Both the position numbers and the translations under genes were made by a program. A stretch of DNA of 49,849 nucleotides. Origin: Bacilli bacterium. Lineage in GTDB: Bacteria > Bacillota_I > Bacilli_A > RF39 > UBA660. Positions 1 to 49,849 of the stretch are shown in pieces. The stretch spans positions 1 to 49,849 of the forward strand of contig JAEEMF010000001.1 in the NCBI GenBank assembly GCA_016283075.1, in the 5' to 3' direction. Under the pieces are notes generated by a model. It was given only the letters and a program-made list of their open reading frames with translations. It had not been told where the DNA came from and did not search any database. How positions within the stretch are numbered: position 1 is the stretch's first letter; the number at the start of each line of letters is the position of its first letter.

Positions 1-53
1 ATATGTTTAATATCTTCAAATACTTTTTCTGTATATTCTTTTATTTCATTCAT
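1..53 (-). CDS. Partial CDS (5' end only), DinD-like N-terminus
   Basis: Minus-strand ATG at 53 preceded by AAAGGA; reads MNEIKEYTEKVFEDIKH and runs off the window edge. Resembles the N-terminus I recall for DNA-damage-inducible protein D; only 17 residues are visible. Confidence 0.45.
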   Translation of the reverse strand, partial: MNEIKEYTEKVFEDIKH

Positions 54-69
54 TTTATCTTTTTCCTTT

Positions 70-2037
70 CTACGGACTACAAGTCTCTATTTTCAATTTA
101 TTATTTTTAATTTTAAACATAATACTGCCATCTTGATCTGTTCTATATATTTTTGATACTTTTAGATTATTTAAGACTTCTTTATTTGGATGACCATATC
201 TATTATTCTTTCCAACACTAATAATGGAATATTTAGGATTCAATTTATTTATAAATTCTTTACTACTACTTGTTTTAGAACCGTGATGTCCTATTTTAAG
301 TACATCTATATTTGGTAAATTATAATTACTTAGTATATCCTTTTCTTTTTCTACTCCGGCATCTCCCATAAACATAAATTTATATCCATTTATATTTGTA
401 TATATGACATTACTATTTTCATTTTCATCATTATACATTTTTGTATAAAAAAAGCTTAATATATCATTATCTATATTTAAATCTTTAATACATGAGTAAT
501 ATAGTATTTTTTTCTCATCTAATTTTTCTATTAAATTATTTTCTAATTCATTAACTTCTCCGCAATTAAATACTACTTTATTTACTTTATAGTTATTTAT
601 TAAATCGGTAGCTTCTCCCATATGATCAAAATCTCCGTGACTAAGTATTATTGTTACATCTTTAATTCCTTTTGATTTTAATACTGGTATTAACACTTTA
701 TTTCCTATGTCGTAGGAAGTACTACCTCCAGTATCAATTAATATATTCCCTTTATTATAAGGATATTCTATTAATATAGAATCTCCCTGCCCTACATCTA
801 TAAAAGTTACTTTATAACTACTATCTAAGAATTTAATATTACTTAAAATATAAATATAGATTATTAGTATAAATAGTTTCTTTATATTAAATCCTTTATA
901 TAAATAGAAAAATAATATGTAATATATACTTATGTAAATGATATTTAAATGAGGTATTATTACATTTATAGAGTATTTATTACAAAATATTGATATAGTT
1001 TCAAATATCTTTACTACTATAAGTAGATATCTATTTAAATAAGGAATAATAAAAGTGAGTAAAGATAAAGGAAATAATATAAAAGAAAGAAGCGGTATAA
1101 ATATAATATTTAGTAAAGGAGATAATATATTTATACTAAAGTTATTATTTATTGTTATAGGAAGACTTATTAAAAGGCAAAGTAAGCTAGTTTTAAATAG
1201 ACTTAATATATAGTTACTACTATTAATAGGAAATAATATTAATCCAATACTTATAGTAAAACTATATATAAATCCAGTATTATAAATATAAAATGGATTA
1301 ATAAATAGAAGTAAACACATTATAGATAAAATAATATCTATATTACTTATTCTCTTATTAAAGATACTTCTTATGATAAAAAATAGTGAACATCTTATTA
1401 CAGAAGGACTCATTCCAGTAAAAAAGATAAAGAATACTAAAAAGATAGATATGAGTATATTAGATACTATTTTTCTTTTAAATATCTTATTTAGCATTAA
1501 AGATAATACTACTATAAAGAATGTTATATGCATTCCAGATACACAGAATAAATGACTTATACCATTTAATTGATATGAGGAGTATATTTCATCATCTAAA
1601 TCATTTTTAGCTAAAATTAGGGTATTTAAATAATGATTATCTATCTTATTTAGTCTATTTATAACTATATTCTTTATTTTATAGAAAATATTAGTATTAT
1701 TCTTAATCTTAATACTATCTAAAGTAAATGTATTATATATTTTCTTACTTAATAGATAGTTTCTATAGTTAAACATATTAAAGTTAGTATTCTTACTAGG
1801 AAGATTACTTTTCCCTTTTACTATAACGTAATCTCCTAAAGAAATATTACTTTTAAAGTTATAATCATTTACTAGAGTATTATTTATAACAAATGATACT
1901 TTATTTTCATAATAAGTAATATCTTTAATAGTACCTTCAATACTTGTAAATTCTTTATATGGATACTTATATAAATTTATAAATAATAGTACATATATAA
2001 AAGTACTACAAAGTAATATAATCCTTAATCTTTTCAA
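70..2037 (-). CDS. comEC: ComEC/Rec2-family DNA uptake channel with C-terminal metallo-beta-lactamase-like domain
   Basis: Multi-TM N-terminus with HLFCVSGMHITFF, then MBL domain FIDVGQGDSILIEYP...SHGDFDHMGE...KIGHHGSKTS; overlaps comEA. Confidence 0.95.
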   Translation of the reverse strand: MKRLRIILLCSTFIYVLLFINLYKYPYKEFTSIEGTIKDITYYENKVSFVINNTLVNDYNFKSNISLGDYVIVKGKSNLPSKNTNFNMFNYRNYLLSKKIYNTFTLDSIKIKNNTNIFYKIKNIVINRLNKIDNHYLNTLILAKNDLDDEIYSSYQLNGISHLFCVSGMHITFFIVVLSLMLNKIFKRKIVSNILISIFLVFFIFFTGMSPSVIRCSLFFIIRSIFNKRISNIDIILSIMCLLLFINPFYIYNTGFIYSFTISIGLILFPINSSNYILSLFKTSLLCLLISLPITINNNFSINILSPLLNIIFIPLLSFILFPLSLLTFIIPYLNRYLLIVVKIFETISIFCNKYSINVIIPHLNIIYISIYYILFFYLYKGFNIKKLFILIIYIYILSNIKFLDSSYKVTFIDVGQGDSILIEYPYNKGNILIDTGGSTSYDIGNKVLIPVLKSKGIKDVTIILSHGDFDHMGEATDLINNYKVNKVVFNCGEVNELENNLIEKLDEKKILYYSCIKDLNIDNDILSFFYTKMYNDENENSNVIYTNINGYKFMFMGDAGVEKEKDILSNYNLPNIDVLKIGHHGSKTSSSKEFINKLNPKYSIISVGKNNRYGHPNKEVLNNLKVSKIYRTDQDGSIMFKIKNNKLKIETCSP

Positions 2038-2593
2038 ATATACTTTTTCCTATTCCTTTAACATTCATTATTTCTTCAATACTTTTAAATCCATTATTTT
2101 TATCGCGGTATTCTATTATTGCTTTAGCTTTAGATTCTCCGAGTCCCTTAATAGCTTTCAATTCATCAAGTGTAGCACTATTTATTGATACTTTAGTACT
2201 TTTTATAAAGTTTATTGTATCTATATTAGAAATATAGCTAGTAATTATAGATGAATTCTTTACTATAGGACAAATACATTCTTTATCAATATATTTAACA
2301 CTTGTATGAGTCTTATACATTTCTTCTACTTCTTTATCACTATAGATTATTATTACATCTTCATCTTTTAGTTTTCTTGCTAAATTAGTTACACTTATAT
2401 CAGATCCTTCTATTAAACCTCCACTTATATTAATAGCATCATTTGTAGTACTTCCTAGTTTTATAGTATATACTCCGGGATCTTTAACCATACCTTTTAC
2501 TTCTACAGTAATCATTTCTTCTTTAGTATAAGAAAGCGCTATAAGTACAATAATATTTACCACAATTAAAAAGACATTTATTATATTTTTCAT
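2006..2593 (-). CDS. comEA: ComEA-family DNA-binding competence protein (SLBB + helix-hairpin-helix)
   Basis: N-terminal TM, SLBB-like region, C-terminal INSATLDELKAIKGLGESKAKAIIEYR...VKGIGKSIFEKI HhH motifs; directly upstream of comEC. Confidence 0.93.
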   Translation of the reverse strand: MKNIINVFLIVVNIIVLIALSYTKEEMITVEVKGMVKDPGVYTIKLGSTTNDAINISGGLIEGSDISVTNLARKLKDEDVIIIYSDKEVEEMYKTHTSVKYIDKECICPIVKNSSIITSYISNIDTINFIKSTKVSINSATLDELKAIKGLGESKAKAIIEYRDKNNGFKSIEEIMNVKGIGKSIFEKIKDYITL

Positions 2594-2612
2594 ATCATCA
2601 CCTATTAATATG

Positions 2613-2637
2613 ATACGAGATTAAATGTCTATATCCT
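2613..2637 (-). promoter_or_regulatory. Putative alternative-sigma (SigH/ComX-like) promoter of comEA-comEC
   Basis: Minus strand AGGATAT-N11-CTCGTAT, 20 nt upstream of the comEA ATG; the 12-mer ATACGAGATTAA (+ strand) recurs upstream of radC. Confidence 0.55.
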
Positions 2638-2649
2638 TTTTTTAAAAGA

Positions 2650-2676
2650 AAAAACTTATAAAAATTATAAGTTTTT
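2650..2676 (-). terminator. Rho-independent terminator
   Basis: Perfect 11-bp inverted repeat AAAAACTTATA-N5-TATAAGTTTTT followed by a T tract on the minus strand; overlaps the upstream gene's stop codon. Confidence 0.8.
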
Positions 2677-3844
2677 AAGAATTTTGTCTATTTTCTATAT
2701 TAATTCTTTGTACTACTCCTAAAGCAGCTATAAAAGATATTGTAAATGATCCTCCATAACTAATAAGTGGAAGTGGTACTCCGGTATAAGGAAGAAGTCC
2801 TAGAAGTCCTCCAATATTAAATACTACATGAGCAAATAAGTAGCATGCTACTCCAAAGCAAATATATCTTCCTCTAAGGGTTTTAGATTGTTTTGCTACT
2901 TTAAGTATATTAAGTATTAAAATAAAATATAGTATTAATAAAGCAAGACCTATAATAAGTCCATCTTCTTCTACTATAATAGCGAAGATACTATCTGTAT
3001 ATGCTTCTGGTATATAAGAATATTTTTGCTTACTTTTACTAATTCCTACTCCTGTTAAACCACCATCATTCATAGCAATATAACAGTTACATATTTGATA
3101 ACCACTATTTTCATATTTAGAGCAAGGATTAAAGAACTCCGTTAAACGTTCTTTTTGCTCTTTAGTAAGAATATATCCTCTTGCTGCACCTAGTATAGGA
3201 AGAAGTACAATAGCTGTAGCCATAAGTATTAATATATGATTACGTTTATCTTTACTATCAAGTGGTCCTATTAAATATAATGAACCAGTTATAAATAGAA
3301 TAATACTAGCAGTACCAATATCTCCTGATAAAACAACTACTACTGGAATTAATGCTCCTAGAACTACCCATTTAAGTGTAAATTTCCAAGGATCCATTGT
3401 TCCTTTTTTAAATCTAAGTGATGCACTTTCAAAGAATACTGCTATTGCAAGTATTAGTATTGGTTTAGCAAATTCACTAGGCTGTATTGAAAAGTGTTTT
3501 GTTATTGGAATCCAGTTAGTTGCACCTCTTTTAGCAGAACCATAGATAAATAATCCTACTACCAAGCATGTTATAACGAGCCATAATCCTTTAGTTATAT
3601 ATTTATAAAGTTTAGTTGGAAATATCATAGCAACACTTCCAATTGCTACTCCTCCACCTATCATAATTATATGTCTAAAAAAGAAATTAAACATAGAATA
3701 GTGATATCTTGATACAGATTCATTGGCAGATGCACTAACAACACTTAATGTACCAAATATTATTAAAACAACTGTAATAAAAAAGATTGGTTTATTTATT
3801 TTACTAAAAAAGCCATTATTTTTACTAGTTCTACTTTCTGCCAT
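2675..3844 (-). CDS. FtsW/RodA/SpoVE-family peptidoglycan polymerase
   Basis: SEDS motifs: NWIPITKHFSIQPSEFAKP, GDIGTASIILF, PLPLISYGGSFTISF. ATG at 3844 (MAESRT) is better spaced from AGG than the track's GTG start. Confidence 0.9.
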   Translation of the reverse strand: MAESRTSKNNGFFSKINKPIFFITVVLIIFGTLSVVSASANESVSRYHYSMFNFFFRHIIMIGGGVAIGSVAMIFPTKLYKYITKGLWLVITCLVVGLFIYGSAKRGATNWIPITKHFSIQPSEFAKPILILAIAVFFESASLRFKKGTMDPWKFTLKWVVLGALIPVVVVLSGDIGTASIILFITGSLYLIGPLDSKDKRNHILILMATAIVLLPILGAARGYILTKEQKERLTEFFNPCSKYENSGYQICNCYIAMNDGGLTGVGISKSKQKYSYIPEAYTDSIFAIIVEEDGLIIGLALLILYFILILNILKVAKQSKTLRGRYICFGVACYLFAHVVFNIGGLLGLLPYTGVPLPLISYGGSFTISFIAALGVVQRINIENRQNS

Positions 3845-3968
3845 ACATATCACCTTTACTATATAAATATAATAACATATTTAATATATTTTTACTATTA
3901 ATAAATGCTTTACTTGTCACTTAGTAAACGTTTTTTTACCCTTAGCACTTATAAAAAAAGCAAAAATA

Positions 3969-3977
3969 TGGTATAAT
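3969..3977 (+). promoter_or_regulatory. Extended -10 promoter element for def
   Basis: TGGTATAAT, 18 nt before the def ATG. Confidence 0.55.
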
Positions 3978-3995
3978 GTATACCGGTGATGAAAC

Positions 3996-4544
3996 ATGTT
4001 TAAAAAAGTAGAAATTTTAGACGAAAAAGATCCACATTTAAGAAGAAAGAGTCTTCCATATGAAGAAGAAGTCTCTAAAGAAGAAAAGAAATTAGTGGAA
4101 CAAATAATAACTCATTTAACATATAGTCAAATTGAAGAATACGAAAAGAAATATGATTTAAGACCAGGAATGGGACTAGCTTTTCCTCAAGTTGGTATTA
4201 ATAAAAGACTTATCATAATAGTATATGAATATGATGAAGGAAAATTTGATAATTATGTAGTAGTTAACCCTAAAATTATTAGTCACTCTGAAGAAAAAAT
4301 TGCTGCTGAAGCTGGTGAAGGATGTTTATCTGTTAACCGAGAAGTAGAAGGACATGTTCCAAGATGGGCAAGAGTTACTATAACAGGACTTGATTTAGAC
4401 GGAAATGAAATAAGAATTAGAGCAAGAGAAGACTTATCAATTGCTTTCCAACATGAAATAGATCATTTAGATGGAATACTTTTCTATGATAGAATCGATC
4501 CAAAACATAGATTCTATACAGAAGATGAAATGAGGTTAATATAA
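3996..4544 (+). CDS. def: Peptide deformylase
   Basis: Motifs GMGLAFPQVGI, EGCLSV, QHEIDHLDGILF. Confidence 0.95.
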   Translation: MFKKVEILDEKDPHLRRKSLPYEEEVSKEEKKLVEQIITHLTYSQIEEYEKKYDLRPGMGLAFPQVGINKRLIIIVYEYDEGKFDNYVVVNPKIISHSEEKIAAEAGEGCLSVNREVEGHVPRWARVTITGLDLDGNEIRIRAREDLSIAFQHEIDHLDGILFYDRIDPKHRFYTEDEMRLI

Positions 4545-4547
4545 TAA

Positions 4548-6482
4548 ATGAGAACTAAGTATAAATTTATATTATTAATTATAGTTGCCTGTTTACTTTC
4601 TATAGCAATATTCTACTTATGTGAAAAACCAAATGAAGTCGAAAAAAGAGAATTACTTATTTCACATCAAAGTAAATTAGATATAGAGTATGCTATGAAA
4701 GAAGAATATACTTTTGATAATCCAAAAGTAGTATTAAATCCTTATGAAATATCCCCTCTTACAGCGCTTATTATATTTGAAACAAAAGATAGAACAAATG
4801 TAACTGTAACAATTAAAGGTAAGGATGATAAAACAACTATAACAAATGAATTTAAACCTACTAACGAACACTATTTACCTATATATGGTTTATATCCTGA
4901 TACAAATAATGAAGTAATTATCTCTATGAACGGAGAAAGTAAAACTATTTATATTAAAACTGATAAATTACCTGATGATTTTGTAAAACCAACTAATGTA
5001 TATGCTGATAGAAATGAACTTGGTACAGAAATGTACTTCTTTACTCCATCAAGTAATGGCTATGCTTCTGCATATGATATAAATGGAGATGTAAGATGGT
5101 ATTTAACTGAAACACTTACATGGGATATTCAAAGATTAAATAATGGTCACTTACTTTTAAGTACAAATAGACTTATGAATAATCCTTATTATATGACAGG
5201 TTTATACGAAATAGATTTATTAGGTAAAATATATTATGAATACTCTCTAGAAGGAGGATACCATCATGATGTATTTGAAATGCCTAATGGAAACTTACTT
5301 GTTGCAACAAATAACTTTAAATCAGATACAGTTGAAGATTATATAGTAGAAATAGATCGTACAACTGGTGATGTCGTAAAAGAAATAGATTTAACTGATA
5401 TACTTGATGTTAAGACTGGTAAAAATGAAGATTACTCTACTGATTATGATTGGTTCCATAATAACTCAGTATGGTATGATGAAAACACTAATTCAATTAC
5501 TTTATCTGGTAGACATGTTGATGCTATTGTAAATATTGACTACTCTACTAATAAAATAAACTGGATTATTGGTGATAGTACAAACTGGAGTGATGAATAT
5601 TTAAAATATTTCTTCAATCCACTTAAGAAAAACTTTACTTGGCAATATGCTCAGCACGCTGCAATGATGCTTCCAAACGGAAATATATTTGTATTTGATA
5701 ATGGTAATAATAGATCTAAAACAAAAGAAGGAAGTATAGATGCAAATAACAATTATAGCCGAGGAGTTATCTTTAAAATAAATACAAAGAATATGTCAAT
5801 TGATACAGTGTGGGAATATGGTAAAGAAAAAGGTTCAGCTTATTACTCTCCATATATCTCAGATGTAGATTATTTAAGTGAAAATCACTATTTAATTAAC
5901 TTTGGCGGACATAGTACTACAAAAGATGGTGTTAATAATAATCCAGCCGGTCTTACTGAAGTAACAAGTTTAAATAGTATTACTACTGAAATTAAAAATA
6001 ATAAAGAAATATTTAAAATAGAACTTCCTACTAATACTTATAGAGTAGAAAAATTATCTTTATATAGTAATGATTCATATTCAAATGAATTTGGTGAAAG
6101 ATTAGGAAGTCTAGGCAAAACTGAAACTTATAATAAAAGACCACTACTAATATTTACTAAAGATGCTGAAGATATTATTAAAAAATACAATATTAAAGTA
6201 GTAAAAGAAGAAGATAGATTAGTAGTAACAGGTACATACAAAAAAAGTGATAATGTAGATATTATCCTTGATAATGTATTTGATAAGAAAGATTATAAAG
6301 TAATAGTATCATATAAACCTTATACAGCACTATGTGTAGATTTAAATACAGGTAGTGATAAAGATAATACTTTAACAATTAATAGATATATTAATGATGA
6401 AGGTTTAAATGGTAAATATTACCTATTTATGAAAATTAATAATAAGATATATGATCTAAACTTATATGTAGATTATAGATAA
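4548..6482 (+). CDS. Membrane-anchored or exported aryl-sulfate sulfotransferase-like protein
   Basis: N-terminal hydrophobic segment; propeller-like body with YHHDVFEMPNGNLL, DWFHNNSVWYDE, QHAAMMLPNGNIFVFDNGNNR, typical of the bacterial ASST family. Confidence 0.82.
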   Translation: MRTKYKFILLIIVACLLSIAIFYLCEKPNEVEKRELLISHQSKLDIEYAMKEEYTFDNPKVVLNPYEISPLTALIIFETKDRTNVTVTIKGKDDKTTITNEFKPTNEHYLPIYGLYPDTNNEVIISMNGESKTIYIKTDKLPDDFVKPTNVYADRNELGTEMYFFTPSSNGYASAYDINGDVRWYLTETLTWDIQRLNNGHLLLSTNRLMNNPYYMTGLYEIDLLGKIYYEYSLEGGYHHDVFEMPNGNLLVATNNFKSDTVEDYIVEIDRTTGDVVKEIDLTDILDVKTGKNEDYSTDYDWFHNNSVWYDENTNSITLSGRHVDAIVNIDYSTNKINWIIGDSTNWSDEYLKYFFNPLKKNFTWQYAQHAAMMLPNGNIFVFDNGNNRSKTKEGSIDANNNYSRGVIFKINTKNMSIDTVWEYGKEKGSAYYSPYISDVDYLSENHYLINFGGHSTTKDGVNNNPAGLTEVTSLNSITTEIKNNKEIFKIELPTNTYRVEKLSLYSNDSYSNEFGERLGSLGKTETYNKRPLLIFTKDAEDIIKKYNIKVVKEEDRLVVTGTYKKSDNVDIILDNVFDKKDYKVIVSYKPYTALCVDLNTGSDKDNTLTINRYINDEGLNGKYYLFMKINNKIYDLNLYVDYR

Positions 6483-6485
6483 CAA

Positions 6486-6518
6486 AAAAAGTAATCATTT
6501 AAATAATGATTACTTTTT
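6486..6518. terminator. Bidirectional terminator between convergent genes
   Basis: Perfect 14-bp inverted repeat AAAAAGTAATCATT-N5-AATGATTACTTTTT. Confidence 0.85.
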
Positions 6519-6936
6519 ATTTGTTTATCATATTAAGTAAAGTAATTTTAAACATATCTTTTTCGCTATGTTCTTTTGATACCATTACACCTTTATATGT
6601 AACAAGTTCTGATTGATGACCTTCTGATAAGATATCTTCAGGTGTAAGTTTATCAAGCATTACTACTTTTTCATTTTCATATACTATGTAATGAAGAGTT
6701 ATATCTCCATGTACTTTAGAAAACATTATATCAGTTGGAAGTTTTAATTCATATGATTTACTTCCTTTAGAACTATTAGTTGAGACTAATTTACCTAAGA
6801 AGTTACCTTCTTTTAAAGCTGGATAATATTCAAAATATAACTTTTTGTATGCAAGCATATTATATTTTTTCAGTGAACGTTCTAGCTTTTTAAATTCGTT
6901 CTCATTGATATAATCGAATACGAAGTTTCCTTTCAT
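6517..6936 (-). CDS. Hypothetical protein
   Basis: Intact 139-aa ORF with a near-consensus promoter and a terminator; family not recognised. Confidence 0.8.
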   Translation of the reverse strand: MKGNFVFDYINENEFKKLERSLKKYNMLAYKKLYFEYYPALKEGNFLGKLVSTNSSKGSKSYELKLPTDIMFSKVHGDITLHYIVYENEKVVMLDKLTPEDILSEGHQSELVTYKGVMVSKEHSEKDMFKITLLNMINK

Positions 6937-6968
6937 TTTTATACCCCCTTATACCCAATTTGTACCAT

Positions 6969-6997
6969 ATTATAACAAACAAGGTATAAATTGTCAA
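6969..6997 (-). promoter_or_regulatory. Consensus housekeeping sigma promoter
   Basis: Minus strand TTGACA-N17-TATAAT upstream of the 6517-6936 gene. Confidence 0.8.
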
Positions 6998-7004
6998 GAA
7001 AAAG

Positions 7005-7280
7005 TTATTTATCTAAATTAATTTCTACTAAAGTACATCCTTGATTATAGTAATAAGTTTTATAAGCGATAACTTTCTTATTCTTTCTTAAAGTATCACT
7101 TGTAGTAGTTCTAAGAAGTCCTGAACCAATACCATGTACTATACAGAATAAATTATTCTTTTGTTTATAGTTATCATTTATAAAATCATTTATTAGTACT
7201 CTAGCTGTTTCACTATTTTCACCGTGAAGATCTATTTTCGGAAGATTATCAATGTAAATGACTTCGTCTATATGCATCAT
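7005..7280 (-). CDS. Stand-alone Smr-domain protein
   Basis: KIDLHGENSETARVLINDFI...FCIVHGIGSGLLR matches the Smr (MutS2 C-terminal) domain. Confidence 0.85.
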   Translation of the reverse strand: MMHIDEVIYIDNLPKIDLHGENSETARVLINDFINDNYKQKNNLFCIVHGIGSGLLRTTTSDTLRKNKKVIAYKTYYYNQGCTLVEINLDK

Positions 7281-7368
7281 ATTGAATCTCTCCTACTATA
7301 GATATTATATTATAAATACTATTATATTTCAATAAAAAAAACACTTTTTTATTTGTAAATATGTAAAA

Positions 7369-7399
7369 AATACTTAAGAATTTTTACTTCTTAAGTATT
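7369..7399 (-). terminator. Terminator overlapping the murC 3' end
   Basis: Perfect 12-bp repeat AATACTTAAGAA-N7-TTCTTAAGTATT followed by T-rich minus-strand sequence. Confidence 0.8.
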
Positions 7400-8684
7400 C
7401 TTTATATTCGTTCATAATTCCTATTTGTTTAGGGCTTAAAAATAATACTACAGCATTTTCTAGTTTCTTTAAATCATCCCAGTTATCATCATGAAGCATT
7501 TTACCATTTTCAAGTTCTTTTACTAAGTTTTCAGATTTTACATCTGGGAAATCTTCTTGCTTTTCTCTAGCTGGGAATATATCTAATAAATATGATTTAT
7601 CAGCAAGAGATAAAGACTTAACCATTTCATCTTTAAAATCTCTTGTTCTTGTAAATGTATGTGGTTTAAATACTACGGCAACTTCTTTATCAGGATATTT
7701 TTGTCTTGCTGCTTTAATAACAGTTTTGATTTCAGTTGGATGATGTGCATAGTCATCAACTACAACTATATCACCTATTACTTCTTCATCAAATCTTCTT
7801 TCTGCTCCTTCAAAAGTCTTTAAGTATTTAAGTACTTCTTTAGCATCCATTCTTTCGTAATAACAGATACTAATTACGGCAAGTGAATTTAGTAGCATAT
7901 GTTTACCAAAGAAAGGTAAATCAAAGTGCCCATAGTAATTATCTTCAACAAATACATCAAATGTTACTCCTGAAGAAGAAAATTCTACATTTTTAGCTAC
8001 GATATCGTTATCTTCAGCAGTACCATAATAGAATATTGGTTTATTTAGTTCTAAGAATCTTGTATATGGATCATCACCGCAAGCTATAACCATTTTTTCA
8101 GCATTGTTTCCATATTCAGTATACGCATCTATTACATCATTAATATCTTTATAATAATCAGTATGATCTAGTTCAATATTTGTAATAATTGCATATGTTG
8201 GTTCATATACTAAGAAATGTCTATAATATTCACATGCTTCTATAACGAATTTTTTATTTTCTTTATTAGCATATCCAGAACCATCACCTATTAAATAGTT
8301 ACATCCTCCCATATTTGTAAGAACATGAGCCATTAATGCTGATGTAGTAGTTTTACCGTGACATCCTGCTACACTTATTAATTCAAACATATTTGCTACT
8401 TTACCAAGCATTTCGTGATAATTATATACTTTTAATCCTAATTCATTTGCTTTTACTATTACTGGATGTTCATCTTTTACAGCAGTACTTCTTACAATAA
8501 TAGTATTTTCATCTAAATTAGGTACTTTATTATCAATAGTTATATTTCTTTCTGTAAGTTTATCTTCAGTAAATACATGATTTACTTCGTCATCATAACC
8601 TTTTACTTCATAACCTAAGTCATTTAAAATAAGTGCTAGTGCACTCATACCAGTTCCTTTTATTCCTACAAAATAATATTTCAT
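7374..8684 (-). CDS. murC: UDP-N-acetylmuramate--L-alanine ligase
   Basis: GIKGTGMSALA, AGCHGKTTTSALMAH, NIELDHTDYY, DDYAHHPTEI. Confidence 0.95.
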   Translation of the reverse strand: MKYYFVGIKGTGMSALALILNDLGYEVKGYDDEVNHVFTEDKLTERNITIDNKVPNLDENTIIVRSTAVKDEHPVIVKANELGLKVYNYHEMLGKVANMFELISVAGCHGKTTTSALMAHVLTNMGGCNYLIGDGSGYANKENKKFVIEACEYYRHFLVYEPTYAIITNIELDHTDYYKDINDVIDAYTEYGNNAEKMVIACGDDPYTRFLELNKPIFYYGTAEDNDIVAKNVEFSSSGVTFDVFVEDNYYGHFDLPFFGKHMLLNSLAVISICYYERMDAKEVLKYLKTFEGAERRFDEEVIGDIVVVDDYAHHPTEIKTVIKAARQKYPDKEVAVVFKPHTFTRTRDFKDEMVKSLSLADKSYLLDIFPAREKQEDFPDVKSENLVKELENGKMLHDDNWDDLKKLENAVVLFLSPKQIGIMNEYKEYLRSKNS

Positions 8685-8769
8685 GGAGATCCTTCTTTCT
8701 TATTTATGCTTTTATATCTATTAAAATTATACCAAATAAAGTATGTATTTACAATAAAAAAGAGTATTG

Positions 8770-8991
8770 TTATTTATTAATACAATACCCTTTTCCAATT
8801 CTTTCTCCTTCAATATAAACTCCTTTAACTAGTTTACAAGAAGATTTAGTTATAGCATCTTTAACCTTACCTCCAAATAGTAAATATGAAGTAATTATAA
8901 AGAAAAGTATAACTATAAATAGAATACTAAATTCAAATACAGCTTTTTTACTTACAACTATTTCTTTTTTCATATTATTCCTTATATTCAA
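8770..8991 (-). CDS. Small single-TM hypothetical protein
   Basis: 73-aa ORF with one hydrophobic helix, overlapping the obg stop region; hairpin at its 3' end. Confidence 0.6.
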   Translation of the reverse strand: MNIRNNMKKEIVVSKKAVFEFSILFIVILFFIITSYLLFGGKVKDAITKSSCKLVKGVYIEGERIGKGYCINK

Positions 8992-10252
8992 ATTCTAAAT
9001 CTAGTATTCTTACAGTATCTCCTTCTTCAGCACCTAGTTCTCTAAGTTTATCATCGATACCCATTTTACGAAGTTTATTAGCAAATCTTTCAGCTGCTTC
9101 ATCAGTTCTAAAGCTTGTCATACGAAGTAGTTTTTCTACCTCTTCTCCTCTAACTACCCAAAGATTAGTTCCTTCATGAGATATTTGAAATGGTTTTTCT
9201 CTTTCAAATTTATAAAGTACATGACTTTCTATATTTTCTTCATCATAAAGTGGTTCTCTTTTTATAGTATCAAGCATATCTGCAAGTTTAATAAGTACTT
9301 TATCCATACCTTCTTTTTTAAGTGCCGATATTGGGAAGATTTCTTTATCTTTAACCTTTTCTTTAAATTTTTTAAGGTTTTCTTCAGCACCTTCCATATC
9401 CATCTTATTAGCGATGATAATCATTGGTTTTTTCATCATATTTTTATTAAAGTCTTCAAGTTCCTTATTAATAATTACATAATCTTCATAAGGGTCTCTT
9501 CCTTCGAAACCGCTCATATCTATAACGTGAGCAAGTACTCTTGTTCTTTCAATATGTTTTAAGAATTTATCACCAAGACCTTCTCCTAAAGAAGCTCCCT
9601 CTATTAAACCAGGCATATCTGCTACTACAAATGATCTATTATCAATAGTTTTTACTACTCCTAAATTAGGACTAAGTGTAGTAAAGTGATATGCAGCTAT
9701 TTTAGGTTTAGCAGCACTAATTTGTGATATTAAAGTAGATTTACCAACAGATGGCATACCAACAAGACCTACATCAGCAAGTAGTTTAAGTTCTACTTTA
9801 ACTTTTCTATATTCACCAGGTTCTCCATTTTCAGCAAAAGAAGGACATAAGTTGTTACGAGTAGCAAAAGCCATATTACCTCTACCACCACGTCCACCAT
9901 ATGCAGCTATTACTTCATCATCTTTTTTAGTTAAATCAGCAATAACAAGGCCTGATTCATAATCAGTAATAACAGTTCCAGCAGGTACTTTAACAATTAC
10001 ATCTTCTGCACTTGCTCCTTGTTTACCTTTACCTTCTCCGTTAGCACCTTTATTTCCTTTAATAACCCTTCTATAACGTAAATCTAGTAAAGTATTTAAT
10101 CCTTCATCTACTTTAAAGATGATACTACCACCTTTACCACCATTTCCGCCCCAAGGGCCTCCCATTTCTACAAACTTTTCACGGCGATATGCTAAACATC
10201 CATTACCGCCATCACCAGCCATAAGTTCAAGTGTTACCTCATCGACAAACAT
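8975..10252 (-). CDS. obg: Obg-family GTPase
   Basis: MFVDEVTLELMAGDGGNGCLAYRREKFVEMGGPWGGNGGKGG, GMPSVGKSTLI, DMPGLIEGAS, NKMD, OCT-like C-terminus. Start set to ATG at 10252, which has GAGGGG upstream; the track start adds 8 residues. Confidence 0.96.
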   Translation of the reverse strand: MFVDEVTLELMAGDGGNGCLAYRREKFVEMGGPWGGNGGKGGSIIFKVDEGLNTLLDLRYRRVIKGNKGANGEGKGKQGASAEDVIVKVPAGTVITDYESGLVIADLTKKDDEVIAAYGGRGGRGNMAFATRNNLCPSFAENGEPGEYRKVKVELKLLADVGLVGMPSVGKSTLISQISAAKPKIAAYHFTTLSPNLGVVKTIDNRSFVVADMPGLIEGASLGEGLGDKFLKHIERTRVLAHVIDMSGFEGRDPYEDYVIINKELEDFNKNMMKKPMIIIANKMDMEGAEENLKKFKEKVKDKEIFPISALKKEGMDKVLIKLADMLDTIKREPLYDEENIESHVLYKFEREKPFQISHEGTNLWVVRGEEVEKLLRMTSFRTDEAAERFANKLRKMGIDDKLRELGAEEGDTVRILDLEFEYKE

Positions 10253-10310
10253 CTTTACCCCTCGCTTTCCTATCAAAATTATACACTACTAGTTATTATT
10301 TAACAAGAAA

Positions 10311-11516
10311 TTATTTTAATACAAATATTCCATCTTCTAAAACCTTATATTCTTTATTATCACTAGTAATACCAGTTATATTTAAATCATCTGTTCCTAT
10401 CATAAAATCAACATGATTTAAACAGTTATTAAGTCCTAAATTAAATAGCTCGTCTTTACTCATATTGTTTCCATTTTCATAACATTCTGGGAATGAATCA
10501 CCAAGTGCTATATGACATGCTGCATTTTCATCAAAAAGCGTTTCATAAAAGATTAATCCAGTTTTATTAATAGAAGAGGTTTTTTCTACTATTGCTACTT
10601 CCCCTAAGTAATCTATATTAGGAGTTGAACTAAGAAGTTCCTTAAGAGTATCATACCCAGTTTCAGCTTCAAAACCAGTTACCTTACCATCTTCAAAAGT
10701 AATATGAAAATTATCTATAATATTATCTTGGTAACTAAGTGGTTTAGAATTATATACTACCCCGTTTATAGATAATCTATCAGGTGAAGTAAATACTTCT
10801 TCTGTAGGAAAATTAACAAGTACTTTCTTATTATTTATCTTACTATATCCAGTTTCCCATATATGTTTAGTAGGAAGACCTATAGTAAAATTAGTACCAT
10901 TATTACTACTATATCTTAATTTAGAAAAATGATACTTATTTAATAAAGAGGCTTCATTTTCAAGTCTTTCTAATTTCTTATCCCAAAAACCTTCATCTTC
11001 TATATGACATATTTCAAATATAGTATTCCAAAGTCTATCTACATCTTCCCTTCCAAATATCTTTTTAGACCATAAAGAAGTAGGAACACATGCTATACAC
11101 CAAGGAAGCATATTTTTATCTCTTAAATCATCAAAATCTTTTCTGGTAGATAAACTATATGTAGTAAGTTCTGATATCTTTTTAGGATCTACATCTTTCA
11201 TTAATCCTGGCATCTCTGATGCAAGCATTAAAAATGCTGCTCCTTTTAAAGCATATTCATTCCATACTTTCTTATTAAAATATGGTGTTTCTTTAAGATC
11301 ATCTATACTCTTATTTAGAAGTAACTCATGCTTTTTATATGTATCAACACTTTCTATATAAATGTCTTTTACTCCTTTTTTAATTGCGAGATCTTTTATA
11401 ATATTTGCAAAATCTTCTCTTTCTTTATTAACACTTATAAATAAAGGTTTATCTATATCTATTTTTAAACAAGTATCAAGTATAATGCTTGCATATTTAA
11501 TCATTTTGTCTTTCAT
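10311..11516 (-). CDS. M29-family aminopeptidase (AmpS/PepS-like)
   Basis: N(N)GTNFTIGLP, NFPTEEVFTSPDR, GLIFYETLFDENAACHIALGDSFPEC. Confidence 0.88.
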   Translation of the reverse strand: MKDKMIKYASIILDTCLKIDIDKPLFISVNKEREDFANIIKDLAIKKGVKDIYIESVDTYKKHELLLNKSIDDLKETPYFNKKVWNEYALKGAAFLMLASEMPGLMKDVDPKKISELTTYSLSTRKDFDDLRDKNMLPWCIACVPTSLWSKKIFGREDVDRLWNTIFEICHIEDEGFWDKKLERLENEASLLNKYHFSKLRYSSNNGTNFTIGLPTKHIWETGYSKINNKKVLVNFPTEEVFTSPDRLSINGVVYNSKPLSYQDNIIDNFHITFEDGKVTGFEAETGYDTLKELLSSTPNIDYLGEVAIVEKTSSINKTGLIFYETLFDENAACHIALGDSFPECYENGNNMSKDELFNLGLNNCLNHVDFMIGTDDLNITGITSDNKEYKVLEDGIFVLK

Positions 11517-11545
11517 ATTACCACCTATAAAAAGTAGGTATTACC

Positions 11546-11869
11546 CTACTTTATTAATTTCTTTCCGTTAAATTTATCAAGATATTCTTTAAATTCTTCA
11601 TCAGTAAATAATGCTTTATTTTGTATAAGCATATTTCTTTTAGCATCTTCTACTGTTTTAAATACTGCTTCATTTATGTTAACAAAATACTGCGTAGCAA
11701 TACTAAGTTCCATGCAATAATTAAGATTATATGCTTTTAATTCGGCATCGGTCCAAGGTTTATCAAGCGCTTCTCTAATTTGATTTCTTTTCTCTTCCTT
11801 TTTCCTTTCATTATTTTCTTTAATTTTTAGTAGTTCAGACTTGATGTAATTTAAAAAATTCTTTTTCAT
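11546..11869 (-). CDS. Hypothetical protein
   Basis: 107-aa Lys/Glu-rich ORF with a terminator hairpin over its stop codon. Confidence 0.65.
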   Translation of the reverse strand: MKKNFLNYIKSELLKIKENNERKKEEKRNQIREALDKPWTDAELKAYNLNYCMELSIATQYFVNINEAVFKTVEDAKRNMLIQNKALFTDEEFKEYLDKFNGKKLIK

Positions 11870-11907
11870 ATTACTCTCCTAACTCTATATAAGTATTATA
11901 TCATAAA

Positions 11908-11937
11908 AAAACGAATATTATCTAAAATATCCGTTTT
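11908..11937 (-). terminator. Terminator overlapping the 3' end of the DUF2179-like gene
   Basis: Minus strand AAAACGGATATT-TTAGAT-AATATTCGTTTTTT: 12-bp stem with one G-U pair and a U tail. Confidence 0.8.
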
Positions 11938-12430
11938 GTACCATTTTCGTTTCATTAACAATTATAAATGCTTTATCATCTAGTTCTTTAATTAGTTTTC
12001 TTAAAGAAGTAATTTCTTTCTTCTTTATTTCTATAATAAGCATATATCTTTTAACATCATCTTGACCTTTAACATCAAGAACACTTACAGCAAAACCATT
12101 TTTCCTTATAAAAGATACTACTTCATCATTTGCAGAAGAAAGTATTACTTGAACAGTTAAATTACCACTAATTAACTTTTCAGAGAAGAATCCTCCTACT
12201 AAAGTTCCTACCGCATAACCACCTGCATAACTCATTCCTACTAGAAAACTAGAATAATCTGTATTTAAAGCTTCTCTTACTATTAAGAACCATATTAATA
12301 CTTCTATAAAACCAATTATACTTGCTAAAACAGTTTTACCTTTAACAGTAATAATTGTTCTTACTGTACTTAAAGCAACATCAAATATTCTAACAAAGAA
12401 TATCTCTAAACATAATAATAAAACTTCCAA
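11918..12430 (-). CDS. DUF2179/DUF5698 (UPF0316-like) membrane protein
   Basis: Three N-terminal TM segments then VQVILSSANDEVVSFIRKNGFAVSVLDVKG...ADKAFIIVNET-type C-terminal domain. Confidence 0.75.
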   Translation of the reverse strand: MEVLLLCLEIFFVRIFDVALSTVRTIITVKGKTVLASIIGFIEVLIWFLIVREALNTDYSSFLVGMSYAGGYAVGTLVGGFFSEKLISGNLTVQVILSSANDEVVSFIRKNGFAVSVLDVKGQDDVKRYMLIIEIKKKEITSLRKLIKELDDKAFIIVNETKMVQNGYFR

Positions 12431-12456
12431 AGTATCAAGCTCCTAACTATTTATTA

Positions 12457-13236
12457 TTATCTTTTTAAGGAAACCATTTTATCAACTATATCTTTAACAT
12501 TGTTTTCATTAAATGGTTTTTGAAGTACATCTACTATAGGATAAGTAAATGCTCTCTCTACAGTATCTTTTGAGTCATCTCCTGTAATAATAGATACTGG
12601 AATAATATTATATAGATTATTTACATCTAAGTAATCTAATACTTCAAATCCATTAACATTTGGCATATTAAGATCAAGTAAGATACATGCAAGACTATCA
12701 AAAGTTGTTGTATTAAGTATATCTATAGCTTCTCTACCATCATGTGCTACTACTACATTATAAGTATTATTAAATATTTTAGAAATAAAGTTTCTAATAA
12801 TATCTGAATCATCTACAACTAAAATCGTTTTAGAATTAGGATTTAAAGTAACTTCTTCTTTAACATCTTGAATAGTTGTATTACCAATATATCTTTTTAA
12901 AGTACTAACCATTAAATTAACTTGGTTAAGCATTTCTTCATAAGAAGCATCTGCTCTAGATAAATTATTTTCTTTACCAGCTAGTTCTTCTTCATATGCT
13001 ACTTCAGCAAGTTTAGTAAATCCTAGATATCTTGCATCACTTTTAATTGAATGTGCATATATAGCAAAGTTTGCTAAATCATTATTACCCTTAGATTCTT
13101 TTAAATTATTTAATTTAGAATCAATTTCATTTAAGAAGTCAATTACAGTTTCATCATATGTTTCCATATCTCCTAAAACTTCTAGACTTCCATTAACATC
13201 AACCCCATTTTCAATTAAAATATTTACATCTTTCAT
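12457..13236 (-). CDS. Hpt-REC phosphotransfer/receiver protein
   Basis: Hpt motif YAHSIKSDARYLG; receiver ILVVDDSDIIRNFISKIF...LLDLNMPNVNGFEVL...LQKPF; no effector domain. Confidence 0.88.
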   Translation of the reverse strand: MKDVNILIENGVDVNGSLEVLGDMETYDETVIDFLNEIDSKLNNLKESKGNNDLANFAIYAHSIKSDARYLGFTKLAEVAYEEELAGKENNLSRADASYEEMLNQVNLMVSTLKRYIGNTTIQDVKEEVTLNPNSKTILVVDDSDIIRNFISKIFNNTYNVVVAHDGREAIDILNTTTFDSLACILLDLNMPNVNGFEVLDYLDVNNLYNIIPVSIITGDDSKDTVERAFTYPIVDVLQKPFNENNVKDIVDKMVSLKR

Positions 13237-13250
13237 ATTATCCCTCGTTT

Positions 13251-15104
13251 CTATTTTGTAAGATACTTATTTAATATTTTACTTAATTCATCTTTGTTGA
13301 TTGGTTTAGCAAGATAGTCATCAAATCCATCATCAATATATTTAGTCTTTATTCCATTAGAAGAATTTGCTGTAAGTACTATTACTTTAGTATTAAATCC
13401 TTCAATAGTTCTAAGTTTTCTTAGAGTATCAACACCACTTAATTCAGGCATCATATCATCCATAAATATTAAATCAAAAACTTCATGATTTTTTATTTTG
13501 CTTATACAATCACTACCACTTGTAACACTATCTGTTAAACAGTTAAATGTCTTAAGTAGTCTTTCTACAACCTTTATATTTAAAGGATTATCATCTACAA
13601 TAAGTATTCTTTTACCAGTAAAATCAGTAAGTGCTGGAATATCTTTTTCATCTTTAATAATAGCATTAGATATTTTTTGATTTATTACTACTGTAAATTT
13701 AGAACCCTTTCCATAGACACTTTGTACCATTACAGTACCATGCATCATTTGAACTAGTCTTTTTGTAATAGCAAGACCAAGTCCTGCTCCTTCAACTTTT
13801 AAAGCTTTGGTTGTTTCAAGCTTTTCAAATTTTTTGAAGATTTTTTCTAAGTCTTCTTCTTTTATACCAATACCGGTATCTTCAGAAGATATAGTAAGCA
13901 CGCACTCACCATCAACAATCTTACTATCTACAGAAAATATTACTTTTCCGTGTTCAGTAAACTTAATACTATTAGATAGTAATTGATTCATGATTTGAGT
14001 AACTTGAAGAGGATCACCAAATAATACTTTTGGTAAATTAGGGCTAATGTCAAATATTACTTCAACATCTTTATTTCTAGCCCTTATTTTCATCTTCTGC
14101 TTTACTTCTTTTATTATATCATTAAGTGAGTAATCTGTCTCGTATAATTCAAATTTACCTGCTTCCATCTTAGAAATATCAAGTATTCCATTTACTATAT
14201 CCATAAGTACATATGAAGAATATTCTATTTCTTCTATACTTTCTTTAGTAGCATCATCACTTTTCTTTTCACTAAGAAGCTGAGAAAAACCAAGTATTGC
14301 ATTTAAAGGAGTACGTATTTCATGACTCATATTTGATAAGAAATCATCTTTAGCACTCGCTGCAGTTTCCGTTTGCTTTTTAGTAAACTCAAGTTCATTT
14401 ATAAGTTCAATATTTGGATTATCCAAAGTAAAATATAAAAGGAACAGAGTAAATGATATAGCAAAAGTATTAATTATTACCCCTGGAAATACTGTTTCTA
14501 AGACAAAACATATAAATGTTAAGAATATATATATAACATAAGTGATTAACTTATTAAAATCAATTTCATATAAATGTCTAGATAACTTTATAATCCATAT
14601 AATTGCATATATTATATTCATAAAGAATACAAATACCATTACTGGTCCTCTAAAGAAATATCTAGTATTATCTATATAAAAATGAATTGGCAATATCATT
14701 ATAATAATTGACTGAATAATAGTTATAGCAAATCCAAATATAATAATTCCTCTATTATATCTAAGACCTAAATTACAATATTCTTTTTTAATACCTTTAG
14801 TAGATACATGTAAGAAATATGTAAGGCATACTACATAAAATAACTGTAAGCATAAATAACTCTTAGTAAATAACACTTTACTTATGTTTTCACCAGGATA
14901 CTTATGCATAAAGTATACACTTATTATATTAATGATAATGGATCCTATAACAGATATTATTAATATAGAATAAATGGCGTTTTCTTCTGTTTTTAGTTTA
15001 CTCTTTTTATAAAAAACATAAGATATTATTAATATAAATATTAAACATATTATTGGAATATGTATAACATTAAGATAATCCAAATATTTTTCCATAGTAT
15101 ACAT
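13251..15104 (-). CDS. Hybrid sensor histidine kinase (multi-TM sensor, HisKA-HATPase-REC)
   Basis: H box [23 protein letters not shown], HATPase DTGIGI / GAGLGLAI, REC DLIFMDDMMPELSG. Confidence 0.93.
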   Translation of the reverse strand: MYTMEKYLDYLNVIHIPIICLIFILIISYVFYKKSKLKTEENAIYSILIISVIGSIIINIISVYFMHKYPGENISKVLFTKSYLCLQLFYVVCLTYFLHVSTKGIKKEYCNLGLRYNRGIIIFGFAITIIQSIIIMILPIHFYIDNTRYFFRGPVMVFVFFMNIIYAIIWIIKLSRHLYEIDFNKLITYVIYIFLTFICFVLETVFPGVIINTFAISFTLFLLYFTLDNPNIELINELEFTKKQTETAASAKDDFLSNMSHEIRTPLNAILGFSQLLSEKKSDDATKESIEEIEYSSYVLMDIVNGILDISKMEAGKFELYETDYSLNDIIKEVKQKMKIRARNKDVEVIFDISPNLPKVLFGDPLQVTQIMNQLLSNSIKFTEHGKVIFSVDSKIVDGECVLTISSEDTGIGIKEEDLEKIFKKFEKLETTKALKVEGAGLGLAITKRLVQMMHGTVMVQSVYGKGSKFTVVINQKISNAIIKDEKDIPALTDFTGKRILIVDDNPLNIKVVERLLKTFNCLTDSVTSGSDCISKIKNHEVFDLIFMDDMMPELSGVDTLRKLRTIEGFNTKVIVLTANSSNGIKTKYIDDGFDDYLAKPINKDELSKILNKYLTK

Positions 15105-15105
15105 C

Positions 15106-16986
15106 CTACCTTAAAAATTTAATAAGTATTTCATCTAATTCTTCTACATTAATAGGTTTAGCTAAATACTCATCAAATCCTTGCTCTAAATATTTTTCTC
15201 TAATACCAGTAATAACATTTGCCGTAAGCATCACTACTGGAATATTAAATCCATTTATTTTCTTAAGTTTTTTAAGAGTTTCTGTACCAGATAAACTAGG
15301 CATAACATCATCCATAAAGATTAAATCAGTCTTATTACCAAAAATAGCATATTTAATAGCCTCTTCACCAGAACGAAGTGAAGTAACATTTATTCCATAT
15401 TTAGAAAGAAATTTAGTAATAACTTTAATACTAGTAACATTATCGTCTACTACAAGAACATTCTTACCTTTAAATAAGTTTAAAGAAGATACCTTTATTT
15501 CTTCTTTAACAGGTTTTATAACATTAGTATTAATACCTTGAATTAGTTCAACAGTAAACGTAGAACCCTTACCATATTCACTTGTAACAGATATCTTACC
15601 ATTCATAAGATCAACAAGCCTTTTAGTAAGTGCTAAACCTAGCCCAGTACCTTCAATTTGCATTTGTCTTTCTACACCAAGTCTATCAAATTTAGTAAAT
15701 AATCTATTTAAATCTTCTTTCTTTATACCAATACCTGTATCTTCTACTGAAATAATAAGAGTGCAGTATTTATCAGATAATTTGGCATTAATTTTAAAAT
15801 CTACATACCCTTCTTTAGTATATTTAATAGCATTAGTAAGTATATTAAGTACTACTTGTTTAACATGAATAAAGTCACCTATTAAATATTCAGGAATATA
15901 TGGATCAGCCCATGATCTAAATTCTATATTTTTACCATTTATTCTTGATTTACCAAGTAAACATAACTCATCAAATAATTTCTTAAATCTATATGAATTA
16001 GTCTTTATTTCAAGAATATTTGACTCTATTTTAGATATATCAAGAATACCATTTATAGTATCCAGTAAACTATTAGATGCAACGAGTATTGAGTTAACTC
16101 CATCATTAATTTCTGGATCCTTATTATTTTCTTTAAGTATTTCGGAAAAGCCCACTATAGAATTTAAAGGAGTACGTATTTCATGACTCATACTAAGAAG
16201 GAAATTAGTTTTACCTTCATTAACATCTTCAGCTTTCCTCTTAGCTTCTGTAAGTTGATTTATTATTTCATAATCAGGATTTTGTACAGTAAAGTACATT
16301 ATAACAAGTGTTATAGTAAGCATTATAGTAGCAGTAATATTCTTAATAATAAATACTTGTAAGATAGTATAAATATTAAAACCAAGTATTATAGTAAATA
16401 TTACATGCTTAGTAGGACTACTAACATACTTCCACCTTAGACATAATAAAAAAACTAGTACAATAATTCTAATTAGAAATGCCCCATAAATAAAGATCTT
16501 TATTGAAGAAAGACCAAATAATACAGCATTATTATAAGGAAGCATTAAAATAACACATAATTCTATAACAGATATTGAATAAGATAAAGCAGTAAAGTTT
16601 TTTATCGAATTATCTCTTTTTCTCTCATTACGTTTTGCATAATCAGCATCAAGAGACTTTAAAAATATTTTCGTTTTATGATAATCCGAATTAATTAGTA
16701 TTATTGAATACATAAGAATAATATTAATATTTAGTATTAATGCATAATAATATATAGCTTTTGTAATATATGATATATAAGAATTAGAAGTAAAAATTGC
16801 CAGTGAAAGAGAAGAAATAATATCTAAACAAATACATATAAAAACCATAAATAGTAAAAATGAATATTTCTTACTTTCAACATTGTTAATACGTTTTTTA
16901 GAGAAGTATGCAATAATCATTGCAATATTAAAAAGAAGCGCAACAATTTGTGTATCTATTTGGTCAAGTATTGTAACTAATTCCAT
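15106..16986 (-). CDS. Hybrid sensor histidine kinase (multi-TM sensor, HisKA-HATPase-REC)
   Basis: [29 protein letters not shown] / GTGLGLAL, REC DLIFMDDVMPSLSG. Confidence 0.93.
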   Translation of the reverse strand: MELVTILDQIDTQIVALLFNIAMIIAYFSKKRINNVESKKYSFLLFMVFICICLDIISSLSLAIFTSNSYISYITKAIYYYALILNINIILMYSIILINSDYHKTKIFLKSLDADYAKRNERKRDNSIKNFTALSYSISVIELCVILMLPYNNAVLFGLSSIKIFIYGAFLIRIIVLVFLLCLRWKYVSSPTKHVIFTIILGFNIYTILQVFIIKNITATIMLTITLVIMYFTVQNPDYEIINQLTEAKRKAEDVNEGKTNFLLSMSHEIRTPLNSIVGFSEILKENNKDPEINDGVNSILVASNSLLDTINGILDISKIESNILEIKTNSYRFKKLFDELCLLGKSRINGKNIEFRSWADPYIPEYLIGDFIHVKQVVLNILTNAIKYTKEGYVDFKINAKLSDKYCTLIISVEDTGIGIKKEDLNRLFTKFDRLGVERQMQIEGTGLGLALTKRLVDLMNGKISVTSEYGKGSTFTVELIQGINTNVIKPVKEEIKVSSLNLFKGKNVLVVDDNVTSIKVITKFLSKYGINVTSLRSGEEAIKYAIFGNKTDLIFMDDVMPSLSGTETLKKLKKINGFNIPVVMLTANVITGIREKYLEQGFDEYLAKPINVEELDEILIKFLR

Positions 16987-17040
16987 ATTCTCACTTCCCT
17001 ATCCTAACATTATTAGTATAACATAAATAAACATAAAAAA

Positions 17041-17061
17041 AAACAGATAAAAATCTGTTTT
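17041..17061 (-). terminator. Terminator inside the phosphorelay cluster
   Basis: AAACAGAT-N4-ATCTGTTT followed by a minus-strand T tract. Confidence 0.75.
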
Positions 17062-17839
17062 ATAAGTTTGAATTAATAGATATCATCTTTTCAATTACAA
17101 GTCTAATATCTCTTTCATTAAATGGTTTTTGAAGAACACCTACTATTGGATAATTAAATGCTCTAGTAGTAGTTTCCTTAGAATCATCACCAGTAATGAT
17201 AGCAACTGGTATTTTAACAAATAAATTATTATTTTTTAAGTAATCTAATACTTCAAACCCATTTACATTAGGCATATTTAAATCTAAAAGCATACCAATA
17301 ATATTACCATATGAATTAGTACCAATTATATCAAGTGCTTCTTTACCATCATGAGCAACTAATACTAAGTAATTATTATCGAATATCTTTTGAATAAATG
17401 TTCTAATTACATCAGAATCATCTACAACTAAGATAGTTTTATCTTTTACAGCAGGAGCTGGTGCTACAGTAGTAGTAATAGCTTCTCCCATATATGTTTT
17501 TAAAACATTTATAATTCTATTAGCCTCACCAACAAGTGCATCATAATTTTGATATACATAATTTATATCATTAGCTTTACTTTGCATTTCATGGTTATAA
17601 GCAAGTTCAGCAAGTTTAGTAAGTCCTAAATATTTAGCATCACTTTTTAAAGAGTGAACAAGTATTGCATAATTAGGCATATCACCTGCTACTTTATATT
17701 TTTCGATATCAGCAAGTTTAGTAGTAACACCTGCTAAGAAATCTGTAACAGTTTCATCATATGTAGCCATATCACCAAATAGTTCTAGACTACTAGCAAC
17801 ATCTACTCCATTTGAAGTTAATATATTTGAATCTCTCAT
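17060..17839 (-). CDS. Hpt-REC phosphotransfer/receiver protein (paralogue of 12457-13236)
   Basis: Hpt motif LVHSLKSDAKYLG; receiver ILVVDDSDVIRTFIQKIF...LLDLNMPNVNGFEVL. Confidence 0.88.
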   Translation of the reverse strand: MRDSNILTSNGVDVASSLELFGDMATYDETVTDFLAGVTTKLADIEKYKVAGDMPNYAILVHSLKSDAKYLGLTKLAELAYNHEMQSKANDINYVYQNYDALVGEANRIINVLKTYMGEAITTTVAPAPAVKDKTILVVDDSDVIRTFIQKIFDNNYLVLVAHDGKEALDIIGTNSYGNIIGMLLDLNMPNVNGFEVLDYLKNNNLFVKIPVAIITGDDSKETTTRAFNYPIVGVLQKPFNERDIRLVIEKMISINSNL

Positions 17840-17878
17840 ATCTTCACCTTCTCTATAATCATTATAACATATAATTTA

Positions 17879-19561
17879 TTAATTATCTAAGAATTTAGTC
17901 ATTATTATACTTAATTCCTCTTTTTTAAGAGGCTTAGCTAAATAATCATTAAATCCTAAATTAATATATTTATCTCTCATACCAGTAATAGCATTTGCTG
18001 TTAAAGCAATAGTTGGTATATTAAATTCTGGTAACTCTTGAAGTTTTTTAAGAGTTTCAACACCACTCATCTTAGGCATTAAATCGTCCATAAAGATTAA
18101 ATCAAAGTGTTCACCACTAGATATCTTATTAATTGCTTCTTGACCACTTTGAACAGCTTCAGTGTCAATTTTATACTCTCTAAGAAGTCTTTGAGCAACC
18201 TTAATATTAACCATATTATCATCAACAATAAGAAGTTTCTTACCAGAGCAATCAATTACTTTAGAAGATTTTTCATCTTTACCAAGTACTTCTTCAACAG
18301 GAACATCTTTAGCAATAGCTTGATCTATAGCAATAGTAAATTTAGAGCCTTCTCCGTAGATACTTTGTACTACAATGGAACCATTCATTAAATCAACTAA
18401 CTTCTTAGTAATAGCAAGACCAAGTCCAGTACCTTCAATAGTAATTTCTTTTTCTACACCAAGTCTATCAAATTTACTAAATAATCTATTAATATTAGCT
18501 TCTTTAATACCAATACCAGAGTCTTCTACAGATATAATTAATCTACACATATCTCCTTGAATAATAGAACTAATTCTAAAATCAATATATCCTTCTTTAG
18601 TATACTTAATAGCATTAGTAAGTATATTAAGAATAACTTGTTTAATACGAGAGTGATCTCCATATAATACAGGAGGTATCGTAGGATCTATATTATATCT
18701 AAAGTCGACTGAACTTTCTCCTATACGAGCCTTAGATAAAGTAACAAGTTCATTAAATAATTTATGGAAACTATAATTACTATCAATAATATCTAATTTA
18801 TTAGCTTCAATCTTAGAAATATCAAGAATACCATTAACTATTTCAAGAAGTGTATTAGAAGCAGAAATAATATCTTCTACTTCATCTTTAGCACTTGCAG
18901 GAATATCTTCTTCCTCTAAAGCCTGTGAGAAACCAACAATAGCATTTAAAGGAGTACGTATTTCATGACTCATACTAGCTAAAAACTCGCTCTTAGCATT
19001 GTTAGCATCATCAGCTTGTTTCTTAGCTACTTCAAGTTGCTCTACCATCTTAACATCAGGATTTTCAATAGTATGAAACATTATAAAAACCGTTAAGAAA
19101 TGAACAGCAGTCGAAATAGTAAAATCCGGATTATATTTTTGAATAAAAGTTATAATTAACATTAAAAGAACTAATAACAACATAGGGAAAAATTTTGAAA
19201 ATTTATTAGCTTTCCTATTTGAAAGAAAAACTATAAAAAATATAACAAAAAGGATTGAAGAATATATATAAATAAAATCAACGCAAGTACCCGAAGCATA
19301 TCCTTTATGTTGTTCAAAAGGCAACACTAAAATTAGTATTGTTGAAATAAGATATATTATCCACGAAATAAACTTAAAGTTTTTTGAAAATGACTTATCA
19401 TGGAAACCCACTTTATATATTTCAAATTCGTAGAAAAGAATGATAGATAAAAATGTAATAATATAAACGAAATATAGTTTAATTATTACAGTAGTCAGTG
19501 CTGTATTTAAATACATATTACTAAGATAAATACTAAGCATTTCTAAAATAATACCAATCAT
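17879..19561 (-). CDS. Hybrid sensor histidine kinase; N-terminus probably lies upstream (to 19686) in the other frame
   Basis: [29 protein letters not shown] / [25 protein letters not shown]. The track start has no Shine-Dalgarno; see the frameshift finding. Confidence 0.9.
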
Positions 19562-19609
19562 GTTGGTAATTATAAGTAACTTATAAATAATAGTTTCCCC
19601 AGAAACAAT

Positions 19610-19629
19610 GCTTTTTTTGTAAAAAAAGC
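19610..19629 (-). other. Putative -1 frameshift or indel site (T7-AC-A7)
   Basis: Minus strand GCTTTTTTTACAAAAAAAGC; the A AAA AAA heptamer lies in the zero frame of the upstream start at 19686. Confidence 0.6.
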
Positions 19630-19751
19630 AATAATCAAAGACAAACTAAGAATAAAACAAAGACCTAACATTAATAAATATTCCATAAAGCCACCACCTG
19701 TATTTTATATATCCTACTTCATTATATAACACATTTAGAATTAAAAGCAAT

Positions 19752-19777
19752 AAAAAAGAGTCATTAGACTCTTTTTT
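19752..19777 (-). terminator. Rho-independent terminator
   Basis: Perfect 11-bp AAAAAAGAGTC-ATTA-GACTCTTTTTT. Confidence 0.85.
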
Positions 19778-19781
19778 GAAA

Positions 19782-21737
19782 TTAACTTATTTTAAAAGTT
19801 TTAACTTTCTCAGTTTTTTTAACATTAAAATCAGCTATACTATCAATTGATATAAGCTTATCCTTATTGTCCTCTTCTCTTAAAGCCCTAATGCTTCTCT
19901 TACCACTAGGGTCAACAGGAAAGCCTTCAATAAAGCTATGTATTCTAAATGAAATTCTAGGAATGATTTCAACTGATATTTCATTATAAATTCTTAATTT
20001 ACATGAAGCTAAAATATATTCCATACTTTTCTTAGAGTCTGGTTGTTTTTCGATATGACAAACATAACTATTATCATCATTTTTAATTACTGTACAAGAT
20101 AAAATGTTCTTAGTATCTTTTGAAATTGATTCTTCAATCTTAAATGTTGGAAACATTTCTCCATTTGATAAAGTTACATAATCATTAATTCTTCCCTTAA
20201 TTTTTAAACTTCTATAATATGGATCAGCAATATATCCTAACGCACCCATTTTCATCCATTTTTTTCCATATTTATCTGTTACAAATACATCTTCGTTTAA
20301 TGAATCATCTAAATATCCACTCATGTTAGCTGGCGAGTCAACAACTAGAATACCAGGTTCATTTACATCGCAATAGCTACCATCTGGTTTTAGAACATTA
20401 TACTCAGCAAGTTTAACAGGAAGTAAACCTAAAGAATAATTTTTTCCACGAATTTTTACCTTATTATTTTGAAGTGCGTGAAATATAGTAAAGAATAATC
20501 CGCCTGTCTCGCAAGTTCCACCGCCTAGTGAAAAGGTAACTGGTGATAATGGGAAAGGTAATTTACCTGTTCCAAAAGCATGTCTTCTAGCAATTTTATT
20601 TAAAAACTTTTCTTCACCAGCAGAACATCCTTCGCCAACCAGATCAGGCAACATTAAAGATGGAAATTTTACATGTTTGTATTCCTTGCTTAAAAGTTTC
20701 TTTCCTAAATCAATCCATGTACCAGCTGTTTCTTGACAATAATTAGGTTTGTTAATTAATAATGATGTCATAAAAAATTCTTTATCCCTAAATGGCTCAG
20801 CAGCATAAGTACAATTGCAAAATAATGTATCTGTTACATTACTTAAATTAGTATGAGAGTAAACAGGAATACCAAACTGAGTAACCAAGTTCTTCATTTC
20901 TGGCATTTTAGAAACATCAGATGACTTAAATCTAGAAACTGTCACATACACTCTATTCGAATGCTTAACAGCCTTTGGACGATTCTTATTTGTAGTACCG
21001 CTTGTATAAGAAATAGTAGCGATATCATCTAATGACTGTTCTTCAATAACATTTTTATCATATGCTTTTCCTAAATCAATAAATTCATCTTGAGAAAGAA
21101 TCTTTTTATAAGAGAATGATTTATATAAATTAATACGGCTTCCAAAATCATGATTTTTTTCAAATGATTGAAATGGATTATATGGTTTACCATTTTTTTT
21201 CATCAATGAATCACTTAATGAAGGTATAATAATATTTTTAATATTACTTTTTTCAAGTGTTGAAGATATTTTAGAATAGTTATCCTCAGAAACAAACATA
21301 GTTTTACAACCTGATTCGTTTATTGTAGAAAGAAGAAAATCTTCATCAAAATATGAAGGCATAAAGTGTGATGTTACACCTATCATATTACATGCAATAA
21401 AAATATATAGGTATTCAGGTGTATTTGAAACACAGATTGGAAGAGTATCACCTTTTTTTAATCCTAATTGTTTCAAAGATTTAGCATACTCAAATGCTTT
21501 TTTATACATTTCTTTATATGTAATTTTATTACCTCTATATAATATTGCAGGTTTATCTAAATAACCACTTTTTTTATTCCTTTCATACATATAAATAGAC
21601 CAAGCAGTATTATGATTAAATTCAATATCTTCTAAAACTTCTCGCGCTTTTTTGTCTAAACGATTGCTATAAATATGATTATTTGGTTTCATACTTAAAC
21701 CTTGTATTTCTTTTTCAAATTGTTCTAGAATTTCCAT
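19782..21737 (-). CDS. AMP-binding adenylate-forming enzyme (acyl-CoA synthetase-like)
   Basis: ISYTSGTTNKNRPKAVKHSN, A8-like MGALGYIADPYYRSLKIKGRINDYVTLSNGEMFP, C-terminal VDPSGKRSIRAL. Start moved to ATG at 21737 (MEILEQ), which has a GGGGGG SD. Confidence 0.85.
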   Translation of the reverse strand: MEILEQFEKEIQGLSMKPNNHIYSNRLDKKAREVLEDIEFNHNTAWSIYMYERNKKSGYLDKPAILYRGNKITYKEMYKKAFEYAKSLKQLGLKKGDTLPICVSNTPEYLYIFIACNMIGVTSHFMPSYFDEDFLLSTINESGCKTMFVSEDNYSKISSTLEKSNIKNIIIPSLSDSLMKKNGKPYNPFQSFEKNHDFGSRINLYKSFSYKKILSQDEFIDLGKAYDKNVIEEQSLDDIATISYTSGTTNKNRPKAVKHSNRVYVTVSRFKSSDVSKMPEMKNLVTQFGIPVYSHTNLSNVTDTLFCNCTYAAEPFRDKEFFMTSLLINKPNYCQETAGTWIDLGKKLLSKEYKHVKFPSLMLPDLVGEGCSAGEEKFLNKIARRHAFGTGKLPFPLSPVTFSLGGGTCETGGLFFTIFHALQNNKVKIRGKNYSLGLLPVKLAEYNVLKPDGSYCDVNEPGILVVDSPANMSGYLDDSLNEDVFVTDKYGKKWMKMGALGYIADPYYRSLKIKGRINDYVTLSNGEMFPTFKIEESISKDTKNILSCTVIKNDDNSYVCHIEKQPDSKKSMEYILASCKLRIYNEISVEIIPRISFRIHSFIEGFPVDPSGKRSIRALREEDNKDKLISIDSIADFNVKKTEKVKTFKIS

Positions 21738-21877
21738 AAAATCCCCCCTAGCATCAAGCCATAACCCCTTGACTTGCAAGTTATTATAGCATATTTTTCT
21801 ACTTTGTCAATTTTACACAAAGTGGCTTAAAAACTAGAAAAAAGAGCCTTTTATAGAAAAAGCTCTCTTTAATGTAA

Positions 21878-22459
21878 TTATTTACCTAATTTATTTTCTT
21901 TATACCAGTTAATGAAGTCAAATTTAGCATTACCCCAGAACTTTGATTCATAATCTCTATCTATCTCTCTTAATTCACTAAGTGTCTTAGTTTCTCCATC
22001 AGGAATATAGAAGTGATCATGCCATCTTCCTAAGTTTCCTTTTGACTCATATGATATAGTTCCTGTACTAGAACCAGTAAATACTACTGGGTCTTTACCA
22101 GGTTCACAATAAGCAAATGTATCTTCAAGTCTAGCTTTTCTATTAGTTTCATTTTTAATAAGTTCTAAGAAGTGTTCTACTCCTATCTGCTTATCAAAAT
22201 ATGCATTATATGGTCCTGGAAGACCTCCTAGACAATCTAAATACAAGCCTGAATCTGATTTAACACATGGTCTACCTAGTTTCTCAGCCATATATTTTAC
22301 TGAGAACTCTACTACCTCGCCACATGTTTTTGCTTGTATTTCAGGTATTTCAAAATCTGGAGTAGCTATTTCAATATCAATACCATTCTTTTCAAATAGT
22401 CTTTTAGCTTCTTCAAATTTACCTTTATTAGTAGTTAAGTATATTACTTTATTGTTCAT
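21878..22459 (-). CDS. Ham1/ITPA-family non-canonical purine NTP pyrophosphatase
   Basis: TTNKGKFEEAKRLF...KSDSGLYLDCLGGLPGPYNAYF...RKARLEDTFAYCEPG. Confidence 0.85.
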   Translation of the reverse strand: MNNKVIYLTTNKGKFEEAKRLFEKNGIDIEIATPDFEIPEIQAKTCGEVVEFSVKYMAEKLGRPCVKSDSGLYLDCLGGLPGPYNAYFDKQIGVEHFLELIKNETNRKARLEDTFAYCEPGKDPVVFTGSSTGTISYESKGNLGRWHDHFYIPDGETKTLSELREIDRDYESKFWGNAKFDFINWYKENKLGK

Positions 22460-22463
22460 AACA

Positions 22464-23258
22464 TCACTTCCTTTTATATAAATCTATTAAGTTTTTAATA
22501 ACCATTACTGTTGTAATAGGTCCTACTCCGTTAGGAACAGGTGTAATTAATGATACTTTATCTTTAATACTATCAAAATCAGTATCACCATATAACCTAT
22601 TACCCTCTCTAATTATAGCACAATCTATGATAATAGAGTTATCTTTTACCATATCTTTAGTAATTAAATTACGTTTCCCTGCTGCAGATATTAAAATATC
22701 TGCAGAAAGTGTATTTTCTTTTAAATTAACTGTTTTAGTATTACATATAGTAGGATTAATACCTTTTGAAATAAAATATTTTTCAAGAGGTTTTCCTATC
22801 AAAGAACTATATCCTACTAAAGTAATATTTTTATTATTTATATCAATATTATAATTATTTAGTATTTCAAGTACTGCAAGTGCTGTACAAGGCATAACTA
22901 AATTATTTTTTGTAAGTCCATCAACGTCTTTAGATAGATCTATTAAATTAATTATTTCTTCTTTATCTAGATAATCTGGAAGTGGTAGTTCTACCATAAT
23001 ACCAGTTACTGAACTATCATTATTAAGTTTATTTATTAAACTAGTTAAATCTTCCTTACTTATATAATCAAAATATTGTATATCACAAGAAATATTACAT
23101 TCTTCACATACTTTCTTTTTACTTCTAACATATATATTACTAGCTTCATTATCTCCAATGCATATAATTGATAGTTTTATATTATAATTATTATTTATTA
23201 TTTCTTCTTTATATTTAGAAATAAGATTATTTCTAATACCAATACCATCTACTACCAT
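22464..23258 (-). CDS. folD: Bifunctional methylenetetrahydrofolate dehydrogenase/cyclohydrolase
   Basis: IYVRSKKKVCEE, VELPLPDYLDKE, KDVDGLTKNN, GYSSLIGKPLEKYF, ITPVPNGVGPITTVMV. Confidence 0.93.
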   Translation of the reverse strand: MVVDGIGIRNNLISKYKEEIINNNYNIKLSIICIGDNEASNIYVRSKKKVCEECNISCDIQYFDYISKEDLTSLINKLNNDSSVTGIMVELPLPDYLDKEEIINLIDLSKDVDGLTKNNLVMPCTALAVLEILNNYNIDINNKNITLVGYSSLIGKPLEKYFISKGINPTICNTKTVNLKENTLSADILISAAGKRNLITKDMVKDNSIIIDCAIIREGNRLYGDTDFDSIKDKVSLITPVPNGVGPITTVMVIKNLIDLYKRK

Positions 23259-23301
23259 AATAAAGACTCCCATCAAACATAATAATTATAACATAAAGTA
23301 A

Positions 23302-24138
23302 TTATAAATTTAAAATATCTATAATATATTTTATTGAATAAATAGTATCTTCAAACATAACATTCTTAGCATATTTAAGTTTCTTTTGGTAGTTACTAAA
23401 TAAATCATTTAATATGGTACTATCTTTAATTATTTCATAAATTTCATTTAAATAATCTTTATTTAAAATAGAATTTCGATGTTTAAATGTTCTTTCTATT
23501 GCTTTAATTAATGTTTCAGTATTAATACTTTCCTTGTGTTCATTTATTAGCATATAAATGTCATAAAAGTCTTTTGCTCTAGTTGTAGATATATTTTTAC
23601 TAATAATACTTTCAAATTTTTCTGCAATTATCGTTTCAATAGTATATGCCATAATATTAATTCTTTTATCTTCAAAAATAGATTTATATTTATATATTAT
23701 TTCTCTTGGAGTAATTATGTCTCCTGTTGATACTTCTATAAAGAAGTGAGTTTTAATTCTATCAAACTCAGCATATACATTAATTCTATAACCACCATAT
23801 TCATCTTCTAATCTAATATCATTGATGCTATCAATTCTAAATGATATTCCATCATTAGTATCTATAGATAATATTTCATTAAAGATAGTTAGAAGAGATT
23901 CTGTATTTAATGAAATACCTTTTAAAGTGGCATCTATATCCTTAGTAGTACGCATATCACATCCAATAATAGATGAAAGAAGCACACCACCTTTAAGGAT
24001 AATATTATCTCTATATTTGCTTTTTTCAAGTCTCATTAATACATGTTCAAAAAAATACATTTGATGAAGATGTAATGATAAATCATTACTACCATTAGCT
24101 TTATTTTTTATAATTGCATTTAATTTGTCACTATTCAT
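23302..24138 (-). CDS. AbiEii-type nucleotidyltransferase toxin
   Basis: NIILKGGVLLSSIIGCDMRTTKDIDATLKG matches the GG...DID nucleotidyltransferase core; paired with an AbiEi-type gene. Confidence 0.88.
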   Translation of the reverse strand: MNSDKLNAIIKNKANGSNDLSLHLHQMYFFEHVLMRLEKSKYRDNIILKGGVLLSSIIGCDMRTTKDIDATLKGISLNTESLLTIFNEILSIDTNDGISFRIDSINDIRLEDEYGGYRINVYAEFDRIKTHFFIEVSTGDIITPREIIYKYKSIFEDKRINIMAYTIETIIAEKFESIISKNISTTRAKDFYDIYMLINEHKESINTETLIKAIERTFKHRNSILNKDYLNEIYEIIKDSTILNDLFSNYQKKLKYAKNVMFEDTIYSIKYIIDILNL

Positions 24139-24731
24139 TAAAAGATAACCTGCATAATATCTACAACTTCTTTTTCAATATTTAATTTTTTAGAATATTT
24201 TGTAAGTTTTAAAAGATCTTTATCTTTTCTTTTAGCATACCATTTCAATGCCTTAGTATAAATTTCTTTATCCATATGATTTTTATCTTTAATAATGTCA
24301 CAAATAGTTCTTTCTAAATCATAACATTTAATATTCATTCCAAATGGAGATTTGATAGTTTCCACACCTAGATAAAATATTTTATTATCAACATAATGAA
24401 GTAATACTGAATCAATATTTTGAAGCGATCCACCATATCCACGAGGAACAGTTACATCAAAATAAAGTGGAGTTCTGTCTGATAAATCATGTAAAAATAA
24501 TGATGTAGTATAAGAAAAAATAGCATTCTTACTTTTAGAAAGAATTTTATAATACTCATCAGTAATTATATTAGGAAGTGAATAAAATCCAGTTGATATT
24601 CTTTCTAACAATTCGCCATCACACAATCTTTTTAAAGCCATTTTATTTAAACCATTATCTACTACTTCTTTTGTAGTAATATAACCGCCGTTTTTTTGAA
24701 CTAACTCCAAAATTTTTTCTAAATCAGTCAT
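24138..24731 (-). CDS. AbiEi-type antitoxin / transcriptional regulator
   Basis: N-terminal wHTH GGYITTKEVVDNGLNKMALKRLCDGELLERISTGFYSLP, DVTVPRGYG, YDLERTICDII; overlaps the toxin start. Confidence 0.88.
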   Translation of the reverse strand: MTDLEKILELVQKNGGYITTKEVVDNGLNKMALKRLCDGELLERISTGFYSLPNIITDEYYKILSKSKNAIFSYTTSLFLHDLSDRTPLYFDVTVPRGYGGSLQNIDSVLLHYVDNKIFYLGVETIKSPFGMNIKCYDLERTICDIIKDKNHMDKEIYTKALKWYAKRKDKDLLKLTKYSKKLNIEKEVVDIMQVIF

Positions 24732-24807
24732 AAAAACGCCTCCTTAATTATAATAAGTTCTTTCTTACTGAAATTGTAACATATATTAATACTAATGAAA
24801 ATACTTT

Positions 24808-24857
24808 TTGTTACTTTTTTAATTATTTTCAATATATTTTAAGTTATAAAGTAACAA
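24808..24857. repeat. Inverted repeat upstream of the AbiE pair (candidate AbiEi operator)
   Basis: TTGTTACTTT (24808-24817) and its perfect reverse complement AAAGTAACAA (24848-24857); a related GTAAC lies at 24776-24780. Confidence 0.6.
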
Positions 24858-24872
24858 TTTTATATAAAAAGA

Positions 24873-24892
24873 AGACTTAGTAAACTAAGTCT
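24873..24892 (-). terminator. Terminator of the RsmB-like gene
   Basis: AGACTTAG-N4-CTAAGTCT. Confidence 0.65.
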
Positions 24893-24895
24893 ATA

Positions 24896-25753
24896 TTATT
24901 TAATCTTTTCTAATTTAGATATAAAGAATCCTTCAAACTCTTTAGTAGGAAGTACTGTTATAGTACCCTCTAACGAGTTTGGAAGTGCTGGTAAATTTTT
25001 TGAATCAAGTGGAACTAGTTTAACATTTCCTTTAGAAAGTACTTTCTTTATTTGCTCTTCATTTTCTATAGGAAGAATAGAACATGTTGAATAAAGAAGA
25101 GTTCCTCCTACTTTTAAAAGTTCTATAGCTTTATTTAGAAGTATTTCTTGTACTTTAACTGATCTAGTAATTAATTCTTCATCAAACGTATCTAAATCAC
25201 TTATATTTAAAGTGCCTGTTCCAGAACAAGGAGCATCCAAAAGAATCTTATCAAATTTAAAAAAAGGATCTATATTTCTAGCATCTTCATTTAATACTGT
25301 AACTCTTTTTACTCCAAGTTTATCTAGATTATATTTTAATCTATCACATCTTATTTTATTCTTCTCAATAGCAGTAATTTTAACATCTTTTAAAGACGCT
25401 ATTAAAGAAGTTTTACCACCAGGAGCTGCTGTCATATCAAGAACTGAATCATTATCATTTAAGTCCATATATAAAGGTGGTAACATACTAGATATACTTT
25501 GAATATATATCTTTCCTTCGTTATATATATCTAGCGTTCTTATATCATAGTTATCTTTTAAGATAATTGCATTATCATAAATATTCGATATTTCATAAGT
25601 GATACTATTACTATTCAATATAGAAGTAATTTCCTCTATATTAGACTTCAAAGTATTGACTCTAAAAGTAGTATATCTATCTTTAGAATATCCATCAATT
25701 ATTTTATTATATTCATCTTTAGTATAAATACTACTAAGTCTATCTTTTAACAT
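24896..25753 (-). CDS. NOL1/NOP2/Sun-family RNA m5C methyltransferase, short form without a NusB-like domain
   Basis: LDMTAAPGGKTSLIA, LLDAPCSGTGTL, LLYSTCSILPIENEEQ. Confidence 0.88.
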   Translation of the reverse strand: MLKDRLSSIYTKDEYNKIIDGYSKDRYTTFRVNTLKSNIEEITSILNSNSITYEISNIYDNAIILKDNYDIRTLDIYNEGKIYIQSISSMLPPLYMDLNDNDSVLDMTAAPGGKTSLIASLKDVKITAIEKNKIRCDRLKYNLDKLGVKRVTVLNEDARNIDPFFKFDKILLDAPCSGTGTLNISDLDTFDEELITRSVKVQEILLNKAIELLKVGGTLLYSTCSILPIENEEQIKKVLSKGNVKLVPLDSKNLPALPNSLEGTITVLPTKEFEGFFISKLEKIK

Positions 25754-25769
25754 AATATCACCTACTTCA

Positions 25770-26201
25770 TTATATCATATCTAAATACATACTTACTGCT
25801 TTTATTTGATAAGGAAGAAAAAGTTTAGAAAGTATTTCTTCTTTACTTACTTTAACAAGAGAAGACTCTTGTTCTAAAGGAGTATATTCTTTATCAGAAA
25901 CACTTACTACATAAAAATGTGCAAGAGAATTTACATAATGACCATGATTAGTTACCCAGTAACAGTCTATTGTTATTAAAGGAGTAGTACTTTCTATTTC
26001 AAGTCCTGCTTCTTCCATAAATTCTCTTTTAAGAGTCTCTATATGAGACTCGCCTTCTTCAATTCCTCCACCTATTAAAGAATAATCATTATTATTAATA
26101 GTTATATAAAAACTATTATTTTTATATACTATTCCAAAACAAGTTTCTCTAAAAAAGTAATCTTTATCTATTTCTTTAATACCAAGAGTTATTTTATCCA
26201 T
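25770..26201 (-). CDS. NUDIX hydrolase
   Basis: Nudix box GGGIEEGESHIETLKREFMEEAGLE. Confidence 0.9.
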   Translation of the reverse strand: MDKITLGIKEIDKDYFFRETCFGIVYKNNSFYITINNNDYSLIGGGIEEGESHIETLKREFMEEAGLEIESTTPLITIDCYWVTNHGHYVNSLAHFYVVSVSDKEYTPLEQESSLVKVSKEEILSKLFLPYQIKAVSMYLDMI

Positions 26202-26594
26202 TTATTTAAAATACTCCTTTAATTTATCCATAATGTCATATTTATTAAGTTCTTTTACATTTATAAATGTAGGTTCATAGTAGTTAGAATCACTCATTCT
26301 ATCAAGTTCTTCTCCATTTAAAGTGAAATTACCACTTATATACTCACAGTTATAAATGTATTCTACTCTATCTTCTGTTTCATTTGTAAAAGCTAAATCT
26401 TTTACATTTACATCTATATTAAGTTCTTCTTTTAATTCTCTTTTTAATCCGTCTATTACTTCTTCACCAGGATTTATTCCTCCTCCTGGTAAAACATAAT
26501 ATTCTTTAGTAACTCCATCTGTAATCTTTCTTCTAAAGATTACAGCTAAACCTTTATCAGTAATAACAATACCTCTAGCACTAATTCTTTTCAT
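26202..26594 (-). CDS. NUDIX hydrolase
   Basis: Nudix box GGGINPGEEVIDGLKRELKEELNID. Confidence 0.9.
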   Translation of the reverse strand: MKRISARGIVITDKGLAVIFRRKITDGVTKEYYVLPGGGINPGEEVIDGLKRELKEELNIDVNVKDLAFTNETEDRVEYIYNCEYISGNFTLNGEELDRMSDSNYYEPTFINVKELNKYDIMDKLKEYFK

Positions 26595-27294
26595 TATTAT
26601 TTCTCCTTAATCTAAAATCTAATATATTTCTTAGCACTTTATTTGCTGATGATTCTTCTATTGTTCTATCATCACGATACTTAATTTCAGTAAAATTATC
26701 GACTTTAATTGTTGGAATAGATGCACCTATAGCAGCATCGACACCTCTTTTAGAATCTTCAATACTAATACATTTATAAGGTTTTAATTGAAGTTTATCT
26801 AAAGCAATTAAATATTCTGCTGGATTAGGTTTTAATAATTCATGAGGAACATCATCCCTAGCAATAATAATATCAAATGTATTATGTAAATCATATAAAT
26901 CTAACAACTTTGAAATATACATTCTTCTACAAGTAGTAACTAAAGCAACAATTAAACCCGAATCCTTTATTTCTTTAATAAGGTTAAAATTGTCTTTTGC
27001 CTCCTCTTCTCTAATTACACTTTCAAAAAATGGCATATAATTTGCATATAATTTTTGATATATAGTATCATCTGATACATCTCGAATACTTTGATATTCA
27101 TTTCTTTTGAAGTCAAGTAATTTAGCATTTTGTTCTAATTCATACTTTTTATATTCATCTTTAGATATAACTACATTATATTCTTTAAGCAGAATATCTT
27201 TATAAGCCTCAAAAAACGCTTTTTCACTATTGATTAGCGTACCATCTAAATCAAGTAAAAGCGCTTTTATATTATCTATATTTATTTTATTCAT
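26581..27294 (-). CDS. HAD-superfamily phosphatase
   Basis: LLLDLDGTLINSEKAF, LVTTCRR, KPNPAEYL, SIEDSKRGVDAA. Confidence 0.9.
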   Translation of the reverse strand: MNKINIDNIKALLLDLDGTLINSEKAFFEAYKDILLKEYNVVISKDEYKKYELEQNAKLLDFKRNEYQSIRDVSDDTIYQKLYANYMPFFESVIREEEAKDNFNLIKEIKDSGLIVALVTTCRRMYISKLLDLYDLHNTFDIIIARDDVPHELLKPNPAEYLIALDKLQLKPYKCISIEDSKRGVDAAIGASIPTIKVDNFTEIKYRDDRTIEESSANKVLRNILDFRLRRNNNEKN

Positions 27295-28333
27295 TATTTT
27301 CTTTTACAAGAAGGATACTAATAAGTTCTTTAAGGCTTTGTGAATGAAATATTATAGAGTTCTTTAGATCAATGCTATTCTTTTTAATGATTTGAAGCAT
27401 ACTATCTTCACCAGCAATTATTAAATTGTCAATTGAAATATTTAATTTACCAAAGAAATGTTTAAAGAATACCTCATTTAATTTGGTAATATATGTAACA
27501 TTACATTTATTTCTATTTAATAATTCTGCAACAACAAGTAATTCTTTGTTATCAAATACTAAATTATCTACAAAATCATCAACAATAGGTTCTAATACAG
27601 AATATAAGCTTTTATTCTTGCGATATTCGCCCCATTTTATATTTGAACCTGCTGCTTTACTTATCTCAGCTTTATATTTTTTAAAGAATTCTTTTTCATA
27701 TTTAACTAAATAATCATCTATATCAACATATATACTCTCTGTTTCATTTTTAGAAGAGTATTTATCATTAATATTTTTAGCAACTACATCTCTATAAGGT
27801 CTAGTTTCTTCTTTCAAGCCTAAATCTTTGAAATTATTAATAAAAGTTCTTAGAGCATAATTAAGTTCTTCTCTTTTAGCATCTAATTCAGAAATAATTT
27901 CAAATTCAACAAAACCACCTATATTAGGTAATTTATCTATCATAATACTATATTTGTATTGGCCATCTTGCTTTGTAAAAGTAAGACGTTCTTTCTCTAC
28001 AATAACATAACTATAGAAACCAAGTGATGTAAATAAAGAAACAAAGTTTTCATATTCATCAATATTTGCACTTATATTATTTTCTAATTTGCAATATTGA
28101 CCAAGAAGTGAACTAGATTTACCTTTAAATGTAACTTCCATTCTAGAATTATTTGTTTTTCTAATTCTTAAACATGTTCTATTTTCAATAAATTCACTAT
28201 TAATGTCTGTAAAATATTCATCACTTTCAACTTTGGAATCAAGTTCAGCAAAGCCAAGTTCTTTTATTCTTTCAATTAGTTTCTTAGAATCTAAGCAGTA
28301 ATACTTTTCTTCTGTTTCAATTTTAATAAGCAT
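27287..28333 (-). CDS. CYTH-domain protein fused to a degenerate HAD-like domain
   Basis: N-terminus IKIETEEKYYCLD, CLRIRKTNNSRMEVTFKGK, EFEII (CYTH triphosphate-tunnel pattern); C-terminus YVDIDDYLVKYEKEFF...VTYITKLNE...IIAGEDSMLQII resembles a HAD fold. Confidence 0.7.
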   Translation of the reverse strand: MLIKIETEEKYYCLDSKKLIERIKELGFAELDSKVESDEYFTDINSEFIENRTCLRIRKTNNSRMEVTFKGKSSSLLGQYCKLENNISANIDEYENFVSLFTSLGFYSYVIVEKERLTFTKQDGQYKYSIMIDKLPNIGGFVEFEIISELDAKREELNYALRTFINNFKDLGLKEETRPYRDVVAKNINDKYSSKNETESIYVDIDDYLVKYEKEFFKKYKAEISKAAGSNIKWGEYRKNKSLYSVLEPIVDDFVDNLVFDNKELLVVAELLNRNKCNVTYITKLNEVFFKHFFGKLNISIDNLIIAGEDSMLQIIKKNSIDLKNSIIFHSQSLKELISILLVKENNE

Positions 28334-28336
28334 AAA

Positions 28337-29371
28337 TTAATCCTCCTTCTTTATGTATGCAACCATATATTTACCTAGAATATTAGTAAACATATCATAT
28401 TTAATGTCATATTCTTTAAAAGATGAAGAAACTACGCTTTTAAATTGCATCTCATTTAAGAAGCATTCTCCGTTGTCTTTTAAAAATTTTCTATATAACC
28501 ATTTATTTAATAATTTTGGAAGACCAAGATGTTCTCTTGGATCAATAATTTCTATAATAACAATTCCAGTTTTAGAAATATTATCCATAAGATTTAGTAA
28601 ATTATTGATACCTATTAAACTATTCATATGATGAAGTGTATTTTTACAAAATACAACATCATAACTATTATTTTTAATATTATTGTATTCAACATTGTCG
28701 TTAGTATAAACAACATTTTTATATGGAGTTTGAGATAGATATTTTATGCAAACATCATTACCAACTACTGTCTTATAACCATGTTTTGAAGCAACTTCAA
28801 ATAAATCTGTACTATCACCACATGATATATCAATTATAGATTCTTTGTTTGGTAAAATATCATAAATCATTTTTTTAAATTCAGCTTTTTTTCTTTTCTT
28901 TTCAGTAAGTATATATCTCTTTATATATTTTTCATGAAATTTATATCTATTAATATATTTTAAAGATGTTTCAATCTCTGTATTAACTGTTGAAGATATA
29001 TATGAAAGATTAAAATTATCTATATGAAATTTAACAAGCTTTTTATATTTATCAGGGATTTGATTAATTGGAACTCTGTTAAGTTCAGATGATTCCACAT
29101 TCCCTACACGAAATGCAAAAACAAGAGTATCATTGCAAAAACAAACAGGATAGTAATTCTTTATCTTTAATTTATAAGTATTTGATATTTCATCAACAAG
29201 ATTAAGTATAGAATTAGTCTTATTATATTCAGGGAACTTATCTTTCTCTAAGTAATAATAATATTTATCATCAAAAACTAAAACAAGTAGTTTTTTATTA
29301 GAAACAGGCAATTTTAAAACTTTAAGATTATAATGTTTCTTATAAAATCTAGTTAAATCATTAGTTTTCAT
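28337..29371 (-). CDS. SAM-dependent class I methyltransferase with an unrecognised ~150-aa N-terminal domain
   Basis: IIDISCGDSTDLFEVASKHGYKTVVGND...YDVVFCKNTLHHM Rossmann methyltransferase motifs. Confidence 0.78.
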   Translation of the reverse strand: MKTNDLTRFYKKHYNLKVLKLPVSNKKLLVLVFDDKYYYYLEKDKFPEYNKTNSILNLVDEISNTYKLKIKNYYPVCFCNDTLVFAFRVGNVESSELNRVPINQIPDKYKKLVKFHIDNFNLSYISSTVNTEIETSLKYINRYKFHEKYIKRYILTEKKRKKAEFKKMIYDILPNKESIIDISCGDSTDLFEVASKHGYKTVVGNDVCIKYLSQTPYKNVVYTNDNVEYNNIKNNSYDVVFCKNTLHHMNSLIGINNLLNLMDNISKTGIVIIEIIDPREHLGLPKLLNKWLYRKFLKDNGECFLNEMQFKSVVSSSFKEYDIKYDMFTNILGKYMVAYIKKED

Positions 29372-30248
29372 TTAGTATTTCTTCCTCTATAAATAAATTT
29401 GCAGCCTTAGTAAGATTATTGTTTATCTTAACAATATTTATTTCCATTTTAGGTAAATTAACATCTATTTCCAATTTCTTAATTATTCCAGCATCTACTA
29501 AATAACCTACAGCATCCTCTACTACATATCCTACTCCTAAATTTCTTCTTACGGAGTCAATAATTAACTCTTCAGTACCGAATTCAAGAGTAATATTAAC
29601 ATTAAGAGAGTTCTCGTCAAATATCTTATTTATATTTTTTCTAAGAGAACTTCGAGATATAGGTAAAATAATATCTTCATTTTCTAAATCTTTTATAGTA
29701 GCGATATCATTATTATTTTTTGTTGAAGCTATAAAACAAGTATTAAGAGAGCAAACCGGTGTAACAGAAATATTGTTATATATAGTATCAATCGGAGATG
29801 AATCAATGACAAAATCTAATTTTCTTGCTTCTAATTGTTCCATCATTTGATTAGTAGACATATCAATTAATTCAATTTTAATTTTAGGATGTCTAGCTTT
29901 AAAACTATCAACTTTATTCATAAGATAATTTCTAACAATATGTGATTGAACACCTATAACCAATGTGCTATCTTCAACATCATTAACAGCCATCAAAGCT
30001 CTATTACATGAATAAAGCAGATCATTGGCCTCTTTTAAATAATTATATAATATTTCACCCGATTGTGTTAAAACAATACCTTTGTTTGCTCGAAAAAATA
30101 ATTTGACATTTAAATCTTCTTCAAGTTTTGACATACTCTTACTAATAGCAGGTTGTGAAACAAATAATTTATTTGATGCTTCCAAAAAACTTTTAGAACT
30201 TGCCACCTCATAAAATATTTTTAAAGAATTAAAGTTAATGTTATTCAT
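29361..30248 (-). CDS. LysR-family transcriptional regulator
   Basis: N-terminal HTH FNSLKIFYEVASSKSFLEASNKLFVSQPAISKSMSKLEEDLNVKLFFR. Confidence 0.93.
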   Translation of the reverse strand: MNNINFNSLKIFYEVASSKSFLEASNKLFVSQPAISKSMSKLEEDLNVKLFFRANKGIVLTQSGEILYNYLKEANDLLYSCNRALMAVNDVEDSTLVIGVQSHIVRNYLMNKVDSFKARHPKIKIELIDMSTNQMMEQLEARKLDFVIDSSPIDTIYNNISVTPVCSLNTCFIASTKNNNDIATIKDLENEDIILPISRSSLRKNINKIFDENSLNVNITLEFGTEELIIDSVRRNLGVGYVVEDAVGYLVDAGIIKKLEIDVNLPKMEINIVKINNNLTKAANLFIEEEILNEN

Positions 30249-30348
30249 ACATATCCCCCACTTTAAAAAGTATTATAATTTTTATTTGTTATAATGTCAA
30301 ATAATATTTTTTTATATTGTTATAACTTTTAGGAATAATAGGCTACAA

Positions 30349-30381
30349 AATAAATAAAAGGTAATTATCCTTTTATTTATT
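30349..30381 (-). terminator. Hairpin at the 3' end of the ITPA-like gene
   Basis: Perfect 13-bp AATAAATAAAAGG-N7-CCTTTTATTTATT. Confidence 0.65.
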
Positions 30382-30933
30382 GTTTTTCCCTAGCAAATAT
30401 TTTGCAATGTCATCATAAGCACTTGTATTCCATAACTTAAATCTTTCACTATCTGGAAAATGCGCCATGGTTTTATCATGACCTTCAGGTATAAAAATCG
30501 GATCAATTCTAAGCCCATATTTTCCACTTTTTCTTTTGGCAATAGAGCCTGGTGTAATGCAAGTAAATACTACTGGTTCTTTTCCATATTCACAATAAGC
30601 AAATGCTTCTTTATAATACGCAGTTCTATTTGTCTTGCCTTTCATTAATTTTAAAATACCTTCAGTACCAATTTGATTCATAACATCATGTGTGTATGGA
30701 CCTGGGAACCCTCCTAGTGCTTCTATAAAGAATCCAGTATCATTTTTTAAAACAGAACACTTTAATTTATCACTTGCTTCCTTAGCTGAATGCATTGCTA
30801 TTTCCTCTACTGAATCAGATTGGATTTCAATTGTATCCATTTTTTCATTGTCAACATCAATACCATATGGATTTAAAAACTGTCTTGCACTAATTAATTT
30901 TTTCATATTACCTGTAACTAAAATTACTTTCAT
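30373..30933 (-). CDS. Second Ham1/ITPA-family NTP pyrophosphatase
   Basis: VTGNMKKLISARQFL...KNDTGFFIEALGGFPGPYTHDV...KTNRTAYYKEAFAYCEYG. Confidence 0.82.
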   Translation of the reverse strand: MKVILVTGNMKKLISARQFLNPYGIDVDNEKMDTIEIQSDSVEEIAMHSAKEASDKLKCSVLKNDTGFFIEALGGFPGPYTHDVMNQIGTEGILKLMKGKTNRTAYYKEAFAYCEYGKEPVVFTCITPGSIAKRKSGKYGLRIDPIFIPEGHDKTMAHFPDSERFKLWNTSAYDDIAKYLLGKNNK

Positions 30934-30942
30934 TTTTTCCTC

Positions 30943-31560
30943 CTAATTATAAAAATTTTTCATAAAGTCCTTATTTTTTATTAATTTTAAACTTTTTGTT
31001 TTACCACTTTCGCTGCTTTCATAAATATCCATAAAATCACAATAAAGTTTTTCCATATTGTCTGTATAAGATATTAATAAATAATCGTATAAATCGATGC
31101 TTTTTTTAGTTTGTTCGATTCCTAATGAATATCGTTGTATCCCCCTATTGCCCATTCTTCTCAAAACTTCTTCTTTATTTGGTGGCAATATATATATCAA
31201 TGATGAATCAGGTCTAATATTTTTTAAAGAAACAGCACCTTGATACCCCATATTAAACAATATTTGTTTATCTTTTAATAATTCCAATGCTTTTTTCAAG
31301 GTCCCATAATAATTCCCATCATGTCTTACATATTGTATTAATTCATCATTATTTACATATTCGAAAAACTTTTCTTGCGTAATAAATTCAGTATTTCCAA
31401 CTTCTCCAATTCTACGTGGACGAGTAGTTATACCTGGCGCTTCCTCAAAAATTTTATTTTTCTTTTTTAAATACTCAATTAATTCTGTTTTACCAGCACC
31501 TGAAGGCCCTGATAAAACTATTGGTGAATAGCCTTCACATATAAGCATATTAATCACCAA
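30943..31560 (-). CDS. Guanylate kinase-like P-loop protein
   Basis: IVLSGPSGAGKTELIEYL, GITTRPRRIGEVGN, HDGNYYGTLKKAL. Confidence 0.8.
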   Translation of the reverse strand: MVINMLICEGYSPIVLSGPSGAGKTELIEYLKKKNKIFEEAPGITTRPRRIGEVGNTEFITQEKFFEYVNNDELIQYVRHDGNYYGTLKKALELLKDKQILFNMGYQGAVSLKNIRPDSSLIYILPPNKEEVLRRMGNRGIQRYSLGIEQTKKSIDLYDYLLISYTDNMEKLYCDFMDIYESSESGKTKSLKLIKNKDFMKNFYN

Positions 31561-32092
31561 AACTTTCTAAAGAATCACGTATATCTTCAACCCAAAAGAA
31601 ATGAACCCAACTATCTTTTTTTGACTCATAACCTGCATTAAATGTCATAATTGGATTATCGTTTTGAAAACTTTCATCAACAACCAATGCATAGAGATCG
31701 CTTGTATCTATATTCTTTTCTTTAAGATGTTTAATAACTCCCGATGATGTTTTACCTTTATATAATATATCATCAAAAATGATGAATTTTGTTTTCCCTG
31801 GTTCTATATATTCACTAATCAATTTAAATTCTCCATAGTCATGTGGAGTATCACTATTAGTCATTTTACATTGCATAAATGAAATATTTCTAAAATTTAG
31901 TAATTGTGAAACAGTTACTGCTAATGGCAATCCACCTCTTGCTATACCTAAAAAACCCAATGTAGGATCGTTAAGATCATATTTGTTTTTTATATCGTCT
32001 GCTATTTTTTTGCAGGCATTCATATACATATCATAATTAAAAATATTATCATCATTACATAATATTTTATCATTAATAAAAATTTTTTTCAT
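31550..32092 (-). CDS. Phosphoribosyltransferase-family protein
   Basis: GFLGIARGGLPLAV and PRPP-loop-like FIIFDDILYKGKTSSG; C-terminal SWVHFFWVED. Confidence 0.8.
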   Translation of the reverse strand: MKKIFINDKILCNDDNIFNYDMYMNACKKIADDIKNKYDLNDPTLGFLGIARGGLPLAVTVSQLLNFRNISFMQCKMTNSDTPHDYGEFKLISEYIEPGKTKFIIFDDILYKGKTSSGVIKHLKEKNIDTSDLYALVVDESFQNDNPIMTFNAGYESKKDSWVHFFWVEDIRDSLESFGD

Positions 32093-32766
32093 TATATCTC
32101 CTCGTTCTTTTTAAATTTTGATACATAATATAAAAATGGGGTATCTAGAAAAGCTATTATTATTTTGAAAATAATAGTAGTAATAGCCATTTCAATAACA
32201 TTTGCGAAAGGAATAACACCTAAATAAGCAATAACTACAAATATAATTGTATCTGATAATTGACTTACTATAGTGCTACCGTTATTACTAACCCATAATC
32301 TGTTATATTTATTTTTTAATATTTTATACATTCTAGCATCAATAAACTGACTTAGAATACAATTTATAAGACTTGCAATTGTTATTCTAGGCAAATAATT
32401 AAATACTATTTTTAATGATTCATTTGTCGTATCAACAGCACTCGGAACATATTGAAGAAACATACTCATCGATAAAGTAAATATAAGAAGTGTTAAAAAA
32501 CTAAAAATTATTGCTTTTCTCGCTTCTTTTTCACCATATATTTCACTAAGAATATCAGTTGTTAAAAAAATTGCACCATATGAAATATTACCTAGTGAAG
32601 TCGTCAAGCCAAACATATCTACTATTTTAATTGCTTGTATGTTACAAATTATAGTTGAAACACACATCCAAACAAATAATCCAACCCTTCCATATTTTTT
32701 ATAACAAGCACATGTAATTGAAAATGTGCCCAGCAAATAAATTGCTGAAATAAATAAATTAACCAT
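32092..32766 (-). CDS. VUT/YhhQ (DUF165)-family transporter, possible queuosine-precursor transporter
   Basis: GAIFLTTDILSEIYGEKEARKAI signature and multi-TM topology with SQFIDARMY...SNNGSTIVSQLSDTIIF. Confidence 0.85.
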   Translation of the reverse strand: MVNLFISAIYLLGTFSITCACYKKYGRVGLFVWMCVSTIICNIQAIKIVDMFGLTTSLGNISYGAIFLTTDILSEIYGEKEARKAIIFSFLTLLIFTLSMSMFLQYVPSAVDTTNESLKIVFNYLPRITIASLINCILSQFIDARMYKILKNKYNRLWVSNNGSTIVSQLSDTIIFVVIAYLGVIPFANVIEMAITTIIFKIIIAFLDTPFLYYVSKFKKNEEI

Positions 32767-33194
32767 ACTTTTTCCTCCTTATGCGTTTATTATATCTCGC
32801 AGATTAAAGAGTTAATCATACCGGTTTTTTATAATTATAATAAGAAATAGTTATTAAAATAATTTAATAAGAAAAAATAAAAAAATTGCATATCAACGAA
32901 TTTGACACACAATTTTATAAAAATCAAATATAAATATTTGGCATACACAGATAAATAAAAAGTTATACCAAATACCAATTTTTTTAAATAAACATATAGA
33001 TAATTAAACGGATTATAATATAATATTTTTTAATCAAAAACTTTTATAATTGTATAAGTATTTTTATATATTAAAATGATTTATACTAATATAATTAATT
33101 ATAATATCAATTTTAAAATATACATTATATTTATATCATTTCTATTATAAAAACAAGACATAATTTTTTTGTAAATAATAGATAAAATAATTTT

Positions 33195-33665
33195 TTATTT
33201 ATCTTTATTGATAATATGTTTAAATTCTGATGAATTAATCATATCTTTAACACATGCTGGTTGAATAGATAAATCTTTAACTTTATCTAAATCATACCAA
33301 GATTCATGTTCACCTGGGTGATCTAATACTTCGATATTATCAAAGTTTTTAAATGCTTTACCATTAACTTCATATAAGAATAAGTATTCATGATAATTTT
33401 TATTATCAAGAGAGAAGAAATTCTCAACAAGTCCTATTAACTTAGCATCTTCTTTAGAAACTTTAGTACCAGTTTCTTCTTCAATTTCTCTTATAAGTGC
33501 AGATAGACTATCTTCACCTGCTTCACATCTACCTCCAACTGGTACTAGATAATCAGTAAGATCATTTGCTTCTAATAAAACTTTACCTTCCTTTTTAATA
33601 AATGCACAGCATCGTACATTTAGTTTGTAGTCTCCTACCATTATACTTAAATCATTTTTTGCCAT
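33195..33665 (-). CDS. NUDIX hydrolase
   Basis: Nudix box GGRCEAGEDSLSALIREIEEETGTK. Confidence 0.9.
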   Translation of the reverse strand: MAKNDLSIMVGDYKLNVRCCAFIKKEGKVLLEANDLTDYLVPVGGRCEAGEDSLSALIREIEEETGTKVSKEDAKLIGLVENFFSLDNKNYHEYLFLYEVNGKAFKNFDNIEVLDHPGEHESWYDLDKVKDLSIQPACVKDMINSSEFKHIINKDK

Positions 33666-33695
33666 ACTAAAATCACCTTCCTATTTATTATAACA

Positions 33696-34181
33696 TTATA
33701 CTTGGTATAATTTATTAATGTTTTCTAATTCTTTATTTACTTTTTCTACTTCTTTTCTATCTCCTTCGATAGCTATTACATACATTTTTGGTTTAGAATA
33801 ATCATCTATTTCAAATGTAACATTGTTTTTCTTATAAACATATCTTGTACGTTTATTATCAGCACACAGTTTAAATTCTAAAGTGTCCAACATAGAATTA
33901 ATGAACTTTCTATTTGTATCATCTACTTTAATAGATAATGACTCTAATGAAATATTTAAATTTTCTTCTCTACTAGTAATATTTTTAAAATCAAAAGTTG
34001 TTTTTCTTCTTTCATTTACTACTGTAGTAGTAAGTCTTGCTATTACATTAGAAAGTTTTTCATTGTCATAAACCTTCCTATTTTGTAAGACAGCTGGTTC
34101 CTTTCTATAACCATTTTCCTCACAATAAGTGATATAAGGTTTTAAATTACTAACCTTATAACTATACTCGTATTCTTCCAT
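33696..34181 (-). CDS. CYTH-domain protein
   Basis: YEYSYKVSN start, RLTTTV, KTTFDFK, FEIDDY alternating charged strands typical of CYTH. Confidence 0.65.
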   Translation of the reverse strand: MEEYEYSYKVSNLKPYITYCEENGYRKEPAVLQNRKVYDNEKLSNVIARLTTTVVNERRKTTFDFKNITSREENLNISLESLSIKVDDTNRKFINSMLDTLEFKLCADNKRTRYVYKKNNVTFEIDDYSKPKMYVIAIEGDRKEVEKVNKELENINKLYQV

Positions 34182-34216
34182 AAAATTCCTCCCTTCTAAT
34201 TTTATAGAACAAAAAA

Positions 34217-34239
34217 AGTATAGGAAAAAAACCTATACT
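34217..34239 (-). terminator. Terminator of the rplU-prp-rpmA operon
   Basis: AGTATAGG-N7-CCTATACT followed by a minus-strand T7 tract. Confidence 0.8.
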
Positions 34240-34534
34240 ATTTTTCTGGATATACGCTTACTTGCTTTCTATCTTTTCCAACACGTTCAAATTTAACATA
34301 ACCAGATACTTTTGCATATACTGTATCATCTGATCCAATACCACAGTTAACACCTGGATAAATTTTTGTTCCACGTTGACGATATATAATAGATCCACCA
34401 GTAACAAATTCACCATCAGCAGCCTTTGCTCCTAATCTTTTAGCAATAGAGTCACGACCGTTTTTAGTTGAACCTTGTCCTTTTTTGTGGGCAAATAATT
34501 GAATATTTAACTCTAAAAACTTCATTGAGGACAC
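34238..34534 (-). CDS. rpmA: Ribosomal protein L27 with N-terminal Prp-cleaved extension
   Basis: [24 protein letters not shown]...[16 protein letters not shown]. Confidence 0.96.
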
Positions 34535-34537
34535 CTC

Positions 34538-34843
34538 CTATATAATATTTATTTTAATGTTATTTTTATATTGCTCTTTTAATTCTGTTAATAAATCTAA
34601 CATATTATTAATAAGCAAGTCGATTACATTATCATGTAAATTAATAGTTATTTCTAAATCATCATCTTGAACATAACTAATTGCATCTTTGTTATATTTT
34701 AGTATTGCATTAACGCTTGTTATAACAATACTAGATGCTGCAGCACATACTATATCTTTACCATAATCATCATATCCTGCATGACCTGACATAGTAATTT
34801 TATTAATAGTGCTATCTTTTTTACTAATATTTACTTTTATCAT
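34538..34843 (-). CDS. prp: Ribosomal-processing cysteine protease Prp
   Basis: SGHAGYDDYGKDIVCAAASSIV with His/Cys pair; located between L21 and L27. Confidence 0.93.
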   Translation of the reverse strand: MIKVNISKKDSTINKITMSGHAGYDDYGKDIVCAAASSIVITSVNAILKYNKDAISYVQDDDLEITINLHDNVIDLLINNMLDLLTELKEQYKNNIKINII

Positions 34844-34846
34844 AAA

Positions 34847-35143
34847 TTATTTAATAGATGTAATTTCAATTTTAGTATATGGTTGACGATGACCTTGAGT
34901 TCTATGATAGTTTTTCTTTTGGTTGTATTTAAAGATTTTAATTTTTTTAGATTTACCATTTTTTAAAACTTTTGCTTTAACTTGAGCACCACTAACATAT
35001 GGGCGTCCAACAACACCGTTAGCCATTAAAACTTTATCGAAAACAACTTCTGAATCAGCTTCAGCATTTAATTTTTCTACATATAATACTGTACCAACTT
35101 CAGCAGTATATTGTTTTCCTCCTGTTTCGAATATTGCTGTCAT
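34847..35143 (-). CDS. rplU: Ribosomal protein L21
   Basis: [17 protein letters not shown]...[22 protein letters not shown]. True start at 35143 with AGGAGG; the track start adds 42 residues of translated leader. Confidence 0.96.
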
Positions 35144-35245
35144 TTTTATTCCTCCTATTCTCCAAGACTCGCCATTAAGGTGCATATTTGCTTTAAACCT
35201 TTTCTGCGCGGTTGTAGAGTAAGGCTCTACACGCAAACAATTATA
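35144..35245 (-). ncRNA. Putative L21 operon leader RNA
   Basis: Structured GC-richer leader: GTAGAG-CCTTA-CTCTAC hairpin (35206-35234 region), CCGCGCAGAA, then AGGAGG before rplU. Confidence 0.6.
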
Positions 35246-35285
35246 CAACAATAAATCCTTTATTGTCAACGGTTTTTATATAAAA

Positions 35286-36167
35286 TTACACTAATTTAAA
35301 CTCTCTTGAAATAATCCTCTCATCAGAGCAATATTTAATGACATAATCATTATTTTGCCTACAAATAATAATACCTACGGTCTTATTTTCAAAAGGAGTT
35401 TTCATATTCATATCAATGTAGTTCATATAAGTCATTATTTGGCCTGTATGTTCTTTCTTAAGTTCAGTTACTTTTAACTCCACTACAACGTAACATTTGT
35501 ATTTAATATTATATAAAAGAAGATCAATATAATTATATCTATCACCTATTTTAATTGGATATTCACTTCTTATATAAGTAAAACCATCCCCTAATTCATC
35601 TAAAAAGTTTTCTATATCTTCTAATATTATTTTTTTAAGCACTTTCTCTGAAATAAAAGTATAGCTATTACTTTTATTAATTATAATGGGATTCTTTACA
35701 AAATCAATTACATTTGATTCATCCTTATTTATTAAATTATTCTTTGTATTATCAGGTAATCGTTCGTACTCTCTATACTTTATTCTTTCACGTAATTGTC
35801 TTACTGATAAATTATTTAATTCAGAAATTTTTATATAGTACTGGAACTTATTATCGTCGAACCAAAGGATTTCGCAATAATGGCTCCAACTTAATTTGGC
35901 AGACAGTGTCTGCCATTTTTGAAACACTTTATATAGTTGTCTCATATTTCTTAGATTTCTTTGACTATATCCCTTTCCTAACTCTTTAGTTAATCTTATT
36001 GAATACTCTTTAATAATACCTTCTCCATACTTATTACCTGCATCTAATAAAAGTTTACCAACATTATAATAGGTATCCAGATCACTTTTGTTAATAGAAT
36101 AATGTTTAACTTTTCTATTAACTTCATTATTAATTAGTAAATTCTTAATTTCATTATAATAATTCAT
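35286..36167 (-). CDS. DUF1016 (YhcG-like) PDDEXK nuclease-family protein
   Basis: YGEGIIKEYSIRLTKELGKGYSQRNLRNMRQ, SWSHYCEIL, YNYIDLLLYN...CYVVVELKV. Confidence 0.88.
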   Translation of the reverse strand: MNYYNEIKNLLINNEVNRKVKHYSINKSDLDTYYNVGKLLLDAGNKYGEGIIKEYSIRLTKELGKGYSQRNLRNMRQLYKVFQKWQTLSAKLSWSHYCEILWFDDNKFQYYIKISELNNLSVRQLRERIKYREYERLPDNTKNNLINKDESNVIDFVKNPIIINKSNSYTFISEKVLKKIILEDIENFLDELGDGFTYIRSEYPIKIGDRYNYIDLLLYNIKYKCYVVVELKVTELKKEHTGQIMTYMNYIDMNMKTPFENKTVGIIICRQNNDYVIKYCSDERIISREFKLV

Positions 36168-36179
36168 ACATTACTCCTT

Positions 36180-36866
36180 TCACTTAATTATATTATTTTC
36201 ATAAAAACTATAGTATTTATCTTTGCCAATAATAATGTGATCTTCTACTGGAATATTAAATAGTTTACCTAGTTTAACAAGATTAGAAGTAGAATTTAAA
36301 TCTTCTTTACTTGGAAGAACATTACCGCTAGGATGGTTATGTATACAAATAATAGATGATGCGTTATATATACAGGCATACTTAAATACATCTCTAGGAT
36401 GTACCATACTGGCATTTACTGTTCCTTTAAATAATAATTTATCTTCGATTAATTTCTTAGAAGAATCTAGATATAATGCATAAAAAACTTCTTGTTTTAA
36501 ATCTTTTACTTTATTTGCATAACTTTCAAATATTATCTTAGGACTACTTAGTTTAGTACTAACTTTAACATCTTCAGACTGATACACTCTTCTTCCTAGT
36601 TCCATTGCTGATAATATAGTTACAGCTTTAGATACCCCTACTCCTTTAATAGAAACTAATTCTTTTAAAGTAATATCTTTTAAATTAGATATACTTCCTA
36701 TATATTTAAGAAGCGATAGAGATATATCTTTAACCGAAATACTCTTAGTACCAGTATTAAATAATATAGAAAGAAGTTCATCATTAGACAAACTACTAAC
36801 TCCTAAATTAACGAGTCTTTCTTTAGGTCTATCATTAATAGGAAGATCCTTTATTCTTACGTTCAT
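36180..36866 (-). CDS. radC: RadC-family JAB-domain protein
   Basis: RPKERLVNLG, GVGVSKAVTILSAMELGRR, HPRDVFKYA, CIHNHPSGNVLPSKEDL, DHIIIG. Confidence 0.94.
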   Translation of the reverse strand: MNVRIKDLPINDRPKERLVNLGVSSLSNDELLSILFNTGTKSISVKDISLSLLKYIGSISNLKDITLKELVSIKGVGVSKAVTILSAMELGRRVYQSEDVKVSTKLSSPKIIFESYANKVKDLKQEVFYALYLDSSKKLIEDKLLFKGTVNASMVHPRDVFKYACIYNASSIICIHNHPSGNVLPSKEDLNSTSNLVKLGKLFNIPVEDHIIIGKDKYYSFYENNIIK

Positions 36867-36886
36867 TTAATCACCTCATATATAAC

Positions 36887-36912
36887 ATACGAGATTAATA
36901 TGCCAATTTCCT
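36887..36912 (-). promoter_or_regulatory. Putative SigH/ComX-like promoter of radC
   Basis: Minus strand AGGAAAT-N12-CTCGTAT upstream of the radC ATG; same 12-mer as comEA. Confidence 0.55.
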
Positions 36913-36918
36913 TCAAAA

Positions 36919-36950
36919 AAAAATAGAATTTATTAAAAAATTCTATTTTT
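36919..36950 (-). terminator. Terminator
   Basis: Perfect 12-bp AAAAATAGAATT-N8-AATTCTATTTTT overlapping the NUDIX stop codon. Confidence 0.8.
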
Positions 36951-37392
36951 TATTATTAAACATATATATTTCTAAAGTATATTTTACTTCATTTGTTATA
37001 TTAGGATTATTTTTAATACTAGAAAGTGGTTCCCACTTATATGAATCATGCTCTGTTAGTATTATATTATTTATATTTTTTACCTTAATTGCAAAATTAT
37101 ACTGACGAGCTTTCTTACCACTGGATGAAAGATAATCAAATGTGTTTATAAAAGAAAGAACACTTTCTACATCAAGATTTGTTTCTTCTTTTACTTCTCT
37201 AATAAGAGCATCATAAATACTTTCGTTAGGTTCTAGATTACCACTTGGTAGTTCGTCTATACCTCCCATAAAATCATCTGACTTTCTAGTAAGTACTAGT
37301 ACTTTATCGTCATTTACTATTACAGCTCCTACAACATTTTTGATAATACCAACATCTTTTGATTTATTAAGTAATAAATCATAGAAATTCAT
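36943..37392 (-). CDS. NUDIX hydrolase
   Basis: Nudix box SGNLEPNESIYDALIREVKEETNLD; start at ATG 37392 with GGGGAGG. Confidence 0.88.
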   Translation of the reverse strand: MNFYDLLLNKSKDVGIIKNVVGAVIVNDDKVLVLTRKSDDFMGGIDELPSGNLEPNESIYDALIREVKEETNLDVESVLSFINTFDYLSSSGKKARQYNFAIKVKNINNIILTEHDSYKWEPLSSIKNNPNITNEVKYTLEIYMFNNKK

Positions 37393-37405
37393 AATATACC
37401 TCCCC

Positions 37406-39211
37406 TTAGTTTTTAATTTCAAAACCAGTTCTTTTAAATGATTTTAATAGTTCATAATTTGAATAAAATATCATAGTTGGTCTACCATGTGCACAGTTAA
37501 ATGGATTATCACATTTAGATAAGTCTTCTAGAAGCTTTTCCATTTCTTTAATAGTTATATTTGTATTAGCTCTTATACTCATTTTACAAGCACACATTGC
37601 ATATACTGAGTTTAAGAATTTTTCTATATCAAAGTTCTTTTCTTCTTTTATAACGCTTTCAATAATTCTTTTAATTATTACTTCTTCATTTTTATTAATC
37701 CATACTGGATGAGATTTAATAATAATAGAATTTAATCCAAATTCTTCTACATCAATACCTAATATATCAAGAACTTCTTTATTTTCTTTAAGTATTATAA
37801 AATCAGTATTTGTTAGTTCCATAGTAATTGGAATAATAAGGTCAGTCTTACTAGTAGTTTTTTCTTTTCTAGCTTTTTGTATTCTTTCAAGATTAATTCT
37901 TTCTGCTGCGGCATGTTCATCTACTAAATACATACCATCTTCTGACTGACAAACTATAAATGTACCGTGTATTAATCCTACTGGATACATTTTAGGAAAA
38001 CGACTTTCTTCTTTTACAGGTTCTTCTATAACTACGTCTTCCTTACATGTACATTTATCACTTACTATTAAATCTTCATTTACTGCTATATAAGGAGCAC
38101 TATCATTTACTACATTAAAATTAAGTGCTATTTCTTCATAAGATTCTTTTTTATTAATTTTTTCATTTATTTCATCTTTTAAAGTAGATTCTTCATCATT
38201 AAGATGTTTCTCTACTTTAGGAATAATTGTCTTATGATCTAGTTTTTCTTTTATTAAAGATGTAATTAACTCAGTAAGAGATTCCATCTTACTAAACTTA
38301 ATATCCATTTTAGTAGGATGAATATTAACATCTATTAAAGATGGATCTACTTTAATATCAAGTACTACTATAGGATATCTATTATCTGGTTTATATGAGT
38401 GATATGCATCATTTATAACTCTATTAAGTTCTATATTTCTTACTACTCTACCATTTACTACTATAACAATATAGTTTCTATTAGCTCTTGTTACTTCTGG
38501 ATAACTTATATAACCATTTATTATATAGTCATCATTTTCACCTTTTATTTCATACATTTTTTTTGCTACTTCAAAGCCATATATATCTTTAATAGTTTTT
38601 AAAAGTTCTCCTCTACCATCTGTTTTTAAGATAGTTTGATCATTATTTGTTAAACTAAACTTTATATCAGGATGAGATAAAGCTATTTTATTCATATAAT
38701 CAGTAACACTTGCTAGCTCTGCATATAAACTTTTAATATGTTTAAGTCTAGCTGGAGTATTATAAAATAAATCATTAACACTCATAATAGTTCCGCGTCT
38801 AGCATCACCATTTGTTTGATTAATTAATTTACCTCCAGAAATATGTACTACTGTTCCTACATCTCCTGTACTAGTTTTAAGTACTATATTAGATACACTT
38901 GCTATAGAAGGAAGAGCTTCTCCTCTAAACCCTAATGTATTTATTCTAAATAAATCATCTTCACTTAAAAGTTTACTAGTAGCATGTCTTTGAAAAGCAA
39001 TAACTGCATCTTCTTTATCCATACCTTTTCCATCATCTATTACTCTTATCATTTTAGTACCAGCATCTTCTAGTTCTACACTTATACTTTTAGAATCTGC
39101 GTCTATACTATTTTCTACTAGTTCTTTTACTACGGAAGAACATCTTTCTACTACTTCTCCTGCTGCAATCTTATTTGCAAGTAGTTCATCCATTACATGA
39201 ATTTTACTCAT
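37406..39211 (-). CDS. mutL: DNA mismatch repair protein MutL
   Basis: NKIAAGEVVERCSSVVKELVENSIDA, GFRGEALPSIASVS, endonuclease-type motif DEHAAAERINLE. Confidence 0.96.
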   Translation of the reverse strand: MSKIHVMDELLANKIAAGEVVERCSSVVKELVENSIDADSKSISVELEDAGTKMIRVIDDGKGMDKEDAVIAFQRHATSKLLSEDDLFRINTLGFRGEALPSIASVSNIVLKTSTGDVGTVVHISGGKLINQTNGDARRGTIMSVNDLFYNTPARLKHIKSLYAELASVTDYMNKIALSHPDIKFSLTNNDQTILKTDGRGELLKTIKDIYGFEVAKKMYEIKGENDDYIINGYISYPEVTRANRNYIVIVVNGRVVRNIELNRVINDAYHSYKPDNRYPIVVLDIKVDPSLIDVNIHPTKMDIKFSKMESLTELITSLIKEKLDHKTIIPKVEKHLNDEESTLKDEINEKINKKESYEEIALNFNVVNDSAPYIAVNEDLIVSDKCTCKEDVVIEEPVKEESRFPKMYPVGLIHGTFIVCQSEDGMYLVDEHAAAERINLERIQKARKEKTTSKTDLIIPITMELTNTDFIILKENKEVLDILGIDVEEFGLNSIIIKSHPVWINKNEEVIIKRIIESVIKEEKNFDIEKFLNSVYAMCACKMSIRANTNITIKEMEKLLEDLSKCDNPFNCAHGRPTMIFYSNYELLKSFKRTGFEIKN

Positions 39212-39246
39212 ATAAATCACCTAATATTTATTATATTATAAAAAAG

Positions 39247-39270
39247 AAAAATAGAGAATACTCTATTTTT
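39247..39270 (-). terminator. Terminator overlapping the uvrC stop codon
   Basis: AAAAATAGAG-N4-CTCTATTTTT. Confidence 0.75.
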
Positions 39271-41053
39271 CTAGTTCTTTTAAATATTCTATTAAATCAG
39301 TAGCTACTTTATTTGAAAGTATACTAGATAATTCATCTATACTTGCTTCTCTCATTTTCTTTAGAGATCCATATTTTTTAAGAAGTTCTTTCTTTCTAGC
39401 AGGTCCTATCCCATCAACATTATCTAGAATGCTTTCTAAGGATCCCTTACTTCTTAGCTGTCTATGATAATTAATAGTATAGTTATGTACTTCATCTTGC
39501 ATTCTTTCTAAATAGTAGAATAAATTACTCTTTTTATCTATTTCGATTTCTTCTAGTGGATAGAATGCAAGGAGTCCTTCAGTGCTATGGTGGTTATCTT
39601 TTTTAAGTCCTACTACGGGAATATCTAAGTTTAAAGATGATATTATCTCTCTAGCTGCGTTTATTTGACCAACTCCTCCATCAACAATAATTAGATCTGG
39701 TCTTTCTAAATCATCCATAAGAACTCTATAATATCTTCTATAAATAACTTCTCTCATAGAAGCATAATCATCATTTTTATCTATACTTATCTTATATTTA
39801 CGATAATCATTTTTACTAGGTTTACCATTTTTAAATACGACCATACCAGATACTGTATAAGTACCAAATAGATGAGCATTATCAAATAGTTCTATTCTAT
39901 CTAGTTTATCTAAATGAAGTATTTCTCTAAGTGATTCATTAGCATTAATAGTTTTATCTTCATCTTTCTTAATAAGCTCAAATTTCTCATATAAGGCTTG
40001 TTTAGCATTATCATTTGCCATTTTAAGTAAATTCTTCTTTGAACCTTTTACTGGCGTTAAAACTGGTATATTTAAGTAATTAGAAAGCAGTTCTTTATCG
40101 ATTATATCTGGAACTAATATTTCCTTAGGAGGAATAATATCTTTTTCATAGAATGACGCTATATAATTTGTTAAATCTTCTTTGATATCATCTACTAAAG
40201 GAAATATCTTAGAACGCCTTTCTAAAATCTTACCACCTCTAATAAAGAATACTTGGATAGATAAATATCCTTTATCTGTATAATATCCAAAGATATCTCT
40301 ATTTGTAATATCATTTATTTCAACTTTTTGTTTAGTTAAAGTAACATTTAAATAATCAAGCATCTCCTTATATTCTTTAGCTTTTTCAAAGTTAAGCTTT
40401 TCAGACGCATTATTCATTTCTTCTTTAAGTTTCTTTATAACAATATCATCATTGCCGTGTAAGAATGAAAGTATTTCACTTTCCATTTGTTTTATTTTTT
40501 CTTCTTCTACTTTTAAAGCGCAGTATCCTAAACACTCCCCTATATGGTAATAAAGACAAGGAGTCTTTTCATAAGTCTTACATTTAGGTAAAGGATATAA
40601 TCTATTAAGTAGATTTACCGTATAACGGCATGCCGTAACATTAGGAAAAGGACCAAACATTCTAGAATGATTCTTTCTCTTTCTATTAATGTTTCTTACT
40701 ACATTAAGTCTTGGTACTTTATCAGTAGTAAGTTCTATATAAGGATAACTTTTATCATCTCTAAGGAGAATATTATACTTAGGATCATATTTTTTAATTA
40801 AGTTTATTTCAAGAACAAGTGATTCTGTTTCAGTATCTACTACTATATATTCAAAATCATATATTTCACTAACAAGTTTAGCAGTCTTACCAGTTTGAGT
40901 TCTATTAAAGTATGAAGATACTCTTTTATGTAAGTTTTTAGCTTTTCCTACATAGATGATTACTCCATCTTTATTCTTCATTTGATAAGATCCTGGCTTA
41001 TTAGGAACAAGTTTTAATTTATCTTGAATTCTTTTCTTAACACTTTCATCCAT
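39263..41053 (-). CDS. uvrC: Excinuclease ABC subunit C
   Basis: GIY-YIG NKPGSYQMKNKDGVIIYVGKAKNLHKRVSSYF, UVR motif, IIVDGGVGQINAA, C-terminal HhH. Confidence 0.96.
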   Translation of the reverse strand: MDESVKKRIQDKLKLVPNKPGSYQMKNKDGVIIYVGKAKNLHKRVSSYFNRTQTGKTAKLVSEIYDFEYIVVDTETESLVLEINLIKKYDPKYNILLRDDKSYPYIELTTDKVPRLNVVRNINRKRKNHSRMFGPFPNVTACRYTVNLLNRLYPLPKCKTYEKTPCLYYHIGECLGYCALKVEEEKIKQMESEILSFLHGNDDIVIKKLKEEMNNASEKLNFEKAKEYKEMLDYLNVTLTKQKVEINDITNRDIFGYYTDKGYLSIQVFFIRGGKILERRSKIFPLVDDIKEDLTNYIASFYEKDIIPPKEILVPDIIDKELLSNYLNIPVLTPVKGSKKNLLKMANDNAKQALYEKFELIKKDEDKTINANESLREILHLDKLDRIELFDNAHLFGTYTVSGMVVFKNGKPSKNDYRKYKISIDKNDDYASMREVIYRRYYRVLMDDLERPDLIIVDGGVGQINAAREIISSLNLDIPVVGLKKDNHHSTEGLLAFYPLEEIEIDKKSNLFYYLERMQDEVHNYTINYHRQLRSKGSLESILDNVDGIGPARKKELLKKYGSLKKMREASIDELSSILSNKVATDLIEYLKELEK

Positions 41054-41067
41054 AAAGATTCTCCTTT

Positions 41068-41451
41068 CTAATATTTTCTTTTATTACTATTATTAAATCC
41101 TTTTGTATTTATTAAAGATTTAACCTTTCTATTATTTTTCTTAATACTTTGTTTATTTTCAAATGGTGGATACATATTATTTAAATATCTAATATCATAA
41201 TTTGATATATGAGTATACCTAATTAGTTCATCTGAAAAAGTATTTAATAAAGAAAACATTCTTTTATATCTTTCTTCTACTAAAGATACTTCTTCATTTA
41301 ATAAATCTAATACCTCACATACTTCTATTACATAATCATCAAAAGATATTTTATTATCTTCTACGGTATAATCAATACCTTCTTTAACAAGCTCTTTAAT
41401 AAGTTTTCTCATAGTTAAACCTACGTCACTGGTATAAATAATATTTGGCAT
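41068..41451 (-). CDS. Hypothetical protein
   Basis: 128-residue ORF upstream of uvrC; ATG at 41451 with GGTGAT. Confidence 0.65.
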   Translation of the reverse strand: MPNIIYTSDVGLTMRKLIKELVKEGIDYTVEDNKISFDDYVIEVCEVLDLLNEEVSLVEERYKRMFSLLNTFSDELIRYTHISNYDIRYLNNMYPPFENKQSIKKNNRKVKSLINTKGFNNSNKRKY

Positions 41452-41479
41452 ATATATCACCAACTTTATTATAGCATAT

Positions 41480-41508
41480 TTGTCAATAATACCTTTTTAG
41501 TATATAAT
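41480..41508 (+). promoter_or_regulatory. Housekeeping sigma promoter
   Basis: TTGTCA-N17-TATAAT ahead of the 41525 ORF. Confidence 0.75.
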
Positions 41509-41524
41509 TTAGTCAGGTGATATT

Positions 41525-42115
41525 ATGAAAACTATCTCTAGTAATGTAGAAAATGAAATAGTTATTAATAAATCTAGATTTATTTGCAGGATATATAAAG
41601 TATATAGTGAGGATGAAGTTCTTAATATACTTAGTAATATAAAAAAAGAATATAAAGACGCAACTCATTATTGCTACTCATATATAATAGATAATACTAA
41701 AAGATTTAATGATGATGGAGAGCCTGGTGGTACAGCAGGAATGCCAATATTAAACGTTTTAGAAAGTAATAATTTAAATTATATACTTGCAGTAGTAATA
41801 AGATACTTTGGTGGTATTAAACTAGGTGCTGGAGGTTTAGTAAGAGCATATACTAACTCTGTTGTAGAAGCCTTAAATAAAGGAGCATTTAAGGAAATTA
41901 AAAAAGGTATTAATATAACAATTAACTTTTCATATGATAAAGTTAAATTAATAGATAATACCTTAAAAAATATAAATATTAAAAATAAAGATTTTAATGA
42001 ACTTATAACATATAACTTTGATATCAATATAGAAGACTATAATAATATTAAAGAAATACTAAATCAAAATGTATCTGATATATCTATAAAAGAAGATATC
42101 TTTATAGAAGAATAG
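41525..42115 (+). CDS. YigZ/IMPACT-family (UPF0029) protein
   Basis: NKSRFICRIYKV, DATHYCYSYII, DDGEPGGTAGMPIL, VIRYFGGIKLGAGGLVRAY. Confidence 0.94.
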   Translation: MKTISSNVENEIVINKSRFICRIYKVYSEDEVLNILSNIKKEYKDATHYCYSYIIDNTKRFNDDGEPGGTAGMPILNVLESNNLNYILAVVIRYFGGIKLGAGGLVRAYTNSVVEALNKGAFKEIKKGINITINFSYDKVKLIDNTLKNINIKNKDFNELITYNFDINIEDYNNIKEILNQNVSDISIKEDIFIEE

Positions 42116-42118
42116 AAA

Positions 42119-42143
42119 AAAGAGGTTTTAAAACCTCTTTTTT
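42119..42143. terminator. Bidirectional terminator between convergent genes
   Basis: AAAAAGAGGTTTTAAAACCTCTTTTTTA. Confidence 0.85.
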
Positions 42144-42564
42144 ATTTTAAATAAAGTTCTACTTCATATTTAATAGATTTCCAAACATCTCTTAAACCCG
42201 AATAAGATAATTTATCATATACGTCATCAAAAGGAACCCAAATAGTTGGATGAGTATCAGGACTATCATTATTACTAGGTCCTCCATCCTTACCTAAAAA
42301 GTAATACATTCTTACATCTTCTCCACCAGATGTAACATATTCTTCGATATATATACATTCCTTTTTAAGTAAAATGCATTCTCTTTTAGTTTCCTCTGCA
42401 GTTTCTCTAAGAGCACATTCTTCAACTGTTTCGCCTAGTTCTATATGCCCTTTTGGAAAAGAAAAATCATTTTGCTTTTCACGATATACAAGCGCGACTG
42501 TTTTATTAGTAGGATTAATCATTATACAACCAGCTTTAATAACCTTACTCATTTGTACCTCCAA
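42142..42564 (-). CDS. NUDIX hydrolase (Ap4A hydrolase-like)
   Basis: Nudix box KGHIELGETVEECALRETAEETKRE. Confidence 0.88.
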   Translation of the reverse strand: MEVQMSKVIKAGCIMINPTNKTVALVYREKQNDFSFPKGHIELGETVEECALRETAEETKRECILLKKECIYIEEYVTSGGEDVRMYYFLGKDGGPSNNDSPDTHPTIWVPFDDVYDKLSYSGLRDVWKSIKYEVELYLK

Positions 42565-42579
42565 ATTTTACTAGTAAAA

Positions 42580-42598
42580 AAGAGGCTTTAAACCTCTT
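42580..42598 (-). terminator. Terminator
   Basis: AAGAGG-N7-CCTCTT with a minus-strand T tract. Confidence 0.65.
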
Positions 42599-42599
42599 C

Positions 42600-43340
42600 T
42601 TATTTTAATGAATCTTTATTTATTTCAGAAACATTATTTACTGCTGCAAAGAATACTGCAAGTGTTAAATCATCTTCAATTTTAGATCCTGATTTTAAAT
42701 TAAATAGAATCTTATAAACATATCCATCTTTATCTACCCAGCAAGCAGCATCTGTATCTTTAGTAAATCTAATATCATTTACTGAAGTATCAGCAATAAC
42801 TCTTTTCATAACAGCTTTACTAACTTTAAATGAATATTTTTGATATGCTTCTCCACTTATTTCTTCAGTAACTGGTTTTTCAACACTTTTAGCTTTTAAT
42901 AATGTTTTTAAGAATAAATCTGTATCAGTAAACGGAACTTTCTTATCAGTTTTTTCATAAGTTCCAGTTTCTTCAACGATTTCACCATCTTCACCGATAG
43001 TTGCACCAAAATCATAACCTAATTCTAATTCATCATTATCTTTTTCAGGAGCAATATATTCATAGTTTACTCCATCAACTCTATAATAAGTTTTATTATT
43101 ATTTGAATCTACTATTTTAAATCCTTTATTTAAATAGTTTTGAACTAAAAAAATATCACTTACCTTTTCACCATTATATAAACCATATAATCTAATATTA
43201 ACTTGATATCCAGATATTTGATTTTTACCAGATCCAACGCTCATCTTCTTATAAGCACTATATAGATCAGCCTTTCCACATCCAGTTAATAATAAAGTAA
43301 TACCTAAAAGTGAAATAAATAATTTTAATTTATTTTTCAT
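42600..43340 (-). CDS. Putative lipoprotein
   Basis: Signal peptide with lipobox LLTGC. Confidence 0.8.
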   Translation of the reverse strand: MKNKLKLFISLLGITLLLTGCGKADLYSAYKKMSVGSGKNQISGYQVNIRLYGLYNGEKVSDIFLVQNYLNKGFKIVDSNNNKTYYRVDGVNYEYIAPEKDNDELELGYDFGATIGEDGEIVEETGTYEKTDKKVPFTDTDLFLKTLLKAKSVEKPVTEEISGEAYQKYSFKVSKAVMKRVIADTSVNDIRFTKDTDAACWVDKDGYVYKILFNLKSGSKIEDDLTLAVFFAAVNNVSEINKDSLK

Positions 43341-43418
43341 AAGAACCTCTCCTATTCTCTATAATTAATAATATAACATAGCACCAAATTAGTCAAGATT
43401 TCTTAGCTAATTAAAGTA

Positions 43419-43808
43419 CTATTTTAAATTGTTATAAAAATCTTTTATAAAGTTAATTATATCTTCATTATTTTCTTTTACTTTAGGTAAAGTAAGTAAT
43501 TCATCTAGGGAGAAATATTCTCCGTCTTTAGTAGTATCTACTTCATAAAAATAATGATGATAAGTTCTATTTTCATTATGTGATACTGAGTATTTATCAT
43601 GTACTTTATCAAATAGTAGTTTTACTTTATCAGTATTATACATATCTTTTATAGTATTAATATCATTACCTTTTATATTAGGAAATAAATACATACCCCA
43701 TCTATCATCAAAATAGTTTAAATATTTATTACCTTTTTTAATAATTATTATTGAGTGAACACTTTCCATATTTAATCTCTTTTCTATTATATATTTATAA
43801 TTATACAT
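43419..43808 (-). CDS. Hypothetical, possibly a catalytically degenerate NUDIX-fold protein
   Basis: SVHSIIIIKKGNKYLNYFDDRWGMYLFPNIKG resembles the NUDIX N-terminal sheet, but no GX5EX7REUXEEXGU box. Confidence 0.5.
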   Translation of the reverse strand: MYNYKYIIEKRLNMESVHSIIIIKKGNKYLNYFDDRWGMYLFPNIKGNDINTIKDMYNTDKVKLLFDKVHDKYSVSHNENRTYHHYFYEVDTTKDGEYFSLDELLTLPKVKENNEDIINFIKDFYNNLK

Positions 43809-43823
43809 TAAAGTTTATAAAAA

Positions 43824-43844
43824 AGATACAACTAAGTTGTATCT
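43824..43844 (-). terminator. Terminator
   Basis: AGATACAA-N5-TTGTATCT with a minus-strand T tract; overlaps the stop codon. Confidence 0.7.
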
Positions 43845-45477
43845 AGTTTTCAAATAAAGTTTTCCCTGAGTAAGTATAGTAACTTTCTTTACCATTTTTT
43901 CTTACTTTAATATATTCATCTGTATATAGTACGTCACCTTCAAGTTTTAATATAACTTTCTTAGTATTTAAATCTACTACTTCTTCATAGTCGTTATACT
44001 TAGCCGATGCATAATCTTTACCAAGTTTAGTACGTACTGTTATATCACAATCAGAACATGAATATATTTCATTTTCTTTTTTATCTAAAAGAGAATATTT
44101 ATCATTAATTTTAACACTGTAATAACTATTATTATCAGTTTTTTCATAATAAATATTATCATATTCTTTAGAAAGTTTATTTCCTTTAGAATTCATTAAA
44201 TAATACTTTTCATCAGTTTTAACTCTATATATATTATCTTTAGATGGATTAAATACTTTAAATCCATAATTAAATGCTTCTTTACCATCTAAAGTAAATA
44301 CATGATATAACTGATCTTTTCTATTATATAATGCGTAGAATTCTTTAACGTTTAAATTTTGTAAATAAGTAGTTTTAATTTGATAATCTTTTAATCTTTT
44401 TACTTCTTTATCATTTCTTATAAATACAACTTCACCAGAATCCATCTTAACATAGTTATGTTCATCATAGAAGAACTCATTTTTAGAATACTCTCTTCCT
44501 AATTTATAATCACTTGTTAAGAAATAATCATCATAAGAAGATTTTGCTCTTGTACAAAGAATAGTATCATCTACTTCATCAATATCGTAGCAGTTTTCAT
44601 CTACATCTATTACTTTACCTCTAGAAATTACTTTATGTTCTTTTCTATTAGGACTACTATTTAAATCACGGCAGTGACTTAATAAAGTATCTCCACTTGA
44701 TAAGTCTTCCATACAATATTCAGTATCAGATTCAAATTTAGTTATAAGTTTATCATTTGATTTATCAAATAAATAATTAGTTCCTTCTAAGAATATAAGA
44801 GCATATTTATTATTTGCATATATTCCAGTATCATCATTATATTTGCTTTCATATCCTTTAACATTTTCCCTAATTAATTCTTTACCATCTTTACCAAATA
44901 CGATAAATTCTTTTTTATTACTAATAGTTATATAGTAATCTCCCATATCTTCTACTGAATATCCAGTAGCATCAAATACTTCTTTACCACTACTTGTAAT
45001 AATATTAGTTTTACCATCTTCATAAAGTGTTAAATAATATCCAGAACTTGTATAAAGTGAGCTTGGACTAGTTGCAGAAACAACTGCATATCCTTTTTCA
45101 TCAAGTACTAATGATGTATTACCAGTTCTAGCAAATGCTTTTCCATCAAATGGAGTAGATACTGAAGTATAAACAAAGTCTGTTAGTTTATCTCCATCTG
45201 CATTAAATAAAGCATATTTACTAGTACTACTATTTTTTAAGAAGAATATTACTTTCTTTAAATTAACATTATTTTCTTTATTAGAAGTTTCTTCTTTAGT
45301 ATCATTTCCTTTTAAAAGGAATAATGAAATTACTCCAAGTACTAAAACAAGTACTCCTCCTATTATTATAAGTGGAAGTTTACTACTTTTCTTAGGACTA
45401 TTTGTTACATTAGTTCCGCAGTTAGGACAAAAACTTCCTGTAAAACTTGTACCACAATTTGGGCAGTTCATATACAC
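43843..45477 (-). CDS. Zinc-ribbon, single-TM protein with a repetitive WG/propeller-like ectodomain
   Basis: CPNCGTSFTGSFCPNCGTNV, TM LPLIIIGGVLVLVLGVISLFLL, then repeated ALFNADGDKL / AVVSATSPS / YLMNSKGNKL / SLLDKKENEIY units. Confidence 0.75.
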   Translation of the reverse strand: MYMNCPNCGTSFTGSFCPNCGTNVTNSPKKSSKLPLIIIGGVLVLVLGVISLFLLKGNDTKEETSNKENNVNLKKVIFFLKNSSTSKYALFNADGDKLTDFVYTSVSTPFDGKAFARTGNTSLVLDEKGYAVVSATSPSSLYTSSGYYLTLYEDGKTNIITSSGKEVFDATGYSVEDMGDYYITISNKKEFIVFGKDGKELIRENVKGYESKYNDDTGIYANNKYALIFLEGTNYLFDKSNDKLITKFESDTEYCMEDLSSGDTLLSHCRDLNSSPNRKEHKVISRGKVIDVDENCYDIDEVDDTILCTRAKSSYDDYFLTSDYKLGREYSKNEFFYDEHNYVKMDSGEVVFIRNDKEVKRLKDYQIKTTYLQNLNVKEFYALYNRKDQLYHVFTLDGKEAFNYGFKVFNPSKDNIYRVKTDEKYYLMNSKGNKLSKEYDNIYYEKTDNNSYYSVKINDKYSLLDKKENEIYSCSDCDITVRTKLGKDYASAKYNDYEEVVDLNTKKVILKLEGDVLYTDEYIKVRKNGKESYYTYSGKTLFEN

Positions 45478-45515
45478 ACATCCTTTACCATAACTAATTA
45501 TAACAAAAAAACTAG

Positions 45516-45959
45516 TTAGATACTAGTTTTTACATATGGTTTTACACCATTTTCTTTTAACGATTCAAATTCTTCTTTTGTATGAAAAGAATTACTTACA
45601 AGTTTGCCATTTTTAACTTCTTTTTCAAGTTCATGAAGATGTCTATTAGTACCAATTCTATCTACAATATCATCAAATGATAACTTTGAATATAATACTA
45701 AATAATCTGAATAAGAAGTAAGACCACACTTAATACATCCATAGTAGTGACCATTAAATTCATTATCAGATATCACTACTATTTCATGATTACATTCTCT
45801 ATATTTATCTAGACTAGCTTCTTCTAAAGATGAATCAATATTACCTATTGCACTAGCTAAACTAGCATAAGTTCTTACTTTTGGATCACTCATTAACTTC
45901 TTCATTTTATCAAGTATAGTTTTTTTACTAGCATTTAGTCTTTCATATGATGTATTCAC
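45516..45959 (-). CDS. Hypothetical protein with a possible Zn site
   Basis: CNHEIVVISDNEFNGHYYGCIKCGL. Confidence 0.65.
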   Translation of the reverse strand: MNTSYERLNASKKTILDKMKKLMSDPKVRTYASLASAIGNIDSSLEEASLDKYRECNHEIVVISDNEFNGHYYGCIKCGLTSYSDYLVLYSKLSFDDIVDRIGTNRHLHELEKEVKNGKLVSNSFHTKEEFESLKENGVKPYVKTSI

Positions 45960-46021
45960 ACTTTCACCTCTTTTGGTAAATGATATTATACTACATAAAA
46001 AAGATTAAGCAAGGCTTAATC

Positions 46022-46921
46022 TTAAATATCCATAAATGCTAGTATTACTATACCTATTACTGCTATAAAAAGGAATAAGTATTTTGTTTTAGATAATTTT
46101 TCTTTTAGGAATATACTAGATAATATCATGGATAAAATACAGTAACTTCCTACGATAGAAGCATTAATAGTAGAATCTGCACCCATAGCAAATACATAGA
46201 AGAACTGTCCTAGTGTTTCAAGTCCTGCAGCAGTCCACATACTAATATTCTTTTTAAAAGTAATTTTTTCTTTTTTCTTACTTAAATAAATAATACCAAT
46301 AATTGCTACTACTAAGAATGTATATTCATAACTTACTAAAGCTATATTTTCACTTACTATTCCAAATTTATCTAAGTATAAAGCATCTAAGAATGTCCCT
46401 AGTCCATCTATTACGCAGTATCCTACTGGAAATAGTATTGCTAAAATACTTTTTGTTTTAGATACTTTTACTACTTTATTTTCTTTCTTTTCAATTAAAG
46501 ATACAAAGAAAACTCCAATAAATATTAAAAAGAATGCTAAATATGCTACCCATGGTAGAGTCTCTTTAAAAAATAATAGTAGTAATAAACTTGTTATAAC
46601 ACCACTTGTATTTTGTACAGGACTTGAAATAGAAAGTTCTATATATTTAAGTCCTTTATATCCTATATACATAGAAAGAATATAACACATAGATACTGGT
46701 AAATACTTAACTGAATCTAATAAATTAGAACCAAAGTTATTAAAGGTAATTCCATTATAAATAATGAATCCAGTTGCATATATACCCATTACTATACCTA
46801 CAACAATAGCTGTTTTTAAATCACTATATTTATCTTTATCATTATTAGATTTTTTATAAAATAAATCAGCAGTCCCCCAAAAAGCAAAACAAAGTAAACT
46901 AAATAATGTACTTATTTTCAT
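46022..46921 (-). CDS. EamA/DMT-superfamily transporter
   Basis: Ten hydrophobic segments, duplicated EamA-like halves. Confidence 0.8.
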   Translation of the reverse strand: MKISTLFSLLCFAFWGTADLFYKKSNNDKDKYSDLKTAIVVGIVMGIYATGFIIYNGITFNNFGSNLLDSVKYLPVSMCYILSMYIGYKGLKYIELSISSPVQNTSGVITSLLLLLFFKETLPWVAYLAFFLIFIGVFFVSLIEKKENKVVKVSKTKSILAILFPVGYCVIDGLGTFLDALYLDKFGIVSENIALVSYEYTFLVVAIIGIIYLSKKKEKITFKKNISMWTAAGLETLGQFFYVFAMGADSTINASIVGSYCILSMILSSIFLKEKLSKTKYLFLFIAVIGIVILAFMDI

Positions 46922-46965
46922 ATTCTCACTCCAAACTTGTCTAATTATAACAAAAAAGAGAATGA

Positions 46966-47844
46966 TTAATCAATCTCTTTTAGTATACTTTCAGTATTTA
47001 TTTCTATTTCCAAAGAAGGAAGTCCTATTTCAGGATGAATTCCATCTGTTGCATGAAAGTCAGATCCTACTGTAACAAATTTATTACATTCTTTTGCAAC
47101 TTTAAGCCACTTATCTATATCATTATGCATATTATTATCTCTATCTACATATAGATAGTATGCTTCTACTCCGTCAGCATTCATATCACTAATAATACTT
47201 TTTATATCACCAGGAGTTAAACCATCTTCATAAGAGTATGCTACTGGATGAGCAAGTACTACTTTACCACCAGCTAATCTAATTAAATCAGCAGCTTCTT
47301 TAGGAGTAATACTTTCTTTTTTAGCATATGCTGGGCATCCTTCATTCATTATAGTTTCAATAAATAATCCCTTACTAGGAATAGTATTAAACTCTTTTAA
47401 TAGAAGTTTTTCATTATCTTTATTTCCTATTATATCAAGTGCTATATGAGCTTTAGTTACTGCTTCTATTTTATCTAGTTCTTCTGTATTAACTTTATAA
47501 CCAAGTTCTTCTAATTTACTTGCTACATTATATAAATAATCATGTCTAGCATTTCTTACTTTAGATAACTTTTCTATAAAATCAGTATTATTTATATCAA
47601 TATTATAACCTAGTACATGAATACCACATTTACTTATTTTAGTAGATATTTCTACTCCTTTAATTAAGTTAATACCTTTTTCTTTAGCATAATCTATTAA
47701 CTCTTTAGAATAAGCATCTACTGTATCATGATCTGCTATAGATATAGTAGTAACTCCATTTTCTAAAGCTTTATCAATAACTTCAAAAGGAGTTAAACTT
47801 CCATCTGAACAGTTTGTATGTATATGTAAATCTATTTTTTCCAT
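46966..47844 (-). CDS. PHP-domain phosphoesterase
   Basis: IDLHIHTNCSDGSLTP, ISIADHDTVDAY, KGVEIST, VLAHPVAY, GSDFHATDG. Confidence 0.92.
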   Translation of the reverse strand: MEKIDLHIHTNCSDGSLTPFEVIDKALENGVTTISIADHDTVDAYSKELIDYAKEKGINLIKGVEISTKISKCGIHVLGYNIDINNTDFIEKLSKVRNARHDYLYNVASKLEELGYKVNTEELDKIEAVTKAHIALDIIGNKDNEKLLLKEFNTIPSKGLFIETIMNEGCPAYAKKESITPKEAADLIRLAGGKVVLAHPVAYSYEDGLTPGDIKSIISDMNADGVEAYYLYVDRDNNMHNDIDKWLKVAKECNKFVTVGSDFHATDGIHPEIGLPSLEIEINTESILKEID

Positions 47845-48785
47845 GACATCACCTTTTCTTTAAATACTTCTTCAAGTTCAGGAGTTTGATGTCTACGTCT
47901 AGTTGATTCTACTCCTGTTACTTTTAATATATCATATAATGTATCTACATCAAAAGTTCTTACTAAGAATCTTCTAGTATCTAGTAATCTTTCTTCTAAA
48001 TAACCATTAAAATTATATTCAGTAAAACTATTTAAAAAATCATGTACAAAGTTATATCCAGTATCATCTTTTTGCCACTTTTTTCTAAGAGATAAAGGAT
48101 GTATTGATACATAAGGAGTATATTCCCCTTTCATATATTTTAAAGTTTCTGAACGAACATTAATGATACATTTAGTAAGTTCACTTTCTTCTATTATATG
48201 AGTATCAATAGGAAGCATTATACTAGGCATCTTACCATTTTTTAAATCATCACTTATTCTTTTAAAATCATTAATAGTTTTAACAGGATCTTTATCTGAA
48301 GTACTAAATCCATTTTCGCTTAGTAAGTATTCAAAGATTAAAGAGCATTCATTTACTTTTCCATCTTCACAAACAAACCACATATCAAGGTCCCCTAGTC
48401 TATTAATAACTTTTCTAGGTTTTAATTCATTATCAATATTTGGACATGGTTTACACTTACACTTTAAGTCAGCCATCATGCTTCCATAATCTCTTAAACA
48501 TTCTTCACATTTCCATTCATCACTTTGAAGTAAAATGCTTTTATTTCTTAATTCATCATTATATCTTAGCTGCTCAGATATTATAGGTAATTCTCTATTA
48601 AAGTTTCTATCTATAACGTAGAAAGGATATCCAGTACCAAAGGTACCTTTAAAAAAGTTTATTTTTCCTGCTACTTCATTAAATTTAGAAATATTTATTT
48701 TTAAATATTCTTTCTTTAAAGAAGTATTACATCTTTCAAAATCATCTGATATATCTGCAACTAATGAACCTACATTTTTTAACAT
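47832..48785 (-). CDS. Conserved-looking hypothetical protein with a Cys-rich insert
   Basis: CEECLRDYGSMMADLKCKCKPC and NRLGDLDMWFV; no confident family. Confidence 0.65.
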   Translation of the reverse strand: MLKNVGSLVADISDDFERCNTSLKKEYLKINISKFNEVAGKINFFKGTFGTGYPFYVIDRNFNRELPIISEQLRYNDELRNKSILLQSDEWKCEECLRDYGSMMADLKCKCKPCPNIDNELKPRKVINRLGDLDMWFVCEDGKVNECSLIFEYLLSENGFSTSDKDPVKTINDFKRISDDLKNGKMPSIMLPIDTHIIEESELTKCIINVRSETLKYMKGEYTPYVSIHPLSLRKKWQKDDTGYNFVHDFLNSFTEYNFNGYLEERLLDTRRFLVRTFDVDTLYDILKVTGVESTRRRHQTPELEEVFKEKVMSWKK

Positions 48786-48843
48786 ATTATCCCTCTTTTA
48801 GATTAATATATTACCATATTATATAAAAAAATAAAACAAATAT

Positions 48844-49335
48844 TTAATTTGTTTTATTTATTATCATATTAAAAGGTTCAATATTACTTTTTCTAAATGT
48901 TTCTTCTTCTATAAATTTTTCTATATCTTTAGTAGAAGCCCACATAACGCTTTCTACTTCAGATTCTTGAAGTATAACTTTATCTAAATCAACATCTTTT
49001 TTAGTATAGTATACTTCACAAAAAATACCTGGATATTTAACAGTAGAGATGTACTTAACTTCTTCCTTAGATAAGTCTAAGTCAAGTTCTTCTTTTGCTT
49101 CCTTTAAAACAGTAGTAATTCCATCATCACCATATGTAACATGCCCACCAGTAGTAGCAATAACAGATCCTTTTGCTTTAGAAGTCTTTTGCATTAAAAA
49201 CTTACCTTCACTATTTTCAATAAATAGTAAAACTATCATAAAGTTTTTACCACTTTCTAAATCATGTTTATTAGATCTAGCTATTTTTTCATATAACATA
49301 TTCTTATCGTCATCAAATACTTGTAAATATTCCAT
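48844..49335 (-). CDS. NUDIX hydrolase with a slightly divergent Nudix box
   Basis: GGHVTYGDDGITTVLKEAKEELDLD (D for E and K for R relative to consensus). Confidence 0.82.
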   Translation of the reverse strand: MEYLQVFDDDKNMLYEKIARSNKHDLESGKNFMIVLLFIENSEGKFLMQKTSKAKGSVIATTGGHVTYGDDGITTVLKEAKEELDLDLSKEEVKYISTVKYPGIFCEVYYTKKDVDLDKVILQESEVESVMWASTKDIEKFIEEETFRKSNIEPFNMIINKTN

Positions 49336-49345
49336 ATATTCTCCT

Positions 49346-49849
49346 TTATTTTATATATTGTTTAGGCATTTCTTTAGCCATATTATAGTTTTTATAAGCT
49401 TTATCATCAGTTACATCTTTAATAACTTCAATAAATTCAGGAGCACTTACTACTTCATTTTCATCACTAAGTTCTATCTCCATAATAGCCTCTTTATCCC
49501 ACTCTGGATAAATATCTATTTCAAAGTAATGGTTATTATATGATAAACAATATCTTGTTTTAGTAATTGTTTTTCTTTCAGGATCAGCTTCATCAAGTAA
49601 ACTTAAGTATTCTTTTTCAGTTAAACGTTTTTCAACTTCAACTCTCTTAAGCTCATTAATCTTTTTCTTCTCAGTAAGATAAAGCATATAATCTCCATCA
49701 ATACTTCTTTTTCTAATTCTTCTTTCAGTATCATCACCAGATTTTAAATATGTCTGAGTAATTTCTACCTTAGTACAGTTAGGCATATCAAGAAGATTAT
49801 TTAAATTAGGTCTTTCTATCAAATATTTTCTTTCTATTTCGAGAGGTTC
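49346..49849 (-). CDS. CYTH-domain protein, 5' end truncated by the window edge
   Basis: Reading upstream of the track's alternative start gives EPLEIERKYLIERPNLNN; EIERKYLI is the CYTH ExExK motif, so the frame continues past 49849. Confidence 0.8.
   Translation of the reverse strand, partial: EPLEIERKYLIERPNLNNLLDMPNCTKVEITQTYLKSGDDTERRIRKRSIDGDYMLYLTEKKKINELKRVEVEKRLTEKEYLSLLDEADPERKTITKTRYCLSYNNHYFEIDIYPEWDKEAIMEIELSDENEVVSAPEFIEVIKDVTDDKAYKNYNMAKEMPKQYIK

Follow-up and report, generated by a model that had tools for sequence, protein, structure and literature searches.

The question raised by this locus is whether comEA-comEC and radC are transcribed from the same type of promoter and, if so, by which sigma factor. 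We addressed it in the window, i.e. the whole stretch of 49,849 nt that was analysed, which is contig C33 of a 1.19-Mb source genome (85 contigs, 78% complete), and in the genomes of the same family of Bacilli.

A two-block element upstream of comEA-comEC and radC

The 12-mer ATACGAGATTAA was found at 2613-2624 upstream of comEA and at 36887-36898 upstream of radC, and these are its sole matches in the window with up to one mismatch. On the coding strands the sites read AGGATAT-N11-CTCGTAT (comEA) and AGGAAAT-N12-CTCGTAT (radC), exactly as the original prediction had described them. The full forms are AGGATATAGACATTTAATCTCGTAT, which ends 19 nt from the comEA ATG (2593), and AGGAAATTGGCATATTAATCTCGTAT, which ends 20 nt from the radC ATG (36866). 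The gene names comEA, comEC and radC were upheld by TIGR00426 plus HHH_3, by TIGR00361 and by TIGR00608, respectively (Table 1). Since the reading frames of comEA and comEC overlap, the two genes form one operon and the predicted comEA promoter serves both, and the nuclease gene behind radC is, judging from the spacing, possibly co-transcribed with radC. Directly past comEC, a reading frame on the minus strand (53-1), the putative DinD-like gene of the original prediction, starts with MNEIKEYTEKVFEDIKHI and runs for about 17 codons to the contig end, too short a stretch to bear out that label; in Bacillales bacterium Tb.RUG.180, the nearest named relative, the gene after comEC differs from that in the window.

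Table 1 Features of the comEA-comEC and radC loci in the window.
Feature	Position	Strand	Details
comEC, DNA translocation channel	70..2037	minus	TIGR00361 above cut-off, E 4e-76
comEA, DNA receptor, 195 aa, SLBB and helix-hairpin-helix	2006..2593	minus	Pfam HHH_3 E 6e-22, SLBB E 3e-9; TIGR00426 above cut-off
SigH-type promoter (predicted), comEA-comEC	2613..2637	minus	-35 AGGATAT 2637-2631; 11-nt spacer; -10 CTCGTAT 2619-2613
DUF1016/YhcG-type nuclease gene	35286..36167	minus	Pfam YhcG_C E 7e-36, DUF1016_N E 6e-26; 12 nt past radC
radC, 228 aa	36180..36866	minus	Pfam RadC E 6e-41; TIGR00608 and NF000642 above cut-off
SigH-type promoter (predicted), radC	36887..36912	minus	-35 AGGAAAT 36912-36906; 12-nt spacer; -10 CTCGTAT 36893-36887

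By itself, the 12-mer is weak evidence, since at least two matches were obtained in 16 of 100 shuffles when one mismatch was tolerated; the two-block form is strong. Within the window, AGGAWAT-N11/12-CTCGTAT occurs only upstream of comEA-comEC and radC, with a gap of 19-20 nt. Genome-wide we found five copies versus none of the reversed pattern, for which the background was about 0.1 per genome on average over 60 genomes. All five are located 19-57 nt 5' of a start codon, namely those of comEA, radC, an ORF6N-domain gene and two copies of a gene for a hydrophobic peptide of 27-31 aa, so that the motif, as had been predicted, is found near starts and not at background frequency. Looser patterns did not separate from their controls: GGA-N12-14-CTCGTA was dropped with eight matches versus nine reversed, and AGGA-N13-16-TCGWAT showed no enrichment, with nine matches versus 30 for the reversed form. 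The matches of the relaxed scan on contigs C6, C23 and C63 were intragenic, as were those of a further scan on C14 and C63.

For an independent assessment, we used a two-block matrix trained on seven dnaG-rpoD promoters from other genera. As the comEA and radC sites were not part of the training, the matrix is ignorant of them and the finding is not reused in its own test. On both strands of the window the radC site ranked first (21.1) and the comEA site second (17.7), followed by an intragenic site with a score of 12.2. The best scores in 60 simulated windows had a mean of 14.8 and a maximum of 20.2; radC is thus above all 60 runs, comEA is not. The geometry common to the elements is an A-run with AGGAWWT, a spacer of 11-12 nt and NTCGWAT, and both window sites show the A/GGAWWT -35 and the 11-12-nt spacer of SigH promoters. 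The -10 block, CTCGTAT in the source genome and GTCGAAT or GTCGTAT in relatives, is a variant of the GGCGAAT of Listeria; that CTCGTAT departs from the usual GAAT core is a point against SigH.

Recurrence of the element in the family

In Listeria monocytogenes, SigH promoters of the form AAAGGAWTT, 11-nt spacer, NNCGAAT precede comEABC and dnaG-rpoD, both of which are SigH-dependent; their -35 regions read GAAGGACTT or AAAGGAATT, and the -10 after the 11-nt spacer reads GGCGAAT (PMC4754846). A relaxed scan of the source genome revealed AGGATATGAGAAAGTTTTGTCGTAT 26 nt upstream of dnaG, and the dnaG upstream regions of the family carry a recurrent AAAAAAAGGAAAT-N11-GT(C/T)GTATATT, which is clear in nine of 12 genomes, diverged in two (G009 and G020) and absent from one (G015). 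Thus, sites at both the comE operon and dnaG-rpoD, as in Listeria, are present. The dnaG-rpoD site is the best conserved of the set, and it is the strongest corroboration of the predicted role of SigH.

The comEA site is less uniform. In a matrix scan of 49 comEA upstream regions across the family, the source genome included, the 99% null threshold was passed by 13 and the 99.9% threshold by eight, with 0.05 expected for the latter. Most family genomes had no recognisable site, so that this control of comEA either is confined to part of the family or has diverged too far for the matrix to recognise. The upstream region of comEA in Tb.RUG.180 contains AGGAAAT-N11-AAAGTAT (matrix score 13.4). 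Exact matches to the pattern were found four times elsewhere, before comEA in G030 and G035, before a UvrD-like helicase gene in G003 and within a gene in G027. For radC, an own SigH-like promoter was found in only two of 13 genomes, the source genome (21.1) and G035 (16.7), and radC thus appears to have acquired the site in a lineage-specific manner. In the remaining genomes, radC is placed directly behind an upstream reading frame, in G033 with a weaker match (12.2).

The enrichment at comG that had been predicted was not borne out. The upstream regions of the pilB/comGA-like pilus ATPase gene scored 0.9-5.7 in 11 genomes, none with a SigH site, so that a site at the pilus (comG) genes, as in Listeria, was not found. 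For competence genes in general, absence from the source genome would prove little, as it is 78% complete. The pilus ATPase was rejected as a SigH target because of the missing site and because the 11 genomes have a different conserved promoter. The region that separates pilB from a divergently oriented pseudopilin-like gene (L118, L115-L125) contains a conserved element around TATTATATAATA, which is not the SigH motif.

A stringent pattern scan of 117 family genomes yielded 21 sites versus three for the reversed pattern, 13 of the 21 being in G027, with none reversed there. The genes downstream of such sites in relatives are comEA, comK, exporter plus two-peptide operons, a gene for a UvrD-family helicase, ruvB and a gene for a SpoIIAA-like STAS-domain protein. 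The spoIIA operon of Bacillus subtilis is SigH-dependent. comK is located behind the site in G101 (Pfam E 3e-46) and in G027 (alike by eye). An ORF6N-domain gene follows a SigH-type site in the source genome (G000:C39:39778, L005; Pfam E 4e-24) and, in a second genus, on contig C15 of G027 (L246), there as a remnant broken by stop codons and followed by a KilA-N gene. In addition, G027 harbours several copies of one protein family behind near-identical SigH-type promoters (L244, L249, L252 and L253, with L240 as a broken relative); by eye these had been taken for recombination-promoting nucleases, and the assignment was dropped as neither of the two that were searched against Pfam could be identified.

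By promoter likeness, two additional sites were detected in the source genome, one before an exporter operon and one before a gene for a large secreted or membrane protein, and weaker sites were found before recD2 (TIGR01448 E 1e-217) and before an ABC ATPase gene. The exporter operon codes for a C39-peptidase ABC exporter, a 148-aa membrane protein and two peptides with double-glycine leaders, MHTLTKKELENINGG|GYGLYLVISGIIVFVIGAVDGYLRPLKCNR and MVLNTKELQSINGG|AISPTLLNSLAKGLSLLFELGRAVGSGIRRAASGKTCSV (the bar separates the two parts). Both peptides pass the TIGR01847 bacteriocin-leader cut-off and the first also that of TIGR03949 (class IIb). The layout is that of class IIb two-peptide operons, a C39 exporter (Peptidase_C39 E 2e-30) with two adjacent double-glycine peptides, and was also seen in G027, G134 and G140, albeit not as an unbiased count of the coupling, since these three operons were found via the motif. 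From the leader and exporter matches we regard the operon as a putative two-peptide bacteriocin operon; the two peptides may also have a pheromone role.

The hydrophobic peptide (MTKKDLLIS...) is present in four copies in the source genome, two of them in tandem (L001:1370-1830, L004:1499-1730 and L271, on C4, C34 and C21). Each copy follows a SigH-type promoter; by eye, it also has a shared palindromic terminator and, facing it, a promoter of sigma-A-like type, so that the loci may be of a type I toxin-antitoxin (Fst/par-like) kind. On C4 and C21, GCCGTAT replaces CTCGTAT. No match to these loci was obtained in Pfam or Rfam. Similar peptides in relatives (L255-L267) seemingly have sigma-A-like promoters instead.

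The sigma factor predicted to read the element

Two proteins with a sigma-70 region 2 were found in the source genome, RpoD and a protein of 206 aa. Besides the latter no alternative sigma factor was detected, in a genome that is 78% complete, so that another one could be missing. The 206-aa protein contains the Pfam sigma-70 regions 2 and 4_2, and its top five NCBIfam matches all belong to the SigH/PRK08295 group (E 8e-39 to 3e-31), separated by a large gap from the next specific families SigE, SigK and FliA (5e-15 and weaker). As its scores are below the curated NCBIfam SigH cut-offs (133 bits versus 212, and 121 versus 295), we refer to it as a SigH homologue and not as a curated equivalog. 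Its gene is embedded in the order rlmB-sigH-secE-nusG-rplK, with an mrnC-like gene before rlmB; the same rlmB-sigH-secE-nusG-rplK order is found in G035, for which also only two sigma factors were found. In Bacillus, too, sigH has its place between rlmB and secE-nusG-rplK. The homologue was detected in 97 of 98 family genomes. The search for a sigH or comX homologue suggested by the original prediction thus led to a SigH homologue at the sigH locus, and the ComX-type factor considered there did not turn up in the 78% complete genome.

What the genomes show directly is where the promoter-like elements lie, how far they are conserved and that a SigH homologue is present. The geometry, the independent matrix, the conservation at dnaG-rpoD and the presence of the homologue all support SigH-type promoters, and we consider it highly probable that the comEA-comEC and radC sites are promoters for the SigH sigma factor of this genome. 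The further notion of a dedicated competence sigma factor with a dispersed regulon held in part: the sites are dispersed, enriched before starts and mark comEA-comEC in the source genome and in relatives and comK in two relatives, but "dedicated" is too strong, since sites were also found at dnaG-rpoD, SpoIIAA-like, bacteriocin, hydrophobic-peptide and ORF6N genes and the pilus ATPase has none.

Three other explanations were weighed. That the sites function as ordinary sigma-A promoters, or that another DNA-binding regulator uses them as a common operator, is unlikely. The sequence is AT-rich and full of TATAAT-like strings, comK in relatives indicates that other competence regulators are around, and the assignment to SigH is itself drawn from sequence; yet two blocks with a fixed spacer of 11-12 nt of variable sequence, 19-57 nt before starts, are the geometry of SigH promoters, and the same element occurs at dnaG-rpoD, which has been mapped as a SigH target in Listeria. 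We judge it very improbable that the promoters are read by a sigma factor dedicated to competence, of the ComX type or another: the gene set does resemble the ComX regulon (comEA/comEC, radC and a two-peptide bacteriocin), and 22% of the genome is missing, but no sigma factor besides RpoD and the SigH homologue was detected, the SigH models match the latter best by a large gap, and the spoIIAA-like and dnaG-rpoD sites fit SigH. Hardly any credence is left for chance or copying of a repeated element, without regulatory meaning, as the origin of the shared string, for although the 12-mer alone is not rare and four sites of the source genome belong to the copies of one small-peptide element, the string stands, with spacers that differ, at loci as unrelated as comEA, radC, ORF6N, dnaG and the exporter operon, the independent matrix picks out both window sites, these genes turn up again in other genera, and the conservation at dnaG-rpoD largely refutes this explanation.

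A predicted SigH programme and its counterparts

With SigH as the preferred factor, we propose that RNA polymerase carrying active SigH, an old transition-phase sigma factor, would transcribe the uptake-channel genes comEA-comEC, the DNA-processing genes radC and probably recD2, and, in one response, the dnaG-rpoD operon and the exporter operon with its two double-glycine bacteriocin-type peptides. This would jointly raise DNA uptake, peptides killing or signalling to neighbours, and the resupply of the housekeeping sigma factor, and induction of rpoD could then help to end the response via sigma competition. The dependence on SigH, the timing, the competent state as such and the action of the peptides as bacteriocins are here predictions from the genome sequences. 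As a possible precedent for a recombination sigma, MG428 of Mycoplasma genitalium was considered. A broader generalisation is offered tentatively, and we hold it to be somewhat short of an even chance: in a large uncultured family of Bacilli, SigH would directly run a joint programme that combines DNA uptake and recombination genes with comK, a two-peptide bacteriocin operon and an rpoD-based shut-off. The layout of the streptococcal ComX programme would then have been attained through SigH or derived from it, and in the species of the window the SigH-driven hydrophobic-peptide loci would form an additional arm.

Among known systems, Listeria is similar in having SigH-type promoters at both the comE genes and dnaG-rpoD. 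Its regulon includes comG and coiA, with radC not mentioned (PMC4754846), whereas in the source genome the site is found at radC, ORF6N, the hydrophobic-peptide loci and the exporter/two-peptide operon but not at the pilus ATPase gene, and CGTAT forms part of the -10. In Staphylococcus aureus (PMC3486894) and Lactobacillus sakei (PMC3364868), a SigH homologue activates comE genes outside a sporulation setting; there, SigH control was demonstrated experimentally and comG is a target, in contrast to the source genome, where control is predicted from promoter sequences and the pilus ATPase has no site. The radC and bacteriocin parts, which carry the element in the source genome, are not mentioned in the portions consulted of the S. 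aureus and L. sakei accounts.

In Streptococcus pneumoniae, the late regulon of ComX (SigX) places comEA/comEC, radC and the two-peptide bacteriocin genes cibAB under one sigma factor, radC being a late ComX gene (PMC6560143). These are the same gene classes as in the source genome, albeit with another sigma factor and promoter. During pneumococcal competence, rpoD rises by an unexplained route, a rise considered to help late-phase shut-off, and a ComX site has not been detected at the gene (PMC6560143), whereas the source genome has a direct SigH-type site at dnaG-rpoD, which would be a simple and testable way to raise rpoD during competence. In Streptococcus mutans, the competence sigma factor SigX co-controls bacteriocin genes, with the link via ComE (PMC4497675); in the source genome the element directly precedes the exporter-peptide operon.

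SigH-driven competence in Listeria, S. aureus and L. sakei and the coupling of competence to bacteriocins in streptococci were thus already known. New would be the lineage, a small-genome relative of Bacillus, the apparently lineage-specific radC promoter and the predicted direct coupling to a two-peptide bacteriocin operon. Our literature searches returned nothing on competence regulation in the lineage of the window, and within their limited scope no union of competence and bacteriocin under SigH in an uncultured small-genome lineage. Should the proposal be correct, competence under SigH would also exist in a large lineage of uncultured small-genome bacteria, for which the ability to take up DNA would be predicted. 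It would also suggest a source for the streptococcal ComX programme, because the comEA/comEC, radC and two-peptide bacteriocin classes all appear to stand under SigH in the source genome.

Apart from these loci, the window contains, at 12457-19561 on the minus strand, five consecutive genes that by eye code for three hybrid histidine-kinase-like proteins and two apparent phosphotransfer-plus-receiver proteins, a signalling cluster that is large for a 1.2-Mb genome.

Follow-up and report, generated by a model that had tools for sequence, protein, structure and literature searches.

A one-base frame break at adjoining T7 and A7 runs in a putative seven-helix hybrid histidine kinase gene of a Bacilli bacterium

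In Bordetella pertussis, a difference of one base in a short coding homopolymer (C6 or C7) shifts the frame of the sensor kinase gene bvgS, and both lengths as well as mixed populations are documented (PMC1891110). In the two-component gene flgR of Campylobacter jejuni, which encodes a response regulator, one-base changes in A or T tracts act as a switch and reversion was observed (PMC3930126). Poly-A/T frameshifts, possibly corrected by transcriptional slippage, are found in otherwise preserved genes of the small AT-rich genomes of Blochmannia and Buchnera, where many coding tracts reach at least nine bases and some frameshifts are shared between species (PMC3017870). Programmed -1 frameshifting of the dnaX and IS type relies on an in-phase heptamer, A_AAA_AAG (PMC4066793). 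Evidence of selection against A/T runs prone to slippage comes mostly from lengths of nine and above (PMC1088944). Singleton frameshifts have been read as an indel or an error, and those validated by BLAST are expected to be mainly sequencing errors (PMC3711429).

We describe here a kinase gene, K1, located in a window of 49,849 nucleotides (the whole stretch of DNA that was analysed). Like bvgS, it has a sensor kinase frame shifted by one base at a short coding homopolymer, but it is known from one draft genome and the run is of A or T. It shares with flgR the one-base change in an A or T tract of a two-component gene, whereas K1 is known from a single allele. As in Blochmannia and Buchnera, the genome is small and AT-rich and the gene is otherwise preserved; however, K1 has a run of 7, the coding runs sampled all stay below 9, and the frameshift is confined to this genome. 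Finally, an in-phase A_AAA_AAA heptamer recalls the dnaX and IS type, but the site is not conserved, the stimulator is unconvincing and there is no known need for two products. The break in K1 looks more like one recent slip or sequencing error than like a built-in switch.

The divided reading frame

The features of the locus are as follows.
19752 to 19777, minus strand: intrinsic terminator between an AMP-binding gene and K1 (1 found versus 0.0 expected in shuffles)
19570 to 19686, minus strand: upstream 0-frame open reading frame (ORF) of 38 aa, with Shine-Dalgarno (SD) sequence, ATG, transmembrane (TM) helix and 13 out-of-frame codons to TAA
19621 to 19627, minus strand: reading-strand T7 (GCT TTT TTT), in slip phase; candidate site of the lost base
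19612 to 19618, minus strand: reading-strand A7 (ACA AAA AAA G; T7 on the plus strand), in slip phase; candidate site of the lost base
19610 to 19629, minus strand: 9-bp inverted repeat GCTTTTTTT-AC-AAAAAAAGC, weak as RNA (-4.6 kcal/mol)
19593 to 19606, minus strand: 5-bp hairpin GUUUC-UGGG-GAAAC, 5 nt after the A7 (-1.8 kcal/mol), not taken to stimulate frameshifting
17879 to 19561, minus strand: K1 kinase fragment that starts at an internal ATG lacking an SD and spans 560 aa, with TM2 to TM7, HisKA, HATPase_c and REC, motifs intact
17060 to 17839, minus strand: HR1, Hpt-like and receiver protein, paired with K1 and nearest to the lone copy of the sister genomes; Hpt just below the Pfam cut-off
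15106 to 16986, minus strand: K2, fast-evolving paralogous hybrid kinase, intact (domains, tree)
13251 to 15104, minus strand: K3, fast-evolving paralogous hybrid kinase, intact (domains, tree)
12457 to 13236, minus strand: HR2, second Hpt and receiver protein (domains)

As an earlier note on this DNA had observed, the kinase ORF opens at an ATG (19561) that lacks an SD, and a second ATG at 19686, preceded by CAGGTGGTGGCTTTATG (SD AGGTGG), opens a short frame of 38 codons, which encodes a strong TM helix and ends at a TAA (19572-19570), 8 nt before ATG 19561. The kinase frame is open over 588 aa, its preceding stop lying just upstream, and the ORF from 19561 is devoid of the first TM helix, which is encoded from the 19686 ATG at an offset of one base. 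The first 25 residues of intact orthologues are homologous to this upstream ORF.

The two frames meet at GC-T7-AC-A7-GC (19627-19612, reading strand). Stepping back one base at T7-AC-A7 yields a joined protein of 602 aa that aligned without gaps in the join region with 21 family homologues and both paralogues, and whose predicted TM peak covers residues 4-22. This confirms the alignment with K2 and K3 and the upstream position of the true first helix, both claimed earlier. The -1 join proposed at the A7 holds as a one-base join, but not necessarily for its site: GCT TTT TTT ACA AAA AAA offers two heptamers in phase for slipping, T_TTT_TTT and A_AAA_AAA, so that the missing base may be in either run, and the product reads AFFTKKS or AFFYKKS depending on the run used. 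Moreover, the A7 had been placed at 19621-19627, which is the reading-strand T7.

The kinase and its homologues

Judging from its sequence, K1 appears to encode a true 7TM hybrid histidine kinase (sensor-HisKA-HATPase-REC). The HisKA, HATPase_c and receiver domains exceed the Pfam cut-offs, and the H, N, G1, F and G2 boxes are all present, as are the receiver D and K. In a tree of 55 rows, K1 clusters with the sole kinases of the two sister genomes (support 100/97), which makes the broken copy the conserved one. Its branch length is 0.79 versus 0.69 and 0.66 for the sisters, while K2 (2.4) and K3 (2.1) are long-branched and unplaced. K1 is the slow-evolving orthologue of its genus, with no acceleration. 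No further stop was found in its 560 codons; given that 4.6% of all single-base changes in K1 create a stop, unconstrained drift would be limited to roughly 0.04 changes per site, by an arithmetic set at three expected stops. Neither the tree branch nor the stop count revealed relaxed constraint or added lesions, and K1 carries one lesion while its orthologues are intact.

The sensor of an orthologue (L031:1839-2588) was predicted with confidence (mean pLDDT 89, pTM 0.83) to be a bundle of seven helices in which a beta hairpin lies between helices 4 and 5. No Pfam family passes its cut-off on this domain, and the best PDB matches of the model in Foldseek are eukaryotic 7TM receptors (GPCRs), which are weak (E 0.003 and above, TM 0.4-0.6). 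All seven N-terminal helices are found in one polypeptide in joined K1 and in the orthologue model, but not in the window as read, where TM1 is in the other frame. Without TM1, the modelled bundle would be one helix short, with the N-terminus inside TM2, and K1 would probably lose its function or alter its output.

Homologues were searched in 60 related genomes, in genomes retrieved by species name (uncultured Bacilli/Tenericutes MAGs, then Lachnospiraceae) and in 291 genomes of the same family. The inspected homologues carry the helix (...YFSKKRINxxENKIY...) in the kinase frame and start about 45 codons before the position matching the internal ATG at 19561. A profile scan of 111 records found the N-terminal segment and the kinase in one ORF in 69 ORFs, two of which are K1 itself (in the window and in L001), matched via its -1-frame remnant. 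The earlier note had considered that orthologues might lack the upstream segment; they carry it in frame. The genus is represented by two other genomes only, with one genome per species, and the nearest orthologues of K1 share 56-59% protein identity. A contig scan for a same-species genome recovered only relatives, with at most 59% identity in the best segments.

The frame split of K1 is a singleton among the homologues inspected. One other N-terminal interruption only was found, in G033, among about 59 distinct sites and in the 291-genome family search. At about 1330-1503 of this locus (L015, G033:C17), the TM1 segment is followed by an in-frame TAA and immediately afterwards by an ATG, which represents a second, independent interruption. 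Four further candidates with a stop within the match (G303, G100, G083 and G020) proved to have continuous N-termini on checking.

Origin of the frame break

At odds slightly better than even (about 0.53), we favour a very recent loss of one base from K1 by replication slippage in the T7/A7 pair. Such runs are of a type prone to slippage deletions. The pair would encode the end of TM1 and the next lysines (AFF-T-KK-S), where slippage would have removed one base, and translation from the proper start at 19686 would now stop after 38 codons. What remains could be at most a trace of full-length protein made through unstimulated slippage or, if ribosomes restart at the ATG 8 nt past the stop, a kinase without TM1. 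We infer that the deletion is carried by the cells and is no artefact of assembly, that it arose recently and that the sensor suffers from it. A recent indel is also the best supported of the four explanations that the earlier note had listed.

The 9-bp palindrome noticed earlier around the tract does exist, and nowhere else in the window are a T7 and an A7 separated by a spacer of 0-4. When spacers of up to 6 are allowed, 510 kb of the source genome yield five such pairs. Single runs are far from rare: 460 kb of its coding sequence contain 239 A/T runs of length 7 and 36 of length 8 (275 in total). None of at least nine was found in these 460 kb, and non-coding DNA contains seven runs of nine in 51 kb. 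That coding runs stop short of nine is in line with the length from which selection shows in many genomes (PMC1088944). Since intact genes of this genome often contain runs of 7-8, slippage is not frequent, which counts against a recent deletion. A further point against it is that a one-base consensus error would give an identical picture. Similarly, the lack of decay in K1 would be expected no less from an error, or from a frame that is corrected or reversible, than from a recent mutation.

Such an assembly or consensus error, the true genome having one more base in the T7 or the A7 and an intact gene, is a serious alternative, albeit a rather doubtful one. The break is a homopolymer singleton in a draft that is 77.7% complete and split in 85 contigs, the gene is otherwise well preserved and unaccelerated, and singletons of this kind are mainly taken as sequencing errors (PMC3711429). 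Nevertheless, comparison with 193 sister proteins with a good match, covering 185 kb of the source genome, disclosed no second frameshift despite the abundance of coding runs of 7-8 A/T. The same comparison detected a simulated one-base loss in 152 of 193 cases (79%), which bounds the frameshift rate at about 2 per 100 kb (upper 95% limit). The scan is weak near gene ends (4/33 losses detected within 20 residues of the match end, 22/27 at 20-40); it did not flag K1 itself, and K1-like splits elsewhere could escape. A generally indel-rich assembly was ruled unlikely on these grounds, and a single error may still be compatible with the clean scan.

Reversible phase variation, whereby length slippage in the T7/A7 would make the sensor kinase alternate between off and on within the population, is unlikely. 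It has short-tract precedents in two-component genes, namely the C6/C7 of bvgS (PMC1891110) and the A/T tracts of C. jejuni flgR (PMC3930126); the T run beside the A run doubles the targets, and K1 is a sensory regulator that is intact outside the tract. However, a second allele was not seen in the one draft genome, and comparison of tract length across orthologues, as suggested earlier, showed that the long A tract is not conserved, the sister orthologues (G001 and G002) having only A3-A4 at the site. Runs of such length are ordinary in the source genome, none reaching nine in the coding sample, and the A/T threshold was set above 7 in the bvgS study since shorter repeats are relatively stable (PMC1891110). 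That the T7 and A7 at the end of TM1 form a slippage switch between a full-length and a TM1-less 7TM sensor kinase, in an uncultured gut-type Bacillota lineage, is a more specific proposal and an improbable one. If reads showed both lengths, the locus would amount to an on/off switch of the BvgS kind in an uncultured lineage without a documented case in the literature examined; otherwise this is a matter of annotation, and the entry for K1 should mark the frameshift and place the start at 19686.

The earlier note had also suggested programmed -1 ribosomal frameshifting. This event (at A_AAA_AAA or U_UUU_UUU), or transcriptional slippage, could yield the full protein, since each of the two heptamers is in phase for slipping, there is a 5-bp hairpin 5 nt after the A7, and homopolymer frameshifts are known to be rescued by slippage in AT-rich endosymbionts (PMC3017870). 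We nonetheless hold such recoding to be hardly credible, as the split is a singleton and the site is conserved in none of the inspected homologues. Indeed, an A7, A8 or A9 occupies the matching KK site in 13 of 59 distinct homologue sequences (e.g., TCT AAA AAA AGA) with the frame unbroken, so that the 'slippery' motif follows from FF-x-KK and AT-rich codons. In an AT-rich genome, an A_AAA_AAA heptamer may coincide with a frame break without signalling recoding, and here it stems from the conserved FFxKK. Both hairpins are weak, and the 100-nt fold at the break is unremarkable (z -1.5); the 40- and 55-nt folds (z -2.6 and -2.1) mostly reflect the T7/A7 palindrome. No SD-like element was found before the slip site at the K1 locus. 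In E. coli, heptamers without stimulator reach at most about 10 times a background of 0.055% (PMC4066793), and selection against slippage-prone A/T runs shows mostly at lengths of nine and above (PMC1088944).

Least probable is a true kinase start at 19561, with the upstream ORF as a separate small membrane peptide coupled by reinitiation: the TAA is only 8 nt before this ATG and G033 likewise has a stop then an immediate ATG, but the SD is absent, TM1 is in a single frame in homologues, 21% of random one-base losses produce a main-frame ATG so near a new stop, and the protein would begin inside TM2 and disrupt the predicted 7TM bundle.

Neighbouring genes

The gene order in the window is K1-HR1-K2-K3-HR2-DUF5698, whereas in the sister genomes the DUF5698 gene is accompanied by only one kinase and one Hpt-receiver protein. 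Among the three genomes of the genus that were compared, the extra K2 and K3 and the second Hpt-receiver gene (12457-16986) are found only in the source genome. Directly upstream of K1, beyond the terminator, lies an AMP-binding (acyl-CoA-ligase-like) gene (19782-21779). An AMP-binding gene also directly precedes the kinase in 20 of the 84 homologue loci whose upstream sequence spans 1 kb or more, and the kinase is often followed by the Hpt-receiver gene. The ligase, the 7TM kinase and the Hpt-receiver protein may form a signal-making and signal-sensing set.
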